DNA from: Ruegeria marisrubri
GTDB taxonomy: Bacteria > Pseudomonadota > Alphaproteobacteria > Rhodobacterales > Rhodobacteraceae
NCBI RefSeq assembly: GCF_001507595.1
Contig: NZ_LQBQ01000001.1
Span: forward strand, 186,001-250,000
DNA: 64,000 nt
Reading direction: 5' to 3'
Below the pieces are notes generated by a model that was not told where the DNA came from, searched no databases, and worked only from the letters and a program-made list of their open reading frames with translations. The position numbers and the translations under genes are program-made. Below, in pieces: positions 1 through 64,000 of the stretch. Position 1 is the stretch's first letter; each line of letters begins with the position of its first letter.

Positions 1-1
1 G

Positions 2-580
2 GTGCGGTTGTTTGCGGATGTGGGCATCGTCGAGGATTTCGATGACGATGACTATTCCAATGATGCAAGGCTCTCGCTGGAGTTCCGCCAGAACATCTAT
101 GCCGGCGGACGGTTGGCCGCGCAGGTCCGCAGGGCCATGGCGCAGCGTGATGCGTCCCGCGCCAACCTGCTGAACGTTCAGAAGGACATCAGGCAGGGTG
201 TCGCGGATGCCTACGCCAGATTCCAGACTGCAACTGCCAGCCTGACCGCTTCAACAGAGCGGGTGCGCGCCGCGCAGGTCGCCTTTGACGGTATCCGCGA
301 AGAGGCCACTCTGGGCGCACGGACGACGCTGGACGTTCTGATCGCCGAGCAGGATCTGCTGGATGCGAAGCTGTCGGAAGTCGGGTCGCGGACCGAACGT
401 TCACTGTCGGCCTATCAATTGCTGGCGGCACAAGGTTTGTTGACGGCAGAACGGTTGGGTCTGGCGGTTCAGATCTATGATCCGACGCTGTATTACAACC
501 TGGTCAAGAACGCGCCTGCTCAGCTTAGCAAGCAGAGCCGCGACCTTGATCGCGTTTTGAAAGCTCTGCACAGGGACTGA
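2..580 (+). CDS. tolC: TolC family outer-membrane efflux protein, C-terminal part
   Basis: This is the C-terminal 192 codons of a gene that begins before the window. TolC proteins form the outer-membrane channel of tripartite efflux and type I secretion systems. The visible part has the long amphipathic helices of the second TolC repeat: an alternating Ala/Arg/Glu helical run, then a GARTTLDVLIAEQDL segment typical of the OEP fold, then the short helical end. The true start is not visible. The PopZ-like gene follows 75 bases downstream on the same strand; in other alphaproteobacteria tolC and popZ are also neighbours. Family assignment is secure; the substrate is unknown. Confidence 0.88.
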   Translation: MRLFADVGIVEDFDDDDYSNDARLSLEFRQNIYAGGRLAAQVRRAMAQRDASRANLLNVQKDIRQGVADAYARFQTATASLTASTERVRAAQVAFDGIREEATLGARTTLDVLIAEQDLLDAKLSEVGSRTERSLSAYQLLAAQGLLTAERLGLAVQIYDPTLYYNLVKNAPAQLSKQSRDLDRVLKALHRD

Positions 581-655
581 GACGTCGCTCTGTCTGTTGT
601 GGGAAGGCAATAGTTTGGCTACACTCGATCCCGAGGGCAAGAGCGGTAGAAACTA

Positions 656-1651
656 ATGTCAGATCGAGTCGCAAAATCTGAAATCGAGGACGTTTTGTCC
701 TCGATTCGACGCTTGGTGAGCGAGAAGGGCCACAAGCTGCCGCTGAAGCAGATGGCCACCTCTGTTGCCAAGCCTGATCGTCTGGTTCTGACACCCGCGC
801 TGCGTGTGGGCGAAACTGCCGAAACCGCTGACAAAGAGCCTCCGATGCACGGGGCGGTCGCGCGTGATCCGGAAAAATCCCGCGAACTGGAAGCAGGGAA
901 AACCCCGGGCGCGCCCGCCAACATGGATGCGGAAGCGGCGCCCAAGGAGTCTGGCGGCGCCCAGGCGATGGTTCTGAGCTCGAACCATCTGGTGAAGTCC
1001 GAGAGCGCACCGGCACGGGGTGCGGCGAATGTCGAACCCGAAGTTGCGTCTGCCCCAAAGCCGGTAACTGCCGGCGGGATTGGCAAATCAAGAATCGAAC
1101 CGCTGAAAGAAGAGCTGGCCGACAGTCTGAGTGCCAAGATCGAAGCACTGGAAACGGCGATCGCGCAGACCGAAGACCAATGGGAACCGGACGGCGACAG
1201 CGATGACGCCTATGCGGGAACCCGGGTGCGCAGGATCACTCTGCGCCTGACCGATGAGCCGCCCGAGGTCGCCACGGATCCTGAGGGCGCCGACCAAGAG
1301 GCGCTGAAGCAGGGCGAAGAATCCGGGGCCGGGGCCGAGGATGCGCCGCACGTGGCAGAGGAGGCGGACGCGCCGCAATTCGTGCACATGCCCTCGCCAG
1401 AGGAACGCGCGGCGCCCGCGGGCGCCGATCGCGAAGGCGGTCAGAAAGGTGTGGAAGGCGCACCTGAAACCGGCGAGAATGATCTGGACCTGCAAGAAGC
1501 AGGTCTCGACGAAGAGGCGCTGCGCCTGTTGGTGGCCGATATCGTCCGCGAAGAGTTGCAGGGGGCTCTGGGCGAGCGGATCACGCGCAACGTGCGCAAG
1601 CTCGTCCGCCGCGAGATTCAGATCGCGCTGGCCGCCCGCGACCTGAAATAG
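656..1651 (+). CDS. PopZ-like (DUF2497-type) acidic protein
   Basis: A 331-residue protein with the layout of the polar organising protein PopZ. A short N-terminal helix (residues 10-21, IEDVLSSIRRLV) resembles the PopZ partner-binding helix. A long Pro/Glu/Asp/Ala-rich, probably disordered middle follows (about 70-275). A C-terminal helical block (about 282-331) contains ADIVREELQGALGERI and then a basic VRKLVRREI stretch, like the oligomerisation helices of DUF2497 proteins. It lies just downstream of tolC, as in Caulobacter relatives, which supports orthology. The valS gene often found next in that neighbourhood is absent; convergent cobQ begins 3 bases after the stop. Function as a pole scaffold is inferred; similarity outside the two ends is weak. 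Confidence 0.6.
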   Translation: MSDRVAKSEIEDVLSSIRRLVSEKGHKLPLKQMATSVAKPDRLVLTPALRVGETAETADKEPPMHGAVARDPEKSRELEAGKTPGAPANMDAEAAPKESGGAQAMVLSSNHLVKSESAPARGAANVEPEVASAPKPVTAGGIGKSRIEPLKEELADSLSAKIEALETAIAQTEDQWEPDGDSDDAYAGTRVRRITLRLTDEPPEVATDPEGADQEALKQGEESGAGAEDAPHVAEEADAPQFVHMPSPEERAAPAGADREGGQKGVEGAPETGENDLDLQEAGLDEEALRLLVADIVREELQGALGERITRNVRKLVRREIQIALAARDLK

Positions 1652-1654
1652 CAC

Positions 1655-3112
1655 TCAGCGCCGGCAGGGCTCTTCCGCCAGAGACAGGATCAGGTCCAGA
1701 TCCATGTGCCGTTCGAGGTGATCGGCAAGCGCGTCCAGCGCATTTTCCACGCCATCATCATACGCTGTCGTCGAGGCGACCCCCAGGCTCGCCAGGTAGC
1801 TGGCTCGAAACGGATCCGACGTGAACAGGCCATGCAGATAGCTGCCACGGATGCGCCCGTCTGCGCTTGCCGCGCCCTCGGGGCGTCCGTCGATCTCCAG
1901 CCAGGCGCGCGCGCAGTCGGGGCCTTCGGTGCGGCCCATGTGGATCTCGTAGCCCGACACCGGCTCGCGGCCGGGCAGGGCGGTCGCGTGGCGCAGCGTG
2001 ACCTGCTTTTCACCCGCCATGACCGTCGAGACATCCAGCAGGCCCAGCCCGTCCACCTTGCCGGGTTTTCCGTCCACGCCCTCGGGGTCCGAGATCGTTT
2101 TCCCAAGCATCTGGTAACCACCGCACAGGCCCAGAACGTGCCCGCCGCGTCGCACATGGGCATAGAGGTCGATATCCCAGCCCTGCGCCCGGAAAAAGGT
2201 CAGATCCCCGATGGTGGACTTGCTGCCCGGCAGCAGGACCAGATCCGCGTCGCCCGGCAGGGGACGTCCGGCGGCAACGATCTCGACGCTGATACCGGGT
2301 TCGGCGGCCAGCGGGTCGAGGTCGTCGAAATTCGCCATCCGTTCCAGTTGCGGCACGACGACCTTGCATGCACCGCCGGTATGCGAGCGAATGTCCATCA
2401 TGTCCTCGGCGGGCAGCTTCCACGCGTCGTTGAACCACGGCACGACGCCAAGGCAGGGCCAGCCGGTGCGCAAGGCGATGTCGTCGCGGCCTTCGTCGAA
2501 CAGGGACACGTCGCCCTTGAAGCGGTTGATGGCAAAGCCGCGAATGCGGGCGAGGTCGGCGGGGTCCAATACGGCCTGCGTTCCGACGATCTGCGCGATG
2601 ACGCCGCCGCGATGAATGTCACCGACCAGAACCACCGGCACACCCGCCGCGCAGGCAAAGCCCATATTCGCGATGTCGCCCTTGCGCAGATTGGTCTCGG
2701 CCGGGCTGCCCGCGCCTTCGACCAGCACCAGATCGGCATCCGCGCAAAGCCGGTCGAAGCTTTCCAGCGCCGCGCCCAGGAGTTTCGATTTGTCCTTGCG
2801 GTAGTCGCCGGCCCTCATCGTGCCAGCGCGGTGGCCTTGAACGATGATCTGCGCGCCGGTGTCGGTTTCGGGCTTGAGCAGGATCGGGTTCATGTCGGTA
2901 TGACTCGGGCGTCTGGCGGCCCGCGCCTGCAGCGCCTGCGCACGTCCGATCTCGCCGCCGTTTTCCGTCACGGCGGCGTTGTTCGACATGTTCTGCGGCT
3001 TGAACGGGGCAACCCGCAGGCCGCGCCGCGTGTAGGCGCGCGCAAGCCCTGCGACCAGAATCGATTTTCCGACATTGCTGCCGGTGCCCTGAATCATGAT
3101 GGCGCGCGCCAT
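1655..3112 (-). CDS. cobQ: Cobyric acid synthase
   Basis: A 485-residue enzyme of cobalamin synthesis that uses glutamine and ATP to amidate four carboxyl groups of adenosylcobyrinic a,c-diamide. The N-terminal P-loop-like GTGSNVGKS (residues 9-17) with FKPQNMSNN belongs to the dethiobiotin-synthetase-like ATPase domain. A class-I glutamine amidotransferase domain follows, with its nucleophile cysteine in GLCGGYQM around residue 330. I chose the ATG at 3112 because an AGGAGGA ribosome-binding site lies just upstream and the protein then starts MARAIMIQG as in other CobQ proteins; longer starts add an unrelated tail. No other cob gene and no full cobalamin riboswitch is visible nearby. Full length and secure. 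Confidence 0.96.
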
Positions 3113-3233
3113 GGACTTCCTCCTGCTTTCGCGCGCAGATGACCCGATTTGCACTTGGATGGAAAGTCCCCGACGGTCCGATTTGATCGCGAAACCGACA
3201 TGGAACGGGCCATTGCAACGTCATGCGGGCAAC

Positions 3234-3269
3234 AAAAAAAGCGCGCCGCCAAACGGGACGCGCCTTTTT
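3234..3269 (-). terminator. Rho-independent terminator after the DUF6280 gene
   Basis: Read on the minus strand, an A-rich arm followed by GGCGCG pairs with CGCGC and a run of seven T. It lies 19 bases past the stop of the DUF6280-like gene and separates it from cobQ. Confidence 0.7.
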
Positions 3270-3287
3270 CAGAGGTTGGAAACGGTG

Positions 3288-3608
3288 TCAGGCCGCTTCG
3301 GCCTGCTGCGCAGCGTTGCGGCGCTCGCTTTCCTCGCGCGACAGCGCAACCGAGGTCCGCACACCGCGGCCCACGAATTCCATCAGGCCCTGAACGACAC
3401 GCTCGTTCGGGTCGATACCGGCACAGGTCAGCACTTCGCGGCCGTCGCGCGAGCGTGCCCAACGGGCGATCTGTTCGGGGCCGTTGCCGTATTTCTTGTC
3501 ATCGGCAATGGCGTCATCCAGCGCGGCCAGTACGACAGCCGCAAAAAGCTTACGAGCGCGGTTGCCCTGCTCGTTGTTATAGGCGGTGCCGTCAACGAAA
3601 TCTCTCAT
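3288..3608 (-). CDS. Conserved DUF6280-like small protein
   Basis: A 106-residue soluble protein of unknown function starting MRDFVDGTAYNNEQGN. I recognise it as a conserved roseobacter/Rhodobacter family (DUF6280-like). It is helical, with no signal peptide or membrane segment; the N-terminal half is neutral and the end is Arg/Glu-rich. The ATG at 3608 was chosen because AAGGAAG lies 7 bases upstream and conservation begins here; the frame stays open further upstream but encodes nothing family-like. The gene is divergent from efp across 219 bases and ends in its own terminator, so it is probably monocistronic. Confidence 0.72.
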   Translation of the reverse strand: MRDFVDGTAYNNEQGNRARKLFAAVVLAALDDAIADDKKYGNGPEQIARWARSRDGREVLTCAGIDPNERVVQGLMEFVGRGVRTSVALSREESERRNAAQQAEAA

Positions 3609-3827
3609 CTCGTCTTCCTTGTTTTTCTTGCTCTTGCAATTTTCGGCGTGGCGGTCCTTATGACCGATATGGCGCGATTCGGATACACCTAATTTGCATA
3701 TTTGCGTTGCGTCAGGTGCATAGCTTTCTGCGATTGCAGCACTAGGTGTCGTTGTCTTGCCAGGTTCGGTCCCGCCAGATATAGGGTCGCCGAACGGTGC
3801 ATCAACCCAGTGTGAAGGAATAATGTC

Positions 3828-4391
3828 ATGCCCAAGATCAATGGGAACGAAATCCGCCCAGGCAATGTTCTGGAGCACAATGGCGGTCTTTGGGCTGCAG
3901 TGAAGGTGGAACATGTGAAGCCGGGCAAGGGCGGAGCGTTTGCGCAGGTCGAACTGCGCAACCTGCGCAACGGCACCAAGCTGAACGAACGTTTCCGTTC
4001 GGCCGACAAGGTCGAGCGTGTGCGGCTGGAGCAAAAAGACCAGCAATTCCTGTATGAAAGCGACGGAATGCTGGTGTTCATGGACACCGAAACCTACGAA
4101 CAGATTGAATTGCCGGCAGAATTGCTGGGCGATCGTCGGCCCTTTTTGCAGGATGGCATGACCATCGTGGTCGAGTTCTATGAAAACGAGGCGCTGAACG
4201 CGACGCTGCCGCAGAAGGTGACCTGCAAGGTGGTCGAGACTGAGCCGGTGGTCAAAGGGCAGACCGCGGCCAACTCGTTCAAGCCGGCGATCCTGGACAA
4301 CGGCGTCAAGATCATGGTTCCGCCCTTCATCGCGCAGGACGAGATGGTCGTGGTGAACACCGAAACCATGGAATATGCCGAGCGCGCGTGA
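3828..4391 (+). CDS. efp: Elongation factor P
   Basis: A full-length EF-P of 187 residues, the translation factor that enters the ribosomal E-site and relieves stalling at polyproline. It has the KOW-like N-terminal domain and two OB domains. The modification loop reads KPGKGGAFA, with Lys34 at the tip, the position that EpmA-type enzymes beta-lysylate in gammaproteobacteria. No epmA or epmB homologue lies in the window, so modification here is unknown. The ATG has AAGGAATA just upstream. The gene is monocistronic with a hairpin terminator behind it. Confidence 0.97.
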
Positions 4392-4433
4392 CGTGACGTC
4401 CTAAGTCGGGCGCAGCTGCCGAAACAGGGAAAT

Positions 4434-4468
4434 GGGCCGTTTTGTACTGGTGCAAAGCGGCCCTTGTT
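4434..4468. terminator. Shared terminator between efp and the convergent ABC gene
   Basis: An 11-bp stem (GGGCCGTTTTG with CAAAGCGGCCC, one G-T wobble) and an 8-base loop lie between the convergent ends of efp and the ABC membrane-domain gene. T-rich bases (TTGTT) follow on the plus strand and ATTT follows on the minus strand, so it may serve both genes. Confidence 0.6.
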
Positions 4469-4487
4469 CCGTTTTGTACAACGGCCT

Positions 4488-5423
4488 TCAGCCCGGCGCC
4501 CGGCGGCGAGCGGGCTGATCGCCGAAGATTTCCAGCAGCAATTCGTACTTGATCCGGTTCGCGCTGACCTGACGGTAGAACGCGATGAGGAAGGCGGTCG
4601 GGCCCTGGATGCGGCCAAGGCCGCTGGTCGCCGCCACGACCGTGCCGACATCCGTCTTGCCGTTCAGAACCAGCCACCCGCCCAGCATCAGGACGCCGAC
4701 CGTGCCGGCCCCGTTGATGGTGCTGAGAAGAAACTTGGCGGACAGTTTCCAGATGAACATGCGGCGGCGGGTTTCATAGATCTCGTCGAACTTTGCGTTG
4801 ACCGCCTCGGTCACGGCTTCGATGTCCTGCATCGCCAGTTCATCCGTGGCCGAGCGCAGCACGCGGACGCGCTCGGCGATGAACACGTTGACCTTGCGCT
4901 GTGACACCAGAACGATGACGATCTGTGGCACGATCATCGAAATCGCGATCAGGCCCAGCCCCGGCTGGGTCGCCGAGATGTAGCCGATCACGCTGATGAG
5001 CGTTCCGATCTGCACGACCGGATCGGAGAAGGCGCCGCCGGCGAATTTTCCCAACTCTTCGGCCTCGGCCGATACGGCGGTCGTCAGGGTGCCTCGGCGG
5101 ACATCCTGGCCTTGCTCGTCCACCTCGACGGCGCGGGTCAGCAATCTGCTGCGGATCATGCGAATGACGTCTTCGCCCAGGGTTCCGGCGCGGAAGCCCA
5201 GAAGCCATTTCAGAAACAGGCTCAGCAGGATGACAGCCATCATTCCGCCGCCCAGGGCAAAGAGATAGTCCTTGTCCAACTCCTCTTCGGTGAGCAGGTT
5301 GATGATGTCGCGCTGGAATTCCAGTGGAACCGCGGCGAGGGCCGCAATGGCCAGCGACAGAAGGATCAGGATGATCTGGCGCCCGGAACTGACGCGCCAG
5401 ATTGCGGCATAAAGCTGAAACAT
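4488..5423 (-). CDS. ABC transporter type-1 membrane domain without ATPase
   Basis: A 311-residue integral membrane protein with about six hydrophobic segments (roughly 17-37, 54-75, 135-155, 157-178, 235-255 and 265-285) and the ABC type-1 exporter layout, including a charged cytoplasmic loop before segment 3 (RSRLLTRAVEVDEQGQD). It stops where a fused nucleotide-binding domain would begin: no Walker A, Walker B or signature motif follows, and none is coded in the neighbouring genes. An efflux adaptor lies 104 bases upstream on the same strand. A recent truncation seems less likely than a family without ATPase, because the C-terminus ends cleanly before a terminator. Substrate unknown. Confidence 0.72.
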   Translation of the reverse strand: MFQLYAAIWRVSSGRQIILILLSLAIAALAAVPLEFQRDIINLLTEEELDKDYLFALGGGMMAVILLSLFLKWLLGFRAGTLGEDVIRMIRSRLLTRAVEVDEQGQDVRRGTLTTAVSAEAEELGKFAGGAFSDPVVQIGTLISVIGYISATQPGLGLIAISMIVPQIVIVLVSQRKVNVFIAERVRVLRSATDELAMQDIEAVTEAVNAKFDEIYETRRRMFIWKLSAKFLLSTINGAGTVGVLMLGGWLVLNGKTDVGTVVAATSGLGRIQGPTAFLIAFYRQVSANRIKYELLLEIFGDQPARRRAPG

Positions 5424-5527
5424 TACGGCCCCGTCACTGGTTTAGCAGAAGCCTTGCGCGGAGAAGGGGGCAAGGCAATCACAAAAATGGATTTCACATC
5501 CGGTCCCGTGCCGCCCGGGTCACAGGG

Positions 5528-6340
5528 TCAGGGGCTGCGCAGGCGAGGGTGGACGGTAATCCGCATCCCGGGGCGCAGAAGTTCGTTGGGATTGTCGACC
5601 CGGGCGCGAACCGTCAGAGTTCCGGTTTCCGCGTCCACCTCGGCCGACACGTTTGTCGGGCGCGCCGGCAGGGGGTAAACCCAGTCCTCCGATATCCGGA
5701 GTTGCAATTCGACGCTTTCCAGAAGGCTCTCGGGAAAGCGCATGTCCTCAAGGTTCAACTCGTCCAGCCGCTGAACATAGGGGATCTCGTAGCTGAGCCC
5801 GATGGGATCAAGCTGCACGATCTCGGCCAGCGGGTCGCGGCCTTTCTTGACATACTCTCCGACGCTTACCATCGGTGCGCCGATCACGCCGGAAATCGGT
5901 GCGTGGATCCGGGTTCTCTCCATGTTCAGTTCCGCGGCGCGCAGCTTGGCCTGGGTTTCGGCCCGCACCGCATCGGCAAAGGCCTGCGCCACCTCGGCCT
6001 TAAGCAACTGCACCCCGGTCGCCGATCCGCGTGACTCCAGGTGCTTCAGCCGCTCGTAGTCCGAGCGGGCCGAGGTCAGCGTGGCCTCGGCCCGCAGCAC
6101 GTTGGCCCGTTCGGTCGCCAGCGCCAGTTCGAAATCGGTCGCATCCAGCGTGAACAGCAGATCGCCCTCGCGCACCCTCTGGCCCGGCTCGAAATGGATG
6201 CCGATCACGGTGCTGGCGATGGCGTTGGAGACGGCGGCCTTGTTGAGCGCCTCGATCCGGCCCGAAAACACAGGGGCATCCTGCGCCCGGAGCGGGGGCG
6301 CGACCAGGGTCAGAAACAGGAAAACGACAATGCGCAACAT
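5528..6340 (-). CDS. Periplasmic efflux adaptor (MFP/HlyD family)
   Basis: A 270-residue periplasmic adaptor of the RND/MFP family. It has a signal peptide (about residues 1-19, MLRIVVFLFLTLVAPPLRA), a biotinyl-lipoyl half, a short coiled-coil hairpin (about 65-135), the returning lipoyl strand (RIHAPISGVIG) and a beta-barrel domain ending ELLRPGMRITVHPRL. The ATG at 6340 was chosen because the signal peptide begins there; a longer reading frame exists but is not protein-like. Adaptors normally join an inner-membrane pump to TolC. Here the next gene downstream is an ATPase-less ABC membrane domain, so its pump is uncertain. Confidence 0.82.
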   Translation of the reverse strand: MLRIVVFLFLTLVAPPLRAQDAPVFSGRIEALNKAAVSNAIASTVIGIHFEPGQRVREGDLLFTLDATDFELALATERANVLRAEATLTSARSDYERLKHLESRGSATGVQLLKAEVAQAFADAVRAETQAKLRAAELNMERTRIHAPISGVIGAPMVSVGEYVKKGRDPLAEIVQLDPIGLSYEIPYVQRLDELNLEDMRFPESLLESVELQLRISEDWVYPLPARPTNVSAEVDAETGTLTVRARVDNPNELLRPGMRITVHPRLRSP

Positions 6341-6374
6341 GATGACCCAATGCTCGGGTCCGGCGCGCGCAAAG

Positions 6375-7112
6375 TCAATTCCCGGCGGACACCTTGGCGT
6401 CGCCGGCAACCATGTCCTCGCCCGCGCGGTCAAAGCGCAGATAGGCGATGCCCCGCCCGCCATGCTGGGTATAGAGCACGCCCGCGGGTTTGCCGCCCGA
6501 GGTGATCTGGGTGCCGACGGGGGCCTCGCCCTCGACGGTGACGCGGCGCAGGCCCTTGCGTAGCTCGGTCTTGTGCTTCATCCGCGCGGTGACTTCCTGA
6601 CCGACATAGCAGCCTTTCTTGAAGTCCACGCCGTTCAGGGCCTCGAAGCCCGATTCCAGGATGTAGCTGTCGGGTGTCAGCTCGATGCCGGTTTCGGGGA
6701 TGCAATGGGCGACGCGGATCGCGTCCCAGTCGGTGCCGTCGTCGCTTTCGGGTTCCGGCGAGTAGCGGCGCCAGCCCAGTTCGGGGTGGCGCGGGTCGGG
6801 CAGGGCGCCGTCGGGGGCGGGGCCGGTGCCGCGTTGCAGGTGCAGCCCGCTGTCCGCGATCGTCACGTCGGCGCGCAGCTTGTACATGCTCAGCCGTTTG
6901 ATCAGGGTATCGGCCAGGCCTTCGGCCACGTCCAGCAGCACCGAGTCGCCGTCGCGCAGCAGGAAGAAATCCGCGATATACTTGCCCTGCGGCGTCAGCA
7001 GGGCGGCATAGACAAGGCCCTGATCCAGACGCTTGACGTCATTGGTCACAAGCCCCTGCAGAAAGCTTTCGGTATCCTTGCCGGACAGTCGCAGAACGCG
7101 GCGGGTGGGCAT
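6375..7112 (-). CDS. ygfZ: Folate-binding Fe-S cluster protein YgfZ
   Basis: A 245-residue YgfZ/CAF17 protein, a tetrahydrofolate-dependent factor needed for maintenance of certain Fe-S enzymes, related to the aminomethyltransferase GcvT. The family signature KGCYVGQE sits at residues 166-173 with the conserved Cys168. The N-terminal part (VLRLSGKDTESFLQGLVTND) matches the GcvT-like domain. GAGGACCAC precedes the ATG at 7112. It is 34 bases upstream of the efflux adaptor gene on the same strand and could be co-transcribed with it, but no functional link is evident. Confidence 0.93.
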   Translation of the reverse strand: MPTRRVLRLSGKDTESFLQGLVTNDVKRLDQGLVYAALLTPQGKYIADFFLLRDGDSVLLDVAEGLADTLIKRLSMYKLRADVTIADSGLHLQRGTGPAPDGALPDPRHPELGWRRYSPEPESDDGTDWDAIRVAHCIPETGIELTPDSYILESGFEALNGVDFKKGCYVGQEVTARMKHKTELRKGLRRVTVEGEAPVGTQITSGGKPAGVLYTQHGGRGIAYLRFDRAGEDMVAGDAKVSAGN

Positions 7113-7184
7113 TTCGTGGTCCTCGTCAATTCACCTGGCACCGTGATATAGGAGATCGTACAGGCAAGACCAGAGGTGAGATAG

Positions 7185-7862
7185 GTGCCCGCCCCGATCA
7201 GCATCGTCATCCCGACCCTGAACGCGGGCGACAGCCTGCCCGAGACGCTGGCCGCGCTGTTCGAGGGGCTGCAGGCGGGGCTGATCCGGGAACTGGTGCT
7301 CAGCGATGGCGGCTCGGCCGATCACACGATGAAGATCGCCGAGGAGGCGGGGGCGGTTGTCGTCTTTGGCCCGGCCTCGCGCGGGGGGCAGCTGCGGCGC
7401 GGCTGTGCCGAGGCAAAGGGCGATTGGCTGCTGGTGCTGCATGCCGACACGGTGCTGGAGCCGGGCTGGAGCGAGGCGGTGGCGGCGCATCTCGAGGCCG
7501 GGCAGCAGCCGGCGGCGTTCCGGCTTGGGTTCCGCGCCTCGGGCTTCTGGCCCGGCTGGGTCGCGGGCTGGGCCAACCTGCGCAGCCGGCTGTTCGGGCT
7601 GCCCTATGGCGATCAGGGCCTGCTGGTGCCGCGCGCCGTCTATGACGCGGCCGGAGGCTATCCCGACATACCGTTGATGGAGGACGTGGCGCTGGTGCGC
7701 GCCCTGCCGCGGGTGGCGCTGCTGCGGCCGCGTGCGCTTACGAGTGCCGATCGCTATCTGCGGGCGGGCTGGCTGCGGCGGGGGGCTCGGAATCTGTGGA
7801 CTCTGCTGCGGTATCTTCTGGGGGCCGATCCGGAACGGCTGGCGCGGGACTATCGGCGCTGA
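7185..7862 (+). CDS. Family 2 glycosyltransferase
   Basis: A 225-residue GT-A glycosyltransferase. Family-2 hallmarks are IVIPTLNAGDSL at the N-terminus, DGGSADHT (41-48) for nucleotide binding, and HADT (86-89) at the DxD metal-binding position. It resembles the short TIGR04283-type GT2 proteins. It starts with GTG at 7185, preceded by AGAGGTGAG. No membrane anchor apart from a hydrophobic patch near 105-125. The last 125 bases overlap the convergent membrane-protein gene. Donor and acceptor cannot be told from the sequence. Confidence 0.85.
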   Translation: MPAPISIVIPTLNAGDSLPETLAALFEGLQAGLIRELVLSDGGSADHTMKIAEEAGAVVVFGPASRGGQLRRGCAEAKGDWLLVLHADTVLEPGWSEAVAAHLEAGQQPAAFRLGFRASGFWPGWVAGWANLRSRLFGLPYGDQGLLVPRAVYDAAGGYPDIPLMEDVALVRALPRVALLRPRALTSADRYLRAGWLRRGARNLWTLLRYLLGADPERLARDYRR

Positions 7863-8625
7863 GGCTGTTGCGCAGTTCGACCAGCGACCGGCCCAGCCGG
7901 AAGGGCGCGGCAAAGCTGACGAGGCAGAGCGCGAGCACCTGATAGGCCAGGATCCGGGCATTGGCCTGGAGATATTCCCACTCGGTCTTGAGCTTGCCGA
8001 CCTGTTCGATCAGGTCGTCATAGCTCTGGGCGAGGATCAGGTAGTCGCCGGCGATGGCGGCCACCTTGCGGCGCATGTTGTCGATGGCGGCCTGCGTCTT
8101 GGCGTCGAGCGTGGTGAAGACGAGGAACTGCTCGATCTCGAAGGCGTCCGCCCGGGCGGCCATCTTGCGCATCTCCTGCTCGCTTTCGCGGTCGCGCCCG
8201 CCGAACAGGAAACGCAGGCCCTGCAGCGGCGCGACCTCGCCGGTGACGGCGATGAACAGGGGCAGGTCGGCATTGCTGGCGGTCGAGGCCGAGAGGAACT
8301 CGACCTTTTCGCACAGCACGGCGGTGTCGGGGTCATAGGCCGGGTCGCAGAAGCGCAGCCGGAACCGCGCGGCGTCGCGGTCAAAGGCCTTGGTGGCGGC
8401 ATAGGCCAGGTCGATCTGCCGGTCGAGCCGCGAGCTGTCGGTGGTGTAGAGCCCCGCGATGATCGCCACCAGCGCGCCGACGCCGCCCAGCACGACCCAG
8501 ACGAGATCGGCCAGTTTCCACGCCGGATTGTCGGCGGGGAGGCGGAAGAGAAAGGCGGTGCCGATGCAGCCCGCCGCGAAGAACAGCAGGATCAGCGGAA
8601 GCTGGTGGTCGGCGATGAAACTCAT
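7738..8625 (-). CDS. Unknown membrane protein with disordered tail
   Basis: A 295-residue protein I do not recognise. There are hydrophobic segments near 10-27 and 41-60, then a long soluble helical region (about 65-225), a third membrane segment around 228-245 (ILAYQVLALCLVSFAAPF) and a Pro/Ser/Asp/Glu-rich tail (255-295). The tail is coded by the strand opposite the end of the glycosyltransferase gene and is probably an unconstrained extension into that gene. Codon positions behave like a real gene over the conserved part, and the family looks conserved in Rhodobacteraceae. Function unknown. Confidence 0.68.
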   Translation of the reverse strand: MSFIADHQLPLILLFFAAGCIGTAFLFRLPADNPAWKLADLVWVVLGGVGALVAIIAGLYTTDSSRLDRQIDLAYAATKAFDRDAARFRLRFCDPAYDPDTAVLCEKVEFLSASTASNADLPLFIAVTGEVAPLQGLRFLFGGRDRESEQEMRKMAARADAFEIEQFLVFTTLDAKTQAAIDNMRRKVAAIAGDYLILAQSYDDLIEQVGKLKTEWEYLQANARILAYQVLALCLVSFAAPFRLGRSLVELRNSLSADSPAPAVPDRPPEDTAAESTDSEPPAAASPPADSDRHS

Positions 8626-8713
8626 GCGGCGAGTCTACGGGGCCGGGGGGCGCAGGCAATGGGGCTCACGAAGATGTAGGGTTGGGTGATTTGGGGGCGG
8701 TTTGTTCATCCTA

Positions 8714-8738
8714 ATGCATGATGCAGAGCATCATGCAT
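8714..8738. repeat. Perfect 10-bp inverted repeat
   Basis: ATGCATGATG and CATCATGCAT are separated by CAGAG: a perfect 10-bp stem with a 5-base loop, in the gap between two minus-strand genes. No T-run follows on either strand, so it does not look like a normal terminator. It may be an operator or a repeat element. Confidence 0.6.
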
Positions 8739-8746
8739 GCGCCCGA

Positions 8747-8764
8747 CCCGCCCCCATGGGCGGG
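8747..8764. repeat. GC-rich intergenic hairpin
   Basis: CCCGCCC and GGGCGGG pair around a CCAT loop, 8 bases after the preceding inverted repeat. Together they fill much of the 272-base gap 8626-8897, which holds no gene I can support. The GC-rich sequence gives way to AT-rich DNA soon after, at about 8800. Confidence 0.5.
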
Positions 8765-8897
8765 CGCGTTCTGCACCCACCCTCGGGCCGGGCGCGAGGA
8801 CTATTTTTGCGCTTGATCGTGAACCTTTTTTGATGTCTGGAAACAGACAGAAACAGCGAAAACCAATCGCCAAACTGGCATTTGGCGAACTTGCATT

Positions 8898-9611
8898 TCA
8901 CCATGCCACATAGGTAGCCAGATACTCGTGAATAACAGTTTTGACTGTTACACCGCCTTCGAACTCCAAACGGTAACGATAAACACCCGGTTGAAGAACA
9001 TAAAAGCCGTCGTTGTCAAAACATGGCTCTCCGACCATTCTCTGCATCCATCTGCTTCCCACTTCTGGCCATACAGCGAGCCCGTCTAAACCGTTAAAGA
9101 AAGAGCCCAATTGCTCATCTGAGGCTGTTGCAAGGGGAAACACGGCTACCGCTCTGGGCTCGTCAAACATAGGCTCACCGTTTTCATAAAACGCGTGACC
9201 TTTGGCGTTCTTGATAACGACTGAATGGATACGGTCAAGTTCTGGGTTCCAAACCACATTGGTTTGACCACCATAAGTTTGATACTCACGCTTGTTGCGT
9301 TCTACGCGCCGCCTAAGTGCTTTGTTGCGGGCAAAGATACTTGTTCCAGCTTTCAAAACTTGTGCATTCGGATCAGTTGAGCCAGTCAATACCGCTGACA
9401 AAAAAGCGATGAAGTATTCTTCGTCTAGTGAATGCTGTTCATTGCATCTGGCGCACACTTCTGCGACAGGCAAATTCGCAGGATAAGGCTTAGCAAGAAT
9501 ACTCTTCGTCGGAATATGTTCGCGGTTTGTTGAGTTTACGCCGAGAGTTACTGTGCAGTGGTAGCACCATGTCTTATTTCTTTCGTCGCTGAAATCATGA
9601 AAGAACTGCAA
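8898..9611 (-). CDS. HNH-like zinc-finger protein, AT-rich (probably acquired)
   Basis: A 237-residue protein. C16-x2-C19, then R30-E31-H32-I33-P34 and C53-x2-C56-N57 with H60 fit the treble-clef layout of HNH nucleases of the 'REH..PKS / C..CN' type. The catalytic pattern is only partly convincing, so nuclease activity is inferred. The C-terminal half is unrecognised. Base composition is unlike the neighbours (28 of 60 bases are G or C in 8941-9000, against well over 60% around it), suggesting acquisition. The start is a TTG at 9611, supported by GAGGTGG upstream, whose first bases overlap the parE stop; the gene may be read from the parE transcript. No partner methylase or other defence gene is next to it. 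Confidence 0.66.
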   Translation of the reverse strand: MQFFHDFSDERNKTWCYHCTVTLGVNSTNREHIPTKSILAKPYPANLPVAEVCARCNEQHSLDEEYFIAFLSAVLTGSTDPNAQVLKAGTSIFARNKALRRRVERNKREYQTYGGQTNVVWNPELDRIHSVVIKNAKGHAFYENGEPMFDEPRAVAVFPLATASDEQLGSFFNGLDGLAVWPEVGSRWMQRMVGEPCFDNDGFYVLQPGVYRYRLEFEGGVTVKTVIHEYLATYVAW

Positions 9612-9623
9612 TAGAATTCCACC

Positions 9624-11582
<1,959 letters not shown>

Positions 11583-11689
11583 GGGTGCTGCTCTTGTTCT
11601 TGGGTTTGGCCCATTATGGCAGGTGATGTGGGTCGGGGAAAGAGGGGGGCGAGGTGTTGTGGGTAAAGTCGGGGGCGGGCGCTTTGGGT

Positions 11690-11740
11690 GCGAGGGGCGC
11701 TGCCCCTCGCGCTCCCCGGGATATTTGAGGCCAGATGAAG
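11690..11740 (+). repeat. Intergenic repeat, copy 1 (hairpin plus CCAGATGAAG motif)
   Basis: A perfect hairpin (GCGAGGGGC, loop GCT, GCCCCTCGC) is followed by CCCCGGGATATTT and CCAGATGAAG. The same module recurs at 26489-26539 and, with a changed hairpin, at 51491-51552, with an inverted partial copy next to the last. It lies between parE and the epoxide-hydrolase gene. Confidence 0.8.
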
Positions 11741-11747
11741 GACTGGG

Positions 11748-12626
11748 TCAGGTTTTGTCGGCCCAGTCGAGGATGGCTTGCGCGACCTTTTCGGGGTGCT
11801 GGTGGTGCAGCCAGTGGTCGGCGCCGGGGATGGTCACGCGGGTGAGGTTTGGGGCGAAATCCTCGAGCCCTTCGGTGGTTTCCGGCAGCAGGGCCTTGTC
11901 CTCGGGGCCCCAGATCAACAGGTGCGGGCAGGCCACGCGCAGCCGCTCGGTGGGCAGTTGCGGCGGGTCAGCCAATGGCTTGCCGGGGTCGGCGACCTGC
12001 AGGGGCGAGGCGCGGTACCAGTTCAGCATGGCGTCGAGACGGCCGGGGCGGGCCCATTTCGTGCGATAGGCCTGGATCTGGTCGGGCGTCAGCCAGTCGG
12101 TGCCCATGCCGTGCCGGAAGAATTGCTCGAGCTTCGCGAAATTGTCGGCCGCCAGCCAGTCGGCCGAGTTGGGCGCGCGGAGCTGGTTGATGTATTGCGA
12201 GGCTTGGGACTGCGCGCCGCCCTTGGCCATCTCGCGCTGGAAGGGGTAGGGGTGGACGCCGTTGGCGATGATCAGGCGGCTGACCAGTTCGGGGCGGAAC
12301 ATGGCGAGGCCATAGGCCACCGATGCCCCCCAGTCGTGGCCCAGAACGGTGACCGGTGCGCCGACCTGTTCGATCAGGGCGGCCATGTCCGAGACGAGCT
12401 GTGACAGGACGTAGTTCTCGGTGCCTTCGGGCGCCCAGCTCTGGCCATAGCCGCGCTGGTCGGGGGCGATGCAGTGAAAGTGGTCTGACAGGTGCGGGGC
12501 GAGGTCGGACCACGCGCTGCCGTATTCCGGGAAGCCGTGCAGCATCAGCAGCGGTGGCAGCGTTTCGTCCCCCCATTCGCGCAGGAAGAAGGGCTGCCCG
12601 TTCAGGTTGGCTGTTCTTGTTCTCAT
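11748..12626 (-). CDS. Epoxide-hydrolase-like alpha/beta hydrolase
   Basis: A 292-residue soluble alpha/beta hydrolase. The oxyanion motif HGFPE is at residues 30-34. The nucleophile elbow GHDWGA (96-101) carries an Asp (D98) rather than Ser, the pattern of epoxide hydrolases and haloalkane dehalogenases. A likely acid lies in WGPEDKALLPE and the catalytic His is in GADHWLHH near residue 271. HGFPE and the lid sequence favour epoxide hydrolase over dehalogenase. The ATG at 12626 has AGAGGAGAC upstream and fits the family start; the frame is open further upstream but without similarity. Monocistronic, with an intergenic repeat behind it. Confidence 0.85.
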   Translation of the reverse strand: MRTRTANLNGQPFFLREWGDETLPPLLMLHGFPEYGSAWSDLAPHLSDHFHCIAPDQRGYGQSWAPEGTENYVLSQLVSDMAALIEQVGAPVTVLGHDWGASVAYGLAMFRPELVSRLIIANGVHPYPFQREMAKGGAQSQASQYINQLRAPNSADWLAADNFAKLEQFFRHGMGTDWLTPDQIQAYRTKWARPGRLDAMLNWYRASPLQVADPGKPLADPPQLPTERLRVACPHLLIWGPEDKALLPETTEGLEDFAPNLTRVTIPGADHWLHHQHPEKVAQAILDWADKT

Positions 12627-12786
12627 GATGTCTCCTCTGGTGCCGAGCATGCACCGGACGGGCGCGGCGATCCAGAAAGCAAGGGAAATCCGGGGGAATT
12701 GTGACGCTACGTTGATGCGGATCAACGCGCAGTCGGGGGTTTTCTGCTAGCCGTTTCGCGACAGCAACAGAAAGGAGAATGAGTGG

Positions 12787-13716
12787 ATGGAGGACATGCC
12801 CCGGACCGATGCGGTCGCCCCCGAAAACCAAGTTGCCGAAAAGGCGTCATCAGCGGCCTCGGAGCCGAGTCCCGAGAAGATCCGGCAGGCCTTTGAGAGC
12901 GGGAAGTATCCTTATTCTCGAAAGATGCCCCGCCGCGCCTATGAGGCCGAAAAAGCCAAGCTGCAGGCCGAATTGCTGAAGGTACAGCTTTGGGCCCAGG
13001 ATACGGGACAGAAGTTCGTATTGCTGTTCGAAGGGCGCGACGCCGCGGGCAAGGGCGGCACCATCAAGCGGTTCATGGAGCACCTGAACCCGCGCCAGGC
13101 CCGCGTCGTGGCGCTGAACAAGCCGACCTGGGAGGAAAAGGGACAGTGGTATTTCCAGCGCTATGCCAGGGAATTGCCGACGGTGGGCGAGATGGTCTTC
13201 TATGACCGCTCCTGGTACAACCGGGCGGGTGTGGAGCGCGTGATGGGGTTCTGCTCGCCCAATGAGTATCTGGAGTTCATGCGCCAGGCGCCGGAATTCG
13301 AGCGGATGCTGGTGCGCTCGGGAATCCGGCTTTACAAATACTGGTTCTCGGTCACGCGCGACGAGCAGATGCGCCGCTTCAAGAGCCGCGAGACGGACCC
13401 GCTGAAACAGTGGAAACTGTCGCCGATCGACAAGGCGAGCCTGGACAAATGGGACGATTACACCGAGGCGAAGGAGGCGATGTTCTTTTACACCGACACC
13501 GCCGACGCGCCCTGGACGATCGTGAAGTCGAATGACAAGAAACGCGCGCGCATCAACTGCATGCGGCATTTCCTGTCGACGCTGGACTATCCCGGCAAGG
13601 ATCACGAACTGGTGGGCGAGCCCGACCCTCTGATCGTCGGGCAGGCGCATCATGTCATCCACCGGTCGGATCACATTCTGGGCACGTCGCTGCATCCCGA
13701 TGCGCGGGTGAAGTAG
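12787..13716 (+). CDS. ppk2: Polyphosphate kinase 2
   Basis: A 309-residue PPK2-family kinase that moves phosphate between polyphosphate and nucleoside phosphates. Walker A GRDAAGKGG is at residues 83-91 and the Walker B / lid region YDRSWYNRAGVE at 139-150, both diagnostic. The first 30 residues are variable and Ser/Ala-rich, as in other single-domain class-I PPK2 proteins. The ATG at 12787 is preceded by AAAGGAGA; an ATG at 12779 is out of frame. The gene is probably monocistronic and divergent from the epoxide-hydrolase gene. Preferred nucleotide (GDP or ADP) cannot be decided from sequence alone. Confidence 0.94.
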   Translation: MEDMPRTDAVAPENQVAEKASSAASEPSPEKIRQAFESGKYPYSRKMPRRAYEAEKAKLQAELLKVQLWAQDTGQKFVLLFEGRDAAGKGGTIKRFMEHLNPRQARVVALNKPTWEEKGQWYFQRYARELPTVGEMVFYDRSWYNRAGVERVMGFCSPNEYLEFMRQAPEFERMLVRSGIRLYKYWFSVTRDEQMRRFKSRETDPLKQWKLSPIDKASLDKWDDYTEAKEAMFFYTDTADAPWTIVKSNDKKRARINCMRHFLSTLDYPGKDHELVGEPDPLIVGQAHHVIHRSDHILGTSLHPDARVK

Positions 13717-13874
13717 CCGGATCCGGCCCCGCCGGGCTTTTGCCTGACAGGCAGCTTTTCTGCCCTGCCTTGCCGGACCGGCGGGGCGGGCATTTCCGGT
13801 TTCGAATATGTGATTGATGCGAAGCGGAAAGATCGGCTCTTGTAAGTGTTTTCACCCGGCCCTAAGCCTGTCGG

Positions 13875-15239
13875 GTGAGCAAGGCGATGACATATGGCGC
13901 GCATGTCCGCGCGGTGGCGGTGCTGGGCCTGCCGCTGGTCGGCGGCCATCTGGCGCAGTTCGCGATCGGCCTGACCGATACGGTCATGCTGGGGTGGTAC
14001 GGAGTCGAGGCGCTGGCCGCGGTGACGCTGGCCAGCAGCTTTTTCTTCGTGCTGTTCCTGTTCGGCGGCGGATTCGGCCTGGCGGTGATGCCGATGGTGG
14101 CCACCGCCGCGGCCGAGGAGGACGAGACCAGCATCCGCCGCAGCACCCGGATGGGGATGTGGCTGTCGCTGCTGTACGGGCTGCTGGTCATGCCCCTGCT
14201 GTGGTGGTCATACCCGATTCTGATCGCCACCAAGCAGGACCCCCAGGTGGCCCAGACGGCCTCGGACTATCTGCGGGTCGCCGGGTGGGGGCTGTTTCCG
14301 GCGCTGTTGGTCATGGTGCTGAAATCCTATCTTGCGGCGCTGGAGCGGACGCAGGTCGTGCTGTGGATCACCGTCGCGGCGGCGGTGGTCAACGGGCTGA
14401 CCAACTATGCGCTGATCTTCGGCAACTGGGGGGCGCCGGAACTGGGGGTGATGGGCGCCGCCATCGCTTCGGTCGTCACACAGACCGTGTCGCTGGTGGC
14501 CGTGATCGTCTACGCGCTGAGGGTTCTGCCGCAGCACAACCTGTTCCAGCGGTTCTGGCGCCCGGACTGGGAGATGCTGTTCAACGTCCTGAAACTGGGT
14601 GTCCCGATCGGCCTGACCATGCTGGCCGAAGTGTCGCTGTTCGCCACGTCGGCCTTCATGATGGGGTGGATCGGAGAGGTGCCGCTGGCGGCGCACGGGA
14701 TCGCGCTGAACCTGGCCTCGGCCACCTTCATGGTGCATCTGGGCCTGTCCAACGCGGCGACGATCCGCGCCGGCAATGCGCTGGGCCGAAGGGATCGCGC
14801 GCATCTGGAAAAGGGGGCGATCACTGTTATCGGCATGTCTCTGGCCGTGTCGGTTCTGACGATCACCCTGTTCCTGACCTGCGCCGAGCCGCTGATTTCT
14901 CTGTTCCTGGAGCCCGATGACCCGCAGCGCCCTGATATCCTTGCGATCGGGGTGGGGCTGCTGGCGATGGCGGCGCTGTTCCAACTGGTGGACGGGGCGC
15001 AGGTGATCGCGCTGGGCCTGCTGCGCGGATTGCAGGACGCCAAGGTGCCGATGGTCATGGCGGGGCTGAGCTATTGGGTCGTGGGAATCCCGGCCTCGTA
15101 TTACTTTGGCTTCATCCGCGGGATGGACGGGATCGGAGTCTGGCTGGGATTGGTGCTGGGCTTGGCCTCGGCCGCCGTCCTGCTGATGACGCGGTTCTGG
15201 ACGCGCTCGGTCAAGGCGGTGGGCGTGCCGGCCGAGTGA
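13875..15239 (+). CDS. MATE family multidrug/Na+ antiporter
   Basis: A 454-residue MATE transporter with about twelve membrane helices in two homologous halves. The first begins VLGLPLVGGHLAQFAIGLTD, the second KLGVPIGLTMLAEVSLFATS. It is NorM-like in length and motif spacing. Such proteins export cationic compounds in exchange for Na+ or H+. The start is a GTG at 13875 (MSKAMTYG) or the ATG 12 bases downstream; neither has a strong ribosome-binding site, so the start is uncertain by four codons. It follows ppk2 on the same strand after 158 bases and is probably a separate unit. Confidence 0.9.
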   Translation: MSKAMTYGAHVRAVAVLGLPLVGGHLAQFAIGLTDTVMLGWYGVEALAAVTLASSFFFVLFLFGGGFGLAVMPMVATAAAEEDETSIRRSTRMGMWLSLLYGLLVMPLLWWSYPILIATKQDPQVAQTASDYLRVAGWGLFPALLVMVLKSYLAALERTQVVLWITVAAAVVNGLTNYALIFGNWGAPELGVMGAAIASVVTQTVSLVAVIVYALRVLPQHNLFQRFWRPDWEMLFNVLKLGVPIGLTMLAEVSLFATSAFMMGWIGEVPLAAHGIALNLASATFMVHLGLSNAATIRAGNALGRRDRAHLEKGAITVIGMSLAVSVLTITLFLTCAEPLISLFLEPDDPQRPDILAIGVGLLAMAALFQLVDGAQVIALGLLRGLQDAKVPMVMAGLSYWVVGIPASYYFGFIRGMDGIGVWLGLVLGLASAAVLLMTRFWTRSVKAVGVPAE

Positions 15240-15246
15240 GCCCGGC

Positions 15247-15648
15247 CTAGCCCTTGTTCATGCGGTCCGCTTTCTTGCGCACCAGAACCGAGCGCAGGTC
15301 GTGCATGGCCAGCAGCAAGGCGTCGGTGACCTGCTCGAGTTGTTCGTGAGTTGCCTTGGACTGTGCCCAGTGGGTCGTGAGGTTCAGGTGATCGACGGTG
15401 CGCAGGATGTCGTCGATGTCGCGCCGGGCCAGGGTTTCGCGGCGCTCGGCCATCCAGCGTTCGATCTCGGCCATGTCCTGCGGCGATAGCGTGCGGCCGC
15501 CATGCGGCTTGATCTCGCCGTTGCGGATGTTGACGACGGCGATCTGCTGCATCTCGATCCGGCGCTGGCGGTTCTCGGTGTCCAGCCGGAACACGAAGGC
15601 CCCGTTTTCACGGACGCGGAAGTAATAGTCTGGCAGGTCCGGGGTCAT
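15247..15648 (-). CDS. Conserved hypothetical protein (133 aa)
   Basis: A small soluble protein of unknown function, beginning MTPDLPDYYFRVRENG, that I recognise only as conserved in Rhodobacteraceae. The N-terminal half is beta-rich (FVFRLDTENRQRRIEM); the C-terminal half is a long charged helix with RRETLARRDIDDI and a basic end. The ATG at 15648 lies 11 bases behind the aminotransferase stop, so the two are very probably co-transcribed. It ends 7 bases before the convergent MATE gene stop. No motif suggests an activity. Confidence 0.72.
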   Translation of the reverse strand: MTPDLPDYYFRVRENGAFVFRLDTENRQRRIEMQQIAVVNIRNGEIKPHGGRTLSPQDMAEIERWMAERRETLARRDIDDILRTVDHLNLTTHWAQSKATHEQLEQVTDALLLAMHDLRSVLVRKKADRMNKG

Positions 15649-15659
15649 GGTCACGTTCT

Positions 15660-17612
<1,953 letters not shown>

Positions 17613-17676
17613 TTAACCGATTCTTCGCGATTTCCGCGCATCGTGGCCCCAGAGCACGAGTCAGTCGGAGGATCGG

Positions 17677-18174
17677 ATGAGCATGGAGACGCGGGTCGTT
17701 GCCGCCGGCAACAAAGGTTTCATGACCGGCTATCTGGACGCGCTGGCCTTGGTGGAACGTCTCCACCGATTGCTGCTGGACGTGATCAAGGATGAGTTCG
17801 AGCGGGTCGGCATTCTGGATATCAACGCGGTGCAGGCCCTGCTGCTGTTCAACATCGGCGACCACGAGGTCACGGCGGGAGAGTTGAAGACCCGCGGCTA
17901 CTACCAGGGCAGCAATGTCAGCTACAACCTGAAGAAGCTGGTCGAGATGGGCTATATGCACCATCAACGTTGTGAAATCGACCGGCGGTCCGTCCGGGTG
18001 CGGCTGACGCAGCGCGGCAGAGAGATCCGGGAGGTCGTGGCGGATCTGTTTGCCCGTCACGCCGAAGGGTTGCAGGCCAAGGGCGTTCTCGGAGCAGATG
18101 GGATCGAGGACATCACCCAGGCGCTGCGCCGTGTCGAGCGGTATTGGACCGACCAGATCAGGTATATCTATTGA
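17677..18174 (+). CDS. MarR-type winged-helix regulator (LdtR-like)
   Basis: A 165-residue MarR-family protein. The winged helix spans about residues 50-125, with recognition helix region GYYQGSNVSYNLKKL and a wing rich in Arg (CEIDRRSVRVRLT). This very conserved version resembles LdtR-type regulators of Rhizobiales (inference from memory of the motif). The ATG at 17677 has GGAGGATC in front. The last 7 bases overlap the convergent DUF1194 gene. Targets cannot be deduced here. Confidence 0.8.
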   Translation: MSMETRVVAAGNKGFMTGYLDALALVERLHRLLLDVIKDEFERVGILDINAVQALLLFNIGDHEVTAGELKTRGYYQGSNVSYNLKKLVEMGYMHHQRCEIDRRSVRVRLTQRGREIREVVADLFARHAEGLQAKGVLGADGIEDITQALRRVERYWTDQIRYIY

Positions 18175-18911
18175 CCGTCCGCGCCGCCGGCGGCCTGAAC
18201 GGGATGCGCCAGGCGGGACAGGGACGGGCTCTCCAACTCGCGTTTCAGTTTGCGCACCATGGCGGCTTCGTAATCCTTGAAGCCCAGGGCGACCTCGACG
18301 AAGGCGCCGGGGCCGAGAATGACCCAGGCGGAATAATAGGCGGACAGCTCTCCGATCTGGACCTGGCGCTTGTCGTCCGCGCGCGGGTCGTCGGCACCGA
18401 TGACAAGACCGTTGATGGTGATCCCCGACTCCAGCAGCCGCGTTTTCACCGCGCTGGGATGGGGGCCGAGGTTGTGCTTGCCGTCGCCCGACAGATCCAG
18501 GGTGTGCTTCCAGCAGTCAGGTTGTTCCCTCAGCCGCTCGACCCCGTAGAGCATGGCTGATCCCACGGCGGTTCCGGCCGGCCCGGCGGTGCGCTGAGTC
18601 GTGCGCAGAAGGGCCGAAACCTGCTGCAGGACCGTTTCGTTGGAAATTTCTGTCCACGGCAGCAACAGGCGTTGGTGCCCGGCCTCGCTCCATTCGAAAA
18701 TCGCAAGACGCACCGGCGCCGAGGGGTTTGCCAGGAACAGGGCCACGACTTCCGCGTCCTGCATGGCGTTGGCCAGGCCCAGCAACTGCATCTGGTATTC
18801 GCGGCTGTCGACCGAGCCCGACACGTCCAGCCCCAGCGCCAGCGCCTGCCGGCACTGGGCCGATAGCGGCGAGGCCAGCAGGCACAGGCAAAGGGCAAGA
18901 TGCCGGATCAT
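18168..18911 (-). CDS. DUF1194 VWA-like exported protein
   Basis: A 247-residue secreted protein. It has a signal peptide (residues 1-18, MIRHLALCLCLLASPLSA), then a von Willebrand A-like metal-site motif with D29, S31 and S33 in GLDVSGSVD, and further VWA-like strands (LDLSGDGKHNLG, ITINGLVIG). This is the DUF1194 family, common in roseobacters and of unknown role. It lies 43 bases downstream of the VOC-family gene on the same strand. The chosen start is the first that gives a signal peptide. Confidence 0.82.
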   Translation of the reverse strand: MIRHLALCLCLLASPLSAQCRQALALGLDVSGSVDSREYQMQLLGLANAMQDAEVVALFLANPSAPVRLAIFEWSEAGHQRLLLPWTEISNETVLQQVSALLRTTQRTAGPAGTAVGSAMLYGVERLREQPDCWKHTLDLSGDGKHNLGPHPSAVKTRLLESGITINGLVIGADDPRADDKRQVQIGELSAYYSAWVILGPGAFVEVALGFKDYEAAMVRKLKRELESPSLSRLAHPVQAAGGADGQ

Positions 18912-18954
18912 CCCGGGCCTGCTGCCGTGCGCAGGCCGTTGCAGGGCGCAGGCA

Positions 18955-19383
18955 TCACCAGTGCCCGGTGCTTTCCATGCTGGCCCAGGGCTCTTTCGGT
19001 TCCAGCGCCTCGCCATTCTGCAAGAGCTCGATCGAGATGTTGTCGGGCGAGCGGACAAAGGCCATCCGGCCGTCACGCGGCGGGCGGTTGATGGTAACGC
19101 CATTGTCCTGAAGGTGCTGGCACATCTCGTAGATGTCGTCGACGCCAAAGGCCAGGTGGCCGAAATGGCGGCTGTCGCTGGGCAGCCCCTCGTCTCCGTC
19201 CCAGTTGTAGGTCAGCTCGATCGGGGCCTCCTCCTGCCCCGGCGGGGCCATGTAGACGAGGGTGAAGCGGCCTTCCTCGCTGTCGTAGCGGCGGATCTCG
19301 CGCAGGCCCAGCAATTCGTAGAAGGCCATTGATTTTTCGAGATCCTTCACCCGGACCATCGTGTGCAGATACCTCAGCGGCAT
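18955..19383 (-). CDS. gloA: Lactoylglutathione lyase (glyoxalase I)
   Basis: A 142-residue VOC-fold metalloenzyme that turns the methylglyoxal-glutathione hemithioacetal into S-lactoylglutathione. The four metal ligands of Ni/Co-type glyoxalase I are in place: H7, E56 (in APIELTYN), H76 (in HFGHLAFG) and E119 (in SIELLQ). Length is that of the short bacterial enzyme. The ATG at 19383 follows GGATGGAAG; an ATG three codons upstream is possible. It precedes the DUF1194 gene and may be co-transcribed with it. Confidence 0.93.
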   Translation of the reverse strand: MPLRYLHTMVRVKDLEKSMAFYELLGLREIRRYDSEEGRFTLVYMAPPGQEEAPIELTYNWDGDEGLPSDSRHFGHLAFGVDDIYEMCQHLQDNGVTINRPPRDGRMAFVRSPDNISIELLQNGEALEPKEPWASMESTGHW

Positions 19384-19559
19384 GACTTCCATCCTTCGTT
19401 CAGAATTGTCTGACGGCAAGCTTAGCGCGCTGGGCGCGCGAGTCGAGGGGGCAGGCGGCAGGGCGATCATGAAGTTGATTTGCACCTTATATCGCGGTTC
19501 CTGTCCGCGCCTTGTCGATATATAGTGGCAGGCGACTCATTCCAGGAAAGGACCCCGCC

Positions 19560-20471
19560 ATGCCGCTTTCTCCCGAGCAACGAGCCGAGATCGAGGCTCA
19601 GCGTGCGCAGTCGCAGCCGACGCGCCGTGTCGTCGCGCCGGGAATGGAGGAGCATCTGTACACCGCCTATCCGGTTCTCGATCACGGTTTCGTCCGGGTA
19701 ATCGACTATATGGGCGACGACGCCGCGATCTGTCAGGCGGCGCGGGTCTCTTACGGAAAGGGCACCAAGTCGGTGCAGAATGACGAGGGGCTGATCCGCT
19801 ACCTGATGCGGCACTGGCACTCGACCCCGTTCGAGATGTGCGAGATCAAGCTGCACGTCAAACTGCCGGTCTTCGTTGCCCGCCAGTGGATCCGCCACCG
19901 CACCGCCAACGTGAACGAGTATTCCGCGCGCTATTCCATCCTCGATCGCGAGTTCTACATCCCGGCGCCCGAGCATGTGGCGGCGCAGTCCGAGGTCAAC
20001 AACCAGGGCCGCGGCGCGACGTTGCAGGGGGAAGAGGCGGCGCGGGTGCTGGACATCCTCAAGGCCGACAGCGCCCGCTGCTATGACAATTACGAGGCGA
20101 TGATCAGCCAGGAGGGCCAGCAGGGGCTGGCGCGCGAGTTGGCGCGGATGAACCTGCCCGCCAACATCTACACGCAGTGGTACTGGAAGGTGGACCTGCA
20201 CAACCTGTTCCACTTCCTGCGTCTGCGCGCCGATGCCCATGCGCAATACGAGATCCGGGTTTACGCCGAAACGATCTGCGACATCGTGGCGGACTGGGTG
20301 CCGTTTGCCTACAAGGCGTTCGAGGACTACCGCCTTGGCGCGGTGAACCTGTCAGCGCAGATGGTCGATGCGCTGCGGCGGATGCTCAAGGGGGAAGAGG
20401 TCACGCAGGAAAGCTCGGGCCTGTCGGCGCGCGAATGGCGGGAGTTCGAGGCGATCATCCGCGAGGGGTGA
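19560..20471 (+). CDS. thyX: Flavin-dependent thymidylate synthase
   Basis: A 303-residue ThyX that methylates dUMP to dTMP with FAD and NADPH, releasing tetrahydrofolate. The signature [14 protein letters not shown] (112-125) fits the RHR-x7-S-x-R motif. Downstream residues that hold dUMP and FAD ([18 protein letters not shown]) are present. The ATG at 19560 has GGAAAGG in front; an in-frame start 16 codons upstream lacks conservation. Probably the sole thymidylate synthase, as in many alphaproteobacteria, but thyA could lie elsewhere. Confidence 0.96.
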
Positions 20472-20494
20472 GCCCGAACGCGACTAAATGCAAT

Positions 20495-20519
20495 CGGTGG
20501 CCGGAACGTTCGGCCACCG
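20495..20519. terminator. Hairpin between thyX and the cold-shock gene
   Basis: CGGTGGCCG and CGGCCACCG form a perfect 9-bp stem with a 7-base loop between the convergent ends of thyX and the cold-shock gene. ATCAGATTTTT follows on the plus side, making it a reasonable thyX terminator; the T content on the minus side is weaker. Confidence 0.65.
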
Positions 20520-20554
20520 ATCAGATTTTTCATCTGTACTGGACGCAGTCGTCT

Positions 20555-20761
20555 TTACAACGTTTTCAAATCCCCGGCCATCTGCCGGCCGTCACGTCCG
20601 TCCTGAAGCTCGTACGAGACTTTCTGGTTGTCAGCGAGTCCGGTCAGGCCGGATCTTTCTACGGCCGAGATATGAACAAACACATCTTTGCCCCCCTCGT
20701 CGGGCGCAATAAAACCATAGCCTTTGGTCGTATTAAACCATTTCACGGTGCCGGTTGGCAT
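20555..20761 (-). CDS. Cold-shock domain protein
   Basis: A 68-residue single cold-shock domain with both RNA-binding motifs: KGYGFI (13-18) and DVFVH (26-30). Such proteins melt RNA structure and act as chaperones or antiterminators. The ATG has GAAGGAGA in front. The transcribed leader probably runs into the 211-base gap up to the divergent ArsC-like gene and contains a small hairpin (CCCCAA / TTGGGG at 20791-20808) about 30 bases before the start, a place where csp leaders often regulate translation. Confidence 0.93.
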   Translation of the reverse strand: MPTGTVKWFNTTKGYGFIAPDEGGKDVFVHISAVERSGLTGLADNQKVSYELQDGRDGRQMAGDLKTL

Positions 20762-20972
20762 TTCCCGTGTCTCCTTCTACTTGCACGTTGCCCCAATAAT
20801 CGTTGGGGTAGCGATCGACGAAGGCCCACGAAAAGCCGAGCGGCATGATGCAACTCGGCCTGGATGGCGGGTTTCGTCTTTTTCACAATTGCACGGTAAA
20901 GTAAAAAATCAAGGATAACGCGCGGCAAAGCCGGGAAATGCCGGTTTTTCTGCAACCATCGAGGGAGTGCTC

Positions 20973-21290
20973 ATGCGCCTTTTTGGCCTGAAAACCTGTG
21001 ACACATGCCGAAAGGCGTTGAAGTCTCTGCCGGAGGCCGAGTTCGTGGACGTCCGATCGGACGGCGTGCCGGAAGAGGTGATGCAGCGCGCCCTTCGCCT
21101 GTTCGGGCAGGCTCTGCTCAACACCCGCTCCACGACCTGGCGCGGTCTGGACCCGGCCGAGAGGGAGCGGTCGCCGCTCGAGCTTCTGGCTGAAAACCCG
21201 ACCTTGATGAAGCGGCCCCTGATCGAAAGCGAAGGGGAACTCTACCTGGGCTGGACCGGTGAAACCCGCGCCGCCCTTGGCGTTTCATGA
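20973..21290 (+). CDS. ArsC/Spx-family thioredoxin-like protein
   Basis: A 105-residue protein of the ArsC/YffB branch, with the thioredoxin-fold motif C9-D-T-C12 and the conserved KRPLIE segment near residue 82 that carries the anion-binding arginine. True arsenate reductases have a single catalytic cysteine after a longer motif; the CxxC and the absence of arsenic genes nearby make arsenate reduction unproven. I chose the ATG at 20973, with GAGGGAG upstream; a GTG two codons earlier is possible. Divergent from the cold-shock gene. Confidence 0.85.
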   Translation: MRLFGLKTCDTCRKALKSLPEAEFVDVRSDGVPEEVMQRALRLFGQALLNTRSTTWRGLDPAERERSPLELLAENPTLMKRPLIESEGELYLGWTGETRAALGVS

Positions 21291-21331
21291 TCCAGTGACT
21301 ATCTGCGGGTCAACGCAGACGGAGAGAAAGA

Positions 21332-21700
21332 ATGCGAAACGCCGCCATGGTTCTGGGTGTCATTGCCGGTCTGATCGGGATGATCGTCGGGTTTTTCGGT
21401 TACGGCTATGTCGAGTTTGTGAACACTTTCGGTGAGATCGAGGGGATCGCCGAGCAGGTCGAGAATGCGGATTTGATCCAGTTGGTGTCCATCCTGGCGC
21501 CGATGCTGGCCATTGCCGGTGGCGCCATTTCTCATGCGCGGGCGTTGTGGGGCGGGGCCATGCTGATCGCTTCGGCTGCGGGCATGTATTACGCGTTCGG
21601 TTTCAACGTGTTCACGATGTTCCCGATTGCATTCGCCGCAACCGGCGGGGTGCTTGGGCTGGCGGCCGGCAAGCCGGACCAGCCCAAGGCGCATTTCTGA
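21332..21700 (+). CDS. Small four-helix membrane protein
   Basis: A 122-residue membrane protein with about four hydrophobic helices (roughly 5-27, 47-66, 72-88 and 92-112) and small loops. Glycine- and alanine-rich, no charged catalytic residues, short Lys-containing tail. Family not recognised beyond conserved small membrane proteins of roseobacters. The ATG has GGAGAGAAAG upstream and follows the ArsC-like gene by 41 bases, so it is likely the second gene of that unit. Function unknown. Confidence 0.72.
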   Translation: MRNAAMVLGVIAGLIGMIVGFFGYGYVEFVNTFGEIEGIAEQVENADLIQLVSILAPMLAIAGGAISHARALWGGAMLIASAAGMYYAFGFNVFTMFPIAFAATGGVLGLAAGKPDQPKAHF

Positions 21701-21702
21701 TC

Positions 21703-22221
21703 TCAGGGGAGGCGCAGGATCCGGTCGAGAGAGATCGGCCCGGCACCTTTCACCACGATCACCAGCAGCAGGAAGGTCCACATCACCCGCTGGTCCAGCA
21801 GCGTGTAGGTGTTGTCGAACAGGCTGCCCAGGGCGACGCCGTGTCCGGTCACGTCAACCAGTGTCTGGACCCAGACGAAGCCGATCATGGCCAGCGCGGC
21901 AAGCCGGGTGAGCAGGCCGACGAGGATCAGGGCCGGCAGGGCGAACTCGGCGATGGTGCCGAAGAAAATCACGATGCGCTGGAAGAATGTCATCTGGGTG
22001 ACGTCGTACAGGACGGCCTCGGCGGCCTTGGGAAAGATCTGGCCGAAGGCGCCTGCGGAGGGCGAGAAGATGGAGCCGTCGATCTTCAGCATCGCCGAGT
22101 TCCAGTAATAGAACAGAAGAACCGCCGCGAATACCAGCCGCGCAAGGGTGGGGGTCAGGATCTCGGAACTGCGGTCGAGTTTTTCCGCGACGCTGTTGTG
22201 CAGGGCGATCAGTGCGGTCAT
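21703..22221 (-). CDS. DoxX family membrane protein (bufferin operon)
   Basis: A 172-residue DoxX-family protein with four membrane helices (roughly 28-44, 82-104, 108-128 and 146-163). DoxX proteins often end operons that code bufferin-type peptides and their maturation enzymes, where they are suspected to act in membrane redox chemistry or metal handling. Its ATG overlaps the stop of the bufC-like gene by four bases, which ties it to that operon. It converges tightly on the small membrane-protein gene (2 bases between stops). Confidence 0.85.
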   Translation of the reverse strand: MTALIALHNSVAEKLDRSSEILTPTLARLVFAAVLLFYYWNSAMLKIDGSIFSPSAGAFGQIFPKAAEAVLYDVTQMTFFQRIVIFFGTIAEFALPALILVGLLTRLAALAMIGFVWVQTLVDVTGHGVALGSLFDNTYTLLDQRVMWTFLLLVIVVKGAGPISLDRILRLP

Positions 22222-22979
22222 GGTTCCAGCCTTTCGGTAGTCACGGAGGTAATTGCGTTGCCCCGCAGCAGCAGGGCGAGTGTCGCGCCGAGGTCGAACC
22301 CCTCGGCTGCGGCAAGAGCGGTTTCATGGGCCTGCCCAAGGGGCTGGCCGGCCTGCATGGCCTGTATCCAATCGGCGCCGCCGGCCGGCAGCAGCTGGGG
22401 CTCGGGATCGAATTCCGCGCGGGTGATCAGTACGTCCTGCGCGCCCGGCTGCGGCTTCGGGGCGTCGTCCTGGGTATTGAACAGCCAGATGGCATGGATC
22501 GGCCACGGCGAGCGAACCAGTTCCATCGAAGGGGCGAAGGTCAGCCGCGCGTTTACCAGCTCTTCCGGGGGCAGGGCCAGCGCCTCGGGCGCGATGGGGG
22601 TGCTGTCGGCGGCGTGGTAGGAGCGGCGCAGGGCCAGTTCCAGCCGCGCCACGTCGGGCAGGTAGCCGAGATGGGCCAGTTGTTCGGTGTTTTGCAGGAA
22701 ATCGGGGAAGGCCTCGCCATAATGCATCATCAGCGGCGATGCGGGCGGGTGCTGGCGCAGGAAGATGCCCGCAAGCCCGTCCATGTTCTGCTTGCCCAGC
22801 AGCTTGGCGATCACCGGAAAGGCCAGGTGCATCGCCTCGGTCAGCGACACGGCGACATTGTTGCGATAGACGCTGAAGCGGCGGCCCGCCGGGCGGGCCT
22901 GCCCGTCGCTCAGGCCAAGCGGGATCGGTTGCGCTGCATCCAGCAACGCATCGTGGAATGTCGACTGCGATGTGGTCAT
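22218..22979 (-). CDS. bufC: BufC/HvfC-type partner protein (DUF2063)
   Basis: A 253-residue DUF2063 protein. The N-terminal domain shows the family pattern FHDALLDA ... RRFSVYRNNVAVSLTEAM ... AFPVIAKLLG, then MMHYGEAFPDFL. In characterised systems this protein partners the DUF692 enzyme and helps deliver the peptide precursor. The ATG at 22979 overlaps the stop of the DUF692 gene by four bases. The C-terminal part is less conserved. Role inferred from operon and family. Confidence 0.86.
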   Translation of the reverse strand: MTTSQSTFHDALLDAAQPIPLGLSDGQARPAGRRFSVYRNNVAVSLTEAMHLAFPVIAKLLGKQNMDGLAGIFLRQHPPASPLMMHYGEAFPDFLQNTEQLAHLGYLPDVARLELALRRSYHAADSTPIAPEALALPPEELVNARLTFAPSMELVRSPWPIHAIWLFNTQDDAPKPQPGAQDVLITRAEFDPEPQLLPAGGADWIQAMQAGQPLGQAHETALAAAEGFDLGATLALLLRGNAITSVTTERLEP

Positions 22980-23833
22980 GCGGGTATTCGCTCCAGTGCT
23001 ACCTGCGCGCGAGTGGCCTCTTGGCGCAGGGTTGGCCAGTCTGGCACGTCCGTGTCCCACTCGATCAGGACGGGCTTGGGGCCGGTCCGTTCGAGAACAT
23101 AGTCCAGCAGGGTCCAGACCGGGTCGACGACCTCGCGCCCGTGGCTGTCGATCAGCAGCGGGCGGCCGTGGTCGTCCTCGTCCTCGTCATGCCCGCCCAG
23201 ATGGATTTCCTCCACTTTATCAAGCGGGTAGGCATCGATGTAGCCTTGCGGTGAGAAGTCCAGATTGGTGGCCGAGACAAAGACGTTGTTCACGTCCAGC
23301 AACATGCCGCAGCCGGTGCGGCGCGAAATCTCGCGCAGGAAATCGGGCTCGGACCATGTGCTTTCGTCAAAGGCGAGGTAGCTGGAGGGGTTTTCCAGCA
23401 GCATCCGCCGGCCGAGCGTATCCTGCACCTGATCCATGTGCTCGCAGATCCGCGCCAGCGTGGCGTCGGTATAGGGCAGGGGCAGAAGGTCGTTGAGGAA
23501 ATGGCCGTCATGGGTGGACCATGCCAGATGTTCCGAGAAGCTGGCCGGGTTCAACCAGCCGACCAGATGCTGAAGGCGCGCAAGGTGCTCGGGGTCGAGC
23601 TGTGCTTCGCCGCCGATCGACAACCCCACGCCATGAACCGAGATCGGGAAGCGCTCGGACAGGTGGCGCAGCTGCGCCAAGGGGCGTCCGCCGTCGCCCA
23701 TGTAGTTCTCGGCATGGATTTCCAGCCAGCCGACGGGGCCGGGGTCGGCAAGGATATCCGAATAGTGCTGGGGCTTGTAGCCAACCCCCGGCGCTGCCGG
23801 CAGGTCATTCGGGCCTCGTGCACGATCCAACAT
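22976..23833 (-). CDS. bufB: MNIO-family peptide-modifying enzyme (DUF692)
   Basis: A 285-residue TIM-barrel enzyme of the DUF692 / multinuclear non-heme iron oxidative (MNIO) family, which includes MbnB, TglH and BufB. Ligand-type motifs are visible: EIHAENYMGDGG, SVHGVGLSIGG, SEHLAW, LLENPSSYLAF, LLDVNNVFVSA and EIHLGGHDE. These enzymes convert cysteines of a small precursor into heterocycles that bind metal. The operon order precursor-DUF692-DUF2063-DoxX identifies it as BufB-like. GGAGGATGT precedes the ATG at 23833. Confidence 0.93.
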   Translation of the reverse strand: MLDRARGPNDLPAAPGVGYKPQHYSDILADPGPVGWLEIHAENYMGDGGRPLAQLRHLSERFPISVHGVGLSIGGEAQLDPEHLARLQHLVGWLNPASFSEHLAWSTHDGHFLNDLLPLPYTDATLARICEHMDQVQDTLGRRMLLENPSSYLAFDESTWSEPDFLREISRRTGCGMLLDVNNVFVSATNLDFSPQGYIDAYPLDKVEEIHLGGHDEDEDDHGRPLLIDSHGREVVDPVWTLLDYVLERTGPKPVLIEWDTDVPDWPTLRQEATRAQVALERIPA

Positions 23834-23903
23834 CAGACATCCTCCTCAAGAGACGAAAACGGGGCGTGAACGGAGTGTCCGCGCCCCGAATGTCCAAGAT
23901 TGA

Positions 23904-24206
23904 TTATGCCGGCAGGTCGCGTTCGAGCGGTTCGAGAGACCCCTTGCGCGGGGTTCCGTCCGCCTGTGCCGGCAGCTCGATGCTTTCGCAGGTACCCGCG
24001 TCGACCAGTGTCCAGGCATTGCCTTGGTAGTCCACCGTCGAAGTGCCGGCGCAGGTGGTACCGGGGCCGGCGGCACAGTCATTCTGCCCGGCCTTGGAAA
24101 TGCCATAGCACTTCTCTTTGGCTTGCGCGCTTGCGGTGGTTGCGGTTCCGGCGATCGCTGCGGCGACGGCGCTGGCGATGACCAGGGTTTTTGCGGTGTT
24201 CGACAT
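23904..24206 (-). CDS. bufA: Bufferin-type precursor peptide (DUF2282)
   Basis: A 100-residue exported precursor. It has a signal peptide (about residues 1-28, ending TASA-QA), then a mature part with four cysteines: C33 (KEKCYG), C44 (NDCAAG), C52 (TTCAG) and C73 (GTCES). This is the DUF2282 / BufA1 pattern, in which MNIO enzymes turn cysteines into metal-binding (copper) thiooxazoles. The C-terminal tail is acidic/proline-containing. AAGGATT precedes the ATG. First gene of the operon, with 221 bases of upstream DNA carrying inverted repeats. Metal identity is inferred. Confidence 0.9.
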
Positions 24207-24307
24207 CTCGGGAATCCTTTTGGTGATTGCGTATGTCTTGCTGTGACACTGACAAGTTAGCGAATGGGAGCCGCCCGTTGAATTCACGAGGATGTGCCTC
24301 ACAGGCC

Positions 24308-24334
24308 TGTCAGGGTTCGTCATAGACCCTGACA
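24308..24334. promoter_or_regulatory. Perfect 9-bp inverted repeat upstream of bufA
   Basis: TGTCAGGGT and ACCCTGACA are exactly complementary across a 9-base spacer, about 100 bases upstream of the bufA start. The adjoining sequence ACAGGCCTGT (24301-24310) is itself a palindrome. No T-run follows, so an operator for a metal- or stress-responsive regulator is more likely than a terminator (inference). Confidence 0.45.
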
Positions 24335-24376
24335 TGGTAACACATTGGTTTTGTGATGAAAATTTTTTTCATGTTT

Positions 24377-24407
24377 CAATCCGGCCCCCGCCGTGAGGGC
24401 CGGATTG
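24377..24407 (-). terminator. Hairpin downstream of thrS
   Basis: An 11-bp perfect stem (CAATCCGGCCC / GGGCCGGATTG) with a 9-base loop sits 21 bases after the thrS stop. On the minus strand it is followed by A-rich then TTTT sequence, an imperfect terminator. Confidence 0.55.
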
Positions 24408-24427
24408 ATGTTTTTCGGGGCCGAATG

Positions 24428-26386
24428 TTACAGCAGATCCGGCGGGGTGGCGGCCTGGGCCAGCTCTTTTGTTACATCGTCAAGCGACTGAACCGAGGTC
24501 TGTTTTTCGCCCAGGCGACGGACGCTGACGGTGCGCTCCTCGACCTCGCGGTTGCCGACGGCCAGAATGACCGGCACCTTGCCGACCGAGTGTTCGCGCA
24601 CCTTGTAGTTGATCTTTTCATTGCGCGTATCGGCCTCGGCCCGCACGCCCTCGGCCTTGAGGGCGTCCACCACCTCGTGCACGTAATCGTCGGCCTCGGA
24701 GGTGATCGACGCCACGACGACCTGCCGGGGCGCCAGCCAGAAGGGCAGCTTGCCGGCGTGTTCCTCGATCAGGATGCCGATGAAGCGTTCGAACGAGCCC
24801 AGCGTCGCACGGTGCAGCATGACCGGGCGGTGCTTGGCGCCGTCGGCGCCGATATAGGTGGCGTCCAGCCGTTCGGGCAGCACGAAATCGACCTGGAAGG
24901 TGCCGCATTGCCAGTCGCGCCCGATGGCGTCGGTCAGCACGAATTCCAGTTTCGGACCATAGAAGGCGCCTTCGCCCGGGTTCAGCTCGGGCTCGATCCC
25001 GGCGGCGCGGGTGGCCGACAGCAGCGCCTCTTCGGCCTTGTCCCAGACCTCGTCCGAGCCGGCGCGGGTTTCGGGGCGGTCCGAGAATTTCACCGAGAAG
25101 TTCTCGAAGCCCAGATCCTTGTAGATCACGCTGAGGAAGCGGATGAACTCGGCGGTCTCGGATTCGATCTGATCCTCGGTCGCGAAGATATGCGCGTCGT
25201 CCTGCGTGAAGCCGCGCACGCGCATGATGCCGTGCAGCGCGCCCGAGGGTTCATAACGGTTGCACGAGCCGAACTCGGCCATGCGCAGCGGCAGGTCGCG
25301 GTAGGATTTCAGGCCCTGCTTGAAGATTTCCACGTGACAGGGGCAGTTCATCGGCTTGAGCGCGTTGATCGCCTTTTCGCGGGCGTGTTCTTCGTCGACT
25401 TCGACGATGAACATGTTTTCCTGGTACTTGTCCCAGTGGCCCGAGCGTTCCCACAGCTTGCGGTCCACCACCTGCGGGGTGTTGACCTCGACATAGCCGC
25501 CGCGGCGCTGCTGGCGGCGCATGTAGTCCTGCAACTGGGTGTAGATCGTCCAGCCGTTGGGGTGCCAGAAGATCTGGCCCGGGGCCTCTTCCTGCATGTG
25601 GAACAGGTCCATCTCCTTGCCCAGCTTGCGGTGGTCGCGCTTGGCGGCCTCTTCCAGCATGTGCAGATAGGCCTTGAGCTTTTCCTTGCCGGTGAAGGCC
25701 ACGCCATAGATGCGCTGCAGCATCGGGCGCGAGCTGTCGCCGCGCCAGTAGGCGCCGGCGATGGACATCAGCTTGAAGGCATCGCCGGGCAGCTGGCCGG
25801 TGTGCTGAAGGTGCGGGCCGCGGCACAGGTCCTGCCAATGGCCGTGCCAGTACATGCGCACCGGCTCGTCGCCGGGGATCGCCTCGACCAGCTCGACCTT
25901 GTAGGGTTCGTTGTTGGCCTTGTAGAACGCGATGGCGCGCTCGCGGTCCCAGATCTCGGTGGTCACGGGATCGCGCTTGTTGATGATCTCTTTCATCTTT
26001 TTCTCGATGAGGCCGAGATCCTCGGGCGTGAAGGGTTCTTCGCGGTCGAAGTCGTAATACCAGCCGTTCTCGATGACCGGGCCGATGGTGACCTTGGTGG
26101 CCGGCCAGATTTCCTGCACCGCGCGGGCCATGACATGGGCGAAGTCGTGGCGGATCAGTTCGTTGGCCTGGGCCTCGTCCTTCATCGTGTGGATGGCGAT
26201 TTCGGCATCCTGTTCGATGGGCCATTGCAGGTCCCAGTGCTGGCCGTTGACGGTGGCCGAGATGGCCTTTTTCGCCAGCGAGGTGGAGATGTCGGCAGCG
26301 ACCTGCGCCGGCGTGACGCCTGCCGCGTAGGATCGGGAATTGCCATCGGGGAAGGTGAGAGAGACGGATTTCGTATCCAGGGCCAT
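24428..26386 (-). CDS. thrS: Threonyl-tRNA synthetase
   Basis: A 652-residue class-II aminoacyl-tRNA synthetase that charges tRNA-Thr and edits Ser. Domains in order: TGS (about 6-64), the editing domain with [11 protein letters not shown] carrying H80 and H84, the catalytic core with motif 1, PMNCPCH (zinc-binding Cys), motif 2 ([10 protein letters not shown]), motif 3 near [12 protein letters not shown], and the anticodon-binding domain from about 555. Full length. Flanked upstream by copy 2 of the intergenic repeat and downstream by a hairpin. Confidence 0.97.
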
Positions 26387-26488
26387 GATCTGGCTCTCCT
26401 CGTCGGTTTGGCGCCCACAGAACGCCCGGTTGCGGGTTATGGTGTCGGGCCCGTGTGGCAGGTGGTGGTGTCTGTGTCAAGGGTGGGA

Positions 26489-26539
26489 GCGAGGGGCGCT
26501 GCCCCTCGCGCACCCCGGAATATTTGGGGCCAGATGAAG
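26489..26539 (+). repeat. Intergenic repeat, copy 2 (hairpin plus CCAGATGAAG motif)
   Basis: GCGAGGGGC-GCT-GCCCCTCGC followed by CACCCCGGAATATTT and CCAGATGAAG. The hairpin is identical to copy 1 and the rest differs at few positions, although the two lie 15 kb apart. It fills most of the gap between thrS and the divergent hydrolase gene. Confidence 0.8.
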
Positions 26540-26603
26540 AGGGGGCGGGAATTGCACTTGGGCGCGGCGCGTGCATGATGCTGGAAAAGCAAATGAGGGT
26601 TTC

Positions 26604-27353
26604 ATGGCAGCGACGACATTTCTGGAAACGCCGCAGGGGCGGCGGCTGGCCTATCACAAGAGCGAAGGGGCGGGGTCCACGGTTGTTTTCCTGGGTGGGC
26701 TCAAGTCGGACATGGAGGGCACCAAGGCGGTGCATCTGGAGGACTGGGCGCGCGCGCGTGGCCAGGCCTATCTGCGGTTCGACTATTCCGGGCATGGGGA
26801 AAGTTCCGGCCGGTTCGAGGATGGATGCATCGGGGACTGGCACGAGGATACGGTTGCGGCGGTTTCCGCGTTGACCGAGGGGCCGTTGATCGTGGTGGGT
26901 TCGTCCATGGGCGGGTGGCAGGCGTTGCTGCTGGCGCGGGCGATGCCCGAGCGGATCGCGGGGATGGTCACGATCGCGGCGGCGCCGGATTTCACCGAAG
27001 ACGGCTATTGGGCCTCGTTCACCGATGCGCAGAAGGAGGCGCTTGAGACGGTCGGGCATGTGGAGCTGCCCTCGGACTACATGGAGCCCTACATCATCAC
27101 CAAGCGGATGATCGAGGATGGCCGGACGCGGCTGGTGTTGCGGTCGCCCTTGAACCTGCCGTTTCCGGTGCGCTTCCTTCAGGGCACCGCCGATACGGCG
27201 GTGTCAACCGAGACGGCGTTGCGTCTGCTGGAGCACGCGCAGGGCAGCGACATGCACCTGTTGCTGGTCAAGGATGCCGATCACCGGTTTTCGGACGGGC
27301 CTTGCCTGGGCCTGATCGAACGCGCCGTTCTGGAAGTGATGGGCGCGGCCTGA
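26604..27353 (+). CDS. Alpha/beta hydrolase (ABHD10-like)
   Basis: A 249-residue soluble alpha/beta hydrolase. Nucleophile elbow GSSMGG (99-104) with Ser101; LRFDYSGHGESSG (58-70) forms the preceding strand and loop; the catalytic His is in DADHRFSDG near the C-terminus and the acid probably in GTADTAVS. Layout and motifs resemble ABHD10-type thioesterases/esterases. The ATG at 26604 follows GAGGG. Its TGA overlaps the next gene's ATG (TGATG), so translation is coupled. Substrate unknown. Confidence 0.83.
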   Translation: MAATTFLETPQGRRLAYHKSEGAGSTVVFLGGLKSDMEGTKAVHLEDWARARGQAYLRFDYSGHGESSGRFEDGCIGDWHEDTVAAVSALTEGPLIVVGSSMGGWQALLLARAMPERIAGMVTIAAAPDFTEDGYWASFTDAQKEALETVGHVELPSDYMEPYIITKRMIEDGRTRLVLRSPLNLPFPVRFLQGTADTAVSTETALRLLEHAQGSDMHLLLVKDADHRFSDGPCLGLIERAVLEVMGAA

Positions 27354-28345
27354 TGCGCGCTTTGGGGCGACTCCTCGGACGCATCCTGCTGATGGTGTTG
27401 ATCGCGGGCGGGGCGCTGTGGTGGTTCGGGCCATATGAAGAGGTGGATCTGCATCCGGCATTCGAGCCACGCCGGTTCGGGGAAGGGGTGCAGGTCTATT
27501 TCGAGAGCGTCGAGTCCCGGTTCGATGACATCACCCCCGGCGTGGAAAAGCGCGTGATCTGGCAGCCGGGGGCGAAGGAGCAGCGGACGCCTTACTCGGT
27601 GCTGTATGTTCACGGGTTCTCGGCCACCTCCGAGGAGATCCGGCCGGTTCCTGACCGGGTCGCAGATGCCCTGAGGGCGAACCTTGTCTATACGCGCCTT
27701 CAGGGGCATGGCCGCGGCAGCGACGCGATGGTCGAGGGAACCGCCTCGGGTTGGATGCGGGATGTGGCCGAGGGGCTGGCCGCCGCGCGGGCGGTCGGGG
27801 ATCGGGTCGTGGTGATCGCGACCTCGACCGGGGGGATGCTGGCCGCCGCGGCGGCGCTGGATCCGGCGCTGAGCGAGAAGGTCGCGGCGATCGTGTTCGT
27901 CTCGCCCAATTTCGGTATCAATTCCAAACTGGCCTGGCTGCCGAGCCTGCCCGGCGCCCGATACTGGCTGCCGCCTCTCATGGGCGGCGAGCGGGACGTG
28001 ACGAGCGACGACCCGGCCAAGAACACCTACTGGACGCTCAGGTATTCGTGGGAGGCCATCGTGCCCATGTCGGCTCTCATCCGCGAGGTGATGCGGCTGG
28101 ATTTCGCGCAGGCGCGCATCGCGGCGTTGTTCTGGTTCTCGGAGGACGACCGGATCGTGCGCCCGGACAGGACGCGCAAGGTGGCGGCCGAGTGGGGCGG
28201 GCTGGCAACCGTGCATCTGGTGACGATGGGGCCGGGGGACGATCCGTCATCCCATGTGGTGGCCGGGGACATCATGTCGCCGGGGCAGACGGACAGCGCC
28301 GTGTCCGGCATTCTGACCTGGCTGAAGGGCCAGGGGATCGAGTGA
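27353..28345 (+). CDS. Membrane-anchored alpha/beta hydrolase
   Basis: A 330-residue hydrolase with a single N-terminal membrane segment (residues 8-25), so the body is probably periplasmic. Oxyanion motif YVHGFSATSEE (85-95), nucleophile Ser158 in ATSTGG (156-161), likely acid in FSEDDRIV, and His in PSSHVVAGD near residue 300. It resembles lipase/esterase-type serine hydrolases. Its start overlaps the stop of the previous hydrolase and its stop overlaps the next gene's ATG by one base, so the three genes form a tightly coupled set. Confidence 0.82.
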   Translation: MRALGRLLGRILLMVLIAGGALWWFGPYEEVDLHPAFEPRRFGEGVQVYFESVESRFDDITPGVEKRVIWQPGAKEQRTPYSVLYVHGFSATSEEIRPVPDRVADALRANLVYTRLQGHGRGSDAMVEGTASGWMRDVAEGLAAARAVGDRVVVIATSTGGMLAAAAALDPALSEKVAAIVFVSPNFGINSKLAWLPSLPGARYWLPPLMGGERDVTSDDPAKNTYWTLRYSWEAIVPMSALIREVMRLDFAQARIAALFWFSEDDRIVRPDRTRKVAAEWGGLATVHLVTMGPGDDPSSHVVAGDIMSPGQTDSAVSGILTWLKGQGIE

Positions 28346-28977
28346 TGCGCAGGCCGGGCAGCATGCGAGGCCTAGAAACCTTGGGCCGCGTGCGCCTGTC
28401 GCGCCATTTCTACATGCGGGATTTTCTGTATTCCGAGATCGGGAATTTTCACCAGAAACAGAACATTCCCGAACACCCGGACCTAGCGATAGAGACCGGC
28501 AGCGCCCTGTGCCGGACCTTGCTTGACCCGTTGGAGGAAACCTTTGGCCGGATCGCGGTCCGGTCGGGCTATCGGTCGCCCTCGCTGAACCGGTTCGGCA
28601 ACGAAAACAGGCTGAACTGCGCGCGCAACAATCACCCGTTGGAGTGTCACATCTGGGATCGCGCAGAGGGCGACGCGCGGATCGCGGGGGCGTCGATCGT
28701 GATTCCGTGGTTCGCCGATCGCTACGCCGAGGGGCGGGACTGGCGCGATCTGGCGTGGTGGCTGCATGACCACCTGGACTATTCCGAGATCTGGTTCTTT
28801 CCCAAGCTGTGCGCGTTCAACCTGGTCTGGCGGCCCAAGCCGCTGCGCCGCATCGACAGCTACATCGCGCCGCGCGGCTGTCTGCTGGCGCCCGGGGCCG
28901 AACCGGAAGAGCCATTTGCCGCGCGACGCAGAAGGTATGCGGATTTTCCGCCGTTCAGGGGGATCCGGTATCCCTGA
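28345..28977 (+). CDS. M15-peptidase-like conserved protein
   Basis: A 210-residue protein with the faint layout of the peptidase M15 / Hedgehog-like fold: RSGYRSPSLNRFG (near 74-86) followed by HPLECHIWDRA (near 99-109), where M15 enzymes carry the zinc ligands, and a late LHDHLDYSEIWFF motif with a possible third ligand. The spacing is unusual and ligand identity is uncertain, so activity is unproven. No signal peptide. It is translationally coupled to the anchored hydrolase (TGATG). A conserved roseobacter protein; the basic C-terminus is variable. Confidence 0.68.
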   Translation: MRRPGSMRGLETLGRVRLSRHFYMRDFLYSEIGNFHQKQNIPEHPDLAIETGSALCRTLLDPLEETFGRIAVRSGYRSPSLNRFGNENRLNCARNNHPLECHIWDRAEGDARIAGASIVIPWFADRYAEGRDWRDLAWWLHDHLDYSEIWFFPKLCAFNLVWRPKPLRRIDSYIAPRGCLLAPGAEPEEPFAARRRRYADFPPFRGIRYP

Positions 28978-28986
28978 AGGCCGGTA

Positions 28987-29571
28987 TCAGTCGTAAAGAG
29001 CGGCGCGTTCGTCCTTGGTCGGGATCGTGGCCTGGGCGACGGGCGCTCCGGTTTCCGGGTCGAAGAACGGGTTCTGCCGCCAGCGGCCGGACAGGCGGGC
29101 CGCCAGCCCCCGTTTCAGCACGCCGACAACCGCGCGGCCGACATGTTCATGGTGGCTTTTGCCGTTCCCGTCCTGAATGTTGGCCTTTGTCACGATCGGA
29201 CCGAGCGGTTCGGGATCGGCGATCCGTTTCGCGATGATGCCGGCAAAGGGCAGCTTGGGCGTTTTCAGAGTGTTGGCGATGGGCGCGTTGCAGCAGCTGG
29301 CGTACCAGCGAAACACCCCGTTCGGGCCAAGGCGCATGAGCGCAAGGTTTTCCTTGCCCTTTTCGATGACGATCGCATCGGGGCTGAGTTGAAAGATGTC
29401 CACCGGATCCGGAGCCGGATCAGGCTGTCCGAAATACAGCTCGGCCGCTCGGCAGTCCGGGCAGAAGCAACATACATGGGTGCCGGTCCTGACGCCCCGT
29501 TCGGTGATGTAGCCCGACAGCTGGCCGCAATCGCACGAGAACTTCAGCGATCCGGCCGGAGCGTCGGGCAT
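28987..29571 (-). CDS. GFA-like zinc-site protein (DUF6151-like)
   Basis: A 194-residue protein with cysteines in the pattern FSCDCG (12-17) ... CCFCPDC (34-40) and a later SCCNAPI, similar to the zinc-binding GFA/CENP-V fold of glutathione-dependent formaldehyde-activating-like proteins; probably the DUF6151 group. The C-terminal third is basic and unrecognised. Its ATG lies 3 bases after the phaZ stop on the same strand, so it is co-transcribed with phaZ. Function unknown. Confidence 0.7.
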   Translation of the reverse strand: MPDAPAGSLKFSCDCGQLSGYITERGVRTGTHVCCFCPDCRAAELYFGQPDPAPDPVDIFQLSPDAIVIEKGKENLALMRLGPNGVFRWYASCCNAPIANTLKTPKLPFAGIIAKRIADPEPLGPIVTKANIQDGNGKSHHEHVGRAVVGVLKRGLAARLSGRWRQNPFFDPETGAPVAQATIPTKDERAALYD

Positions 29572-29574
29572 GGA

Positions 29575-30849
29575 TCAGGCCGCCGAGTTCTTGTTGGCGG
29601 CCTTGCGCCTGGCCGGTTTGCGGGCATTCGCGTTCATGAACTCGATGACCAGCGGGCGGATGTTGTCGCGCCAGCTGCGCCCGGCGAAGATTCCGTAATG
29701 GCCGGCGCCGGGTTCCACATGGCTGGCCTTCTTGCTGTCGGGCAGGCCGGTGCACAGGTCCAGCGCGGCGATGCACTGGCCCGGGGCCGAGATGTCGTCA
29801 TTCGCGCCCTCGACCGTCTTGATGGCGACATCGGTGATCTTGGCCATGTCCACCTTGTGGCCGGCGACGACGAATTCGTTCCGCGCAATCTCGCGGTTCT
29901 TGAACACCCGCTCGACGGTGGACAGGTAGAACTCGGCGGTCATGTCCATGACGGCCAGGTATTCATCGTAGAAGCGGTTATGCGCATCGTGGTCCGAGGC
30001 CTCGTCGCGCATGACGCGCTGGATCTGGTCCGAGAAGGCCTTGGAGTGGCGTTCGGCGTTCATCGACATGAACGAGGCCAGCTGCAGCAGGCCCGGATAG
30101 ACCATCCGGCCGACGCCCTTGTACTTGAAGCCGACGCGCTGGATCATGGTCTCTTCGAGCTGGCCCATCGTCACGCGGCGGCCGAAATCGGTGACTTCGG
30201 TCGGGGTGGCGTCGGGATCGACGGGGCCGCCGATCAGTGTCAGACTGCTGGGCTGCGCCTTGGGGTCCAACTCGGCCAGGTAGGCCGTCGCCGCCAGAGT
30301 CAGCGGGGCCGGCTGGCACACGGCGACCACATGGGTGTCGGAGCCAAGCTCTTTCATGAAATCGACAAGATAGAGCGTGTAATCCTCGACATCGAACTTG
30401 CCGGCGGAAACGGGAATGTCGCGCGCATTATGCCAGTCGGTGATGTAGACTTCGCAGTTGACCAGCAGGCTCTTGACGGTCGAGCGCAGCAGGGTGGCGT
30501 AGTGGCCCGACATCGGCGCAACCAGCAGAACCTTGCGGGGCTGTTCCTCGCGGCCATTGACCTTGAAATGGATCAGGTCGCCGAACGGGCGCTCGACGAT
30601 GGTCGTGATCTCGACCAGATGGTCCTTGCCGTCCTCGCAGGTGAAGGTGCGGATGCCCCAGTCGGGCTTGACCACCATGCGCTGGAACGTGCGTTCGGTC
30701 ACCTCGCCCCAGGCCGCCATCCAGTTGATGACGGGGTTGGGGATCATCGAAAACTGCGGGTAGGACGCCATCGCGCTGGCCGTCGCGCCCAGCCACTGAT
30801 TGGTGTTGCGGGCGGTTTCCATCAGGTCGTAGGTCAGCATGTAGCGCAT
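29575..30849 (-). CDS. phaZ: Intracellular polyhydroxyalkanoate depolymerase
   Basis: A 424-residue intracellular PHB depolymerase that hydrolyses stored polyester to hydroxyacid units. The active site uses a cysteine in a lipase-box-like VAVCQPAP (C178), with an Asp in the C-terminal third and His in PGAGHYG near residue 396, as in PhaZ1-type enzymes. No signal peptide, consistent with granule attack in the cytoplasm. AGGAGGCCC precedes the ATG. Divergent from phaC across 111 bases, so storage and mobilisation are read from one intergenic region. Confidence 0.95.
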   Translation of the reverse strand: MRYMLTYDLMETARNTNQWLGATASAMASYPQFSMIPNPVINWMAAWGEVTERTFQRMVVKPDWGIRTFTCEDGKDHLVEITTIVERPFGDLIHFKVNGREEQPRKVLLVAPMSGHYATLLRSTVKSLLVNCEVYITDWHNARDIPVSAGKFDVEDYTLYLVDFMKELGSDTHVVAVCQPAPLTLAATAYLAELDPKAQPSSLTLIGGPVDPDATPTEVTDFGRRVTMGQLEETMIQRVGFKYKGVGRMVYPGLLQLASFMSMNAERHSKAFSDQIQRVMRDEASDHDAHNRFYDEYLAVMDMTAEFYLSTVERVFKNREIARNEFVVAGHKVDMAKITDVAIKTVEGANDDISAPGQCIAALDLCTGLPDSKKASHVEPGAGHYGIFAGRSWRDNIRPLVIEFMNANARKPARRKAANKNSAA

Positions 30850-30960
30850 GAAATGGGCCTCCTAAATCGCACCCTGTTGAGTTCGGACGATTCGCCGCTT
30901 TGCCCCCCGCACCCACGACGTTATTCTGCATAGCGGCGAGGTTAGGAGGGATTTGTTAAA

Positions 30961-32763
30961 ATGACAACTACTGAAGGCAAGACGCCGGAATTGACCGACG
31001 AACATATTGAACGGCTTAAGGAAAACATGGAGAAGGTCGAAAAGCTCTCCAAACGCCTTGTCGAAATCATGGCCGGCAAAAAGCCGCACACGCCGGCGCT
31101 CGATGCCCCGAATCACGAGCTTTTTGCAAAAGCAGCAACGGCCTATTGGACCGAAGTGATGCAAAACCCCGCAAAGCTGCTGGAACAGCAGCTCGAATAC
31201 TGGGGCAAGTCGGTGATGAATTTCGCCGAGGCACAGAAGGCTCTGATCGGAGGGGAGGCTGCCAAGGATGAGGACGGGCCAAAGGACCGCCGGTTTTCCA
31301 ATCCCCTGTGGGACAGCAATCCATACTTTCGGCTGATCAAGCAGCAATACCTCACCAATGCCGAAGCCCTTGCCCAGGCCGTGGAGTCGGTCGAGGACAT
31401 CGACGAAAAGGACCGGCGCCGCCTGAAGTACTTTTCACAGCAGATCATCGACATGATGGCGCCGACCAATTTCCTGGCGACCAACCCCGACGCCCTGGAA
31501 AAGGCCGTCGAGACCGAGGGGCAGTCCCTGATCCAGGGGCTGGAGAACCTGGTGGCCGACCTCGAGGCCAATGACGGCGAACTCGTGGTGCGCCTGGCCG
31601 ACGAAAACGCTTTTGAAGTCGGGGGCAACATCGCCACGACGCCGGGCGACGTGGTCTATCGCAACCGGATGATGGAGCTGATCCAGTACAAGCCGGCGAC
31701 GGAAACGGTCCATGAAATCCCGATCGTGCTGTTCCCGCCCTGGATCAACAAGTTCTACATCCTTGACCTCAAGCCCCAGAACAGCCTGATCAAGTGGATC
31801 ACCGAGCAAGGCTATACCCTGTTCGTGGTCAGCTGGGTCAACCCGGATCCGAGCTATGCCGAGGTGGGCCTGGAGGATTACATCGAGGAGGGGTTTCTGA
31901 CCGCGATCGAAGAGGCCAAGAAGATCTGCAAGGTCAAGCAGGTCAACGCCGTGGGCTATTGCATCGCGGGCACCACGCTGAGCCTGACCCTGTCGCTGAT
32001 GAAACAGCGCGGCGACAAGTCGGTGAAGTCCGCCACCTTCTTTACCGCACTCACCGATTTCGCCGATCAGGGCGAGTTCACTCCGTTCCTGCAGGACGAC
32101 TTCATCGACGGGATCGAGGATGAGGTCAGCAAGGAGGGCGTGTTGCGGTCCTGGATCATGGCGCGCACCTTCTCGTTCCTGCGCTCGCGCGACCTGATCT
32201 ATACCCCGGCCATCCGCAGCTACATGATGGGCGAGACGCCGCCCGCCTTCGATCTGCTCTACTGGAACGGCGACGGCGCCAACCTGCCGGCGAAGATGAC
32301 GATGCAGTATCTGCGCGGCCTCTGCCAGCGCAACGAATTCGTCACCGACGGGTTCGAACTGCTGGGGCACAAGCTGCATGTGCGCGACGTGGACGTGCCC
32401 CTGATGGCGATCACCTGCGAGACCGATCACATCGCGGCGTGGAAGGATTGCTACCGCGGCGTGCAGCAGATGGGTTCAAAGTCGAAATCTTTCGTGGTTT
32501 CCGAGTCCGGCCATATCGCCGGCATCGTCAATCCGCCCAGCAAGAAGAAATACGGCCACTACACAAATCCCGACCTGACGCTGGATGCCGAGACCTGGTT
32601 GAAACAGGCCGACTACCACGAAGGGTCCTGGTGGCCCCTGTGGGAGGCGTGGCTGAAGAAACGCTCGGGCAAGCAGGTTCCGGCGCGTGATACCGGCGAT
32701 TCGGAGCATCCCCGGCTGGCCCCGGCCCCCGGAACCTATGTGGTGGCCAAGGTAAAGGACTGA
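30961..32763 (+). CDS. phaC: Class I poly(3-hydroxyalkanoate) synthase
   Basis: A 600-residue synthase that polymerises (R)-3-hydroxyacyl-CoA into the granule polyester. The lipase-box-like GYCIAG places the catalytic cysteine at C334; the catalytic Asp and His are in the later LMAITCETDHIAA and SESGHIAG segments. Length and an N-terminal helical domain (1-200) mark class I, which needs no PhaE or PhaR subunit. AGGAGGG lies 9 bases before the ATG. Followed by phaP after 132 bases that carry the PhaR-type operator pair. Confidence 0.97.
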   Translation: MTTTEGKTPELTDEHIERLKENMEKVEKLSKRLVEIMAGKKPHTPALDAPNHELFAKAATAYWTEVMQNPAKLLEQQLEYWGKSVMNFAEAQKALIGGEAAKDEDGPKDRRFSNPLWDSNPYFRLIKQQYLTNAEALAQAVESVEDIDEKDRRRLKYFSQQIIDMMAPTNFLATNPDALEKAVETEGQSLIQGLENLVADLEANDGELVVRLADENAFEVGGNIATTPGDVVYRNRMMELIQYKPATETVHEIPIVLFPPWINKFYILDLKPQNSLIKWITEQGYTLFVVSWVNPDPSYAEVGLEDYIEEGFLTAIEEAKKICKVKQVNAVGYCIAGTTLSLTLSLMKQRGDKSVKSATFFTALTDFADQGEFTPFLQDDFIDGIEDEVSKEGVLRSWIMARTFSFLRSRDLIYTPAIRSYMMGETPPAFDLLYWNGDGANLPAKMTMQYLRGLCQRNEFVTDGFELLGHKLHVRDVDVPLMAITCETDHIAAWKDCYRGVQQMGSKSKSFVVSESGHIAGIVNPPSKKKYGHYTNPDLTLDAETWLKQADYHEGSWWPLWEAWLKKRSGKQVPARDTGDSEHPRLAPAPGTYVVAKVKD

Positions 32764-32784
32764 TTTTTCATAGAAAACAAAAAT

Positions 32785-32831
32785 TTTCTGCGGCGCAGCA
32801 ACAAAAATCTTGAAATGCTGCGCCGCAGAAA
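32785..32831 (+). promoter_or_regulatory. PhaR-type operator pair upstream of phaP
   Basis: Two copies of the PhaR box CTGC-N3-GCAG lie at 32788-32798 (CTGCGGCGCAG) and 32818-32828 (CTGCGCCGCAG), exactly 30 bases apart. They are the arms of a perfect 16-bp inverted repeat with a 15-base AT-rich spacer. This matches the known box of Rhodobacter and Paracoccus PhaR. An ATG inside the repeat (32815) is not the phaP start. Confidence 0.85.
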
Positions 32832-32895
32832 GCATATTCCTCTCAAGCCGATGGAAACCGGGGTGGGCCCGGAGCCGGCAAAGAGGATTGAAACA

Positions 32896-33342
32896 ATGGC
32901 AAAGACCCAAGACTTTACCACCGTCATGAAAGACGTGATGGGCGCATTCCCGGTGGACGCCGCAGCCCTGGAAGACGCCTTCAAGACCAGCGCGACCCTG
33001 AACGAAAAACTGTCGGGCGTTGCTCTGGAAGCGGCCAGCAAATCGGCCGAGATCTCGAACAAGTGGACCAAGGACACCCTGGCCAAGCTGGCGGAAGTTT
33101 CCAAGGCAAAGGCCGAGCCGGCCGACTACGCCAAGGCCGCAACCGACTTTGCTTCGGCTTCGGCTGAAGTTGCCGCCGAGAACATGGCCGCATTCGCGGA
33201 GATCGCCAAGAAAGTGCAGATCGAAACCGTCGAGCTGCTGATGGCCGCTGGCAAGAACTTCGGCGAAGACGCTGCTGCCGCCATGAAGAAAGCCACCAAC
33301 GAGGTGACTGCCGCAGCCAAGAAAGCTTCGGCTGCCAAGTAA
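32896..33342 (+). CDS. phaP: Phasin (granule-associated protein)
   Basis: A 148-residue phasin that coats PHA granules. It is almost entirely helical, rich in Ala/Lys/Glu with heptad-like spacing, no Cys, one Trp, with the Phasin_2-type block about 30-130 and a Lys/Ala-rich end. The start at 32896 lies behind a GAGGATTGAAACA leader; the frame runs upstream through the operator but is not coding there. A perfect terminator follows. Expected to be repressed by PhaR when little polymer is present. Confidence 0.93.
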   Translation: MAKTQDFTTVMKDVMGAFPVDAAALEDAFKTSATLNEKLSGVALEAASKSAEISNKWTKDTLAKLAEVSKAKAEPADYAKAATDFASASAEVAAENMAAFAEIAKKVQIETVELLMAAGKNFGEDAAAAMKKATNEVTAAAKKASAAK

Positions 33343-33395
33343 GAAAGAACGACCGCGAAACTGCACCCTCTCCTCCCAATCGGTGCAATCGCGAA

Positions 33396-33424
33396 GGGCA
33401 GATCGCAAGATCTGCCCCTTTTTT
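33396..33424 (+). terminator. Rho-independent terminator of phaP
   Basis: GGGCAGATC and GATCTGCCC form a perfect 9-bp stem with a GCAA loop, followed by C and six T. It ends the phaP transcript and insulates the cyclase gene. Confidence 0.9.
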
Positions 33425-33499
33425 GTGTGGGCAGGTCTCGTCGCCGCCCGAGGCCTTTCCCAAGGGCCGCGCGCCTTGGTCGTCCGCTGTGCTATTCTG

Positions 33500-33517
33500 G
33501 CCTCCTGAACGGGAGGC
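33500..33517 (+). promoter_or_regulatory. Hairpin over the cyclase ribosome-binding site
   Basis: GCCTCC and GGAGGC pair across a 6-base loop. The right arm contains the complete Shine-Dalgarno GGAGG (33512-33516) of the adenylate cyclase gene, whose ATG is at 33522. If the mRNA folds this way, translation would be held low until the hairpin opens (inference). Confidence 0.45.
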
Positions 33518-33521
33518 TGAG

Positions 33522-34754
33522 ATGATCCTGGTGAAGAAGCTGGTTCACGGGTTGGTGGGCCTGGGAACCGAAGGACAGGACTTCACGCATGCGCGGCGCC
33601 TGCAGATCCTGAACATCGTGGCAGTTCTCGCGGCGCTGACCTCGCTGATCTATTGCGCGTTCTATGCAATCTACGACTGGCGCCACTTCTGGCGAGAGAT
33701 CGCCTTTCTTCCCCTCGTCTCGGCTCTTTACCTTTCGGTCCTGTTGGTCACCCGGCAGGGGCGCGCGACCCCGGCGATGTGGGTTCTGGTCGGCGTTGCC
33801 GTGTTTCACCTTGGCGTCATCTCGTGGATGCTGGGGGCAGAGTCGGGGGTGCTGAGCTATCTGCTGATCGTCCCGTTCGTTCTGGCGCTTCTGATGGCGG
33901 AACAGGACAGGCTGTCGGTATGGCCGATCGCCCTTGCGGTGGGGCTTCTGTTCGTTCTGGTCAGCCTCGGGGCGCAGTCCGGGAGTGTTTCTCGGCTGCC
34001 GGAGGGCATGCAGGTCTGGATATTTCTCTTCAATTCTTTCGGTGCGATTCTTCTGTCCTGCGTCATCGCCGTTCTCTTTCGGTGGTTGATTCACAAAACC
34101 GAGGCCGAGTTGGAGGCTGAAAGAGCGCGCAGCGACCGCCTGTTGCGCGCCATTCTGCCCGACTCGGTCATCCGTCGGCTGAAGGGGCGGCGCGATGCGA
34201 TCATCGCGCAGGACATTCCCGAAGCCACCGCCGTGTTCGCCGATATCGTCGGGTTCACGGGCTGGGCCATGCGCACGCTGCCTTCGGATGTCGTTGCGGA
34301 ACTCAACCGGGTGTTCAGCCGGATGGACGAGTTGTGCCGCGACAGGCAACTGGAGAAGATCAAGACGATCGGGGACGCCTATTTTGCCGTTTGTGGCGCG
34401 CCTGATCCTGTCGAGGATCATGCCGAGCGGGTGGCGGATTTCGCCTTCGATCTGATGGACGAAGCCGCATCCTGGGACTCTGACACCCTTGAAGCCCTGC
34501 GTTTTCGCATCGTCATCGCGACGGGGCCCATGGTTGCCGGAGTCATTGGCCGCAGCAAGTTCGCCTATGATGTCTGGGGAAATACCGTCAATCTGGGGGC
34601 GCGGATGGAAGAGTTTTGCCGGCCCGGTGAAATTCTGGTCTCAAGCTCTACCGAGGCAAAGCTCCCGCCGCGTTTTGCCCGTGAGACGATGGGGGTCTGC
34701 GACATCCGCGGGCAGCAGCCGACGGAGCTGTTCCGGCTGCTGGCGCGGGCGTGA
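33522..34754 (+). CDS. Membrane-bound class III adenylate cyclase
   Basis: A 410-residue cyclase with six N-terminal membrane helices (about 27-47, 60-77, 84-102, 110-125, 132-150 and 163-185), a coiled linker (about 190-215) and a C-terminal class III catalytic domain. Metal-binding aspartates D241 (FADIVGFT) and D285 (GDAYF) are present. The base-selecting pair K281 and D350 (YDVWGN) marks ATP as substrate, and the transition-state residues N357 and R361 are intact, so it should make cAMP as a homodimer. It sits between phaP and phaR, an unexpected place. The start at 33522 is the first after the ribosome-binding site. Confidence 0.9.
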   Translation: MILVKKLVHGLVGLGTEGQDFTHARRLQILNIVAVLAALTSLIYCAFYAIYDWRHFWREIAFLPLVSALYLSVLLVTRQGRATPAMWVLVGVAVFHLGVISWMLGAESGVLSYLLIVPFVLALLMAEQDRLSVWPIALAVGLLFVLVSLGAQSGSVSRLPEGMQVWIFLFNSFGAILLSCVIAVLFRWLIHKTEAELEAERARSDRLLRAILPDSVIRRLKGRRDAIIAQDIPEATAVFADIVGFTGWAMRTLPSDVVAELNRVFSRMDELCRDRQLEKIKTIGDAYFAVCGAPDPVEDHAERVADFAFDLMDEAASWDSDTLEALRFRIVIATGPMVAGVIGRSKFAYDVWGNTVNLGARMEEFCRPGEILVSSSTEAKLPPRFARETMGVCDIRGQQPTELFRLLARA

Positions 34755-34813
34755 CGTCACCGTCCGCGTGGGGCGTTGTTCAGCCGTCGGCGACGCAACC
34801 CTTTCTTTTTCTT

Positions 34814-34844
34814 CTGCACTCGCATAACTTGTGCTGCAACGCAT
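34814..34844 (+). promoter_or_regulatory. Two PhaR-box look-alikes upstream of phaR
   Basis: CTGC-ACTC-GCAT (34814-34825) and CTGC-AAC-GCAT (34834-34844) each match the CTGC-N3/4-GCAG box except for the last base. Their position 22-52 bases before phaR fits autoregulation by PhaR, which is known in relatives. Weaker than the phaP pair. Confidence 0.4.
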
Positions 34845-34865
34845 CATCCTTGGGGAGGGAAGAGG

Positions 34866-35423
34866 GTGTCGGAAAAAGAAAAACCGCTTCTGATCAAACG
34901 CTACGCCAGCCGCAGGCTGTACAACACCGAAACCAGCGACTACGTCACGCTCGAGGATATTGCGGGGTTCATCCGTGACGGGCGCGAGGTGCAGATCATC
35001 GACCTCAAGACCGGGGATGACCTGACGCGGCAGTATCTGCTTCAAATCATTGCCGAACACGAAAGCCGGGGCGAGAACGTGCTGCCGGTCAACGTGCTGA
35101 ATGATCTGGTGCGCAGCTACATGATCCCCGGCGGCGGGATGATGCCGCAATTCCTGCAAAGCTCGTTCGACATGCTGCGCGAGAGCCAGGAAAAGATGAT
35201 GGAGAACATGAACGCGATGAACCCGATGGCGCAGATGCCGGGGTTCGAGGCGCTGCAGGCGCAGCAACAGGCGTTCCTCAAGGCGATGACCGGCGGGCTG
35301 TCGGGCAGCTGGTCGGGGCCGAAACAGGGCGAGGATGAGGCCAGTTCCGAGCAGGGCGAGGACCTGGAGGACATCAAGAAGCAACTCGCCGAGTTGCAAA
35401 AGAAACTGTCCAAGCTGAGCTGA
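34866..35423 (+). CDS. phaR: PHA synthesis repressor PhaR
   Basis: A 185-residue regulator that binds both DNA and the polyester. The N-terminal domain (about 8-70: LIKRYASRRLYNTETSDYVTL region with DLKTGDDLTRQYLLQI) is the conserved PHB_acc_N DNA/PHA-binding unit. The middle is Met/Gln-rich and the end acidic then Lys-rich. It starts with GTG at 34866, with GGGGAGGGAAG upstream. It should repress phaP and itself until granules titrate it away. Confidence 0.93.
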   Translation: MSEKEKPLLIKRYASRRLYNTETSDYVTLEDIAGFIRDGREVQIIDLKTGDDLTRQYLLQIIAEHESRGENVLPVNVLNDLVRSYMIPGGGMMPQFLQSSFDMLRESQEKMMENMNAMNPMAQMPGFEALQAQQQAFLKAMTGGLSGSWSGPKQGEDEASSEQGEDLEDIKKQLAELQKKLSKLS

Positions 35424-35554
35424 CAGCGACGCAAGAGGCTGATGCCGGTCAGGGGCGCGCGGAATGCGCCGCCTCCGGTTTGCGGGCGCAAACCGCCCGA
35501 CGCCGGCCATTTCAACAGAAATTCCCCGTTTTGCCTACTGCCAGGGCGAGGGGC

Positions 35555-36769
35555 TCAGGTGCCGAAGGCGCGCGCCGGGCCGGTCACCTCTTCCATGGCC
35601 GACAGCAGGATCTCGGCGGTCACGTCCAACTCGTCGCGCGTCAGGTGGACCGGCAGCCGCACGTCGCAGGCGCGCATCAGCATGGCGCGTGTCCGGGGCA
35701 GTTCGATCTGCTCGGGCAGGAACTCCCAGTTCCAGAAGGCACGGGCATTGTCCTCGCTCAGGCCGAAGACCTGCACCTTGACCCCGCGCTCGGCGGCGGA
35801 GTCGGCAAAGGCGCGGACCTCGCCCTCGTCAAGGCCGACGAGGTTGAACTGGATCGAATCCGGGGCGCGTTTCTCGGGCTTCAGCGGCGCCGGAACGTGG
35901 ATATGGGGCGAGCGGTTCAGCCGTTCGGCAACGTAGTCGTGATTGGCCAGCCCATCGCGCACGCGCCGGGCCAGTTCCGGCAGTTGCGGGCGGATCACCG
36001 CCGCGCTGAGGTTGCTCATGCGCAGATTGTAGAGCGGCAGCTTGTTCTGCCAGCGGGCAAAGGCCTGTTCCAGTTCGGGCACGTTCTCGCCGCGCGGGCC
36101 CTTGTGCTTTTTCCAGTTGTGTTCATAGGCGCCCGACATGATCACGGCGCGCGCCACCAGATCGGCGTCGTCGGTGATCATGATGCCGCCTTCGCCCGCG
36201 TTGATCATCTTGTAGGACTGGAACGAGAAACAGCCCACCTTGCCGATGGTGCCGATGTTGCGCCCGTTCCAGGTGGTGCCCAGCGAATGGGCCGCGTCCT
36301 CGACCACGGGGATGTTGCGGGCCTCGCACAGTTCCATGATCGCGTCCATGTCCGAGGTATGGCCGCGCATGTGGCTGATGATGACGGCCTGCACGCCGTC
36401 CAGCTTGGCGGCGAAATCGTTCAGGTCGATGCGGTAATTCTCGCCGACCTCGCACAGGACGGGGATGCAGTCGGCATGCACGACCGAGGAGGGAACGGCG
36501 GCAAAGGTAAATCCGGGTATCAGCACCCGCGCGTCCCGCGGCAGGCCCAGCGCCTTGAGCGACAGGAACAGTGCCGCCGAGCAGGACGACACCGCCAGCG
36601 CGTATTTCGTGCCCAGAAGTTCGGCGAATTCGGCCTCGAGCAGGGCCACCGGGGCGTCCTGCGGTGCGGTGTATCGGAACAGGTCCCCGGACTGCAGCAG
36701 CACGTCGATCGCCTCGCGCGCGGGGGCGGGGATGGGTTCGGCGTCATGAACGTTGGGCGGCAGGGTCAT
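35555..36769 (-). CDS. DegT/DnrJ/EryC1/StrS-type aminotransferase
   Basis: A 404-residue PLP enzyme of the sugar-aminotransferase (DegT) family. The Schiff-base lysine K187 is in FSFQSYKMINAGEGG; VVEDAAHSLG holds the cofactor Asp. These enzymes usually add an amino group to NDP-keto-sugars, yet no sugar-nucleotide gene is nearby. It is the distal gene of a minus-strand block of amine catabolism genes, 110 bases downstream of the flavoenzyme, so it could act on another carbonyl compound (inference). Start: ATG at 36769; a TTG three codons upstream is possible. Confidence 0.83.
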   Translation of the reverse strand: MTLPPNVHDAEPIPAPAREAIDVLLQSGDLFRYTAPQDAPVALLEAEFAELLGTKYALAVSSCSAALFLSLKALGLPRDARVLIPGFTFAAVPSSVVHADCIPVLCEVGENYRIDLNDFAAKLDGVQAVIISHMRGHTSDMDAIMELCEARNIPVVEDAAHSLGTTWNGRNIGTIGKVGCFSFQSYKMINAGEGGIMITDDADLVARAVIMSGAYEHNWKKHKGPRGENVPELEQAFARWQNKLPLYNLRMSNLSAAVIRPQLPELARRVRDGLANHDYVAERLNRSPHIHVPAPLKPEKRAPDSIQFNLVGLDEGEVRAFADSAAERGVKVQVFGLSEDNARAFWNWEFLPEQIELPRTRAMLMRACDVRLPVHLTRDELDVTAEILLSAMEEVTGPARAFGT

Positions 36770-36879
36770 ATTTGGCAATCCTGAAAACTAACTTTCGCAA
36801 AACTAAAGTCACGCGCCGGATATGCCAAGCCCAATTCCGGTGTTCCCGGAAAATTTCACAAAACTTTCGTCTGTTGCGA

Positions 36880-38184
36880 TCAGATCCCCAGCCGGTCCCT
36901 GAGCGAGAACCACGTCATGGCCAGCACCAGCAGCGGGCTGCGCAGGGCCGGGCCTCCGGGGAAGGGTGTGGCCGGAACGCGGGCCATCGTGTCGAAGCCC
37001 TCGGCCTGGCCCTGAATGGCCAGCGCCATCAGTTGCCCGGCATGGGTGGCGGTGCCGACGCCGTGGCCGGAATAGCCCGAGGCCGACAGGATGTTGGGCG
37101 CCAGCCGCGCCAGATAGGGCATCCGGCGCATGGTGATCGCCAGCGTTCCGCCCCAGGCGTAGTCGATCCTCACGTCCTTGAGATGCGGGAAGATCTCGGT
37201 CATCGGCTTGCGCACCTTGGCGGCGATGTCGGCGGGGAAGCGGTAGCCATAGCTTTCGCCGCCGCCGAACAGCAGGCGCCCGTCGGAACTGAGGCGGAAG
37301 TAGTTGATCACGAATTTCGTATCTGCCACGGCGACGTCGCGGGTCAGAACGCGGGCGGTTTCCTTGCCCAAGGGTTCTGTCGCCGCGATGAAGTTGTTGA
37401 TCGGCATGACCCGTGCCGCGACCTTGCGGTTCAGGCTGCCCAGATAGCCGTTGCAGGCGAGGATGACATGCTCGGCCACCACGCGGCCCTTGTCGGTTCG
37501 GACGACGGCCGGTTGGCGCTCTTCGATGTGGTGCACCTCGGTCTGCTCGAAAATCCGCACCCCCGCGGCCTGTGCCGCCCGCGCCAGACCCAGCGCATAG
37601 TTCAGCGGGTGCAGGTGGGCGGCGCCCATGTCCAGGTATCCGCCCTTGTAGGCGGGCGAGGGGCACAGCGCGTGGCCGGCCTGCGCGTCCAGCTTTTCGA
37701 TCTGGTCATAGCCATAGCGGTTTTGCAGGTGGTCCGCATGTGCATGCAGGTCGCGGCATTCGGCATCGCTGAAGCCGAGATTGGCAATTCCGGGCTTGAG
37801 GTCGCAGTCGATCCCGTGCCTGGCGATCAGGCTCTTGACGAGATCCTTTGCATCCTCGGCCAGATCCCACAGTTTCGCGGCATCGCCATCGCCGACGAGT
37901 CGCTCCAGATCCTCCTGATCCATCCGCTGCGCGCTGCCAAGCTGGCCGCCATTGCGCCCCGAAGCGCCAAAGCCCACGCGGTGCGCCTCGACCAGCACCA
38001 CGTCCAGACCGGCCTCGGCCAGGTGCAGCGCCGCCGACAGGCCGGTGTAGCCGCCTCCGACGACGCAGACATCCGCCTTGGTCTCACCCCGCAGAGGGGG
38101 GCAGGGTTCGAGCGTATGCGCGGTTGCCGCATACCAGCTGGGCGGATACTCGGCCCGCCGGTCGTTGGAATAGAGCAGATTCAT
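36880..38184 (-). CDS. puuB: FAD-dependent amine oxidoreductase (gamma-glutamylputrescine oxidase type)
   Basis: A 434-residue DAO-fold flavoenzyme, PuuB/OrdL-like. The FAD-binding beta-alpha-beta motif VCVVGGGYTGLSAALHLAEA is near residue 40; GASGRNGGQL follows, and GYSGHGVGTATHAGQL near the C-terminus holds the FAD ring. PuuB oxidises gamma-glutamyl-putrescine to an aldehyde. The neighbouring gamma-glutamyl synthetases support this role, but a different gamma-glutamylated amine is possible. AGGAGGG precedes the ATG at 38184. It follows the synthetase gene by 47 bases. Confidence 0.83.
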   Translation of the reverse strand: MNLLYSNDRRAEYPPSWYAATAHTLEPCPPLRGETKADVCVVGGGYTGLSAALHLAEAGLDVVLVEAHRVGFGASGRNGGQLGSAQRMDQEDLERLVGDGDAAKLWDLAEDAKDLVKSLIARHGIDCDLKPGIANLGFSDAECRDLHAHADHLQNRYGYDQIEKLDAQAGHALCPSPAYKGGYLDMGAAHLHPLNYALGLARAAQAAGVRIFEQTEVHHIEERQPAVVRTDKGRVVAEHVILACNGYLGSLNRKVAARVMPINNFIAATEPLGKETARVLTRDVAVADTKFVINYFRLSSDGRLLFGGGESYGYRFPADIAAKVRKPMTEIFPHLKDVRIDYAWGGTLAITMRRMPYLARLAPNILSASGYSGHGVGTATHAGQLMALAIQGQAEGFDTMARVPATPFPGGPALRSPLLVLAMTWFSLRDRLGI

Positions 38185-38231
38185 CCGGCCCTCCTGCCTT
38201 GTGCCGGCGCGCCGCGCCGCAGTTGCCTGCC

Positions 38232-39590
38232 TCAGACGTTGAGCAGCAGGTGCTCGCGCTCCCACGGCGAGATGACCTGCAGGAATTCCTCGTACTCGGA
38301 TCGTTTGACGATGCCGTAGACCCGGGCGAATTCCGGCCCCAGAACCTCGTGCAGGGCCTCGGCCCCATCGAACAGGTCCAGCGCCTGGCCCATGACCTGC
38401 GGGATATCGCCGTCGCCCTCGTAGGCGTCGCCATAGAACTGGCGGCGCGGGCGCTGCTCTTGCGTCAGGCCGAGATAGCCACAGGCCAGCGAGACCGCGA
38501 TGCCCAGATAGGGGTTGCAGTCCATGCCGGCGATGCGGTTCTCGATGCGGCGGCTTTCCGGCCCCGACAGGGGGATGCGGATGCCGGTGGTGCGGTTGTC
38601 GCGGCCCCATTCCAGATTGATCGGCGCGGCGTGGTCCTTCACGTAGCGGCGATACGAGTTCACATAGGGCGCCATCACCGCCAGACCGGCCGGCAGGTGG
38701 TTCTGCAACCCGGCGATGAAGTAGTAGAAGGCATCCGTTTCGCCGCCCTGCGGGCCGGAAAAGATGTTCTTGCCGGTTTCCATGTCCACGATCGAGTGGT
38801 GGATATGCATGGCCGAGCCCGGCTCGTCCTCGATCGGCTTGGCCATGAAGGTGGCAAAGCAGTTGTGACGCAGCGCCGCCTCGCGGATCAGGCGTTTGAA
38901 ATAGAACACCTCGTCGGCCAGTTTCACCGGATCGCCGTGCCGCATGTTGATTTCCAGCTGACCGGCGCCGCCTTCCTGGGTGATGCCGTCGATCTCGAAG
39001 CCCTGATGCTCGGCGAAATCATAGATGTCGTCGATCACCGGGCCGAATTCGTCCACCGCCGTCATCGAATAGGCCTGCCGCGCCGCGGCCGGGCGGCCCG
39101 AGCGGCCCATCATCGGCTCGATCTCCTTGGCGGGATCGACATTGCGGGCGACTAGATAGAACTCCATCTCGGGCGCCACGATCGGCTCCCACCCCTTGTC
39201 GCGATACAGCTGCACGACCCGCTTGAGCACGTTGCGCGGGCTGAAGGGGATCGGGACCTCGTCCCGGTCGTAGGCGTCGTGGATCACCTGCAGCGTCCAG
39301 TCGCCGGTCCACGGCGCGGCCGTGGCGGTCGAGAAATCGGGCTTCAGGATCATGTCCCGCTCGATGAACCCGTCCTCGCCGGCGGCCTCGCCCCAGTCGC
39401 CGGTGATGGTCTGATAGAAAATGCTGTCCGGAAGGTGGAAATAGGATTGCCGGGCGAATTTCGAGGCGGGCACGGCCTTGCCGCGGGCGATGCCGGGCAG
39501 GTCCGAGATGATACATTCCACCTCGTCCAGGCGGCGGTTCTCCAGATAGGCCTTGGCCGCCTCTGGCAGGTTGTCTTTCCAATCGGCCAT
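38232..39590 (-). CDS. puuA: Glutamine-synthetase-like gamma-glutamylamide ligase 1
   Basis: A 452-residue glutamine synthetase-fold ligase of the PuuA/GlnA3 type, which joins glutamate to an amine with ATP. Family marks: SDLPGIARGKAVP at the N-terminus, EMEFYLV and HIHHSIVD (metal and nucleotide ligands), NLEWGRDNRTTGIRIP. The true-GlnA adenylylation tyrosine region is absent. Start overlaps the amidotransferase stop by one base (TGATG), so the two are coupled. A second ligase lies 0.7 kb upstream; they may act on different amines. Confidence 0.88.
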   Translation of the reverse strand: MADWKDNLPEAAKAYLENRRLDEVECIISDLPGIARGKAVPASKFARQSYFHLPDSIFYQTITGDWGEAAGEDGFIERDMILKPDFSTATAAPWTGDWTLQVIHDAYDRDEVPIPFSPRNVLKRVVQLYRDKGWEPIVAPEMEFYLVARNVDPAKEIEPMMGRSGRPAAARQAYSMTAVDEFGPVIDDIYDFAEHQGFEIDGITQEGGAGQLEINMRHGDPVKLADEVFYFKRLIREAALRHNCFATFMAKPIEDEPGSAMHIHHSIVDMETGKNIFSGPQGGETDAFYYFIAGLQNHLPAGLAVMAPYVNSYRRYVKDHAAPINLEWGRDNRTTGIRIPLSGPESRRIENRIAGMDCNPYLGIAVSLACGYLGLTQEQRPRRQFYGDAYEGDGDIPQVMGQALDLFDGAEALHEVLGPEFARVYGIVKRSEYEEFLQVISPWEREHLLLNV

Positions 39591-40270
39591 CAGGCCCTCT
39601 CTTTCTTCAAAAAATCGGCCATGAAACGTGCGATTTCCGCGTTGTCATTGGGGCCGTCCTGTCGCTGTGCGGCTTCTTCCAGCAATGCGTCGGGGACCAC
39701 GCCCTTGCCGCGCGTGCGCATCAGCTCGGTGAGGAATTCGTTCGAGAACTCCGGGTGCGCCTGCACGGTCCAGATGGTGTCGCCATAGGCCACCATGGCG
39801 TTGCGGCAGAAGTCGTTGCTGCCCTGCACAACGGCCCCCTCGGGGAGTTCGGTGACCTGATCCTGATGCCACGCGTTCAGCGTGACCGTCTTGCCGTTCA
39901 GATCGTATTCGGTGCGCCCGACGGACCACCCGCCGGGGAATTTCTCGACCTTGCCGCCGAGGGCCTGGGCGATGATCTGGTGGCCAAAGCAGACGCCGAT
40001 CATCGGCTTGCCGCTGTCGCGGGTCTGGCGGATGAGGTCCTCCAGAGGGGGTATCCACGGGTGGTCCTCGTAGGCGCCATGGCGCGAGCCGGTGATCACC
40101 CAGCCGTCCGCGGCATCCGCGCTGTCGGGAAAGACTCCGTCAACCACCGAGTAGGTATCAAACGAAAACCCGTTGCCGTCCAGAAGGGAGCGGAACAGCT
40201 CGTGATATTCCCCGAATTTCTCGGTCATTGCCTCGGGGGCGTGGCCGGTTTGCAGAATTCCGATTTTCAT
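39590..40270 (-). CDS. Class I glutamine amidotransferase-like hydrolase
   Basis: A 226-residue protein with a single class-I amidotransferase domain: nucleophile C94 in GVCFGHQ (92-98) and the His-Glu pair in VQAHPEFSNEF near 172-174. It looks like the GMP-synthase-type amidotransferase subfamily rather than the Peptidase_C26 group of E. coli PuuD, but its place between gamma-glutamyl ligases suggests it hydrolyses a gamma-glutamyl amide. First gene of the unit that runs through puuA and puuB; a 14-bp palindrome covers its leader. Confidence 0.84.
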   Translation of the reverse strand: MKIGILQTGHAPEAMTEKFGEYHELFRSLLDGNGFSFDTYSVVDGVFPDSADAADGWVITGSRHGAYEDHPWIPPLEDLIRQTRDSGKPMIGVCFGHQIIAQALGGKVEKFPGGWSVGRTEYDLNGKTVTLNAWHQDQVTELPEGAVVQGSNDFCRNAMVAYGDTIWTVQAHPEFSNEFLTELMRTRGKGVVPDALLEEAAQRQDGPNDNAEIARFMADFLKKERA

Positions 40271-40279
40271 GGGTCACCA

Positions 40280-40293
40280 AATTTGATCAAATT
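40280..40293 (-). promoter_or_regulatory. Palindromic operator AATTTGATCAAATT
   Basis: A perfect 14-bp palindrome centred 16 bases upstream of the amidotransferase start. The same 12-bp core lies upstream of the second ligase gene at 41710-41721 and a 10-of-12 match lies upstream of the transporter at 45266. Position over the leader suggests repression. Confidence 0.7.
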
Positions 40294-40329
40294 GAACCTA
40301 GCCGAGTCCGTCCTGACGGGCAAGGGGGG

Positions 40330-41649
40330 TCATACCGCTTCGAGATAGCTCAGCCAGTGGGTCTCGGGCGGGCGCTCGGCAAAGCGCGCGATTTCCTGCC
40401 GCTTGGTCATGGCCATGTAGCGGATCAGGTCGCCGGGCAGAATGCGCGCGATCAAGGGGTCGGTTTCGAAGGCGGTGATGGCCGCGGCCCAGTCGGGGGC
40501 CAGCTGGGGCAGCCCGTCGATCTCGTAGGCGTTGCCGCTGATCGGTGCGGGCGGTTGCATCGCGTCCTCAATGCCGACCAGGGCCGCGCCCAGGACGACC
40601 GCCAGCATCAGGTAGGGGTTGATGTCGCCGCCCGCGACACGGTGCTCGATCCGGCGCGCGGCGGGCGCGCCGCCGGGAATGCGGATTGCGGCGGTGCGGT
40701 TTTCGTAGGCCCAGCAGGCCCCCGTGGGTGCATGGGCGCTGGGAACCAGCCGTTCGTAGGAGTTGCCATGCGGCGCAAAGATCAAGGTGCTGCCCGGCAT
40801 CGCCGCGAGGCACCCGGCAACGGCCGCGCGCAGCGTGTCGGTCCCCTCGGGGCCGCCATTGTCGAAGACGTTGTTTCCGTCCTTGTCCACGACCGAGAAA
40901 TGCACATGCATCCCGTTGCCGGCATCGTTGGCATAGGGCTTGGCCATGAAGGTCGCGGCAAAGCCGTGCTTGCGCGCCAGCCCGCGCACCAAGGCCTTGA
41001 ACAGCCAAGTATCATCGGCGCAGCGCATGGCGCTTTGGTGATTGAGGTTGATCTCGAACTGGCCGATGCCGGATTCGGAAATGGCCGTCTGGGCCGGGAT
41101 GCCCATCGCGGCGCAGCCGTCGTAAAGCTCGGTGAAAAAGGCATCGAAGGCGTCCATTTCCGCCATGGACAGAACGGCCTCGCCCGCCAGTCGGCGCTTG
41201 GTGACCGGGTTCAGCGGCGGTTGCGGGTGGTCGCCCGAGGCGTCCATCAGGGTGAACTCCAGCTCGGTCGCGGCGATCACCGACCAGCCGCGCGCGGCGT
41301 AGCGGTCCAGCACTGCGGACAGGGCATGGCGCGGGTCGCCCGCAAAGGGCGTGCCGGCATCGTCATGCAGGGCCATGGGCACGAGCGCGGTCGGCGTTGC
41401 CAGCCAGGGCATCGGGACCGGACCCCGGTCGGTCGGCAGCAGAACGCCATCGGCGTCGCCGGATTCGAAGACCAGCGGACTGCCGTCGATATCCGCCCCC
41501 CAGAGGTCCACGTTCAGTGCCGAGAACGGCATCCGCACCGCGCCCTTGTCCAGCTTTTCCGCATAGGACGGCGGCACGCGCTTGCCGCGCATCTGGCCGT
41601 TGAGATCGCAGGCGGCGACGCGGAATGTGTGCAGGGTGCTGAGGTCCAT
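40330..41649 (-). CDS. Glutamine-synthetase-like gamma-glutamylamide ligase 2
   Basis: A 439-residue ligase of the same PuuA-type family but clearly distinct from its neighbour. Marks: ACDLNGQMRGKRVP at the start, ELEFTLMD, HVHFSVVD and AYENRTAAIRIP. The GDINPYLMLA segment is shared with the paralogue. Start at 41649 has GGAGACC upstream and matches the family; the frame is open for 20 more codons. Separated from the amidotransferase gene by 59 bases that hold an operator, so it may be transcribed separately. Amine substrate unknown. Confidence 0.86.
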   Translation of the reverse strand: MDLSTLHTFRVAACDLNGQMRGKRVPPSYAEKLDKGAVRMPFSALNVDLWGADIDGSPLVFESGDADGVLLPTDRGPVPMPWLATPTALVPMALHDDAGTPFAGDPRHALSAVLDRYAARGWSVIAATELEFTLMDASGDHPQPPLNPVTKRRLAGEAVLSMAEMDAFDAFFTELYDGCAAMGIPAQTAISESGIGQFEINLNHQSAMRCADDTWLFKALVRGLARKHGFAATFMAKPYANDAGNGMHVHFSVVDKDGNNVFDNGGPEGTDTLRAAVAGCLAAMPGSTLIFAPHGNSYERLVPSAHAPTGACWAYENRTAAIRIPGGAPAARRIEHRVAGGDINPYLMLAVVLGAALVGIEDAMQPPAPISGNAYEIDGLPQLAPDWAAAITAFETDPLIARILPGDLIRYMAMTKRQEIARFAERPPETHWLSYLEAV

Positions 41650-41709
41650 GAGGGGTCTCCGTTGTTCCTGGAGATGAGATGTAGCCGAGGCGCAAAGACT
41701 TGTCATCAT

Positions 41710-41721
41710 ATTTGATCAAAT
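41710..41721 (-). promoter_or_regulatory. Palindromic operator ATTTGATCAAAT
   Basis: A perfect 12-bp palindrome 61 bases upstream of the second ligase gene, identical in its core to the one at 40280-40293. Shared by two transcription units of the amine cluster, so probably a regulator's binding site (inference). Confidence 0.7.
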
Positions 41722-41798
41722 TTTCTCGACGCCTGAGATCACATGGCAGGCAGGGAATTGACCGTTTTGTCATGGGTCCGGCGGCGGGTTCTTCCGTT

Positions 41799-41841
41799 TT
41801 GTACAAAAGAAAAAGCCTGCGCGGCCGGGGCCTGCGCAGGC
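41799..41841 (-). terminator. Rho-independent terminator of the amino-acid ABC operon
   Basis: On the minus strand GCCTGCGC pairs with GCGCAGGC and is followed by TTTTTCTTTT. It is 20 bases past the stop of the last permease gene and separates the transporter from the ligase gene. Confidence 0.82.
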
Positions 41842-41861
41842 GATTTTCCGGTGGGCGGACC

Positions 41862-42668
41862 TCAGCGCGCCAGGTTCAGGCGGAACCGCATCCTGGCGCG
41901 TCTGGCGGCGGGCAGGTGCCGGTTCAGCCGCTTGTTCACCAGCCCGAACACCCCCACGATCGCCAGCGTCAGCAGGATGAAGTAGAAGGCCAGGATCGGG
42001 TAGGGGATGAACGGGTTGAAGGTCTTGTCCGCGAAATAGCTGGCGTAATAGAGCGCATCGCCACGTTGCTGCCAGGCGGGGAAGGCCGAGAAGAAGACCA
42101 GCGTGGTGGCGTGGAACAGGAAGATCGCCTCGTTCGTGTAGGCGGGCCAAGCCAGCCGCAGCATGGTGGGCCAGACGATCCGGCGGAAGCGCGACCAGCC
42201 GGACATGCCATAGGCGTCCGCGGCCTCGAGGTCACCCTTGGGGATCGAGCGCAGCGCGCCGTAGAAGATCTCGCCCGAATAGGCCGCCGTGTTCAGGAAC
42301 AGGACGATCAGCGCGCCCAGCCACGCGGCGGTGAAGGCGTCGAACATCGGGTAGGTCTTCTTGAGCGACAGGAAGAAGAAATAGGCGAAGAAGAACTGGA
42401 TGAAGAGCGGCGAGCCCCGGAACACGAAGATGAACCACTCGGACGGCTTGCGCAGCAGCGGGTTGGCTGACGCCTTGCCCAGGGCCAGCGCGGTGGCCAG
42501 GAAAAAGCCGGTGGCCAGCGCCATGACGCCGAAATAGATGTTCCAGATCATCCCCGAGCCGATCAGGGTGAAATGCTCGCACAGGGTGTAGTCGCCCTTG
42601 GGCAGCAGCCGCTCGCCGATGCCGATGGAACGCAGGCCGTAGTCCTGGATGGTCTGCAAGCAGCTCAT
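41862..42668 (-). CDS. ABC transporter permease (HisM type)
   Basis: A 268-residue inner-membrane permease of the His/Glu/Gln/Arg/opine family. About five membrane helices and the EAA loop AADAYGMSGWSRFRRIVWP near 145-165, which contacts the ATPase. The PS residue pattern (FVFRGSPLFIQFFFAYF) marks the conserved pore region. Its ATG overlaps the stop of the partner permease by four bases. Last gene of a four-gene importer operon. Substrate probably a basic amino acid or an amine, judged from context. Confidence 0.88.
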   Translation of the reverse strand: MSCLQTIQDYGLRSIGIGERLLPKGDYTLCEHFTLIGSGMIWNIYFGVMALATGFFLATALALGKASANPLLRKPSEWFIFVFRGSPLFIQFFFAYFFFLSLKKTYPMFDAFTAAWLGALIVLFLNTAAYSGEIFYGALRSIPKGDLEAADAYGMSGWSRFRRIVWPTMLRLAWPAYTNEAIFLFHATTLVFFSAFPAWQQRGDALYYASYFADKTFNPFIPYPILAFYFILLTLAIVGVFGLVNKRLNRHLPAARRARMRFRLNLAR

Positions 42669-43552
42669 TGGGTGGTCTCCTTGCGCAGCAGTTCACCGGC
42701 GGCGGTGGCCTGGCCGTGCGACAGTTTCCGCATCAGCCGTTCCAGCCCGATTTCCGAAACGCGGGTCATGGCCAGGTAGAAGATCAGCAGGAACAGGAAA
42801 TACCACATGCGCCAGTCGCCATGCGGATAGTCGGTGAAGCGCGAGGTCTTGGTGCCGCCCAGCTCGCGCGCCCAATAGACGATGTCCTCGATCCCCAGCA
42901 GGAACAGCAGCGGCGTGGCCTTGATCAGCACCATCCACAGGTTCGACAGGCCGGGCAGGGCATAGACCCACATCTGCGGCACGAGGATGCGCCAGAAGGT
43001 CTGGCGGCGGCTCATGCCATAGGCCTCGGCGGTTTCGAGCTGGGCGTGGGGCACGGCGCGCATGCCGCCGAACAGGACGTTGGCGGCAAAGGCGCCGAAG
43101 ACGATGGAAAAGGTGATGACGGCCAGGAAGAAGCCATAGGTTTCGTGCACCCATTCGGGCGCGGTGCCCAGCGGCAGCTTGGCCTGAGGGCAGACCAGGA
43201 AATCGTTGCCCTGCCGGATCGGATCGGTCCAGTCGGGGCAGAACATCTGGTGGCGCGTCCATTCGAACGCCTGGTCCAGCGCGATCACGAAGAACAGGAA
43301 AAAGGCGATGTCGGGCACGCCGCGGACGATCGCGATATATCCCTTGCCCAGCCATCCCAGCGGCGGGAAATGCGACCGGGCCGCCATCGCTCCGGCAAAA
43401 CCGAAGGCCAGGGCCACCGGCGCCGTGACGGCGAGCAGGACCAGGACCTTCACGAAGGACATGTAGAACGACATGTGGACGCCGTTGGTCAGGTAGCACG
43501 AGAACCAACGGAAGGTGCCGAGCGTGTCGGGATCAGCGCAGTAGGAGAACAT
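42665..43552 (-). CDS. ABC transporter permease (HisQ type)
   Basis: A 295-residue permease, longer than typical because of an inserted loop (about 95-140, DQAFEWTRHQMFCPDW and following). Membrane helices flank the EAA loop ETAEAYGMSRRQTFWRILVP near 173-192. The VRGVPDIAFFLFF segment is the conserved pore-lining helix. The start at 43552 matches the family; upstream codons in frame are not similar. It pairs with the HisM-type permease to form the channel. Confidence 0.87.
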   Translation of the reverse strand: MFSYCADPDTLGTFRWFSCYLTNGVHMSFYMSFVKVLVLLAVTAPVALAFGFAGAMAARSHFPPLGWLGKGYIAIVRGVPDIAFFLFFVIALDQAFEWTRHQMFCPDWTDPIRQGNDFLVCPQAKLPLGTAPEWVHETYGFFLAVITFSIVFGAFAANVLFGGMRAVPHAQLETAEAYGMSRRQTFWRILVPQMWVYALPGLSNLWMVLIKATPLLFLLGIEDIVYWARELGGTKTSRFTDYPHGDWRMWYFLFLLIFYLAMTRVSEIGLERLMRKLSHGQATAAGELLRKETTQ

Positions 43553-43639
43553 TGGTGGGCCTTTGCGGGCGTCAGATCGGGCCGGATGCGGCGCTCTGAT
43601 GGTGGGCCCGCCACGGGGGCGGGCCCACACGGGATGGTC

Positions 43640-44365
43640 TTATTCGTAAACCGGAACCTCGTCGCCGAACCACTTGCGGATCAGTTCGTTCAGCGAGCCG
43701 TCTTCCTTCATCGAGGTGATGGCCGCGTCGAACTTGGCGCGCAGTTCGCCGTCGGATTCACGCAGGCCCATGCCGACGCCGCCGCCCAGCGGAACGTCGT
43801 CACCCACGAACATCAGCTCGCCGTTCGATTCCTCGACGATCGGCACCAGGTAGTCCTTGTCGGCGAAGACGGCATCGGCCTCGCCGTTGCGGACGGCCGC
43901 GATGGTTTCCTCGGGGGTTGCGAATTCCACCAGGGTGGCGCCGCTCTCGGCGATGTAGCCGGCCTGGATGGTCGCGGTCTGGGCTGCGACCACGCCGCCT
44001 TTCAGGTCCACGTCCTCAGACGCCGCGGCATAGGCCGAGGCGGTCGGCGGGATGTAGTCCTGCGTGAAGTCGATGACCTCGTCGCGCTCGTCGGTGATCG
44101 ACATGCCGGCGATGATGGTGTCGTAGTTGCCCGACACCAGGTTCGGAATGATCGAATCCCAGTCGTTCTTGACCCATTCGCAGGTCAGCTCGGCGCGCTT
44201 GCACAGCTCGTCGCCCAGTTCACGCTCGAAGCCGTCGATCTCGCCGGCGTCATTGATGAAGTTGTACGGAGGGTAGGCGCCCTCGGTGCCCATGCGCACG
44301 GTCTGGGCCATGGCCATGCCCGAGACGAGCGCCAGTGCCGCTGTGGTCAGAATCAGGTTCTTCAT
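43640..44365 (-). CDS. ABC transporter substrate-binding protein
   Basis: A 241-residue periplasmic binding protein of the lysine-arginine-ornithine / SBP_bac_3 family. Signal peptide is residues 1-20 (MKNLILTTAALALVSGMAMA). The ligand-pocket signature GTEGAYPPYNF and EIDGFERELGDELC follow, then DWDSIIPNLVSGNYD and GMSITDERDEVIDFT. The pocket Asp/Glu residues and the neighbouring ligases suggest a cationic amine or amino acid. Between the ATPase (32 bases) and permease genes (87 bases). Confidence 0.9.
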   Translation of the reverse strand: MKNLILTTAALALVSGMAMAQTVRMGTEGAYPPYNFINDAGEIDGFERELGDELCKRAELTCEWVKNDWDSIIPNLVSGNYDTIIAGMSITDERDEVIDFTQDYIPPTASAYAAASEDVDLKGGVVAAQTATIQAGYIAESGATLVEFATPEETIAAVRNGEADAVFADKDYLVPIVEESNGELMFVGDDVPLGGGVGMGLRESDGELRAKFDAAITSMKEDGSLNELIRKWFGDEVPVYE

Positions 44366-44397
44366 TTGTTACTCCCCTGTTTGGTTGTGTTCTGAGG

Positions 44398-45174
44398 TTA
44401 TGCCGCCATCGTGGCGGAAAGAAAGCCCTGAAGTCGCTGGGATTCCGGGGCGGTGAAGATGTCTTCGGGCGCGCCTTCTTCTTCGATCAGGCCCTGGTGC
44501 AGGAACACGACGTGGCTGGAAATGTCGGCCGCCATCTTCATGTCGTGGGTCACGATGATCATGGTGCGGCCCTCGGCGGCCAGATCCTTGATCACCTTGA
44601 TCACTTCCTGTTCCAGTTCCGGGTCGAGCGCCGAGGTCGGTTCGTCGAACAGCAGCGCCTCGGGCTCCATGCAGAGCGCGCGGGCGATGGCGGCGCGCTG
44701 TTGCTGGCCGCCCGACAGCTGCGCCGGGTAGTTGTCGCACTTGTCGCCGATGCCGACCTTGTCCAGGTAGCGGCGGGCGCTGTCCTCGACCTCGGCGCGG
44801 TCGCGGCCCAGCACGGTGACCGGCGCTTCCATCACGTTCTGCAGGATGGTCATGTGCGCCCACAGGTTGAACTGCTGGAACACCATCGACAGGTTGGTGC
44901 GGATGCGCAGCACCTGTTTCGGGTCGGCCGGGCGGCGGTTCAGCCCCGAGCCGGTCCAGCGCACCGGTTCGCCCTTGAACAGGATTTCGCCTTCCTGGCT
45001 GTCCTCGAGCAGGTTGCAGCAGCGCAGCAGCGTCGATTTGCCCGATCCGGACGAGCCGATCAGCGAGACGACGTCGCCGCGGTGGGCGGTGATGTCCACC
45101 CCCTTGAGGACTTCGAGCTGACCAAAGCTTTTGTGGAGGTTCTTGATCTCGATGACGGGTACGGTGTCGGTCAC
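44398..45174 (-). CDS. ABC transporter ATP-binding protein (HisP type)
   Basis: A 258-residue ATPase of polar amino acid importers. Walker A GSSGSGKST (40-48), signature LSGGQQQRAAIARAL near 158-172, Walker B LLFDEPTSALD and the switch His in IIVTHDMKMAAD. The start is a GTG at 45174; no strong ribosome-binding site is visible and the frame remains open upstream, so the start is the family-consistent choice. First gene of the importer operon. Confidence 0.9.
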   Translation of the reverse strand: MTDTVPVIEIKNLHKSFGQLEVLKGVDITAHRGDVVSLIGSSGSGKSTLLRCCNLLEDSQEGEILFKGEPVRWTGSGLNRRPADPKQVLRIRTNLSMVFQQFNLWAHMTILQNVMEAPVTVLGRDRAEVEDSARRYLDKVGIGDKCDNYPAQLSGGQQQRAAIARALCMEPEALLFDEPTSALDPELEQEVIKVIKDLAAEGRTMIIVTHDMKMAADISSHVVFLHQGLIEEEGAPEDIFTAPESQRLQGFLSATMAA

Positions 45175-45265
45175 GGTCTGTCCGGGCGTTGTTGGCGTTG
45201 TTGGTCCGGTACTAGGACTGAAATTCGAGGTCAATGCAATGCGCAAATGAAAAGAACGGCCGGGG

Positions 45266-45277
45266 AATTGACCAAAT
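45266..45277 (-). promoter_or_regulatory. Degenerate copy of the amine-cluster palindrome
   Basis: AATTGACCAAAT matches the ATTTGATCAAAT operator at 10 of 12 positions and lies 92 bases upstream of the ABC ATPase start. It is a candidate third site that would put the importer under the same regulator. Confidence 0.35.
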
Positions 45278-45302
45278 CGGCCAGAGGCGGTGGCCGAAGT
45301 GG

Positions 45303-46055
45303 TCAAGGTTTGGGCAGAAACGCCTCGGGCCCGGGCGGGGTTGGAACGGCCAGGTAGGTTTCCGCAGGGATATCCACCAGTTGCCGGATATGGAGCCTGT
45401 CGCGGTGCTGTGGCGGCAGGTCGTCGATGGCCCGGCGGACGGCGTCGGCGACGGCTGTCGCGTCGCGCGCGGGTGACGTGACGTAGGGCAGGGTGGGCGT
45501 GGGCGTTGTGCGCCCGGCCTCGCGCAGTTGCGTGCCCAGATCCGTGTGTTCCTTGAGCAGTTCCCATGTCAGCGCGTCGAGCGCGGCCAGGTCGGCGCGG
45601 CCGTCGGCCACCGCCTGGGCCGAGCGGGCGTGGCCGCCGGACTGCAGCAGCGCGCGCGGTTTCAGCCCGAGCCCGGCAAGATGCGTGATCGGGGCGGCCC
45701 AGCCGGATTGGGACAGCGCCTCGTTATAGGCGAAACTGCCCTGGGCGAGGTCGTTCAGGTCGCGGTCGTCCCCGGCGCGGGCGACGAAGACCGAGCAGTA
45801 ATAGCCGGGCGGGCAGCCGGGCAGGCCGTAGTCGGGGGTGCCGACCAGTTGCACCCTGCCGTGCAGCCGGGTGCGGTAGGGCATCCCGCAGGTCTGGGCA
45901 AAGACCAGATCCGGGTCCTGCCAGATGTCCCAGAAATCGCGGTCGCGGGTCAGGCGAGCGGGGCCGTCGCCCAGATGGGTGCGAATCAACTCCCAGAACC
46001 GGTCGTTCGAGGATTGCAGCGGCGGCATGTCATACATGCCCAGCATCGCCGTCAT
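45303..46055 (-). CDS. PhnD-like binding-protein domain without signal peptide
   Basis: A 250-residue protein of the phosphate/phosphonate-binding (PhnD-like) fold, with LGMYDMPPLQ at the start, FAQTCGMPYRT, YYCSVFVARAGDD, SFAYNEALSQSGW and HARSAQAVADGRADLAALDA. It starts directly in the first strand with no signal peptide, unlike a normal periplasmic receptor, so it is probably cytoplasmic or wrongly named by fold. It overlaps the terB gene upstream by four bases. No permease is nearby. Role unknown. Confidence 0.75.
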   Translation of the reverse strand: MTAMLGMYDMPPLQSSNDRFWELIRTHLGDGPARLTRDRDFWDIWQDPDLVFAQTCGMPYRTRLHGRVQLVGTPDYGLPGCPPGYYCSVFVARAGDDRDLNDLAQGSFAYNEALSQSGWAAPITHLAGLGLKPRALLQSGGHARSAQAVADGRADLAALDALTWELLKEHTDLGTQLREAGRTTPTPTLPYVTSPARDATAVADAVRRAIDDLPPQHRDRLHIRQLVDIPAETYLAVPTPPGPEAFLPKP

Positions 46056-46489
46056 TCGCGGGCCGCCTTTTGCCGCGCCAGCGCCGAATCGCGGTCGTTC
46101 ACGCCCAGCAGGCTGGCGACCAGCCGCAGCAGCGAATCCTCTTCCTTGGCGCGTTCGCCATCGGCTAGCACCACCGACCACAGAGCCTCGACCACCGCGC
46201 GGCGGTCTTCGTAGGGAACGGCGTCCTTGATCGCGCGGGTGAAACGGACCGTGTCGGGGGCCTCGGCCTCGAGTTCCTCGGCGCGGGCGCGCAGGGCGGT
46301 GGCCTCGAACGGGCTCAGGCCGTAGCGGCGGGCGGTGATGCGGTCGATCCGGGCCTTCTCGGCATCGGCATAGTCATTGTCCGACCGGGCGATCCGCACC
46401 AGCAGGGCGGTCAGGGCAAGCCGGGCGTCCTCGTCGGCCAGAGGCGCGGGCTGGGGCTGGGTCAGCCGGGATATGAAATCGCGAAACAT
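46052..46489 (-). CDS. TerB-family protein (copy B)
   Basis: A 145-residue all-helical TerB-like protein with the repeated pattern ALTALLVRIARSDNDY and VEALWSVVLADGERAKEE, two acidic helices that in TerB bind metal. It is a paralogue of the gene immediately upstream (20 bases). TerB domains occur in tellurite-resistance and stress systems but also alone; no other ter gene is present. It ends overlapping the PhnD-like gene. Confidence 0.8.
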   Translation of the reverse strand: MFRDFISRLTQPQPAPLADEDARLALTALLVRIARSDNDYADAEKARIDRITARRYGLSPFEATALRARAEELEAEAPDTVRFTRAIKDAVPYEDRRAVVEALWSVVLADGERAKEEDSLLRLVASLLGVNDRDSALARQKAARE

Positions 46490-46509
46490 ATGAGGGATAT
46501 AGACCGTGG

Positions 46510-46965
46510 TCAGCGGGCTTCCAAGCGGGCCTGCACCCGTTCGCGCGCGGCCTGGCTGTCATTGAAGCTGAGACCCATCGCGATGCGGGCCTCTTCGACG
46601 ATCTTGATCTCGCCCTCGTCGAAATGGCCGTCGGCCAGCACGACCTCCCACAGCGCCTCCAGCGCGGCAAGCCGTTCCTGCAGGTCGGTGGTCTCGCGGA
46701 TCAGCTTGCCGAAGGTGTCGGTGTCGGGCGCCGCGGCGTGCAGCTTTTCGCAGGTGGCGCGGACCTTGGCGGCCTCGATCGCGTTGTGCTGGTAGAGCCG
46801 GGACAGGATCTTGTCGATCAGGCTGATTTCCTCGACCTGGTAGTCGCGGTCGGCCTTGGCGACGCGCACCAGAAGCGCCCCGAGCGCCAGTTCCGCATCC
46901 GGGTCGGGCAGAGCGGTCTGCTCGGGCGGGCGGAAGGCCTGAAAGAACTTCTTCAGCAGGGGCAT
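46510..46965 (-). CDS. TerB-family protein (copy A)
   Basis: A 151-residue TerB-like protein paralogous to the next gene: ALGALLVRVAKADRDY and LEALWEVVLADGHFDEGE align with the same segments there. The N-terminus is short and basic (MPLLKKFFQAFRPP), possibly membrane-associating. A tandem duplication that has diverged. It is 35 bases downstream of the DUF1330 gene and may start with it in one operon. Confidence 0.8.
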   Translation of the reverse strand: MPLLKKFFQAFRPPEQTALPDPDAELALGALLVRVAKADRDYQVEEISLIDKILSRLYQHNAIEAAKVRATCEKLHAAAPDTDTFGKLIRETTDLQERLAALEALWEVVLADGHFDEGEIKIVEEARIAMGLSFNDSQAARERVQARLEAR

Positions 46966-47000
46966 TGTCTGTTCCTCTTCTCGGGGTCCGCCAACCGGGT

Positions 47001-47294
47001 TTACCCGTCATAGCCTCGGATGATCACCAGATCGCCGGTCGAGACCGGATCGCGCAGGGCCTTGGCGTTCTGATACCCTACGCTGTCATAGCAGGCCAGC
47101 GCATCTTCGTAGGAGGGAAACTCGATGACGACGGTCCGTGCGCGGGCCTTGCCTTCCCTGACTTCGCGCTCGCCGCCGCGAACGAGGAATTTGGCACCGT
47201 ATTCGGCGAAGGGCGCGGCGTTGGCCGCGATGTAGTTCTTGTAGGTGTCCATGTCGTCCACATCTACATGGGCGACCCAATATCCTTTGGCCAT
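47001..47294 (-). CDS. DUF1330 domain protein
   Basis: A 97-residue ferredoxin-like-fold protein of the DUF1330 / ABM-like family: MAKGYWVAHVDVDD, KFLVRGGERE and RTVVIEFPSYEDALACYDS are its conserved strands. The enzymatic role is unknown. The ATG at 47294 follows GAGGATG; the frame is open upstream without similarity. Small and soluble. Confidence 0.88.
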   Translation of the reverse strand: MAKGYWVAHVDVDDMDTYKNYIAANAAPFAEYGAKFLVRGGEREVREGKARARTVVIEFPSYEDALACYDSVGYQNAKALRDPVSTGDLVIIRGYDG

Positions 47295-47478
47295 GGCATC
47301 CTCGTTGTTCGGGGTCCGCGTCAAGGTGACGCGAATTGCGAGAGGGCGCAACCCTGACGGCGGTTTTCCGGCGCTCGTTCGCCCGGCATCGCCCCGAACG
47401 GTCTGCGCTTGCGCGGCTACTGGTAGGTTCGGGGGCAGTCAAATCGCTTGAAGATTTGCCGGTAAGGTATTGAAAAAG

Positions 47479-47506
47479 AAAAAAATCCCGGCCCTTTCGG
47501 GCCGGG
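47479..47506 (-). terminator. Rho-independent terminator of pyrG
   Basis: CCCGGCCC, loop GAAA, GGGCCGGG and then ATTTTTTT on the minus strand, 43 bases past the pyrG stop. A strong, standard terminator. Confidence 0.92.
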
Positions 47507-47548
47507 AGTCGGTCTTGCCGATATCGGCCGTGCCGCCGTAAGGCGGCC

Positions 47549-49192
47549 TCAGACCAGGCGCGAGGACTCTTTGGCCGCGCGCACGAAATCCTTGAACAGC
47601 GGGTGCGGGTCGAAGGGCTTGGACTTCAGTTCGGGGTGATACTGAACGCCGATGAACCACGGGTGGTCCGCCCATTCGACGATCTCGGGCAGGCGGCCGT
47701 CGGGGCTCATGCCCGAGAATTTCAGGCCCGCCTTTTCCAGTTGTTCGCGATACTTGATATCCACCTCGTAGCGGTGGCGGTGGCGTTCCTCGATTTCGCA
47801 GGTGCCATAGACCTTGGCCACTTTGGAGCCTTCGGTCAGAACCGCATTGTAGGAGCCAAGGCGCATGGTGCCGCCCTTGTCGTCGCCCACCTTGCGTTCG
47901 ATCTTGGCGTTGCCCTGGACCCATTCCTTGAGGTGATAGACCACCGGTTCGAAGCGTTTCTTGCCGGCCTCGTGGTCAAACTCCTCGGAGCCCGCGCCGG
48001 CGATGCCGGCCACGTTGCGGGCGGCCTCGATCACCGCCATCTGCATGCCCAGGCAGATGCCCAGGTAGGGAACCTGATGTTCGCGCGCGTATTGCGCCGC
48101 CTTGATCTTGCCCTCGGTGCCGCGCTCGCCAAAGCCGCCGGGCACCAGGATGGCGTGGAAGCCTTCGAGATGCGGGCCGGGGTCCTCGGTGTCGAAGATC
48201 TCGGCATCGACCCATTCGACCTTGACCCGGACGCGGTTGGCCATGCCGCCATGGGTCAGCGCCTCGGCGATGGATTTGTAGGCGTCCTCGAGCTGGGTGT
48301 ATTTGCCGACGATGGCCACCTTCACCTCGCCCTCGGCGTGGTGGATGCGGTCGCTGACGTCTTCCCATTTCGACAGGTCGGGCTTGGGGGCGGGGCTGAT
48401 CTGGAAGGCGTCCAGAACCGCCTGATCCAGCCCTTCCTTGTGATAGGCCAGCGGCGCGTCATAGATGGTGGACAGGTCCTGCGCGGCGATCACCGCCTCG
48501 GGGCGCACGTTGCAGAACAGGGCCAGCTTGGCGCGTTCCTTTTCCGGGATCGGGCCCTCGGAGCGGCAGACCAGGATGTCGGGGGCCAGGCCGATCGATC
48601 GCAGTTCCTTGACCGAGTGCTGGGTCGGCTTGGTCTTAAGCTCGCCGGAGGCCTTGATGTAGGGCAGCAGGGTCAGGTGCATGAAGATGCACTGGCCGCG
48701 TGGCTTGTCCTGGCTGAACTGGCGGATCGCCTCGAAGAAGGGCAGGCCCTCGATGTCGCCCACGGTGCCGCCGATCTCGCACAGCATGAAATCGACCTCG
48801 TCCTCGCCGATGGCGATGAAATCCTTGATCTCGTTGGTGACGTGCGGGATCACCTGGATGGTCTTGCCCAGATAGTCGCCGCGGCGTTCCTTCTCGAGCA
48901 CGTTCATGTAGATGCGGCCCGAGGAAATGGAATCGGTCTTGCGCGCCGGAACGCCGGTGAAACGCTCGTAGTGCCCAAGGTCCAGGTCGGTTTCCGCGCC
49001 GTCATCGGTGACGAAGACCTCGCCGTGCTCGAACGGCGACATGGTGCCGGGATCGACGTTCAGGTAGGGGTCGAGCTTGCGCAGGCGCACCGAATATCCG
49101 CGTGCCTGCAGCAACGCGCCCAGTGCGGCCGAGGCCAGCCCCTTGCCCAGCGACGAAACAACACCACCAGTGATGAAAATAAAACGCGCCAT
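47549..49192 (-). CDS. pyrG: CTP synthase
   Basis: A 547-residue enzyme that makes CTP from UTP, ATP and glutamine. N-terminal synthase domain with [20 protein letters not shown] (ATP site) and [12 protein letters not shown]-terminal class-I amidotransferase domain with nucleophile Cys in GICLGMQ and HPELKSKP. Full length. It lies 158 bases downstream of secG on the same strand. Confidence 0.98.
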
Positions 49193-49296
49193 GTTTTTCG
49201 GCTGCTCCCGTGAGACGTCATTACCAACTGCCCGGCGGCCTGAAAAACCGCAGCATCACGGGACTTCACATATAAAGGATTCGCGCAAACAGCGCA

Positions 49297-49327
49297 AGAG
49301 AACCGCAAGATGCTGTTGCCGTTCTCT
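49297..49327 (-). terminator. Possible terminator between secG and pyrG
   Basis: AGAGAAC and GTTCTCT pair, extended by GCAA/TTGC past one mismatch, 24 bases after the secG stop. No clear T-run, so it may only attenuate. Confidence 0.35.
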
Positions 49328-49350
49328 TTCAGGTTTCTAGGTTTTGTGGA

Positions 49351-49716
49351 TCAGTCGGCCTGCGGAATCAGCGGCGCGTTGTCGCCCTGTGCCGGGGGCA
49401 GCAGGTCCTCTGCCGACGGAACCGCGGGCGTGGGCGCCTCGGTTTCTTCCGCTGCCGGAACGCCAAGCCGATCGATGACCGAGCTGCCGGCCGATTTCTT
49501 CGCCGCGATGATGGTCAACGACAGCGAGGTGATGATGAAGCAGATGGCCAGGATCCAGGTCAGCTTACCCAGCGCCGTTGCCGCCGCGCGACCGCTGACG
49601 ACGCCGCCGCCACCGCCGCCCATGCCAAGCCCGCCTCCTTCGGACCGCTGCATCAGGACAACGGCAATCAGGCCAAGGGCCAGGAGAAGGTGGATGATGA
49701 GAACGACGTTTTCCAT
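49351..49716 (-). CDS. secG: Preprotein translocase subunit SecG
   Basis: A 121-residue SecG, the small third subunit of the SecYEG channel. Two membrane helices (3-21 and about 52-74) flank the conserved loop [16 protein letters not shown]. The C-terminal tail is Pro/Glu/Ala-rich. The ATG at 49716 has AGGAAGACC before it. It is upstream of pyrG on the same strand and divergent from the nitrile hydratase operon. Confidence 0.93.
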
Positions 49717-49866
49717 GGTCTTCCTGCGGAGCGTGGCGTGTACCGCGTGGTATCTATGCAAGTTTGCCCGCAGGGGCAAGGGAGGAGTTGGCGTGTCGCG
49801 TCAGGATGGCCGGGACCGCGTCAAAAAGGCTGGACAGGCGGGCCGGGGCTCGCGCAGGCTGGGGCC

Positions 49867-50481
49867 ATGCCACATGACGATCCCGACCACCCGCACGCCC
49901 TGCTGCCGCCCGAACCCGCCCTGCGCGTGAAGGCGCTGGAAACGATTCTCACCCGCAAGGGGCTGATCGACCCGGCGGCACTGGACGAGATCATCGACAC
50001 CTATCAGAACCGCATCGGGCCGCAGAACGGCGCGCGCGTCGTGGCAAAGGCGTGGGCCGATCCGGCGTTCAAGGCCGCGCTGCTGAAGGACGCGACGCCC
50101 TTGGTCGCCGATCTGGGCTATTACGGGCGGCAGGGCGAGCACATGGTGGTGGTCGAGAACACGCCGCAGCAGCACAACATGGTCGTCTGCACCCTGTGTA
50201 GCTGCTACCCGTGGCCGCTGCTGGGGATCCCGCCCGGCTGGTACAAGTCCGACGCCTATCGCGCCCGCGCGGTGCGCGAGCCGCGCAAGGTTCTGGCCGA
50301 GTTCGGCGTGCATCTGCCGCCTGAAACCGCGGTGCGCGTGTGGGATTCGACGGCCGAGATACGCTACCTCGTCCTGCCGATGCGGCCGGCGGGCACCGAG
50401 GGGATGAGCGAGGACGAACTGGCGGCGCTGGTCACCCGCGACAGCATGATCGGCACCGGGCTGCCCAAGGTGCCGGCATGA
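49867..50481 (+). CDS. nthA: Nitrile hydratase alpha subunit (cobalt type)
   Basis: A 204-residue alpha subunit of nitrile hydratase, which hydrates nitriles to amides. The metal-binding claw VCTLCSC places C108, C111, S112 and C113; Thr109 in CTLCSC is the mark of the Co(III) type (the iron type has Ser). In active enzyme two of the cysteines become sulfenic and sulfinic acids. The ATG at 49867 has only a weak GCTGGGG upstream. Its stop overlaps the beta-subunit start by four bases (ATGA). Confidence 0.94.
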
Positions 50482-51155
50482 CCCGCGTGCACGACATGGG
50501 CGGGCGCTTCGGGGATGGCCCGGTCCGGCCCGAGCCGGAAGGGGCCCCCGTCTTCGCCGAGGACTGGCACGCGCGGGCGCTTGCCGTGACACTGGCCGCA
50601 GGCGCGCTGGGGCAGTGGAACATCGACATGTCTCGCCATGCGCGCGAGCGCCTGTCACCAAAGGACTATGCGTGCTTTTCCTACTACGAGAAGTGGGTCT
50701 CGGCGCTGGCCGACCTGCTGGTCGAAACCGGCGTTCTGACCAAGGGCGATCTGCGCGGGTTTTCGGAAAACGGCGAACATCCCTTGGCGCAAAAGGCTCT
50801 GAAGGCCGAGGCCGTGCAGGCCGCGCTTGCCAAAGGCGGTCCCGCCGACCGCCCATCGAACCGGCCCGCCGCCTTCGAAATGGGGCAGGCGGTGCGGACC
50901 GTCCGGCCGTCCGCCAACCGGCTGGTCGATGGCGGCCACACGCGGCTGCCTGCCTATGCGGCCGGGGCGCGGGGGCGAATCCTGAAACGGCACGGCGCCC
51001 ATGTTCTGCCGGACAGCAACGCGCATGGGTTGGGCGAGGCGCCCGAGCCGCTCTATGCCGTTGTCTTCCCGACCTCGGAACTGTGGGCCGCCCCCGAGAA
51101 CCCGGCAGATGAAGTGGTGCTGGACCTCTGGCAAAGCTACCTGGAGCCCGCATGA
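50478..51155 (+). CDS. nthB: Nitrile hydratase beta subunit
   Basis: A 225-residue beta subunit that pairs with NthA around the metal. It begins with the typical [10 protein letters not shown] and contains [19 protein letters not shown] of the helical domain; the C-terminal SH3-like domain has [13 protein letters not shown] and LPDSNAHG, which carry the arginines that hold the oxidised cysteines. Coupled to both neighbours by four-base ATGA overlaps. Confidence 0.93.
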
Positions 51156-51487
51156 GCAGCTGCGCGACACACTCGGCCCCCGAACCGGTCTTTGAACAGC
51201 CATGGCATGCGCAGGTCTTTGCCCTGACGGTGGCCCTCAACGAGGCCGGGCGATTTGACTGGCCCGACTGGACCCGGCGGTTTTCGCAAACGCTCAGGCG
51301 CAACGGGTTGAGCCGCGAACTTGATGGCGGCGACGACTATTTCAACGCCTGGCTTGAAACGCTGGAGGAGATTCTGGTTTCGGGTGGCACTGCGGAGCCG
51401 GCCGAAGTCGCGGCGATGCGCGACGCCTGGGAGGCTGCCTATCTGACAACTCCACATGGAGAGCCGGTGCGCCTGCCGCAAGGGTAG
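51152..51487 (+). CDS. Nitrile hydratase accessory protein
   Basis: A 111-residue protein resembling the N-terminal half of a beta subunit (FEQPWHAQVFALTVALNEAG, then YFNAWLETLEEIL), the form of the accessory/activator protein that brings cobalt to the alpha subunit by subunit swapping. Third gene of the operon, with an ATGA overlap. No amidase or nitrile gene follows, so the resulting amide is handled elsewhere. Confidence 0.88.
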   Translation: MSSCATHSAPEPVFEQPWHAQVFALTVALNEAGRFDWPDWTRRFSQTLRRNGLSRELDGGDDYFNAWLETLEEILVSGGTAEPAEVAAMRDAWEAAYLTTPHGEPVRLPQG

Positions 51488-51490
51488 CAT

Positions 51491-51552
51491 GGGGGCTCTG
51501 CCCCCGCCGCGCCAGGGCGCGACTCCCCCGGGATATTTCGGGCCAGATGAAG
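51491..51552 (+). repeat. Intergenic repeat, copy 3 (hairpin plus CCAGATGAAG motif)
   Basis: GGGGGC-TCT-GCCCCC hairpin, then CCCCCGGGATATTT and GGGCCAGATGAAG. The 3' half matches copies 1 and 2; the 5' hairpin differs. It lies directly behind the nitrile hydratase accessory gene. Confidence 0.75.
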
Positions 51553-51565
51553 CAATGGGGCCGGT

Positions 51566-51615
51566 CTTCATCTGGCTGCAAATATCCCCGCCGGAGGCAT
51601 CGCGCGCAGCGCGAT
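51566..51615 (-). repeat. Intergenic repeat, inverted partial copy 4
   Basis: Read on the minus strand, GGGGATATTT and CCAGATGAAG occur as in copies 1-3, preceded by a hairpin ATCGCGC-GCA-GCGCGAT. Facing copy 3 across 13 bases, it forms a large imperfect inverted repeat. The 229-base gap to purA has no gene I can support. Confidence 0.65.
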
Positions 51616-51716
51616 TGAAGGCAGGCTGCCTCGGTGCGTCGAATTTGCGGTTTCCCTGCCTTGTGCTCCTCGTTATATGGGCCCGGGTTTGATGTTTCAG
51701 CGCAAAAGGACCGGAT

Positions 51717-53012
51717 ATGGCCAACGTGGTTGTTGTCGGCGCCCAATGGGGTGACGAGGGGAAAGGCAAGATCGTTGACTGGCTCAGCGAACGAGCGGAT
51801 GTGATCGCGCGCTTTCAGGGCGGCCACAATGCCGGGCATACGCTGGTTGTCGAAGGCAAGGTCTACAAGTTGCACGCGCTGCCTTCGGGCGTGGTGCGCG
51901 GCGGCAAGCTGAGCGTCATCGGCAATGGCGTGGTGCTGGACCCGTGGCATCTGGTCAAAGAGATCGAGACCATCCGTTCGCAGGGGGTGGAGATCACGCC
52001 GGAAACGCTGATGATCGCGGAAAACACGCCGCTGATCCTGCCGATTCACGGTGAACTGGATCGCGCCCGGGAAGAGGCCGCCAGCAAGGGCACCAAGATC
52101 GGCACCACCGGACGGGGCATCGGACCGGCCTACGAGGACAAGGTGGGCCGGCGGTCGGTGCGGGTTGCGGATCTGGCGGATGACGCGACGCTGGAGGCGC
52201 GCGTGGACCGCGCATTGCAGCACCATGATCCGTTGCGCAAAGGCTTGGGCATCGAAGCGGTCGATCGCGATGCGCTGATTGCTCAGCTCAGGGAGATCGC
52301 TCCGCAGATCCTGCCCTATGCAGCGCCGGTCTGGAAGGTGCTGAACGAGAAGCGCAAGGCGGGCAAGCGCATCTTGTTCGAAGGTGCGCAGGGGGCGTTG
52401 CTGGACATCGATTTCGGCACCTATCCGTTCGTCACCTCTTCGAACGTGATCGCCGGGCAGGCGGCGACAGGCGTAGGCATCGGCCCGGGCAGCATCGACT
52501 ATGTGCTGGGGATCGTGAAGGCCTATACCACCCGTGTCGGAGAAGGGCCGTTCCCGACCGAGCTTGACGATGCCGACGGGCAGCGTCTGGGCGAGCGGGG
52601 GCATGAATTCGGCACCACGACCGGGCGCAAGCGCCGCTGCGGCTGGTTCGACGCCGCGCTGGTGCGCCAGACCTGCGCCACCTCGGGCGTGAACGGCATT
52701 TCGCTGACCAAGCTGGACGTTCTGGACGGGTTCGAGACGCTGAAGATCTGTGTCGGCTACGAGTTGGACGGCGAGCGGCTCGACTACCTGCCGACTGCCG
52801 CCGAGCAGCAGGCGCGCTGCATCCCGATCTATGAGGAAATGCCGGGCTGGAGCGAATCCACCGAAGGTGCGCGCAGCTGGGCCGAGTTGCCGGCGAATGC
52901 CATCAAGTATGTACGTCGGGTCGAAGAACTGATCGAGTGCCCGGTGGCGCTGCTGTCCACCAGCCCGGAGCGGGACGACACCATCCTGGTGACCGACCCG
53001 TTCGCCGACTGA
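51717..53012 (+). CDS. purA: Adenylosuccinate synthetase
   Basis: A 431-residue GTP-dependent enzyme that joins IMP and aspartate on the way to AMP. N-terminal [16 protein letters not shown] with the catalytic Asp, [21 protein letters not shown] and late RKRRCGWFD are family signatures. AAAGGA precedes the ATG. Its stop overlaps the DUF2842 start by one base (TGATG). Confidence 0.98.
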
Positions 53013-53251
53013 TGAGCGGCGAAGGCAAGAAGGGCCTGAGCTACAAGGCCCGGCGCCGCTGGTCGCTGGTGATCCTGCTGGTCGGGCTGCCGGCTTATAT
53101 CGTTGCGGTGGTGACGGTTCTGAACTGGTTGGACCGGCCGCCGATCTGGCTGGAGCTGCTGGTCTACGTGGTGCTGGGCATCCTGTGGGCCTTGCCGTTC
53201 AAGTTCGTGTTCAAGGGCGTGGGCAAGGAAGACCCGGATCAGGGCAAGTAG
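53012..53251 (+). CDS. DUF2842 small membrane protein
   Basis: A 79-residue protein with a basic N-terminus (KGLSYKARRRW) and two membrane helices (about 20-40 and 46-64), then VFKGVGKEDPD at the end. This is the DUF2842 family of alphaproteobacteria, unknown in function. It is translationally coupled to purA and ends before a terminator. Confidence 0.85.
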   Translation: MSGEGKKGLSYKARRRWSLVILLVGLPAYIVAVVTVLNWLDRPPIWLELLVYVVLGILWALPFKFVFKGVGKEDPDQGK

Positions 53252-53268
53252 AACCTGATAGCAAAAGG

Positions 53269-53293
53269 AAAGGCCGGCGTGGAGCCGGCCTTT
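53269..53293. terminator. Terminator shared by purA operon and the acidic repeat gene
   Basis: AAAGGCCGGC and GCCGGCCTTT form a perfect 10-bp stem with a GTGGA loop between two convergent genes. The stem-encoded T and A tracts make it usable in both directions. Confidence 0.8.
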
Positions 53294-53306
53294 GTCATGG
53301 TTGGCG

Positions 53307-55208
53307 TCAGCCCGCCGCGCGCTCGTCGTCCGGGCGGAAACCGATCTCGCTGGAGGCCGCGAAGCGGCCGCCGCCTGCTTTCTCGATCTTGCCGTCGCGC
53401 AGAAGCTGGCCGAAGGAGCGCAGGCTTTCTTCGCGGTCGAACTCCTCGAGTTGCAGGGCGCGAACCTTGTTCATCAGCTGCGGGCGCGAGAACTGCTCCT
53501 GGCCCTCGACGAAGGACAGGTAGGCGGCGGCGGCCTCGAGCAGGTCGGAGAGCGAGTGGGCGCCCTGTTCTTCGGCAAAACGGGCGAACCCGCCTTCGCG
53601 CGCAGCCTTATCGGCATCGATTGCCGAGGACACGCGGCGCGGGTGCACCGGAGTTTTTTCCGTCTCTGCGTCGGAGGTGTCGATCCGCTGCTCGGCGACC
53701 AGACGCAGCGGTGCTATCCCCTCGGGCTCGGGGCGGCGGCTGGTGCCGCCCGCCTCGGGGCGGCGCGGGCTGACGACCGAGGCCAGATCTTCGCGGTATT
53801 CCTTGTCGGACGACTGCGACAGCTCGTGACTGCCGGCCTTTTTCTCGGCTGCGGCGGCGGCCGCGGCGGCGCGCAGATGCGAGTAGGTCTGGCGGCTGTC
53901 GCCGGCGCTGGGGTCGTCCATACGCTCGTCCGCCGCATCCATCAGCCGGGTCAGGTCATCTTTTTTGTCCGTGTCGGGCTGGCCTTCGGCGCGGGCATAC
54001 AGCGCGGTCTCGACGGCGGCCAGCTTGCGGAGAAGATCGGCCTCGTCCCGAGCGGTGAGCGTGCCCTCCGGCGCATCCCTGTCGTCGGACGATTCCTCCT
54101 CTTGGGACAGGACCGCGTCATCGGCTTGCTGGAGCGGCGCCTCGGGTTCGTCGAATTCCTCTTCGAGTTCTGCCTGCGCCAGATCCACGGAGCCTGACTC
54201 GGCGTCAGTGGGCCGGAGATCGTCGTCACCGGCAGAGAGATCATTGGCGGCCTGGGCGGGGTGGTCGAGACCGGTGGCCAGCTCGGCCAGCGAAATGGCT
54301 TGCGGGCCTTCGGGCTTGGCTTCGGTCTGCAGATCCGATGCGGCGGGGGCCGGTGCTTCCTCTGCTTCGGCGTCCGAAACGGGTGCTTCGGCGCTGGGCT
54401 CATCCACGATGGGCTCATCCACGATGGGTTCATCCACGCTGGGCTCATCCACGATGGGTTCAACCGCGGCAGCGGCAGGCTCTTCTTCCTCGTCGGTCAG
54501 ATCCGCGGCGGGCTCGGGCTGCGCCGGCGGTTGCGTGGCAAAGGCGGCCGAGATCGCGTCCTCGGGCTCTGCGGTCGCGTCGGTCGGAAAGCCGTTCTCT
54601 TCGTCCTCGGAGTACTGGCCGGCGCCGTCGTCGGCGCGCGACACGACGGCGCGGATGCGCTGCAGCTTGGCCGCGATGCTGTCGGCGGCAGGCGGGAGAG
54701 ACTCCTGGGGCGCGGCTTCTTCCTCGTATTCTTCGAACTCGGGTTCGTGCCGGAGGGCGGCGGTGCTCGGGAGTTCATCGGCAGGCTCTGGGGTCAGCGC
54801 GGCGAGTTCCGGGGCGGACAGGTCTTCGGGTTCATCGCCTTCATCCTCGGGCATGGCGTTTGGATGGTTGGTGCGGTGTGTCGAGGCGACCGCGATGCCG
54901 GGGCGGAGCTCGTGGTGGGGCTGTTCGGGCGTGGGTGCCGGCTCGGCGGCCGTTTCGGTCGCGCGCAGAACGACGCCATCGTCATGCCGGTGCGCTTCGA
55001 TCCGGCGCGACTGGTCGCGCTGTGCGATACGGGCAAGCATCTCGGCATCCAGCTGGGGCGGTTCCGAGCCGAAGTAGCGATCATCGGCAGCCAGGTCGCG
55101 GAAGTATTCGGCGATCGCCTTCATCGTCTCGAAGGAGTCATCGAACCCTTCCAAGGTGCAGGAAAAGGTTCCATAAGAGACCGTCAAAACCTTGTTGTTC
55201 TGTACCAT
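53307..55208 (-). CDS. Large acidic protein with VDEP repeats
   Basis: A 633-residue protein with conserved ends and a long acidic, probably disordered middle. The N-terminal domain (1-75: MVQNNKVLTVSYGTFSCTLE, ETMKAIAEYFRDLA) and a C-terminal helical or winged-helix-like domain (about 550-620: SRPQLMNKVRAL, SFGQLLRDGKIEKAGGGRF) are of a kind conserved in Rhodobacteraceae. In between is a run of VDEP repeats (about 248-273). No signal peptide. Function unknown; the ends suggest binding to other proteins or nucleic acid. Confidence 0.75.
   Translation of the reverse strand: MVQNNKVLTVSYGTFSCTLEGFDDSFETMKAIAEYFRDLAADDRYFGSEPPQLDAEMLARIAQRDQSRRIEAHRHDDGVVLRATETAAEPAPTPEQPHHELRPGIAVASTHRTNHPNAMPEDEGDEPEDLSAPELAALTPEPADELPSTAALRHEPEFEEYEEEAAPQESLPPAADSIAAKLQRIRAVVSRADDGAGQYSEDEENGFPTDATAEPEDAISAAFATQPPAQPEPAADLTDEEEEPAAAAVEPIVDEPSVDEPIVDEPIVDEPSAEAPVSDAEAEEAPAPAASDLQTEAKPEGPQAISLAELATGLDHPAQAANDLSAGDDDLRPTDAESGSVDLAQAELEEEFDEPEAPLQQADDAVLSQEEESSDDRDAPEGTLTARDEADLLRKLAAVETALYARAEGQPDTDKKDDLTRLMDAADERMDDPSAGDSRQTYSHLRAAAAAAAAEKKAGSHELSQSSDKEYREDLASVVSPRRPEAGGTSRRPEPEGIAPLRLVAEQRIDTSDAETEKTPVHPRRVSSAIDADKAAREGGFARFAEEQGAHSLSDLLEAAAAYLSFVEGQEQFSRPQLMNKVRALQLEEFDREESLRSFGQLLRDGKIEKAGGGRFAASSEIGFRPDDERAAG
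54392..54466 (-). repeat. 15-bp tandem repeat inside the acidic protein gene
   Basis: About five imperfect 15-bp units of the form TCATCCACGATGGGC, coding for VDEP-type pentapeptides (IVDEP / SVDEP). Units differ by one or two bases, so copy number may vary between strains. Confidence 0.8.
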
Positions 55209-55310
55209 GCGACGCTCGTCCTCTACAAACCAGTGCGTTCAGGTTAACCGGCGCCGGGCGTCAATTTCGGCGCGAAACTGTGTAATTCAGCGTATCATTT
55301 TGTGGTCGGA

Positions 55311-56039
55311 ATGTGTCTAAAACCCGAGAATGTGACTAATGTGTCTAAAAACAATGTAATTGTCCGGTCCGAAAAGCCAATAACCTTGGTGGGAGGGGGC
55401 GAAATCGGCCCGGATGACCTGAATATGACGCTCAACAGCGCCAACCTGCTGGTTGCGGCGGACGGGGGCGCGCATGCGGTTCTGGCCTCGGGGCGGATGC
55501 CGGACGTGGTGATCGGCGACTTTGATTCGCTGCAGCCGGGCGAGATGCACCAGATCCCCCAGGAGCGTCTGTTTCCGATTCGGGAACAGGACACGACGGA
55601 TTTCGACAAGGCGCTGCGCAACGTGGCGGCGCCGCTGGTGTTCGGGGTGGGTTTCACCGGGGCGCGGGTGGATCACCAGCTGGCGGTCTTCAGCTCGATG
55701 ATCCGCTGGCGGGACCGGCCCTGTCTGATCCTGGGAGAGCGCGAGGTGATCTTTCACGCGCCGCCCTGGATCCGGCTGCCGGTCGAGCCTGGCAGCGTTG
55801 TGTCTCTGTTTCCGATGCGCCGCGTCACGGGGCGCAGCGAGGGGCTGGAATGGCCGATCGACGGGCTGGTGCTGGAGCCCGACGGGATGATCGGCACCTC
55901 GAACCGCGCCTTGGGAGAGATGGTTCTGGAGGTGGACGGGCCGGGGTTGCTGGTGATGGTGCCGCGCGAGGCGCTGGGCCTGGTCACGCAGGCGTTTCTG
56001 ACGGGGCAGGCCGGGCGTTGGCCCGCTCGCGCAGAATGA
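55311..56039 (+). CDS. thiN: Thiamine pyrophosphokinase
   Basis: A protein of about 242 residues that transfers pyrophosphate from ATP to thiamine. LVGGGEI near the start, VIGDFDSL (Mg site) and QDTTDFDKAL are the family motifs; GVGFTGARVDHQL precedes the C-terminal beta domain that binds thiamine. The start is uncertain: ATG at 55311, or the GTG at 55341. The gene begins in AT-rich DNA with two copies of ATGTGTCTAAAA. Its last 56 bases overlap the convergent permease gene. Confidence 0.87.
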   Translation: MCLKPENVTNVSKNNVIVRSEKPITLVGGGEIGPDDLNMTLNSANLLVAADGGAHAVLASGRMPDVVIGDFDSLQPGEMHQIPQERLFPIREQDTTDFDKALRNVAAPLVFGVGFTGARVDHQLAVFSSMIRWRDRPCLILGEREVIFHAPPWIRLPVEPGSVVSLFPMRRVTGRSEGLEWPIDGLVLEPDGMIGTSNRALGEMVLEVDGPGLLVMVPREALGLVTQAFLTGQAGRWPARAE

Positions 56040-56901
56040 CGTAGAGCCCGGCGGCGATGGTGATGCAGATGCCCAGCGCGGCAAGCCCGTCGGGCAGGTC
56101 GCGGAAGATCATCCAGCCGATCAGCGTCGCCACGGGGATTTCCAGGTATTGCATCGGCGCCAGCGTGGCCGAGGGCGCATAGCGCAGCGACCATGTCATC
56201 AGCAGATGCGCGCCGGTGCCCAGCAGGCCGATGCCCAGCAGCAGCCATGCGGTCGCTGCGTCCTGCGGCGCCGCGAAGGACAGTTCGGGCAGGCCGGCGA
56301 AACTGCCGAGGGCCAGCAGGGGCACCAGCACGACCGAGGCCATCACGCCCGAGACGGCCTGCAGCGCGATCGGGTCGGTTTCCTTGGCCATCTGCCGCGT
56401 GACCAGCATGAACAGGGCAAAGACGACGGCGACCAGCAGGGGCAGGAGTGCGGGGTAGCCGACCTCGGCAAAGCTGGGCTTGATGACCAGCAGGGTGCCG
56501 ATGAAACCCACCACGCAGGCGCCGAGGCGGCGGGGGCCGACCTCTTCGCCCAGAACGTATCTGCCCAGAAGAAGCATGATGAAGGGCATGACGAAGGCGA
56601 TGGCCACCGCGTCTGCCAGCGGCAGGTATTGCAGGGCGGTGAACATGGCGCCGATGCCGATGATGTGCAGCCCGGTGCGGATCGCCGCCAGCCGCAGCAT
56701 CCTGCCGCGCATCCGCCACGGCCGGTGGGTCAGCACGATCAGCGGGATCAGGGCCGCGGCCTGCACGGCAAAGCGGACCAGCAGAAGCAGTCCGATGGGC
56801 GTGGTCTGTCCCAACAGTTTCGCGACCGCGTCGCCCAGCGGGGCGAGCACGCAGAAGCCGAGCATCAGCATGATGCCGAGAACGGGGCGGTCCTGGGTCA
56901 T
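55984..56901 (-). CDS. DMT-superfamily (EamA) transporter
   Basis: A 305-residue membrane protein with ten helices in two EamA repeats (FCVLAPLGDAVAKLLG and ATAWLLLGIGLLGTG regions mark them). Such permeases usually export amino acids or metabolites. It is divergent from the downstream methyltransferase gene and converges on thiN with a 56-base overlap. Substrate unknown. Confidence 0.88.
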   Translation of the reverse strand: MTQDRPVLGIMLMLGFCVLAPLGDAVAKLLGQTTPIGLLLLVRFAVQAAALIPLIVLTHRPWRMRGRMLRLAAIRTGLHIIGIGAMFTALQYLPLADAVAIAFVMPFIMLLLGRYVLGEEVGPRRLGACVVGFIGTLLVIKPSFAEVGYPALLPLLVAVVFALFMLVTRQMAKETDPIALQAVSGVMASVVLVPLLALGSFAGLPELSFAAPQDAATAWLLLGIGLLGTGAHLLMTWSLRYAPSATLAPMQYLEIPVATLIGWMIFRDLPDGLAALGICITIAAGLYVILRERANARPAPSETPA

Positions 56902-57035
56902 TGCGGCAGGCTAGTGTGTCCTTGGGGCAGAGGAAAGCGGCTTTGTTGCCGAAACATATCGCAAAATTTCTATCCTACGATGCGTCTGCCGTGCTATCTG
57001 CTGAGGTGGTGAGAGTGAGTGTCGAGAAGAGTTAC

Positions 57036-57848
57036 ATGCCCAACGAAAACAGATTCCATCTGTCCGTCGCTGCTGCGCAAACCTACGAAGCCCAGAATGT
57101 TCCGGCCATGTTCGAACCGCTGGCAGAGCAGACCCTGGCCGCTGTTTCTCTGCCGCCTGCTGCCCGCGTGCTGGACGTGGCCTGTGGCACGGGCATCGTG
57201 GCGCGCAAGCTGGCCGAGCGGCTGGATGCGGCGAGCCGGATCGTCGGGGTGGACGTGAACCCGGCCATGATCGAGGTGGCGCGCAGCCTGTCCGACGTGA
57301 ATGGTCGCAAGATCGAGTTCGTGACCGCCTCGGCCGAGGCGATGCCCTTTGGCGACGGCGAGTTCGATCTGGTCTTCTGCCAGCAGGGGTTGCAGTTCTT
57401 CCCCGATCGGTCTGCGGCGCTGGGCGAGATCCGGCGGGTCATGAGCGCGGGCGGCAAGCTGGTCGTGACATGCTGGGCCGGGGTTCCGCCCCTGTTCAGG
57501 ATCGCCGCCGAGGCCCTGAACCGCCATCTCGGGCCGGCGGCCGCGGAAAAGGCGTTGGAGCCTTTCGTCTGGAACGACGCCGAGCGGATCCGGGGCCTGA
57601 TCGTCGAGGCCGGGTTCCATTGCCCCGATCCCGTCAGGCTGGAGATCGAGCGAAGCCTGCCCGCCACGGCAGAGGCCATCCGCGCCGAGCTGCTGGCGAC
57701 GCCGAACGAGGCGGCCTTGAAGATCGCCGGCGAGGAGGTCATCGGCTGGATGGCCGGCGAAATCCTGTCGGAACTGGCACCCTATGAGCAGGACGGAACG
57801 CTGAAGATTCCCCAGCCCGCGCACCTGTTCCAGGCCGTCGCGATCTGA
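57036..57848 (+). CDS. SAM-dependent methyltransferase (class I)
   Basis: A 270-residue Rossmann-fold methyltransferase: motif [13 protein letters not shown], motif II near [15 protein letters not shown], motif IV-like [13 protein letters not shown]. UbiE/small-molecule type. The start may be the ATG at 57036 (GAGAAGAG upstream) or the GTG at 57015 with GAGGTGG upstream. Substrate unknown; it stands alone between the EamA gene and sdaA. Confidence 0.82.
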
Positions 57849-57855
57849 GGTCGGC

Positions 57856-59229
57856 TCAGCAGTTCGGCACGTGTACCGCCAGCCCGCCCAGCGAGGTTTC
57901 CTTGTAGTGCTCGTGCATGTCCTGTCCGGTCTGGCGCATAGTCTCGATGCAGGCGTCGAGCGGCACGAAATGTTGCCCATCCCCGCGCAGCGCCAGTGAG
58001 GCCGCCGAAACGGCCTTGATCGCGGCCAGCGCGTTGCGCTCGATGCAGGGCACCTGCACCAGCCCCTTCACCGGATCGCAGGTCATGCCCAGGTGATGTT
58101 CCAGCGCGATCTCGGCGGCGTTTTCCACCTGCTCGGGGGTGCCGCCCATCACTGCGCAAAGACCCGCCGCCGCCATGGCCGAGGCGCTGCCCACCTCGGC
58201 CTGGCAGCCGGCCTCGGCGCCCGAGATCGAGGCGTTGTATTTCACCAGCCCGCCGATGGCGGCGGCGGTCAGCAGGAAATCCTCGACATGGGCCGGGGAG
58301 GCGCCCGGCACATGGTCGAGGTAATAGCGCAGCACCGCCGGCAGCACGCCCGCCGCGCCGTTGGTGGGGGCGGTGACGACCTGGCCCCCGGCGGCGTTTT
58401 CCTCGTTCACCGCCATCGCATAGACGCTCATCCAGTCGTTGATCGTGTGCGGGGCGTTCAGGTTCATGCCGCGTTCGGCCAGCAACTGTTCATGGATCGC
58501 CTTGGCGCGCCGGCGCACGTTGAGGCCGCCGGGCAAGATGCCGTCGGTGCTGAGGCCGCGCTCGATGCAGTTGTTCATCACCTCCCAGATCCGGGCGGTG
58601 CCCTTGGCAAAGCTCTGGGCGCAGCCACGGGCGATCTCGTTGGCGCGTTTCATGTCGGCGATGCTCTTGCCGCTGGTGCGGGCCATTTCCAGCATCTGCG
58701 CGGCGGATTCGAATGGAAAGGGCACCGGCGGGCCGTCATTGGTGTCCTTGCCCTCGGCCAGCTCCTGCTCGGTCAGGACGAAGCCGCCGCCCACCGAGTA
58801 ATAGACCTGCTTGAGGATCACGTCGCCCTGCGCGTCGGTGGCCATCAGGATCATGCCGTTGGCGTGGCCCGGCAGCGCGTGGTCGTAGTCGAAGGTCAGG
58901 TCGGTCTTCGGGTCGAACCTGAGCGTCGGCAGACCGTCAGGCGTGACCGTGTGGGTATCGGCGATGGCGGCCAGCGCGGCCTCGGCCTTTTCGTGGTCGT
59001 AGGTGTCGGGGGTGAACCCGGCCAGCCCGAGGATGGTGGCCCGGTCCGTGGCGTGGCCGACGCCGGTAAAGGCCAGCGAGCCGTGCAGCGAGGCCCTGAG
59101 GCCCGAGAACTCGAAGGGCGAGGCCCGCATCAGGTCGAGAAACCGCGCCCCGGCCACCATCGGACCCATCGTGTGAGAGGAGGACGGGCCGACGCCCACT
59201 TTGAACATGTCGAAGACAGAGAGGAACAT
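57856..59229 (-). CDS. sdaA: L-serine ammonia-lyase (Fe-S type)
   Basis: A 457-residue single-chain serine dehydratase that turns L-serine into pyruvate and ammonia. Both the N-terminal beta domain ([20 protein letters not shown]) and the alpha domain are fused. Three cysteines in [20 protein letters not shown] and VQVPCIERN hold the 4Fe-4S cluster. It converges on the first methyltransferase gene (7 bases apart). Confidence 0.95.
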
Positions 59230-59380
59230 CTTGAGTAGCGGAGCCTTCAGCAGAGTTTGCGCGGGTTGTTGTCTTCCTATCTAGGACAGGTCTTGGGGTC
59301 GGAAATCTCCGATTGCGACGTTTCCTATGGGAAACGCGCATTTTTCCGGCATGTTTGGCGGCTGCGGCGCGCGCAGGGCC

Positions 59381-60157
59381 TCAGACCTTGTGGGAAATCC
59401 ACACGAAATGGGTGATCGACATGAAGAAGCGGCCCTGTTCGGCGAGCTTTTCCTGTTCGTGCACCCAAGCTTTCACGTCGTTCGGCGGGAGGTCGGATTT
59501 CTGTCTGGCGTAGGCGGAGATCAGTCGAATCATCAGCGCGGCCAGCCCGTCGGCGCGCAGAACCGTGTCGCAGAAGGTTACCGGCTCGATCCGGTCGGCG
59601 GCAAAACCGCATTCCCTCAGCCGTTCGGGCAGGAGGGCGGGCACGCATCGCTCGGCGAGGTGCCCGTCCCATATCCGCAGCATATGCTCCATCCGGTCGG
59701 GGTGGTCGCTGTGCCAGCACAGCGTGCCCCAGTGCATGTCGCCGATGACGAGGCGGCCGCCGGGGCGAAGGACCCGATGCAACTCGCGCAGGGCCGGGCG
59801 CATGTCGTCGAAATACTCGAATACCTGCAGCGAGACGGCTTTGTCGAACTGCCCGGCATCGAATGGCAGGGCCTCGGCCGCGCCTTCCTCCAAGCGGATA
59901 TTGTCCCGGCCCGCGCAGCGTTCGCGGGCCGAGGACAGCATGTCGTCGCTGGGGTCGATCCCGGTCACCTGACCCTCTGGCCCGACGGCGCGGGACAGTT
60001 CCAGCGCCAGCAAGCCGGTGCCGCATCCAAGATCGAGGATGGACTCTCCGGGAACCGGCGCAAGCGCGTCGAAACAGGCGCGGCGGCGGCGCGATATGTC
60101 GGCGCCGAGATAGGCATTGTCCAGCACCCGGGCCGTGGCTTCGTCAAACTCGAGCAT
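59381..60157 (-). CDS. SAM-dependent methyltransferase (class I)
   Basis: A 258-residue methyltransferase with ILDLGCGTGLLALEL (motif I), VTGIDPSDDMLSSARE (motif II) and FDKAVSLQVFEYF (motif IV). UbiE/ArsM-like. The start at 60157 (MLEFDEATARVLDNA) fits the family; longer frames are not similar. Divergent from rpiA over 125 bases. Its substrate cannot be named. Confidence 0.83.
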   Translation of the reverse strand: MLEFDEATARVLDNAYLGADISRRRRACFDALAPVPGESILDLGCGTGLLALELSRAVGPEGQVTGIDPSDDMLSSARERCAGRDNIRLEEGAAEALPFDAGQFDKAVSLQVFEYFDDMRPALRELHRVLRPGGRLVIGDMHWGTLCWHSDHPDRMEHMLRIWDGHLAERCVPALLPERLRECGFAADRIEPVTFCDTVLRADGLAALMIRLISAYARQKSDLPPNDVKAWVHEQEKLAEQGRFFMSITHFVWISHKV

Positions 60158-60282
60158 TCGGGCATCCTTTGGCCAAGGATAGCAAAATACCGGAACTTGC
60201 GCGAGAAATGCCGCCCGTTCCCCCTCGCGCCGGTGGAACAGTTTGCCTATAAGGGCGCAAAACATGCATTGGAGATGCTGCC

Positions 60283-61071
60283 ATGACCGGAGAGTTGTCG
60301 CCCATCGACCGGGCCAAGTTCGTCGCCGCAAAACGTGCCGCCGACATGGTCGAGGATGGAATGCGCGTGGGGCTGGGCACCGGGTCCACCGCGGCCTGGC
60401 TGGTGCGCTGCCTCGGCGAGATGGTCCGCGACGAGGGGCTGAAGATCCAGGGCGTGCCCACTTCGACGCGCACCGCGGCGCTGGCCCGCGAGGTGGGGAT
60501 CGAGGTCGTCTCGCTGGATCAGGCGGGCTGGCTGGACATCACCATCGACGGGGCCGACGAGTTCGACGGAGACCTGAACCTGATCAAGGGCGGCGGCGGG
60601 GCGCTGTTGCAGGAAAAGATCGTGGCCACCGCCAGCGACCAGATGGTCGTGATCGCCGATGCCGGGAAAGAGGTCGAGACCCTGGGCGCCTACCCGTTGC
60701 CGGTCGAGGTGATTCCGTTCGGCTGGCAGACCACGCGCAAGCTGATCGAGGAAACGCTGGTGTCGATGGATGTGCTGGGCCGGTCGGCGGCGCTGCGGAT
60801 GAATGGCGATGCGCCCTTCGTCACCGACGAGGGCAACCACATCTTGGATCTGCACCTTCAGCGCATCGGCAACCCGCGCCAGCTGGCGCTCGTGCTCAAT
60901 CAGGTGCCGGGCGTGGTTGAAAACGGTCTGTTCATAGATATCTGTGACCGGGTCGTGATCGGGTTCGGCGATGGCCGGGTCGAGGTGCGCGACATCAACG
61001 AGGGAACGATTGAGCATGACCGGGTCGATATGGCGGAGAATGACAACCTGTTCACCGACCTGGCGGATTGA
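60283..61071 (+). CDS. rpiA: Ribose-5-phosphate isomerase A
   Basis: A 262-residue isomerase of the pentose phosphate pathway, interconverting ribose 5-phosphate and ribulose 5-phosphate. GLGTGSTAAWLV holds the phosphate; DGADEFDGDLNLIKGGGGA contains the catalytic Asp/Glu and Lys of the active site. Length is slightly above the E. coli enzyme because of the C-terminal tail. Followed by gor after 11 bases, so they are co-transcribed. Confidence 0.97.
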   Translation: MTGELSPIDRAKFVAAKRAADMVEDGMRVGLGTGSTAAWLVRCLGEMVRDEGLKIQGVPTSTRTAALAREVGIEVVSLDQAGWLDITIDGADEFDGDLNLIKGGGGALLQEKIVATASDQMVVIADAGKEVETLGAYPLPVEVIPFGWQTTRKLIEETLVSMDVLGRSAALRMNGDAPFVTDEGNHILDLHLQRIGNPRQLALVLNQVPGVVENGLFIDICDRVVIGFGDGRVEVRDINEGTIEHDRVDMAENDNLFTDLAD

Positions 61072-61082
61072 GGAAGACCTGC

Positions 61083-62441
61083 ATGAGCTTTGATTATGAT
61101 CTGTTCGTCATCGGCGGAGGCTCCGGCGGTGTCCGGGCGGCGCGCGTCGCGGCCGGAGAGACCGGCGCCAAGGTGGCGCTGGCCGAGGAGGACCGGTATG
61201 GCGGCACCTGCGTGATCCGGGGCTGCGTGCCGAAAAAGCTCATGGTCTTTGCCTCGGAATATTCCGGCATGGTCGAGGATGCGCGCTCTTACGGCTGGGA
61301 CATCAAGCCGGGCGATTTCAACTGGGGCACGTTCAGGGGCAAGCTGCATGCCGAGCTGGACCGGCTGGAAGGTGTCTATCGCAACATCCTGAAGAACAAC
61401 GGGGTCGAAAGCTTTGACCAGCGGGCGAAACTGGTCGATCCGCATACGGTCGAGCTGGCCGACGGCACCCGCAAGACGGCCAAGCACATCCTGATCGCCA
61501 CCGGCGGGCGCCCGGTGGTGCCCGAGTTTCCGGGCTCGGACCTGGCGATCACCTCGAACGAGATCTTCCACTTGGAGAAGCTGCCCGAGACCATGCTGAT
61601 CGTGGGCGGCGGCTACATCGCCTGCGAGTTTGCCGGGATCATGAACGGCATGGGCGTCAAGACCACCCAGTTCTATCGCGGCGCGCAGATCCTGCGCGGT
61701 TTCGACGACGAGGCGCGCGGGCTGATCTGCGAAGAGATGTGCCAGAACGGCGTCGACGTGCATCTGGGCACCAACGTGCTGGAGATGGCGCGCGAGGGCG
61801 ACAGGATCCGGGTCAAGGCGACCAACGGCACCGAGCGGCTGTTCGACGTGGTGATGTATGCCACCGGCCGGGCGCCGAACGCGGATGATCTGGGGCTCGA
61901 GGCGCTGGGCGTCGAGCGGGGCCGCAAGGGCGAGATCATCGTGGATGAATACAGCCAGACGGCGGTGCCCTCGATCTATGCCATCGGCGACGTGACCGAC
62001 CGGGTGAACCTGACGCCGGTCGCCATCCGCGAGGGAATGGCTTTCGTCGAGACCGTGTTCAAGGGCAACCCCACGCCGGTGGATCACGAGCTGATCCCGA
62101 CCGCGATTTTCACCCAGCCCGAGATGGGCACCGTGGGGCTGAGCGAGGAAGCCGCCGCCGAGCAGGAGCCGATCGAGGTCTATGCGACCTCGTTCAAGCC
62201 GATGCAGCAGTCTTTTGCCGGGCGTTCGCAACGGGTGCTGATGAAGCTGATCGTCAGCAAGGCGACCCGCAAGGTCCTGGGCTGCCACATCGTGGCGCCG
62301 GGGGCGGGCGAGATGATCCAGCTGGCCGGAATCGCGGTCAAGATGGGCGCGACCAAGGAAGATTTCGACCGGACCGTGGCCGTGCATCCGGTGATGGCCG
62401 AGGAACTGGTCACCATGCGGCATCCCGTGCGCAGTGCTTGA
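61083..62441 (+). CDS. gor: Glutathione-disulfide reductase
   Basis: A 452-residue flavoprotein that reduces oxidised glutathione with NADPH. FAD motif VIGGGSGGVRAARVAA, redox-active pair in GGTCVIRGCVPKKLM, NAD(P) motif IVGGGYIACEFAGIM, central FAD motif YAIGDVTD, and the C-terminal catalytic His-Glu in VHPVMAEELVTM. The start at 61083 has GAGGAAGACC before it. It shares a transcript with rpiA, tying NADPH supply to redox repair (inference). Confidence 0.95.
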   Translation: MSFDYDLFVIGGGSGGVRAARVAAGETGAKVALAEEDRYGGTCVIRGCVPKKLMVFASEYSGMVEDARSYGWDIKPGDFNWGTFRGKLHAELDRLEGVYRNILKNNGVESFDQRAKLVDPHTVELADGTRKTAKHILIATGGRPVVPEFPGSDLAITSNEIFHLEKLPETMLIVGGGYIACEFAGIMNGMGVKTTQFYRGAQILRGFDDEARGLICEEMCQNGVDVHLGTNVLEMAREGDRIRVKATNGTERLFDVVMYATGRAPNADDLGLEALGVERGRKGEIIVDEYSQTAVPSIYAIGDVTDRVNLTPVAIREGMAFVETVFKGNPTPVDHELIPTAIFTQPEMGTVGLSEEAAAEQEPIEVYATSFKPMQQSFAGRSQRVLMKLIVSKATRKVLGCHIVAPGAGEMIQLAGIAVKMGATKEDFDRTVAVHPVMAEELVTMRHPVRSA

Positions 62442-62514
62442 TTTGCACCGGCCGGGATACAGGTTAGAACTAACGCCGTGATCACACGGGCTGAATGAAA
62501 AGGAAAGAGAACAT

Positions 62515-63654
62515 ATGGCGGGCAACAGCGGTGGCCCCTGGGGGGGCGGAGGTTCTTCCGGAGGAGGAAACAAGGGCGGTGGCGGAGGCGGACGGCGTCC
62601 GCCCGAGGGTGACGGCCCGCAGATCCCCGAGATCGACGAGCTGGTGAAAAAGGGCCAGGAGCAGCTGCGCGTGCTGATGGGCGGGCGCGGCGGTGGCGGG
62701 CGCGGCGGTGATGGCCGCGGCGCCGGCGGCGGTGGCCCCATCTTTACCCGCGGAACCGTGACCTTGGGTCTGCTGGTGGCCGCGGGCCTGTGGGCGGCGG
62801 CCAGTTTCTATACCGTCAAACCCGAAGAACAGTCGGTCGAGTTGTTCCTGGGCGAGTTCTCGGCCATCGGGCAGCCGGGTCTGAACTTTGCCCCGTGGCC
62901 CTTCGTGACCGCCGAGGTGATCCCGGTCACCCGCGAACAGACCGAGGACATGGGCGGCAATCGCGGCACCCATGACGGCCTGATGCTGACCGGAGACGAG
63001 AACGTGGTCGATGTCGATTACCAGGTGGTATGGAACATCTCGGACCCGGCCAAGTTCCTGTTCAACCTGCGCGATCCGCGTCCGACCATCCGGGCGGTTT
63101 CGGAATCGGCCATGCGCGAGATCATCGCCCAGTCGGAACTGGCGCCGATCCTGAACCGTGACCGCGGCATCATCGCCGATCGGCTGCAGGAGCTGATCCA
63201 GCAGACACTGGACAGCTATGATTCCGGCGTGAACATCATCCGTGTGAACTTTGACAAGGCGGACCCGCCGCAGGAAGTCATCGCGGCCTTCCGCGACGTT
63301 CAGGCCGCCGCGCAGGAACGTGACCGTCTGCAGAACGTGGCCGATGCCTATGCCAACCGGGTGCTCGCCGAGGCGCGCGGTGAGGCAGCGCAGATCCTGG
63401 AAGAGGCCGAGGCCTACCGGGCGCAGCAGGTCAACGAGGCGCGCGGTGAGGCCAGCCGCTTCAACGCGGTTCTCGAGGAATATCTGAAAGCGCCCGACGT
63501 GACGCGCAAGCGTCTGTATCTGGAGCGGATGGAGCAGGTTCTGAGCGAAGTGGACAAGGTCATTCTGGACGAGAGCGGCGACTCCGGTCAGGGCGTCGTG
63601 CCTTACCTTCCGCTGAATGAGCTGCGCCGCAACACCACCGAAGGGAGCAACTGA
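62515..63654 (+). CDS. hflK: FtsH-associated SPFH protein HflK
   Basis: A 379-residue membrane protein with a Gly-rich cytoplasmic start (1-75), one membrane helix (about 80-98), an SPFH/prohibitin domain (about 100-290) and a coiled coil with AEARGEAAQILEEAEAYRAQ. With HflC it forms a large periplasmic cage around the FtsH protease. AAGGAAAGAG precedes the ATG. Its stop overlaps the hflC start (TGATG). Confidence 0.95.
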   Translation: MAGNSGGPWGGGGSSGGGNKGGGGGGRRPPEGDGPQIPEIDELVKKGQEQLRVLMGGRGGGGRGGDGRGAGGGGPIFTRGTVTLGLLVAAGLWAAASFYTVKPEEQSVELFLGEFSAIGQPGLNFAPWPFVTAEVIPVTREQTEDMGGNRGTHDGLMLTGDENVVDVDYQVVWNISDPAKFLFNLRDPRPTIRAVSESAMREIIAQSELAPILNRDRGIIADRLQELIQQTLDSYDSGVNIIRVNFDKADPPQEVIAAFRDVQAAAQERDRLQNVADAYANRVLAEARGEAAQILEEAEAYRAQQVNEARGEASRFNAVLEEYLKAPDVTRKRLYLERMEQVLSEVDKVILDESGDSGQGVVPYLPLNELRRNTTEGSN

Positions 63655-64000
63655 TGCGTAAAACGACATTTCTTCTGCCGGTGCTGGTGATCGCCATCGT
63701 CGTGGGCCTGTCGTCCATCTTCATCGTGGACGAGCGTGAAAAGGCGCTGGTGCTGCAATTCGGCCGTGTCGTGACCGTGAAGGAAGAGCCGGGTCTGGGC
63801 TTCAAGATCCCGCTGATCCAGGAAGTGGTGCGCTATGACGACCGCATCCTGTCCATAGACGTCGAGCCTCTGGAAGTCACGCCGCTGGATGACCGCCGCC
63901 TGGTGGTCGATGCCTTCGCCCGCTACCGCATCTCGGATGTGGAGCAGTTCCGTCAGGCCGTCGGCGTCGGCGGCATTCCGGTTGCCGAGGACCGTCTGGA
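63654..64000 (+). CDS. hflC: FtsH-associated SPFH protein HflC, N-terminal part
   Basis: The first 115 codons of hflC, cut by the window end. One membrane helix (about 5-25, FLLPVLVIAIVVGLSSIFIV) then the SPFH domain (EREKALVLQFGRVV, GLGFKIPLIQEVVRYDDRIL). It is the partner of HflK and is translationally coupled to it. Confidence 0.95.
   Translation, partial: MRKTTFLLPVLVIAIVVGLSSIFIVDEREKALVLQFGRVVTVKEEPGLGFKIPLIQEVVRYDDRILSIDVEPLEVTPLDDRRLVVDAFARYRISDVEQFRQAVGVGGIPVAEDRL

Follow-up and report, generated by a model that had tools for sequence, protein, structure and literature searches.

The window, a stretch of 64,000 nucleotides from Ruegeria marisrubri, carries a bufferin operon of the Buf1 type at positions 21703-24206, and this operon is probably controlled not by the sigma-F/NrsF pair but through a 32-bp upstream element and an activator that would be encoded elsewhere in the genome. 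Sequence comparison and structural modelling support a canonical Buf1 operon, ordinary in content and less so in its control. The four-gene set and the cysteine spacing of the precursor peptide are conserved far beyond chance. The element was found upstream of the operon in nearly all of the close relatives that were compared, and no genome with both the element and NrsF was present in the wider sample.

The four genes and their products

The operon consists of the following genes, together with a predicted signal sequence within the first of them:

23904..24206, minus strand: bufA-like precursor (DUF2282), 100 aa, with C33, C44, C52 and C73 (Pfam DUF2282, E = 2.4e-25)
24126..24206, minus strand: predicted Sec signal peptide of the precursor, residues 1-27, ending in 'ASA', read by eye from a lysine, a hydrophobic core and the ASA motif
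22976..23833, minus strand: bufB-like MNIO (DUF692) maturase, 285 aa (NCBIfam NF050167, 375.9 bits; cut-off, 310)
22218..22979, minus strand: bufC-like partner (DUF2063 plus RRE-type domain, PME-type 1), 253 aa (Pfam DUF2063, E = 4.6e-24)
21703..22221, minus strand: DoxX-like membrane protein, 172 aa (family-level DoxX match)

The order precursor-MNIO-DUF2063-DoxX with two ATGA overlaps had been read in an earlier note as a bufferin-type operon, and this reading was borne out. All of the open reading frames lie where they had been placed, on the minus strand, and the above-cut-off NF050167 match, the DUF2282 precursor, the DUF2063 partner with its RRE-type domain, the DoxX-like protein and the gene order all fit a bufferin-type operon. 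A gap of 70 bp separates bufA from bufB, and ATGA coupling joins the last three genes, with overlaps at 22976-22979 (bufB/bufC) and 22218-22221 (bufC/DoxX-like). The MNIO, DUF2063 and DUF2282 families each have one match in the R. marisrubri genome (4.01 Mb, 39 contigs). An Rfam search of positions 20000-27000 gave no match. The comparison set comprised the best 80, ranked by the MNIO protein, of 562 confirmed relatives (74-87% identity), mostly named Ruegeria, Leisingera and other roseobacters. All four proteins were matched in 80/80 of these relatives, one locus (L062) ending at a contig edge.

The start codon of the precursor agrees with that of 79 full-length homologues; a longer in-frame open reading frame starts at 24335. 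The four cysteines named in the earlier note (33, 44, 52 and 73) are present, and exactly four, with the spacing x10/x7/x20, were found in all 80 precursors examined, which comprise those of 79 relatives and that of the window itself; the precursor of the truncated L062 locus stood outside this count. An AxA motif occurs within residues 19-33 in 78/80 precursors, which is a weak test in such an Ala-rich sequence.

The MNIO protein matches the Pfam family MbnB_TglH_ChrH (E = 3.4e-104), and the NCBIfam model whose cut-off it exceeds is named MNIO_BufB. Scores against the HvfB, ApyH, MbnB and ChrH models were all below their cut-offs. The oxazolins, including fontiphorin (HvfABC-type), resemble the window in combining an MNIO enzyme, a DUF2063 partner and a Sec-type precursor, but EGKCG repeats were not found in the window precursor sequence, and the HvfB model gave 227.4 bits against a cut-off of 360. 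Methanobactin MbnABC shares the MNIO fold, whereas the MbnB score is 58.1 bits (cut-off, 325), the N-terminus of the window precursor is signal-like, and the partner belongs to DUF2063 rather than to MbnC. Structure modelling of the DUF692 protein, proposed in the earlier note as a check, agreed with the assignment. The model, built from 36 sequences (pLDDT 90.7), has the predicted MNIO fold, with best matches to 3bww (E = 7.1e-22), TglH and MbnB (MbnB chains in Foldseek, E = 2.7e-15 to 1.6e-16). Residues H67, H102, E147, D180, N182, N183, H211, H215, D229, H231, E258 and D260, the putative metal ligands, are invariant in 36/36 aligned sequences. On motif grounds, the counterparts of N175, D242 and H244, the reported site-3 residues of HvfB (PMC13419390), should be N182 or N183, D229 and H231.

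Fold comparison of the partner model (pLDDT 95.0) gave matches to TglI (E = 1.9e-7) and to 3dee (E = 2.4e-4), a protein that combines DUF2063 with an RRE; the partner was assigned to PME-type 1, the architecture in which DUF2063 is fused to an RRE-type domain (PMC12452194). A phmmer search of the partner against the PDB gave no match. The naming of the fourth protein as DoxX holds for its family rather than for the single sequence. Alone, the window protein gave no Pfam match at E≤0.001 and scored 19.1 bits against a DoxX cut-off of 23.6, whereas 27/27 aligned family members, the window's included, match DoxX at E≤0.01. DoxX counts as a core but not a universal component of Buf1 operons.

The chemistry, export and copper binding proposed for the peptide are taken from the characterised family (PMC12452194, PMC12668002). 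By this analogy, the BufB-BufC complex would bind the BufA precursor, whose Sec signal peptide would serve as the leader, as it does family-wise, and would oxidise the central pair, Cys44 and Cys52, to 5-thiooxazoles. The product would be exported via Sec and cut after about Ala27, a Cys33-Cys73 disulfide would close the mature peptide, and the peptide would be kept in the periplasm, where it would sequester copper; the DoxX-like protein may play an auxiliary, perhaps redox, role. In Buf1 systems, the central cysteines are reported to be modified and the outer two to form a disulfide, and cysteine-derived thiooxazoles to sequester copper in the periplasm (PMC12452194). In fontiphorin, four hydrogens are lost per 5-thiooxazole (PMC12668002). 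For the window precursor cut after Ala27, the calculated monoisotopic mass is 7481.52 when unmodified and reduced, and would be 7471.44 with two thiooxazoles and the disulfide, a difference of 10 H. A title cited in PMC13419390 reports that the Sec signal also acts as the leader. The peptide is thus, by analogy, probably copper-catching. It is unlikely that the peptide instead serves against something other than copper, be it gold, other metals, or oxidative or sulfur stress: gold, chromate and cadmium do elicit a response from related operons (PMC5413113, PMC3511200), and DoxX hints at other stresses (PMC12452194), but bufferins are reported as copper sequesterers, and the sigF mutant of Caulobacter is copper-sensitive (PMC12452194, PMC8224329).

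A conserved element upstream of the precursor gene

Four features of the region upstream of bufA bear on its control:

24281..24312, minus strand: conserved upstream element, 32 bp, two tandem dyads of about 14 bp (boxes 24299-24312 and 24284-24297)
24254..24259, minus strand: -10-like hexamer TAACTT, at a fixed distance from the element
24316..24341, minus strand: GTTACC-N16-CGAA, a sigma-F promoter look-alike (Caulobacter type), attributed to chance
24376..24408, minus strand: perfect inverted repeat of 12 bp in the interval from thrS to the operon, a possible thrS terminator, missed by the terminator scan

Alignment of the upstream regions revealed the element as a strongly conserved stretch with a consensus of about TnACGCnnnCGTGAnnCACGGnCyCGTGAaT. 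It is made up of two tandem palindromes, roughly TnACGnnnnCGTnA; the dyad centres fall at element positions 13.5, 21 and 28.5, and the direct repeat is offset by 15. A profile built from the aligned sites matches 79 of the 81 upstream regions (78/80 relatives and the window), the same sequences on which it was fitted. The exceptions among the relatives are L073, which is without the element, and L062, which is cut by the contig end. The 22-bp core occurs with no mismatch in 26/81 real upstream regions and with four mismatches in the window; one shuffle of each region gave best values of 7-12 mismatches.

In the R. marisrubri genome, the profile search gave no second strong site. Four weaker sites (E = 0.08-2.6), all overlapping mechanically called open reading frames, were rejected as second targets. 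With a looser pattern, 13 further sites were found at 2-3 mismatches, compared with one in the reversed control. Each of the 13 falls within a stretch of 209-1009 codons free of stops, but as the buf site is itself in a stop-free stretch of 154 codons, this test does not decide the matter.

The gene thrS lies upstream of the operon in 79/80 relatives. The other recurring immediate neighbours, all downstream, encode an unassigned small protein, a protein of the ArsC family and a cold-shock protein; the immediate neighbours were considered as linked regulators and dropped, as none resembles a dedicated metal regulator. Three loci that carry the element, with no thrS in the stretch taken at first, were read by eye, and showed GntR-like and multicopper-oxidase-like open reading frames (G070), a MarR-like one (G035) and a WYL/YafY-like one (G097). 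None of these recurs among the three loci, and all were set aside as regulator candidates. In the immediate neighbours and the three loci read by eye, no regulator gene beside the operon was recognised.

Distribution of the element and of NrsF across the family

A second profile (R1), constructed from 30 dereplicated sites and giving rough E-values, was run on 149 family genomes. At E≤1e-3, it gave 52 matches in 50 genomes, of which 50, from 49 genomes, are positioned upstream of a DUF2282 domain. Of the remaining two, one, in G063, is situated after bufA and before the MNIO gene, and the other, in G049, falls inside a 275-aa open reading frame and was discarded as a second target. At E≤0.05, there were 70 matches in 67 genomes: upstream of DUF2282 in 61 genomes, additionally in G063, and elsewhere for six matches. 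The upstream matches at this threshold are always 153-226 bp from the DUF2282 domain. Of the 45 matched loci compared (of the 67 genomes), only 9, the window's own among them, contain a 32-mer identical to any of the 79 fitted sites, and most family matches are therefore not copies of the fitted set. Twenty-nine DUF2282 loci belonging to other families of the same class (the best 29 of 100 DUF2282 genomes, R. marisrubri excluded) yielded no R1 match. A plain pattern gave 12 matches in the 149 genomes and none in the reversed control; 11/12 are at bufA, and the sole match away from buf is in a long open reading frame (L106, in G020).

DUF2282 is present in 106/149 family genomes and NrsF, above its cut-off, in 21/149. 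The element (E≤0.05) occurs in 62 of the 106 DUF2282 genomes, and NrsF was found in 0/62 of these compared with 16/44 of the others; in 12 of those 16, the coordinates place NrsF no more than about 3 kb from the precursor. The Fisher p value for this exclusion, 1.1e-7, is inflated by the relatedness of the genomes. On a quick MNIO tree with many branches of low support, the distribution of element versus NrsF needs as few as 3 changes, and that of all three states 13; the association is therefore not phylogenetically independent. The tree comprised 94 family rows and 12 outgroup rows, leaving out 11 element-bearing DUF2282 genomes whose loci were not fetched, 1 of the 16 NrsF genomes (G130), and 2/14 outgroup loci removed by a match filter.

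The split is also incomplete, since in 28 DUF2282 genomes no strong element and no above-cut-off NrsF match were found. Of these 28, five have a weak match to the element where it would be expected (E = 0.004-0.083); in one of them, G129, there is in addition an NrsF match that is below the cut-off and contains stops. Nine loci with a nearby NrsF carry a GTAAC-type/CGAA promoter, seven with one mismatch and two with two, the spacer being 16 in 8/9; shuffle controls for these promoters are weak singly (fraction as good, 0.025-0.58). Among DUF2282 loci without a nearby NrsF, 1/10 reaches one mismatch to a sigma-F-type promoter. In this sample, the element is thus conserved in sequence and in position, is present as essentially one strong site per genome, and does not co-occur with NrsF.

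Mode of control and relation to known systems

When the 79 sites are weighted, 70% of them have a TAnnnT box at position 60 or 61 of the element; in the window, this box is TAACTT. A general sigma-70 consensus scan called no promoter, TAACTT included, and the -35 hexamer adjoining the element, TTCAAC, is poor. Transcription would start at about 24247, about 7 nt downstream of TAACTT. With such a start, the element dyads centre near -44 and -59, distances that represent the geometry expected of an activator beside RNA polymerase. We infer from this arrangement that the element is the binding site of an activator encoded elsewhere; the activator would have this promoter as its only strong site and copper as its putative signal.

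The element might itself be the promoter, either of the MerR type, its 19-20 bp spacer containing the central dyad, or as the -35 and -10 boxes of an uncharacterised ECF factor. One dyad does have its centre at position 21 of the element, flanked by TnACG and CGTGAAT, and a dyad between promoter boxes resembles MerR geometry. This arrangement is nonetheless rather improbable: many of the inner positions are conserved as strongly as the ends, the presumed -10 box, GTGAAT, matches poorly, a distinct TAnnnT box lies downstream at a fixed distance, and the R. marisrubri genome is without the strong second site that autoregulation by an ECF or MerR factor would predict. It is very unlikely that something else, for example an attenuator RNA or the thrS 3' end, explains why the element is conserved. 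Although it holds short inverted repeats and sits between thrS and bufA in most loci, its conservation is one of letters at fixed positions, and the inverted repeat beside thrS is some 65 bp away. In G063, moreover, the element is located between bufA and the MNIO gene, and no thrS was found in the G070 and G097 loci covering the element (in G097, thrS lies further upstream; in G070, none was seen within about 6.8 kb).

In Caulobacter, both buf operons are under the control of the ECF factor sigma-F and its antagonist NrsF via GTAACC-N16-CGAA (PMC3511200, PMC8224329). That a sigma-F-type ECF factor still runs the Ruegeria operon through the sequence at 24316-24341 is hardly credible. The look-alike is an exact GTWACC-N16-CGAA, one letter off the published GTAACC-N16-CGAA (PMC3511200), and begins 135 bp before the start codon; such a match arose in 4/100 shuffled windows. 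However, an exact match is present upstream of the operon in 0/80 relatives (seven have a single mismatch, with a spacer of 16 or 17, mostly elsewhere), and sigma-F-like sites number 8 genome-wide, compared with 13 for the reversed control. The look-alike was therefore judged a chance match and dropped as a promoter. In addition, NrsF (PF06532) had no match in the R. marisrubri genome, which is 99.99% complete, while the Caulobacter control was positive. The conserved element, as binding site of a separate activator, seems to replace the switch known from Caulobacter. A tentative proposal, to which we give slightly less than an even chance, is that in the roseobacter lineage the bufferin operon lost sigma-F/NrsF and gained a dedicated, undescribed activator that acts on the two tandem dyads and has this operon as its sole target per genome.

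The closest parallel in gene content is the Buf1 operon of Caulobacter vibrioides (CCNA_03363-03366), which has, as in the window, the order A-B-C-D, with a DUF2282 precursor, an MNIO enzyme, a DUF2063 partner and DoxX. In Caulobacter, a single regulon takes in two buf operons under sigma-F control and a sulfoxide-reductase operon (PMC3511200, PMC8224329), whereas R. marisrubri has one operon, no NrsF match, another upstream element and no further strong site in its genome. The gold-induced gene (GIG) operons of Cupriavidus and Legionella have all four gene families in common with the window operon; they differ in belonging to other taxa and, in Legionella, in a control that may involve RpoS (PMC5413113). 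Clusters of MNIO and DUF2063 genes in Ruegeria have already been noted (PMC12538549). The peptide system is not new, and what lacks description among the open PMC papers listed by the searches is the family-specific regulatory element: these listings showed neither a Rhodobacterales bufferin regulator nor an account of the element, nor a description of copper sensing for bufferin production in marine roseobacters. An element with essentially one strong site per genome offers a direct bait for the sensor, and a marker of the regulatory rewiring of a metal-stress operon.

Surroundings and leader of the operon

The genes beyond the 3′ end of the buf operon, and the leader at its 5′ end, are located in the window as follows:

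20967-21290, ArsC-family gene
21332-21700, + strand, gene for a 122-aa protein, convergent to doxX
24207-24258, - strand, 5′ leader of bufA, sequence about TTTGTCAnTGTCACAAGCAGACATA

The 122-aa protein gave no match in a Pfam search, and matches to it were found downstream of the buf operon in many relatives; its gene and the ArsC-family gene form a stable neighbourhood. The bufA leader is conserved across the Ruegeria-like relatives that were aligned.

Variant loci in other genomes

A single buf operon with two DUF2282 precursors in tandem is present in genome G007 (locus L218). A roseobacter-like buf locus (L081; MNIO identity 79%) lies on a contig titled Nocardioides marinus, which is probably a mislabelled or mixed assembly. 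In G070, a multicopper-oxidase-like ORF, assigned by eye (L274 1846-3402), lies ~3.4 kb upstream of the element-bearing buf operon, and no thrS was seen within the approximately 6.8 kb read at this locus.

Element placement in G063

In G063, the conserved 32-bp element is sited between bufA and the MNIO gene (L269 3304-3336), preceded by a terminator-like feature of bufA, and a second, degenerate copy was recognized by eye before bufA. The buf operon of this genome appears to be divided into two units.
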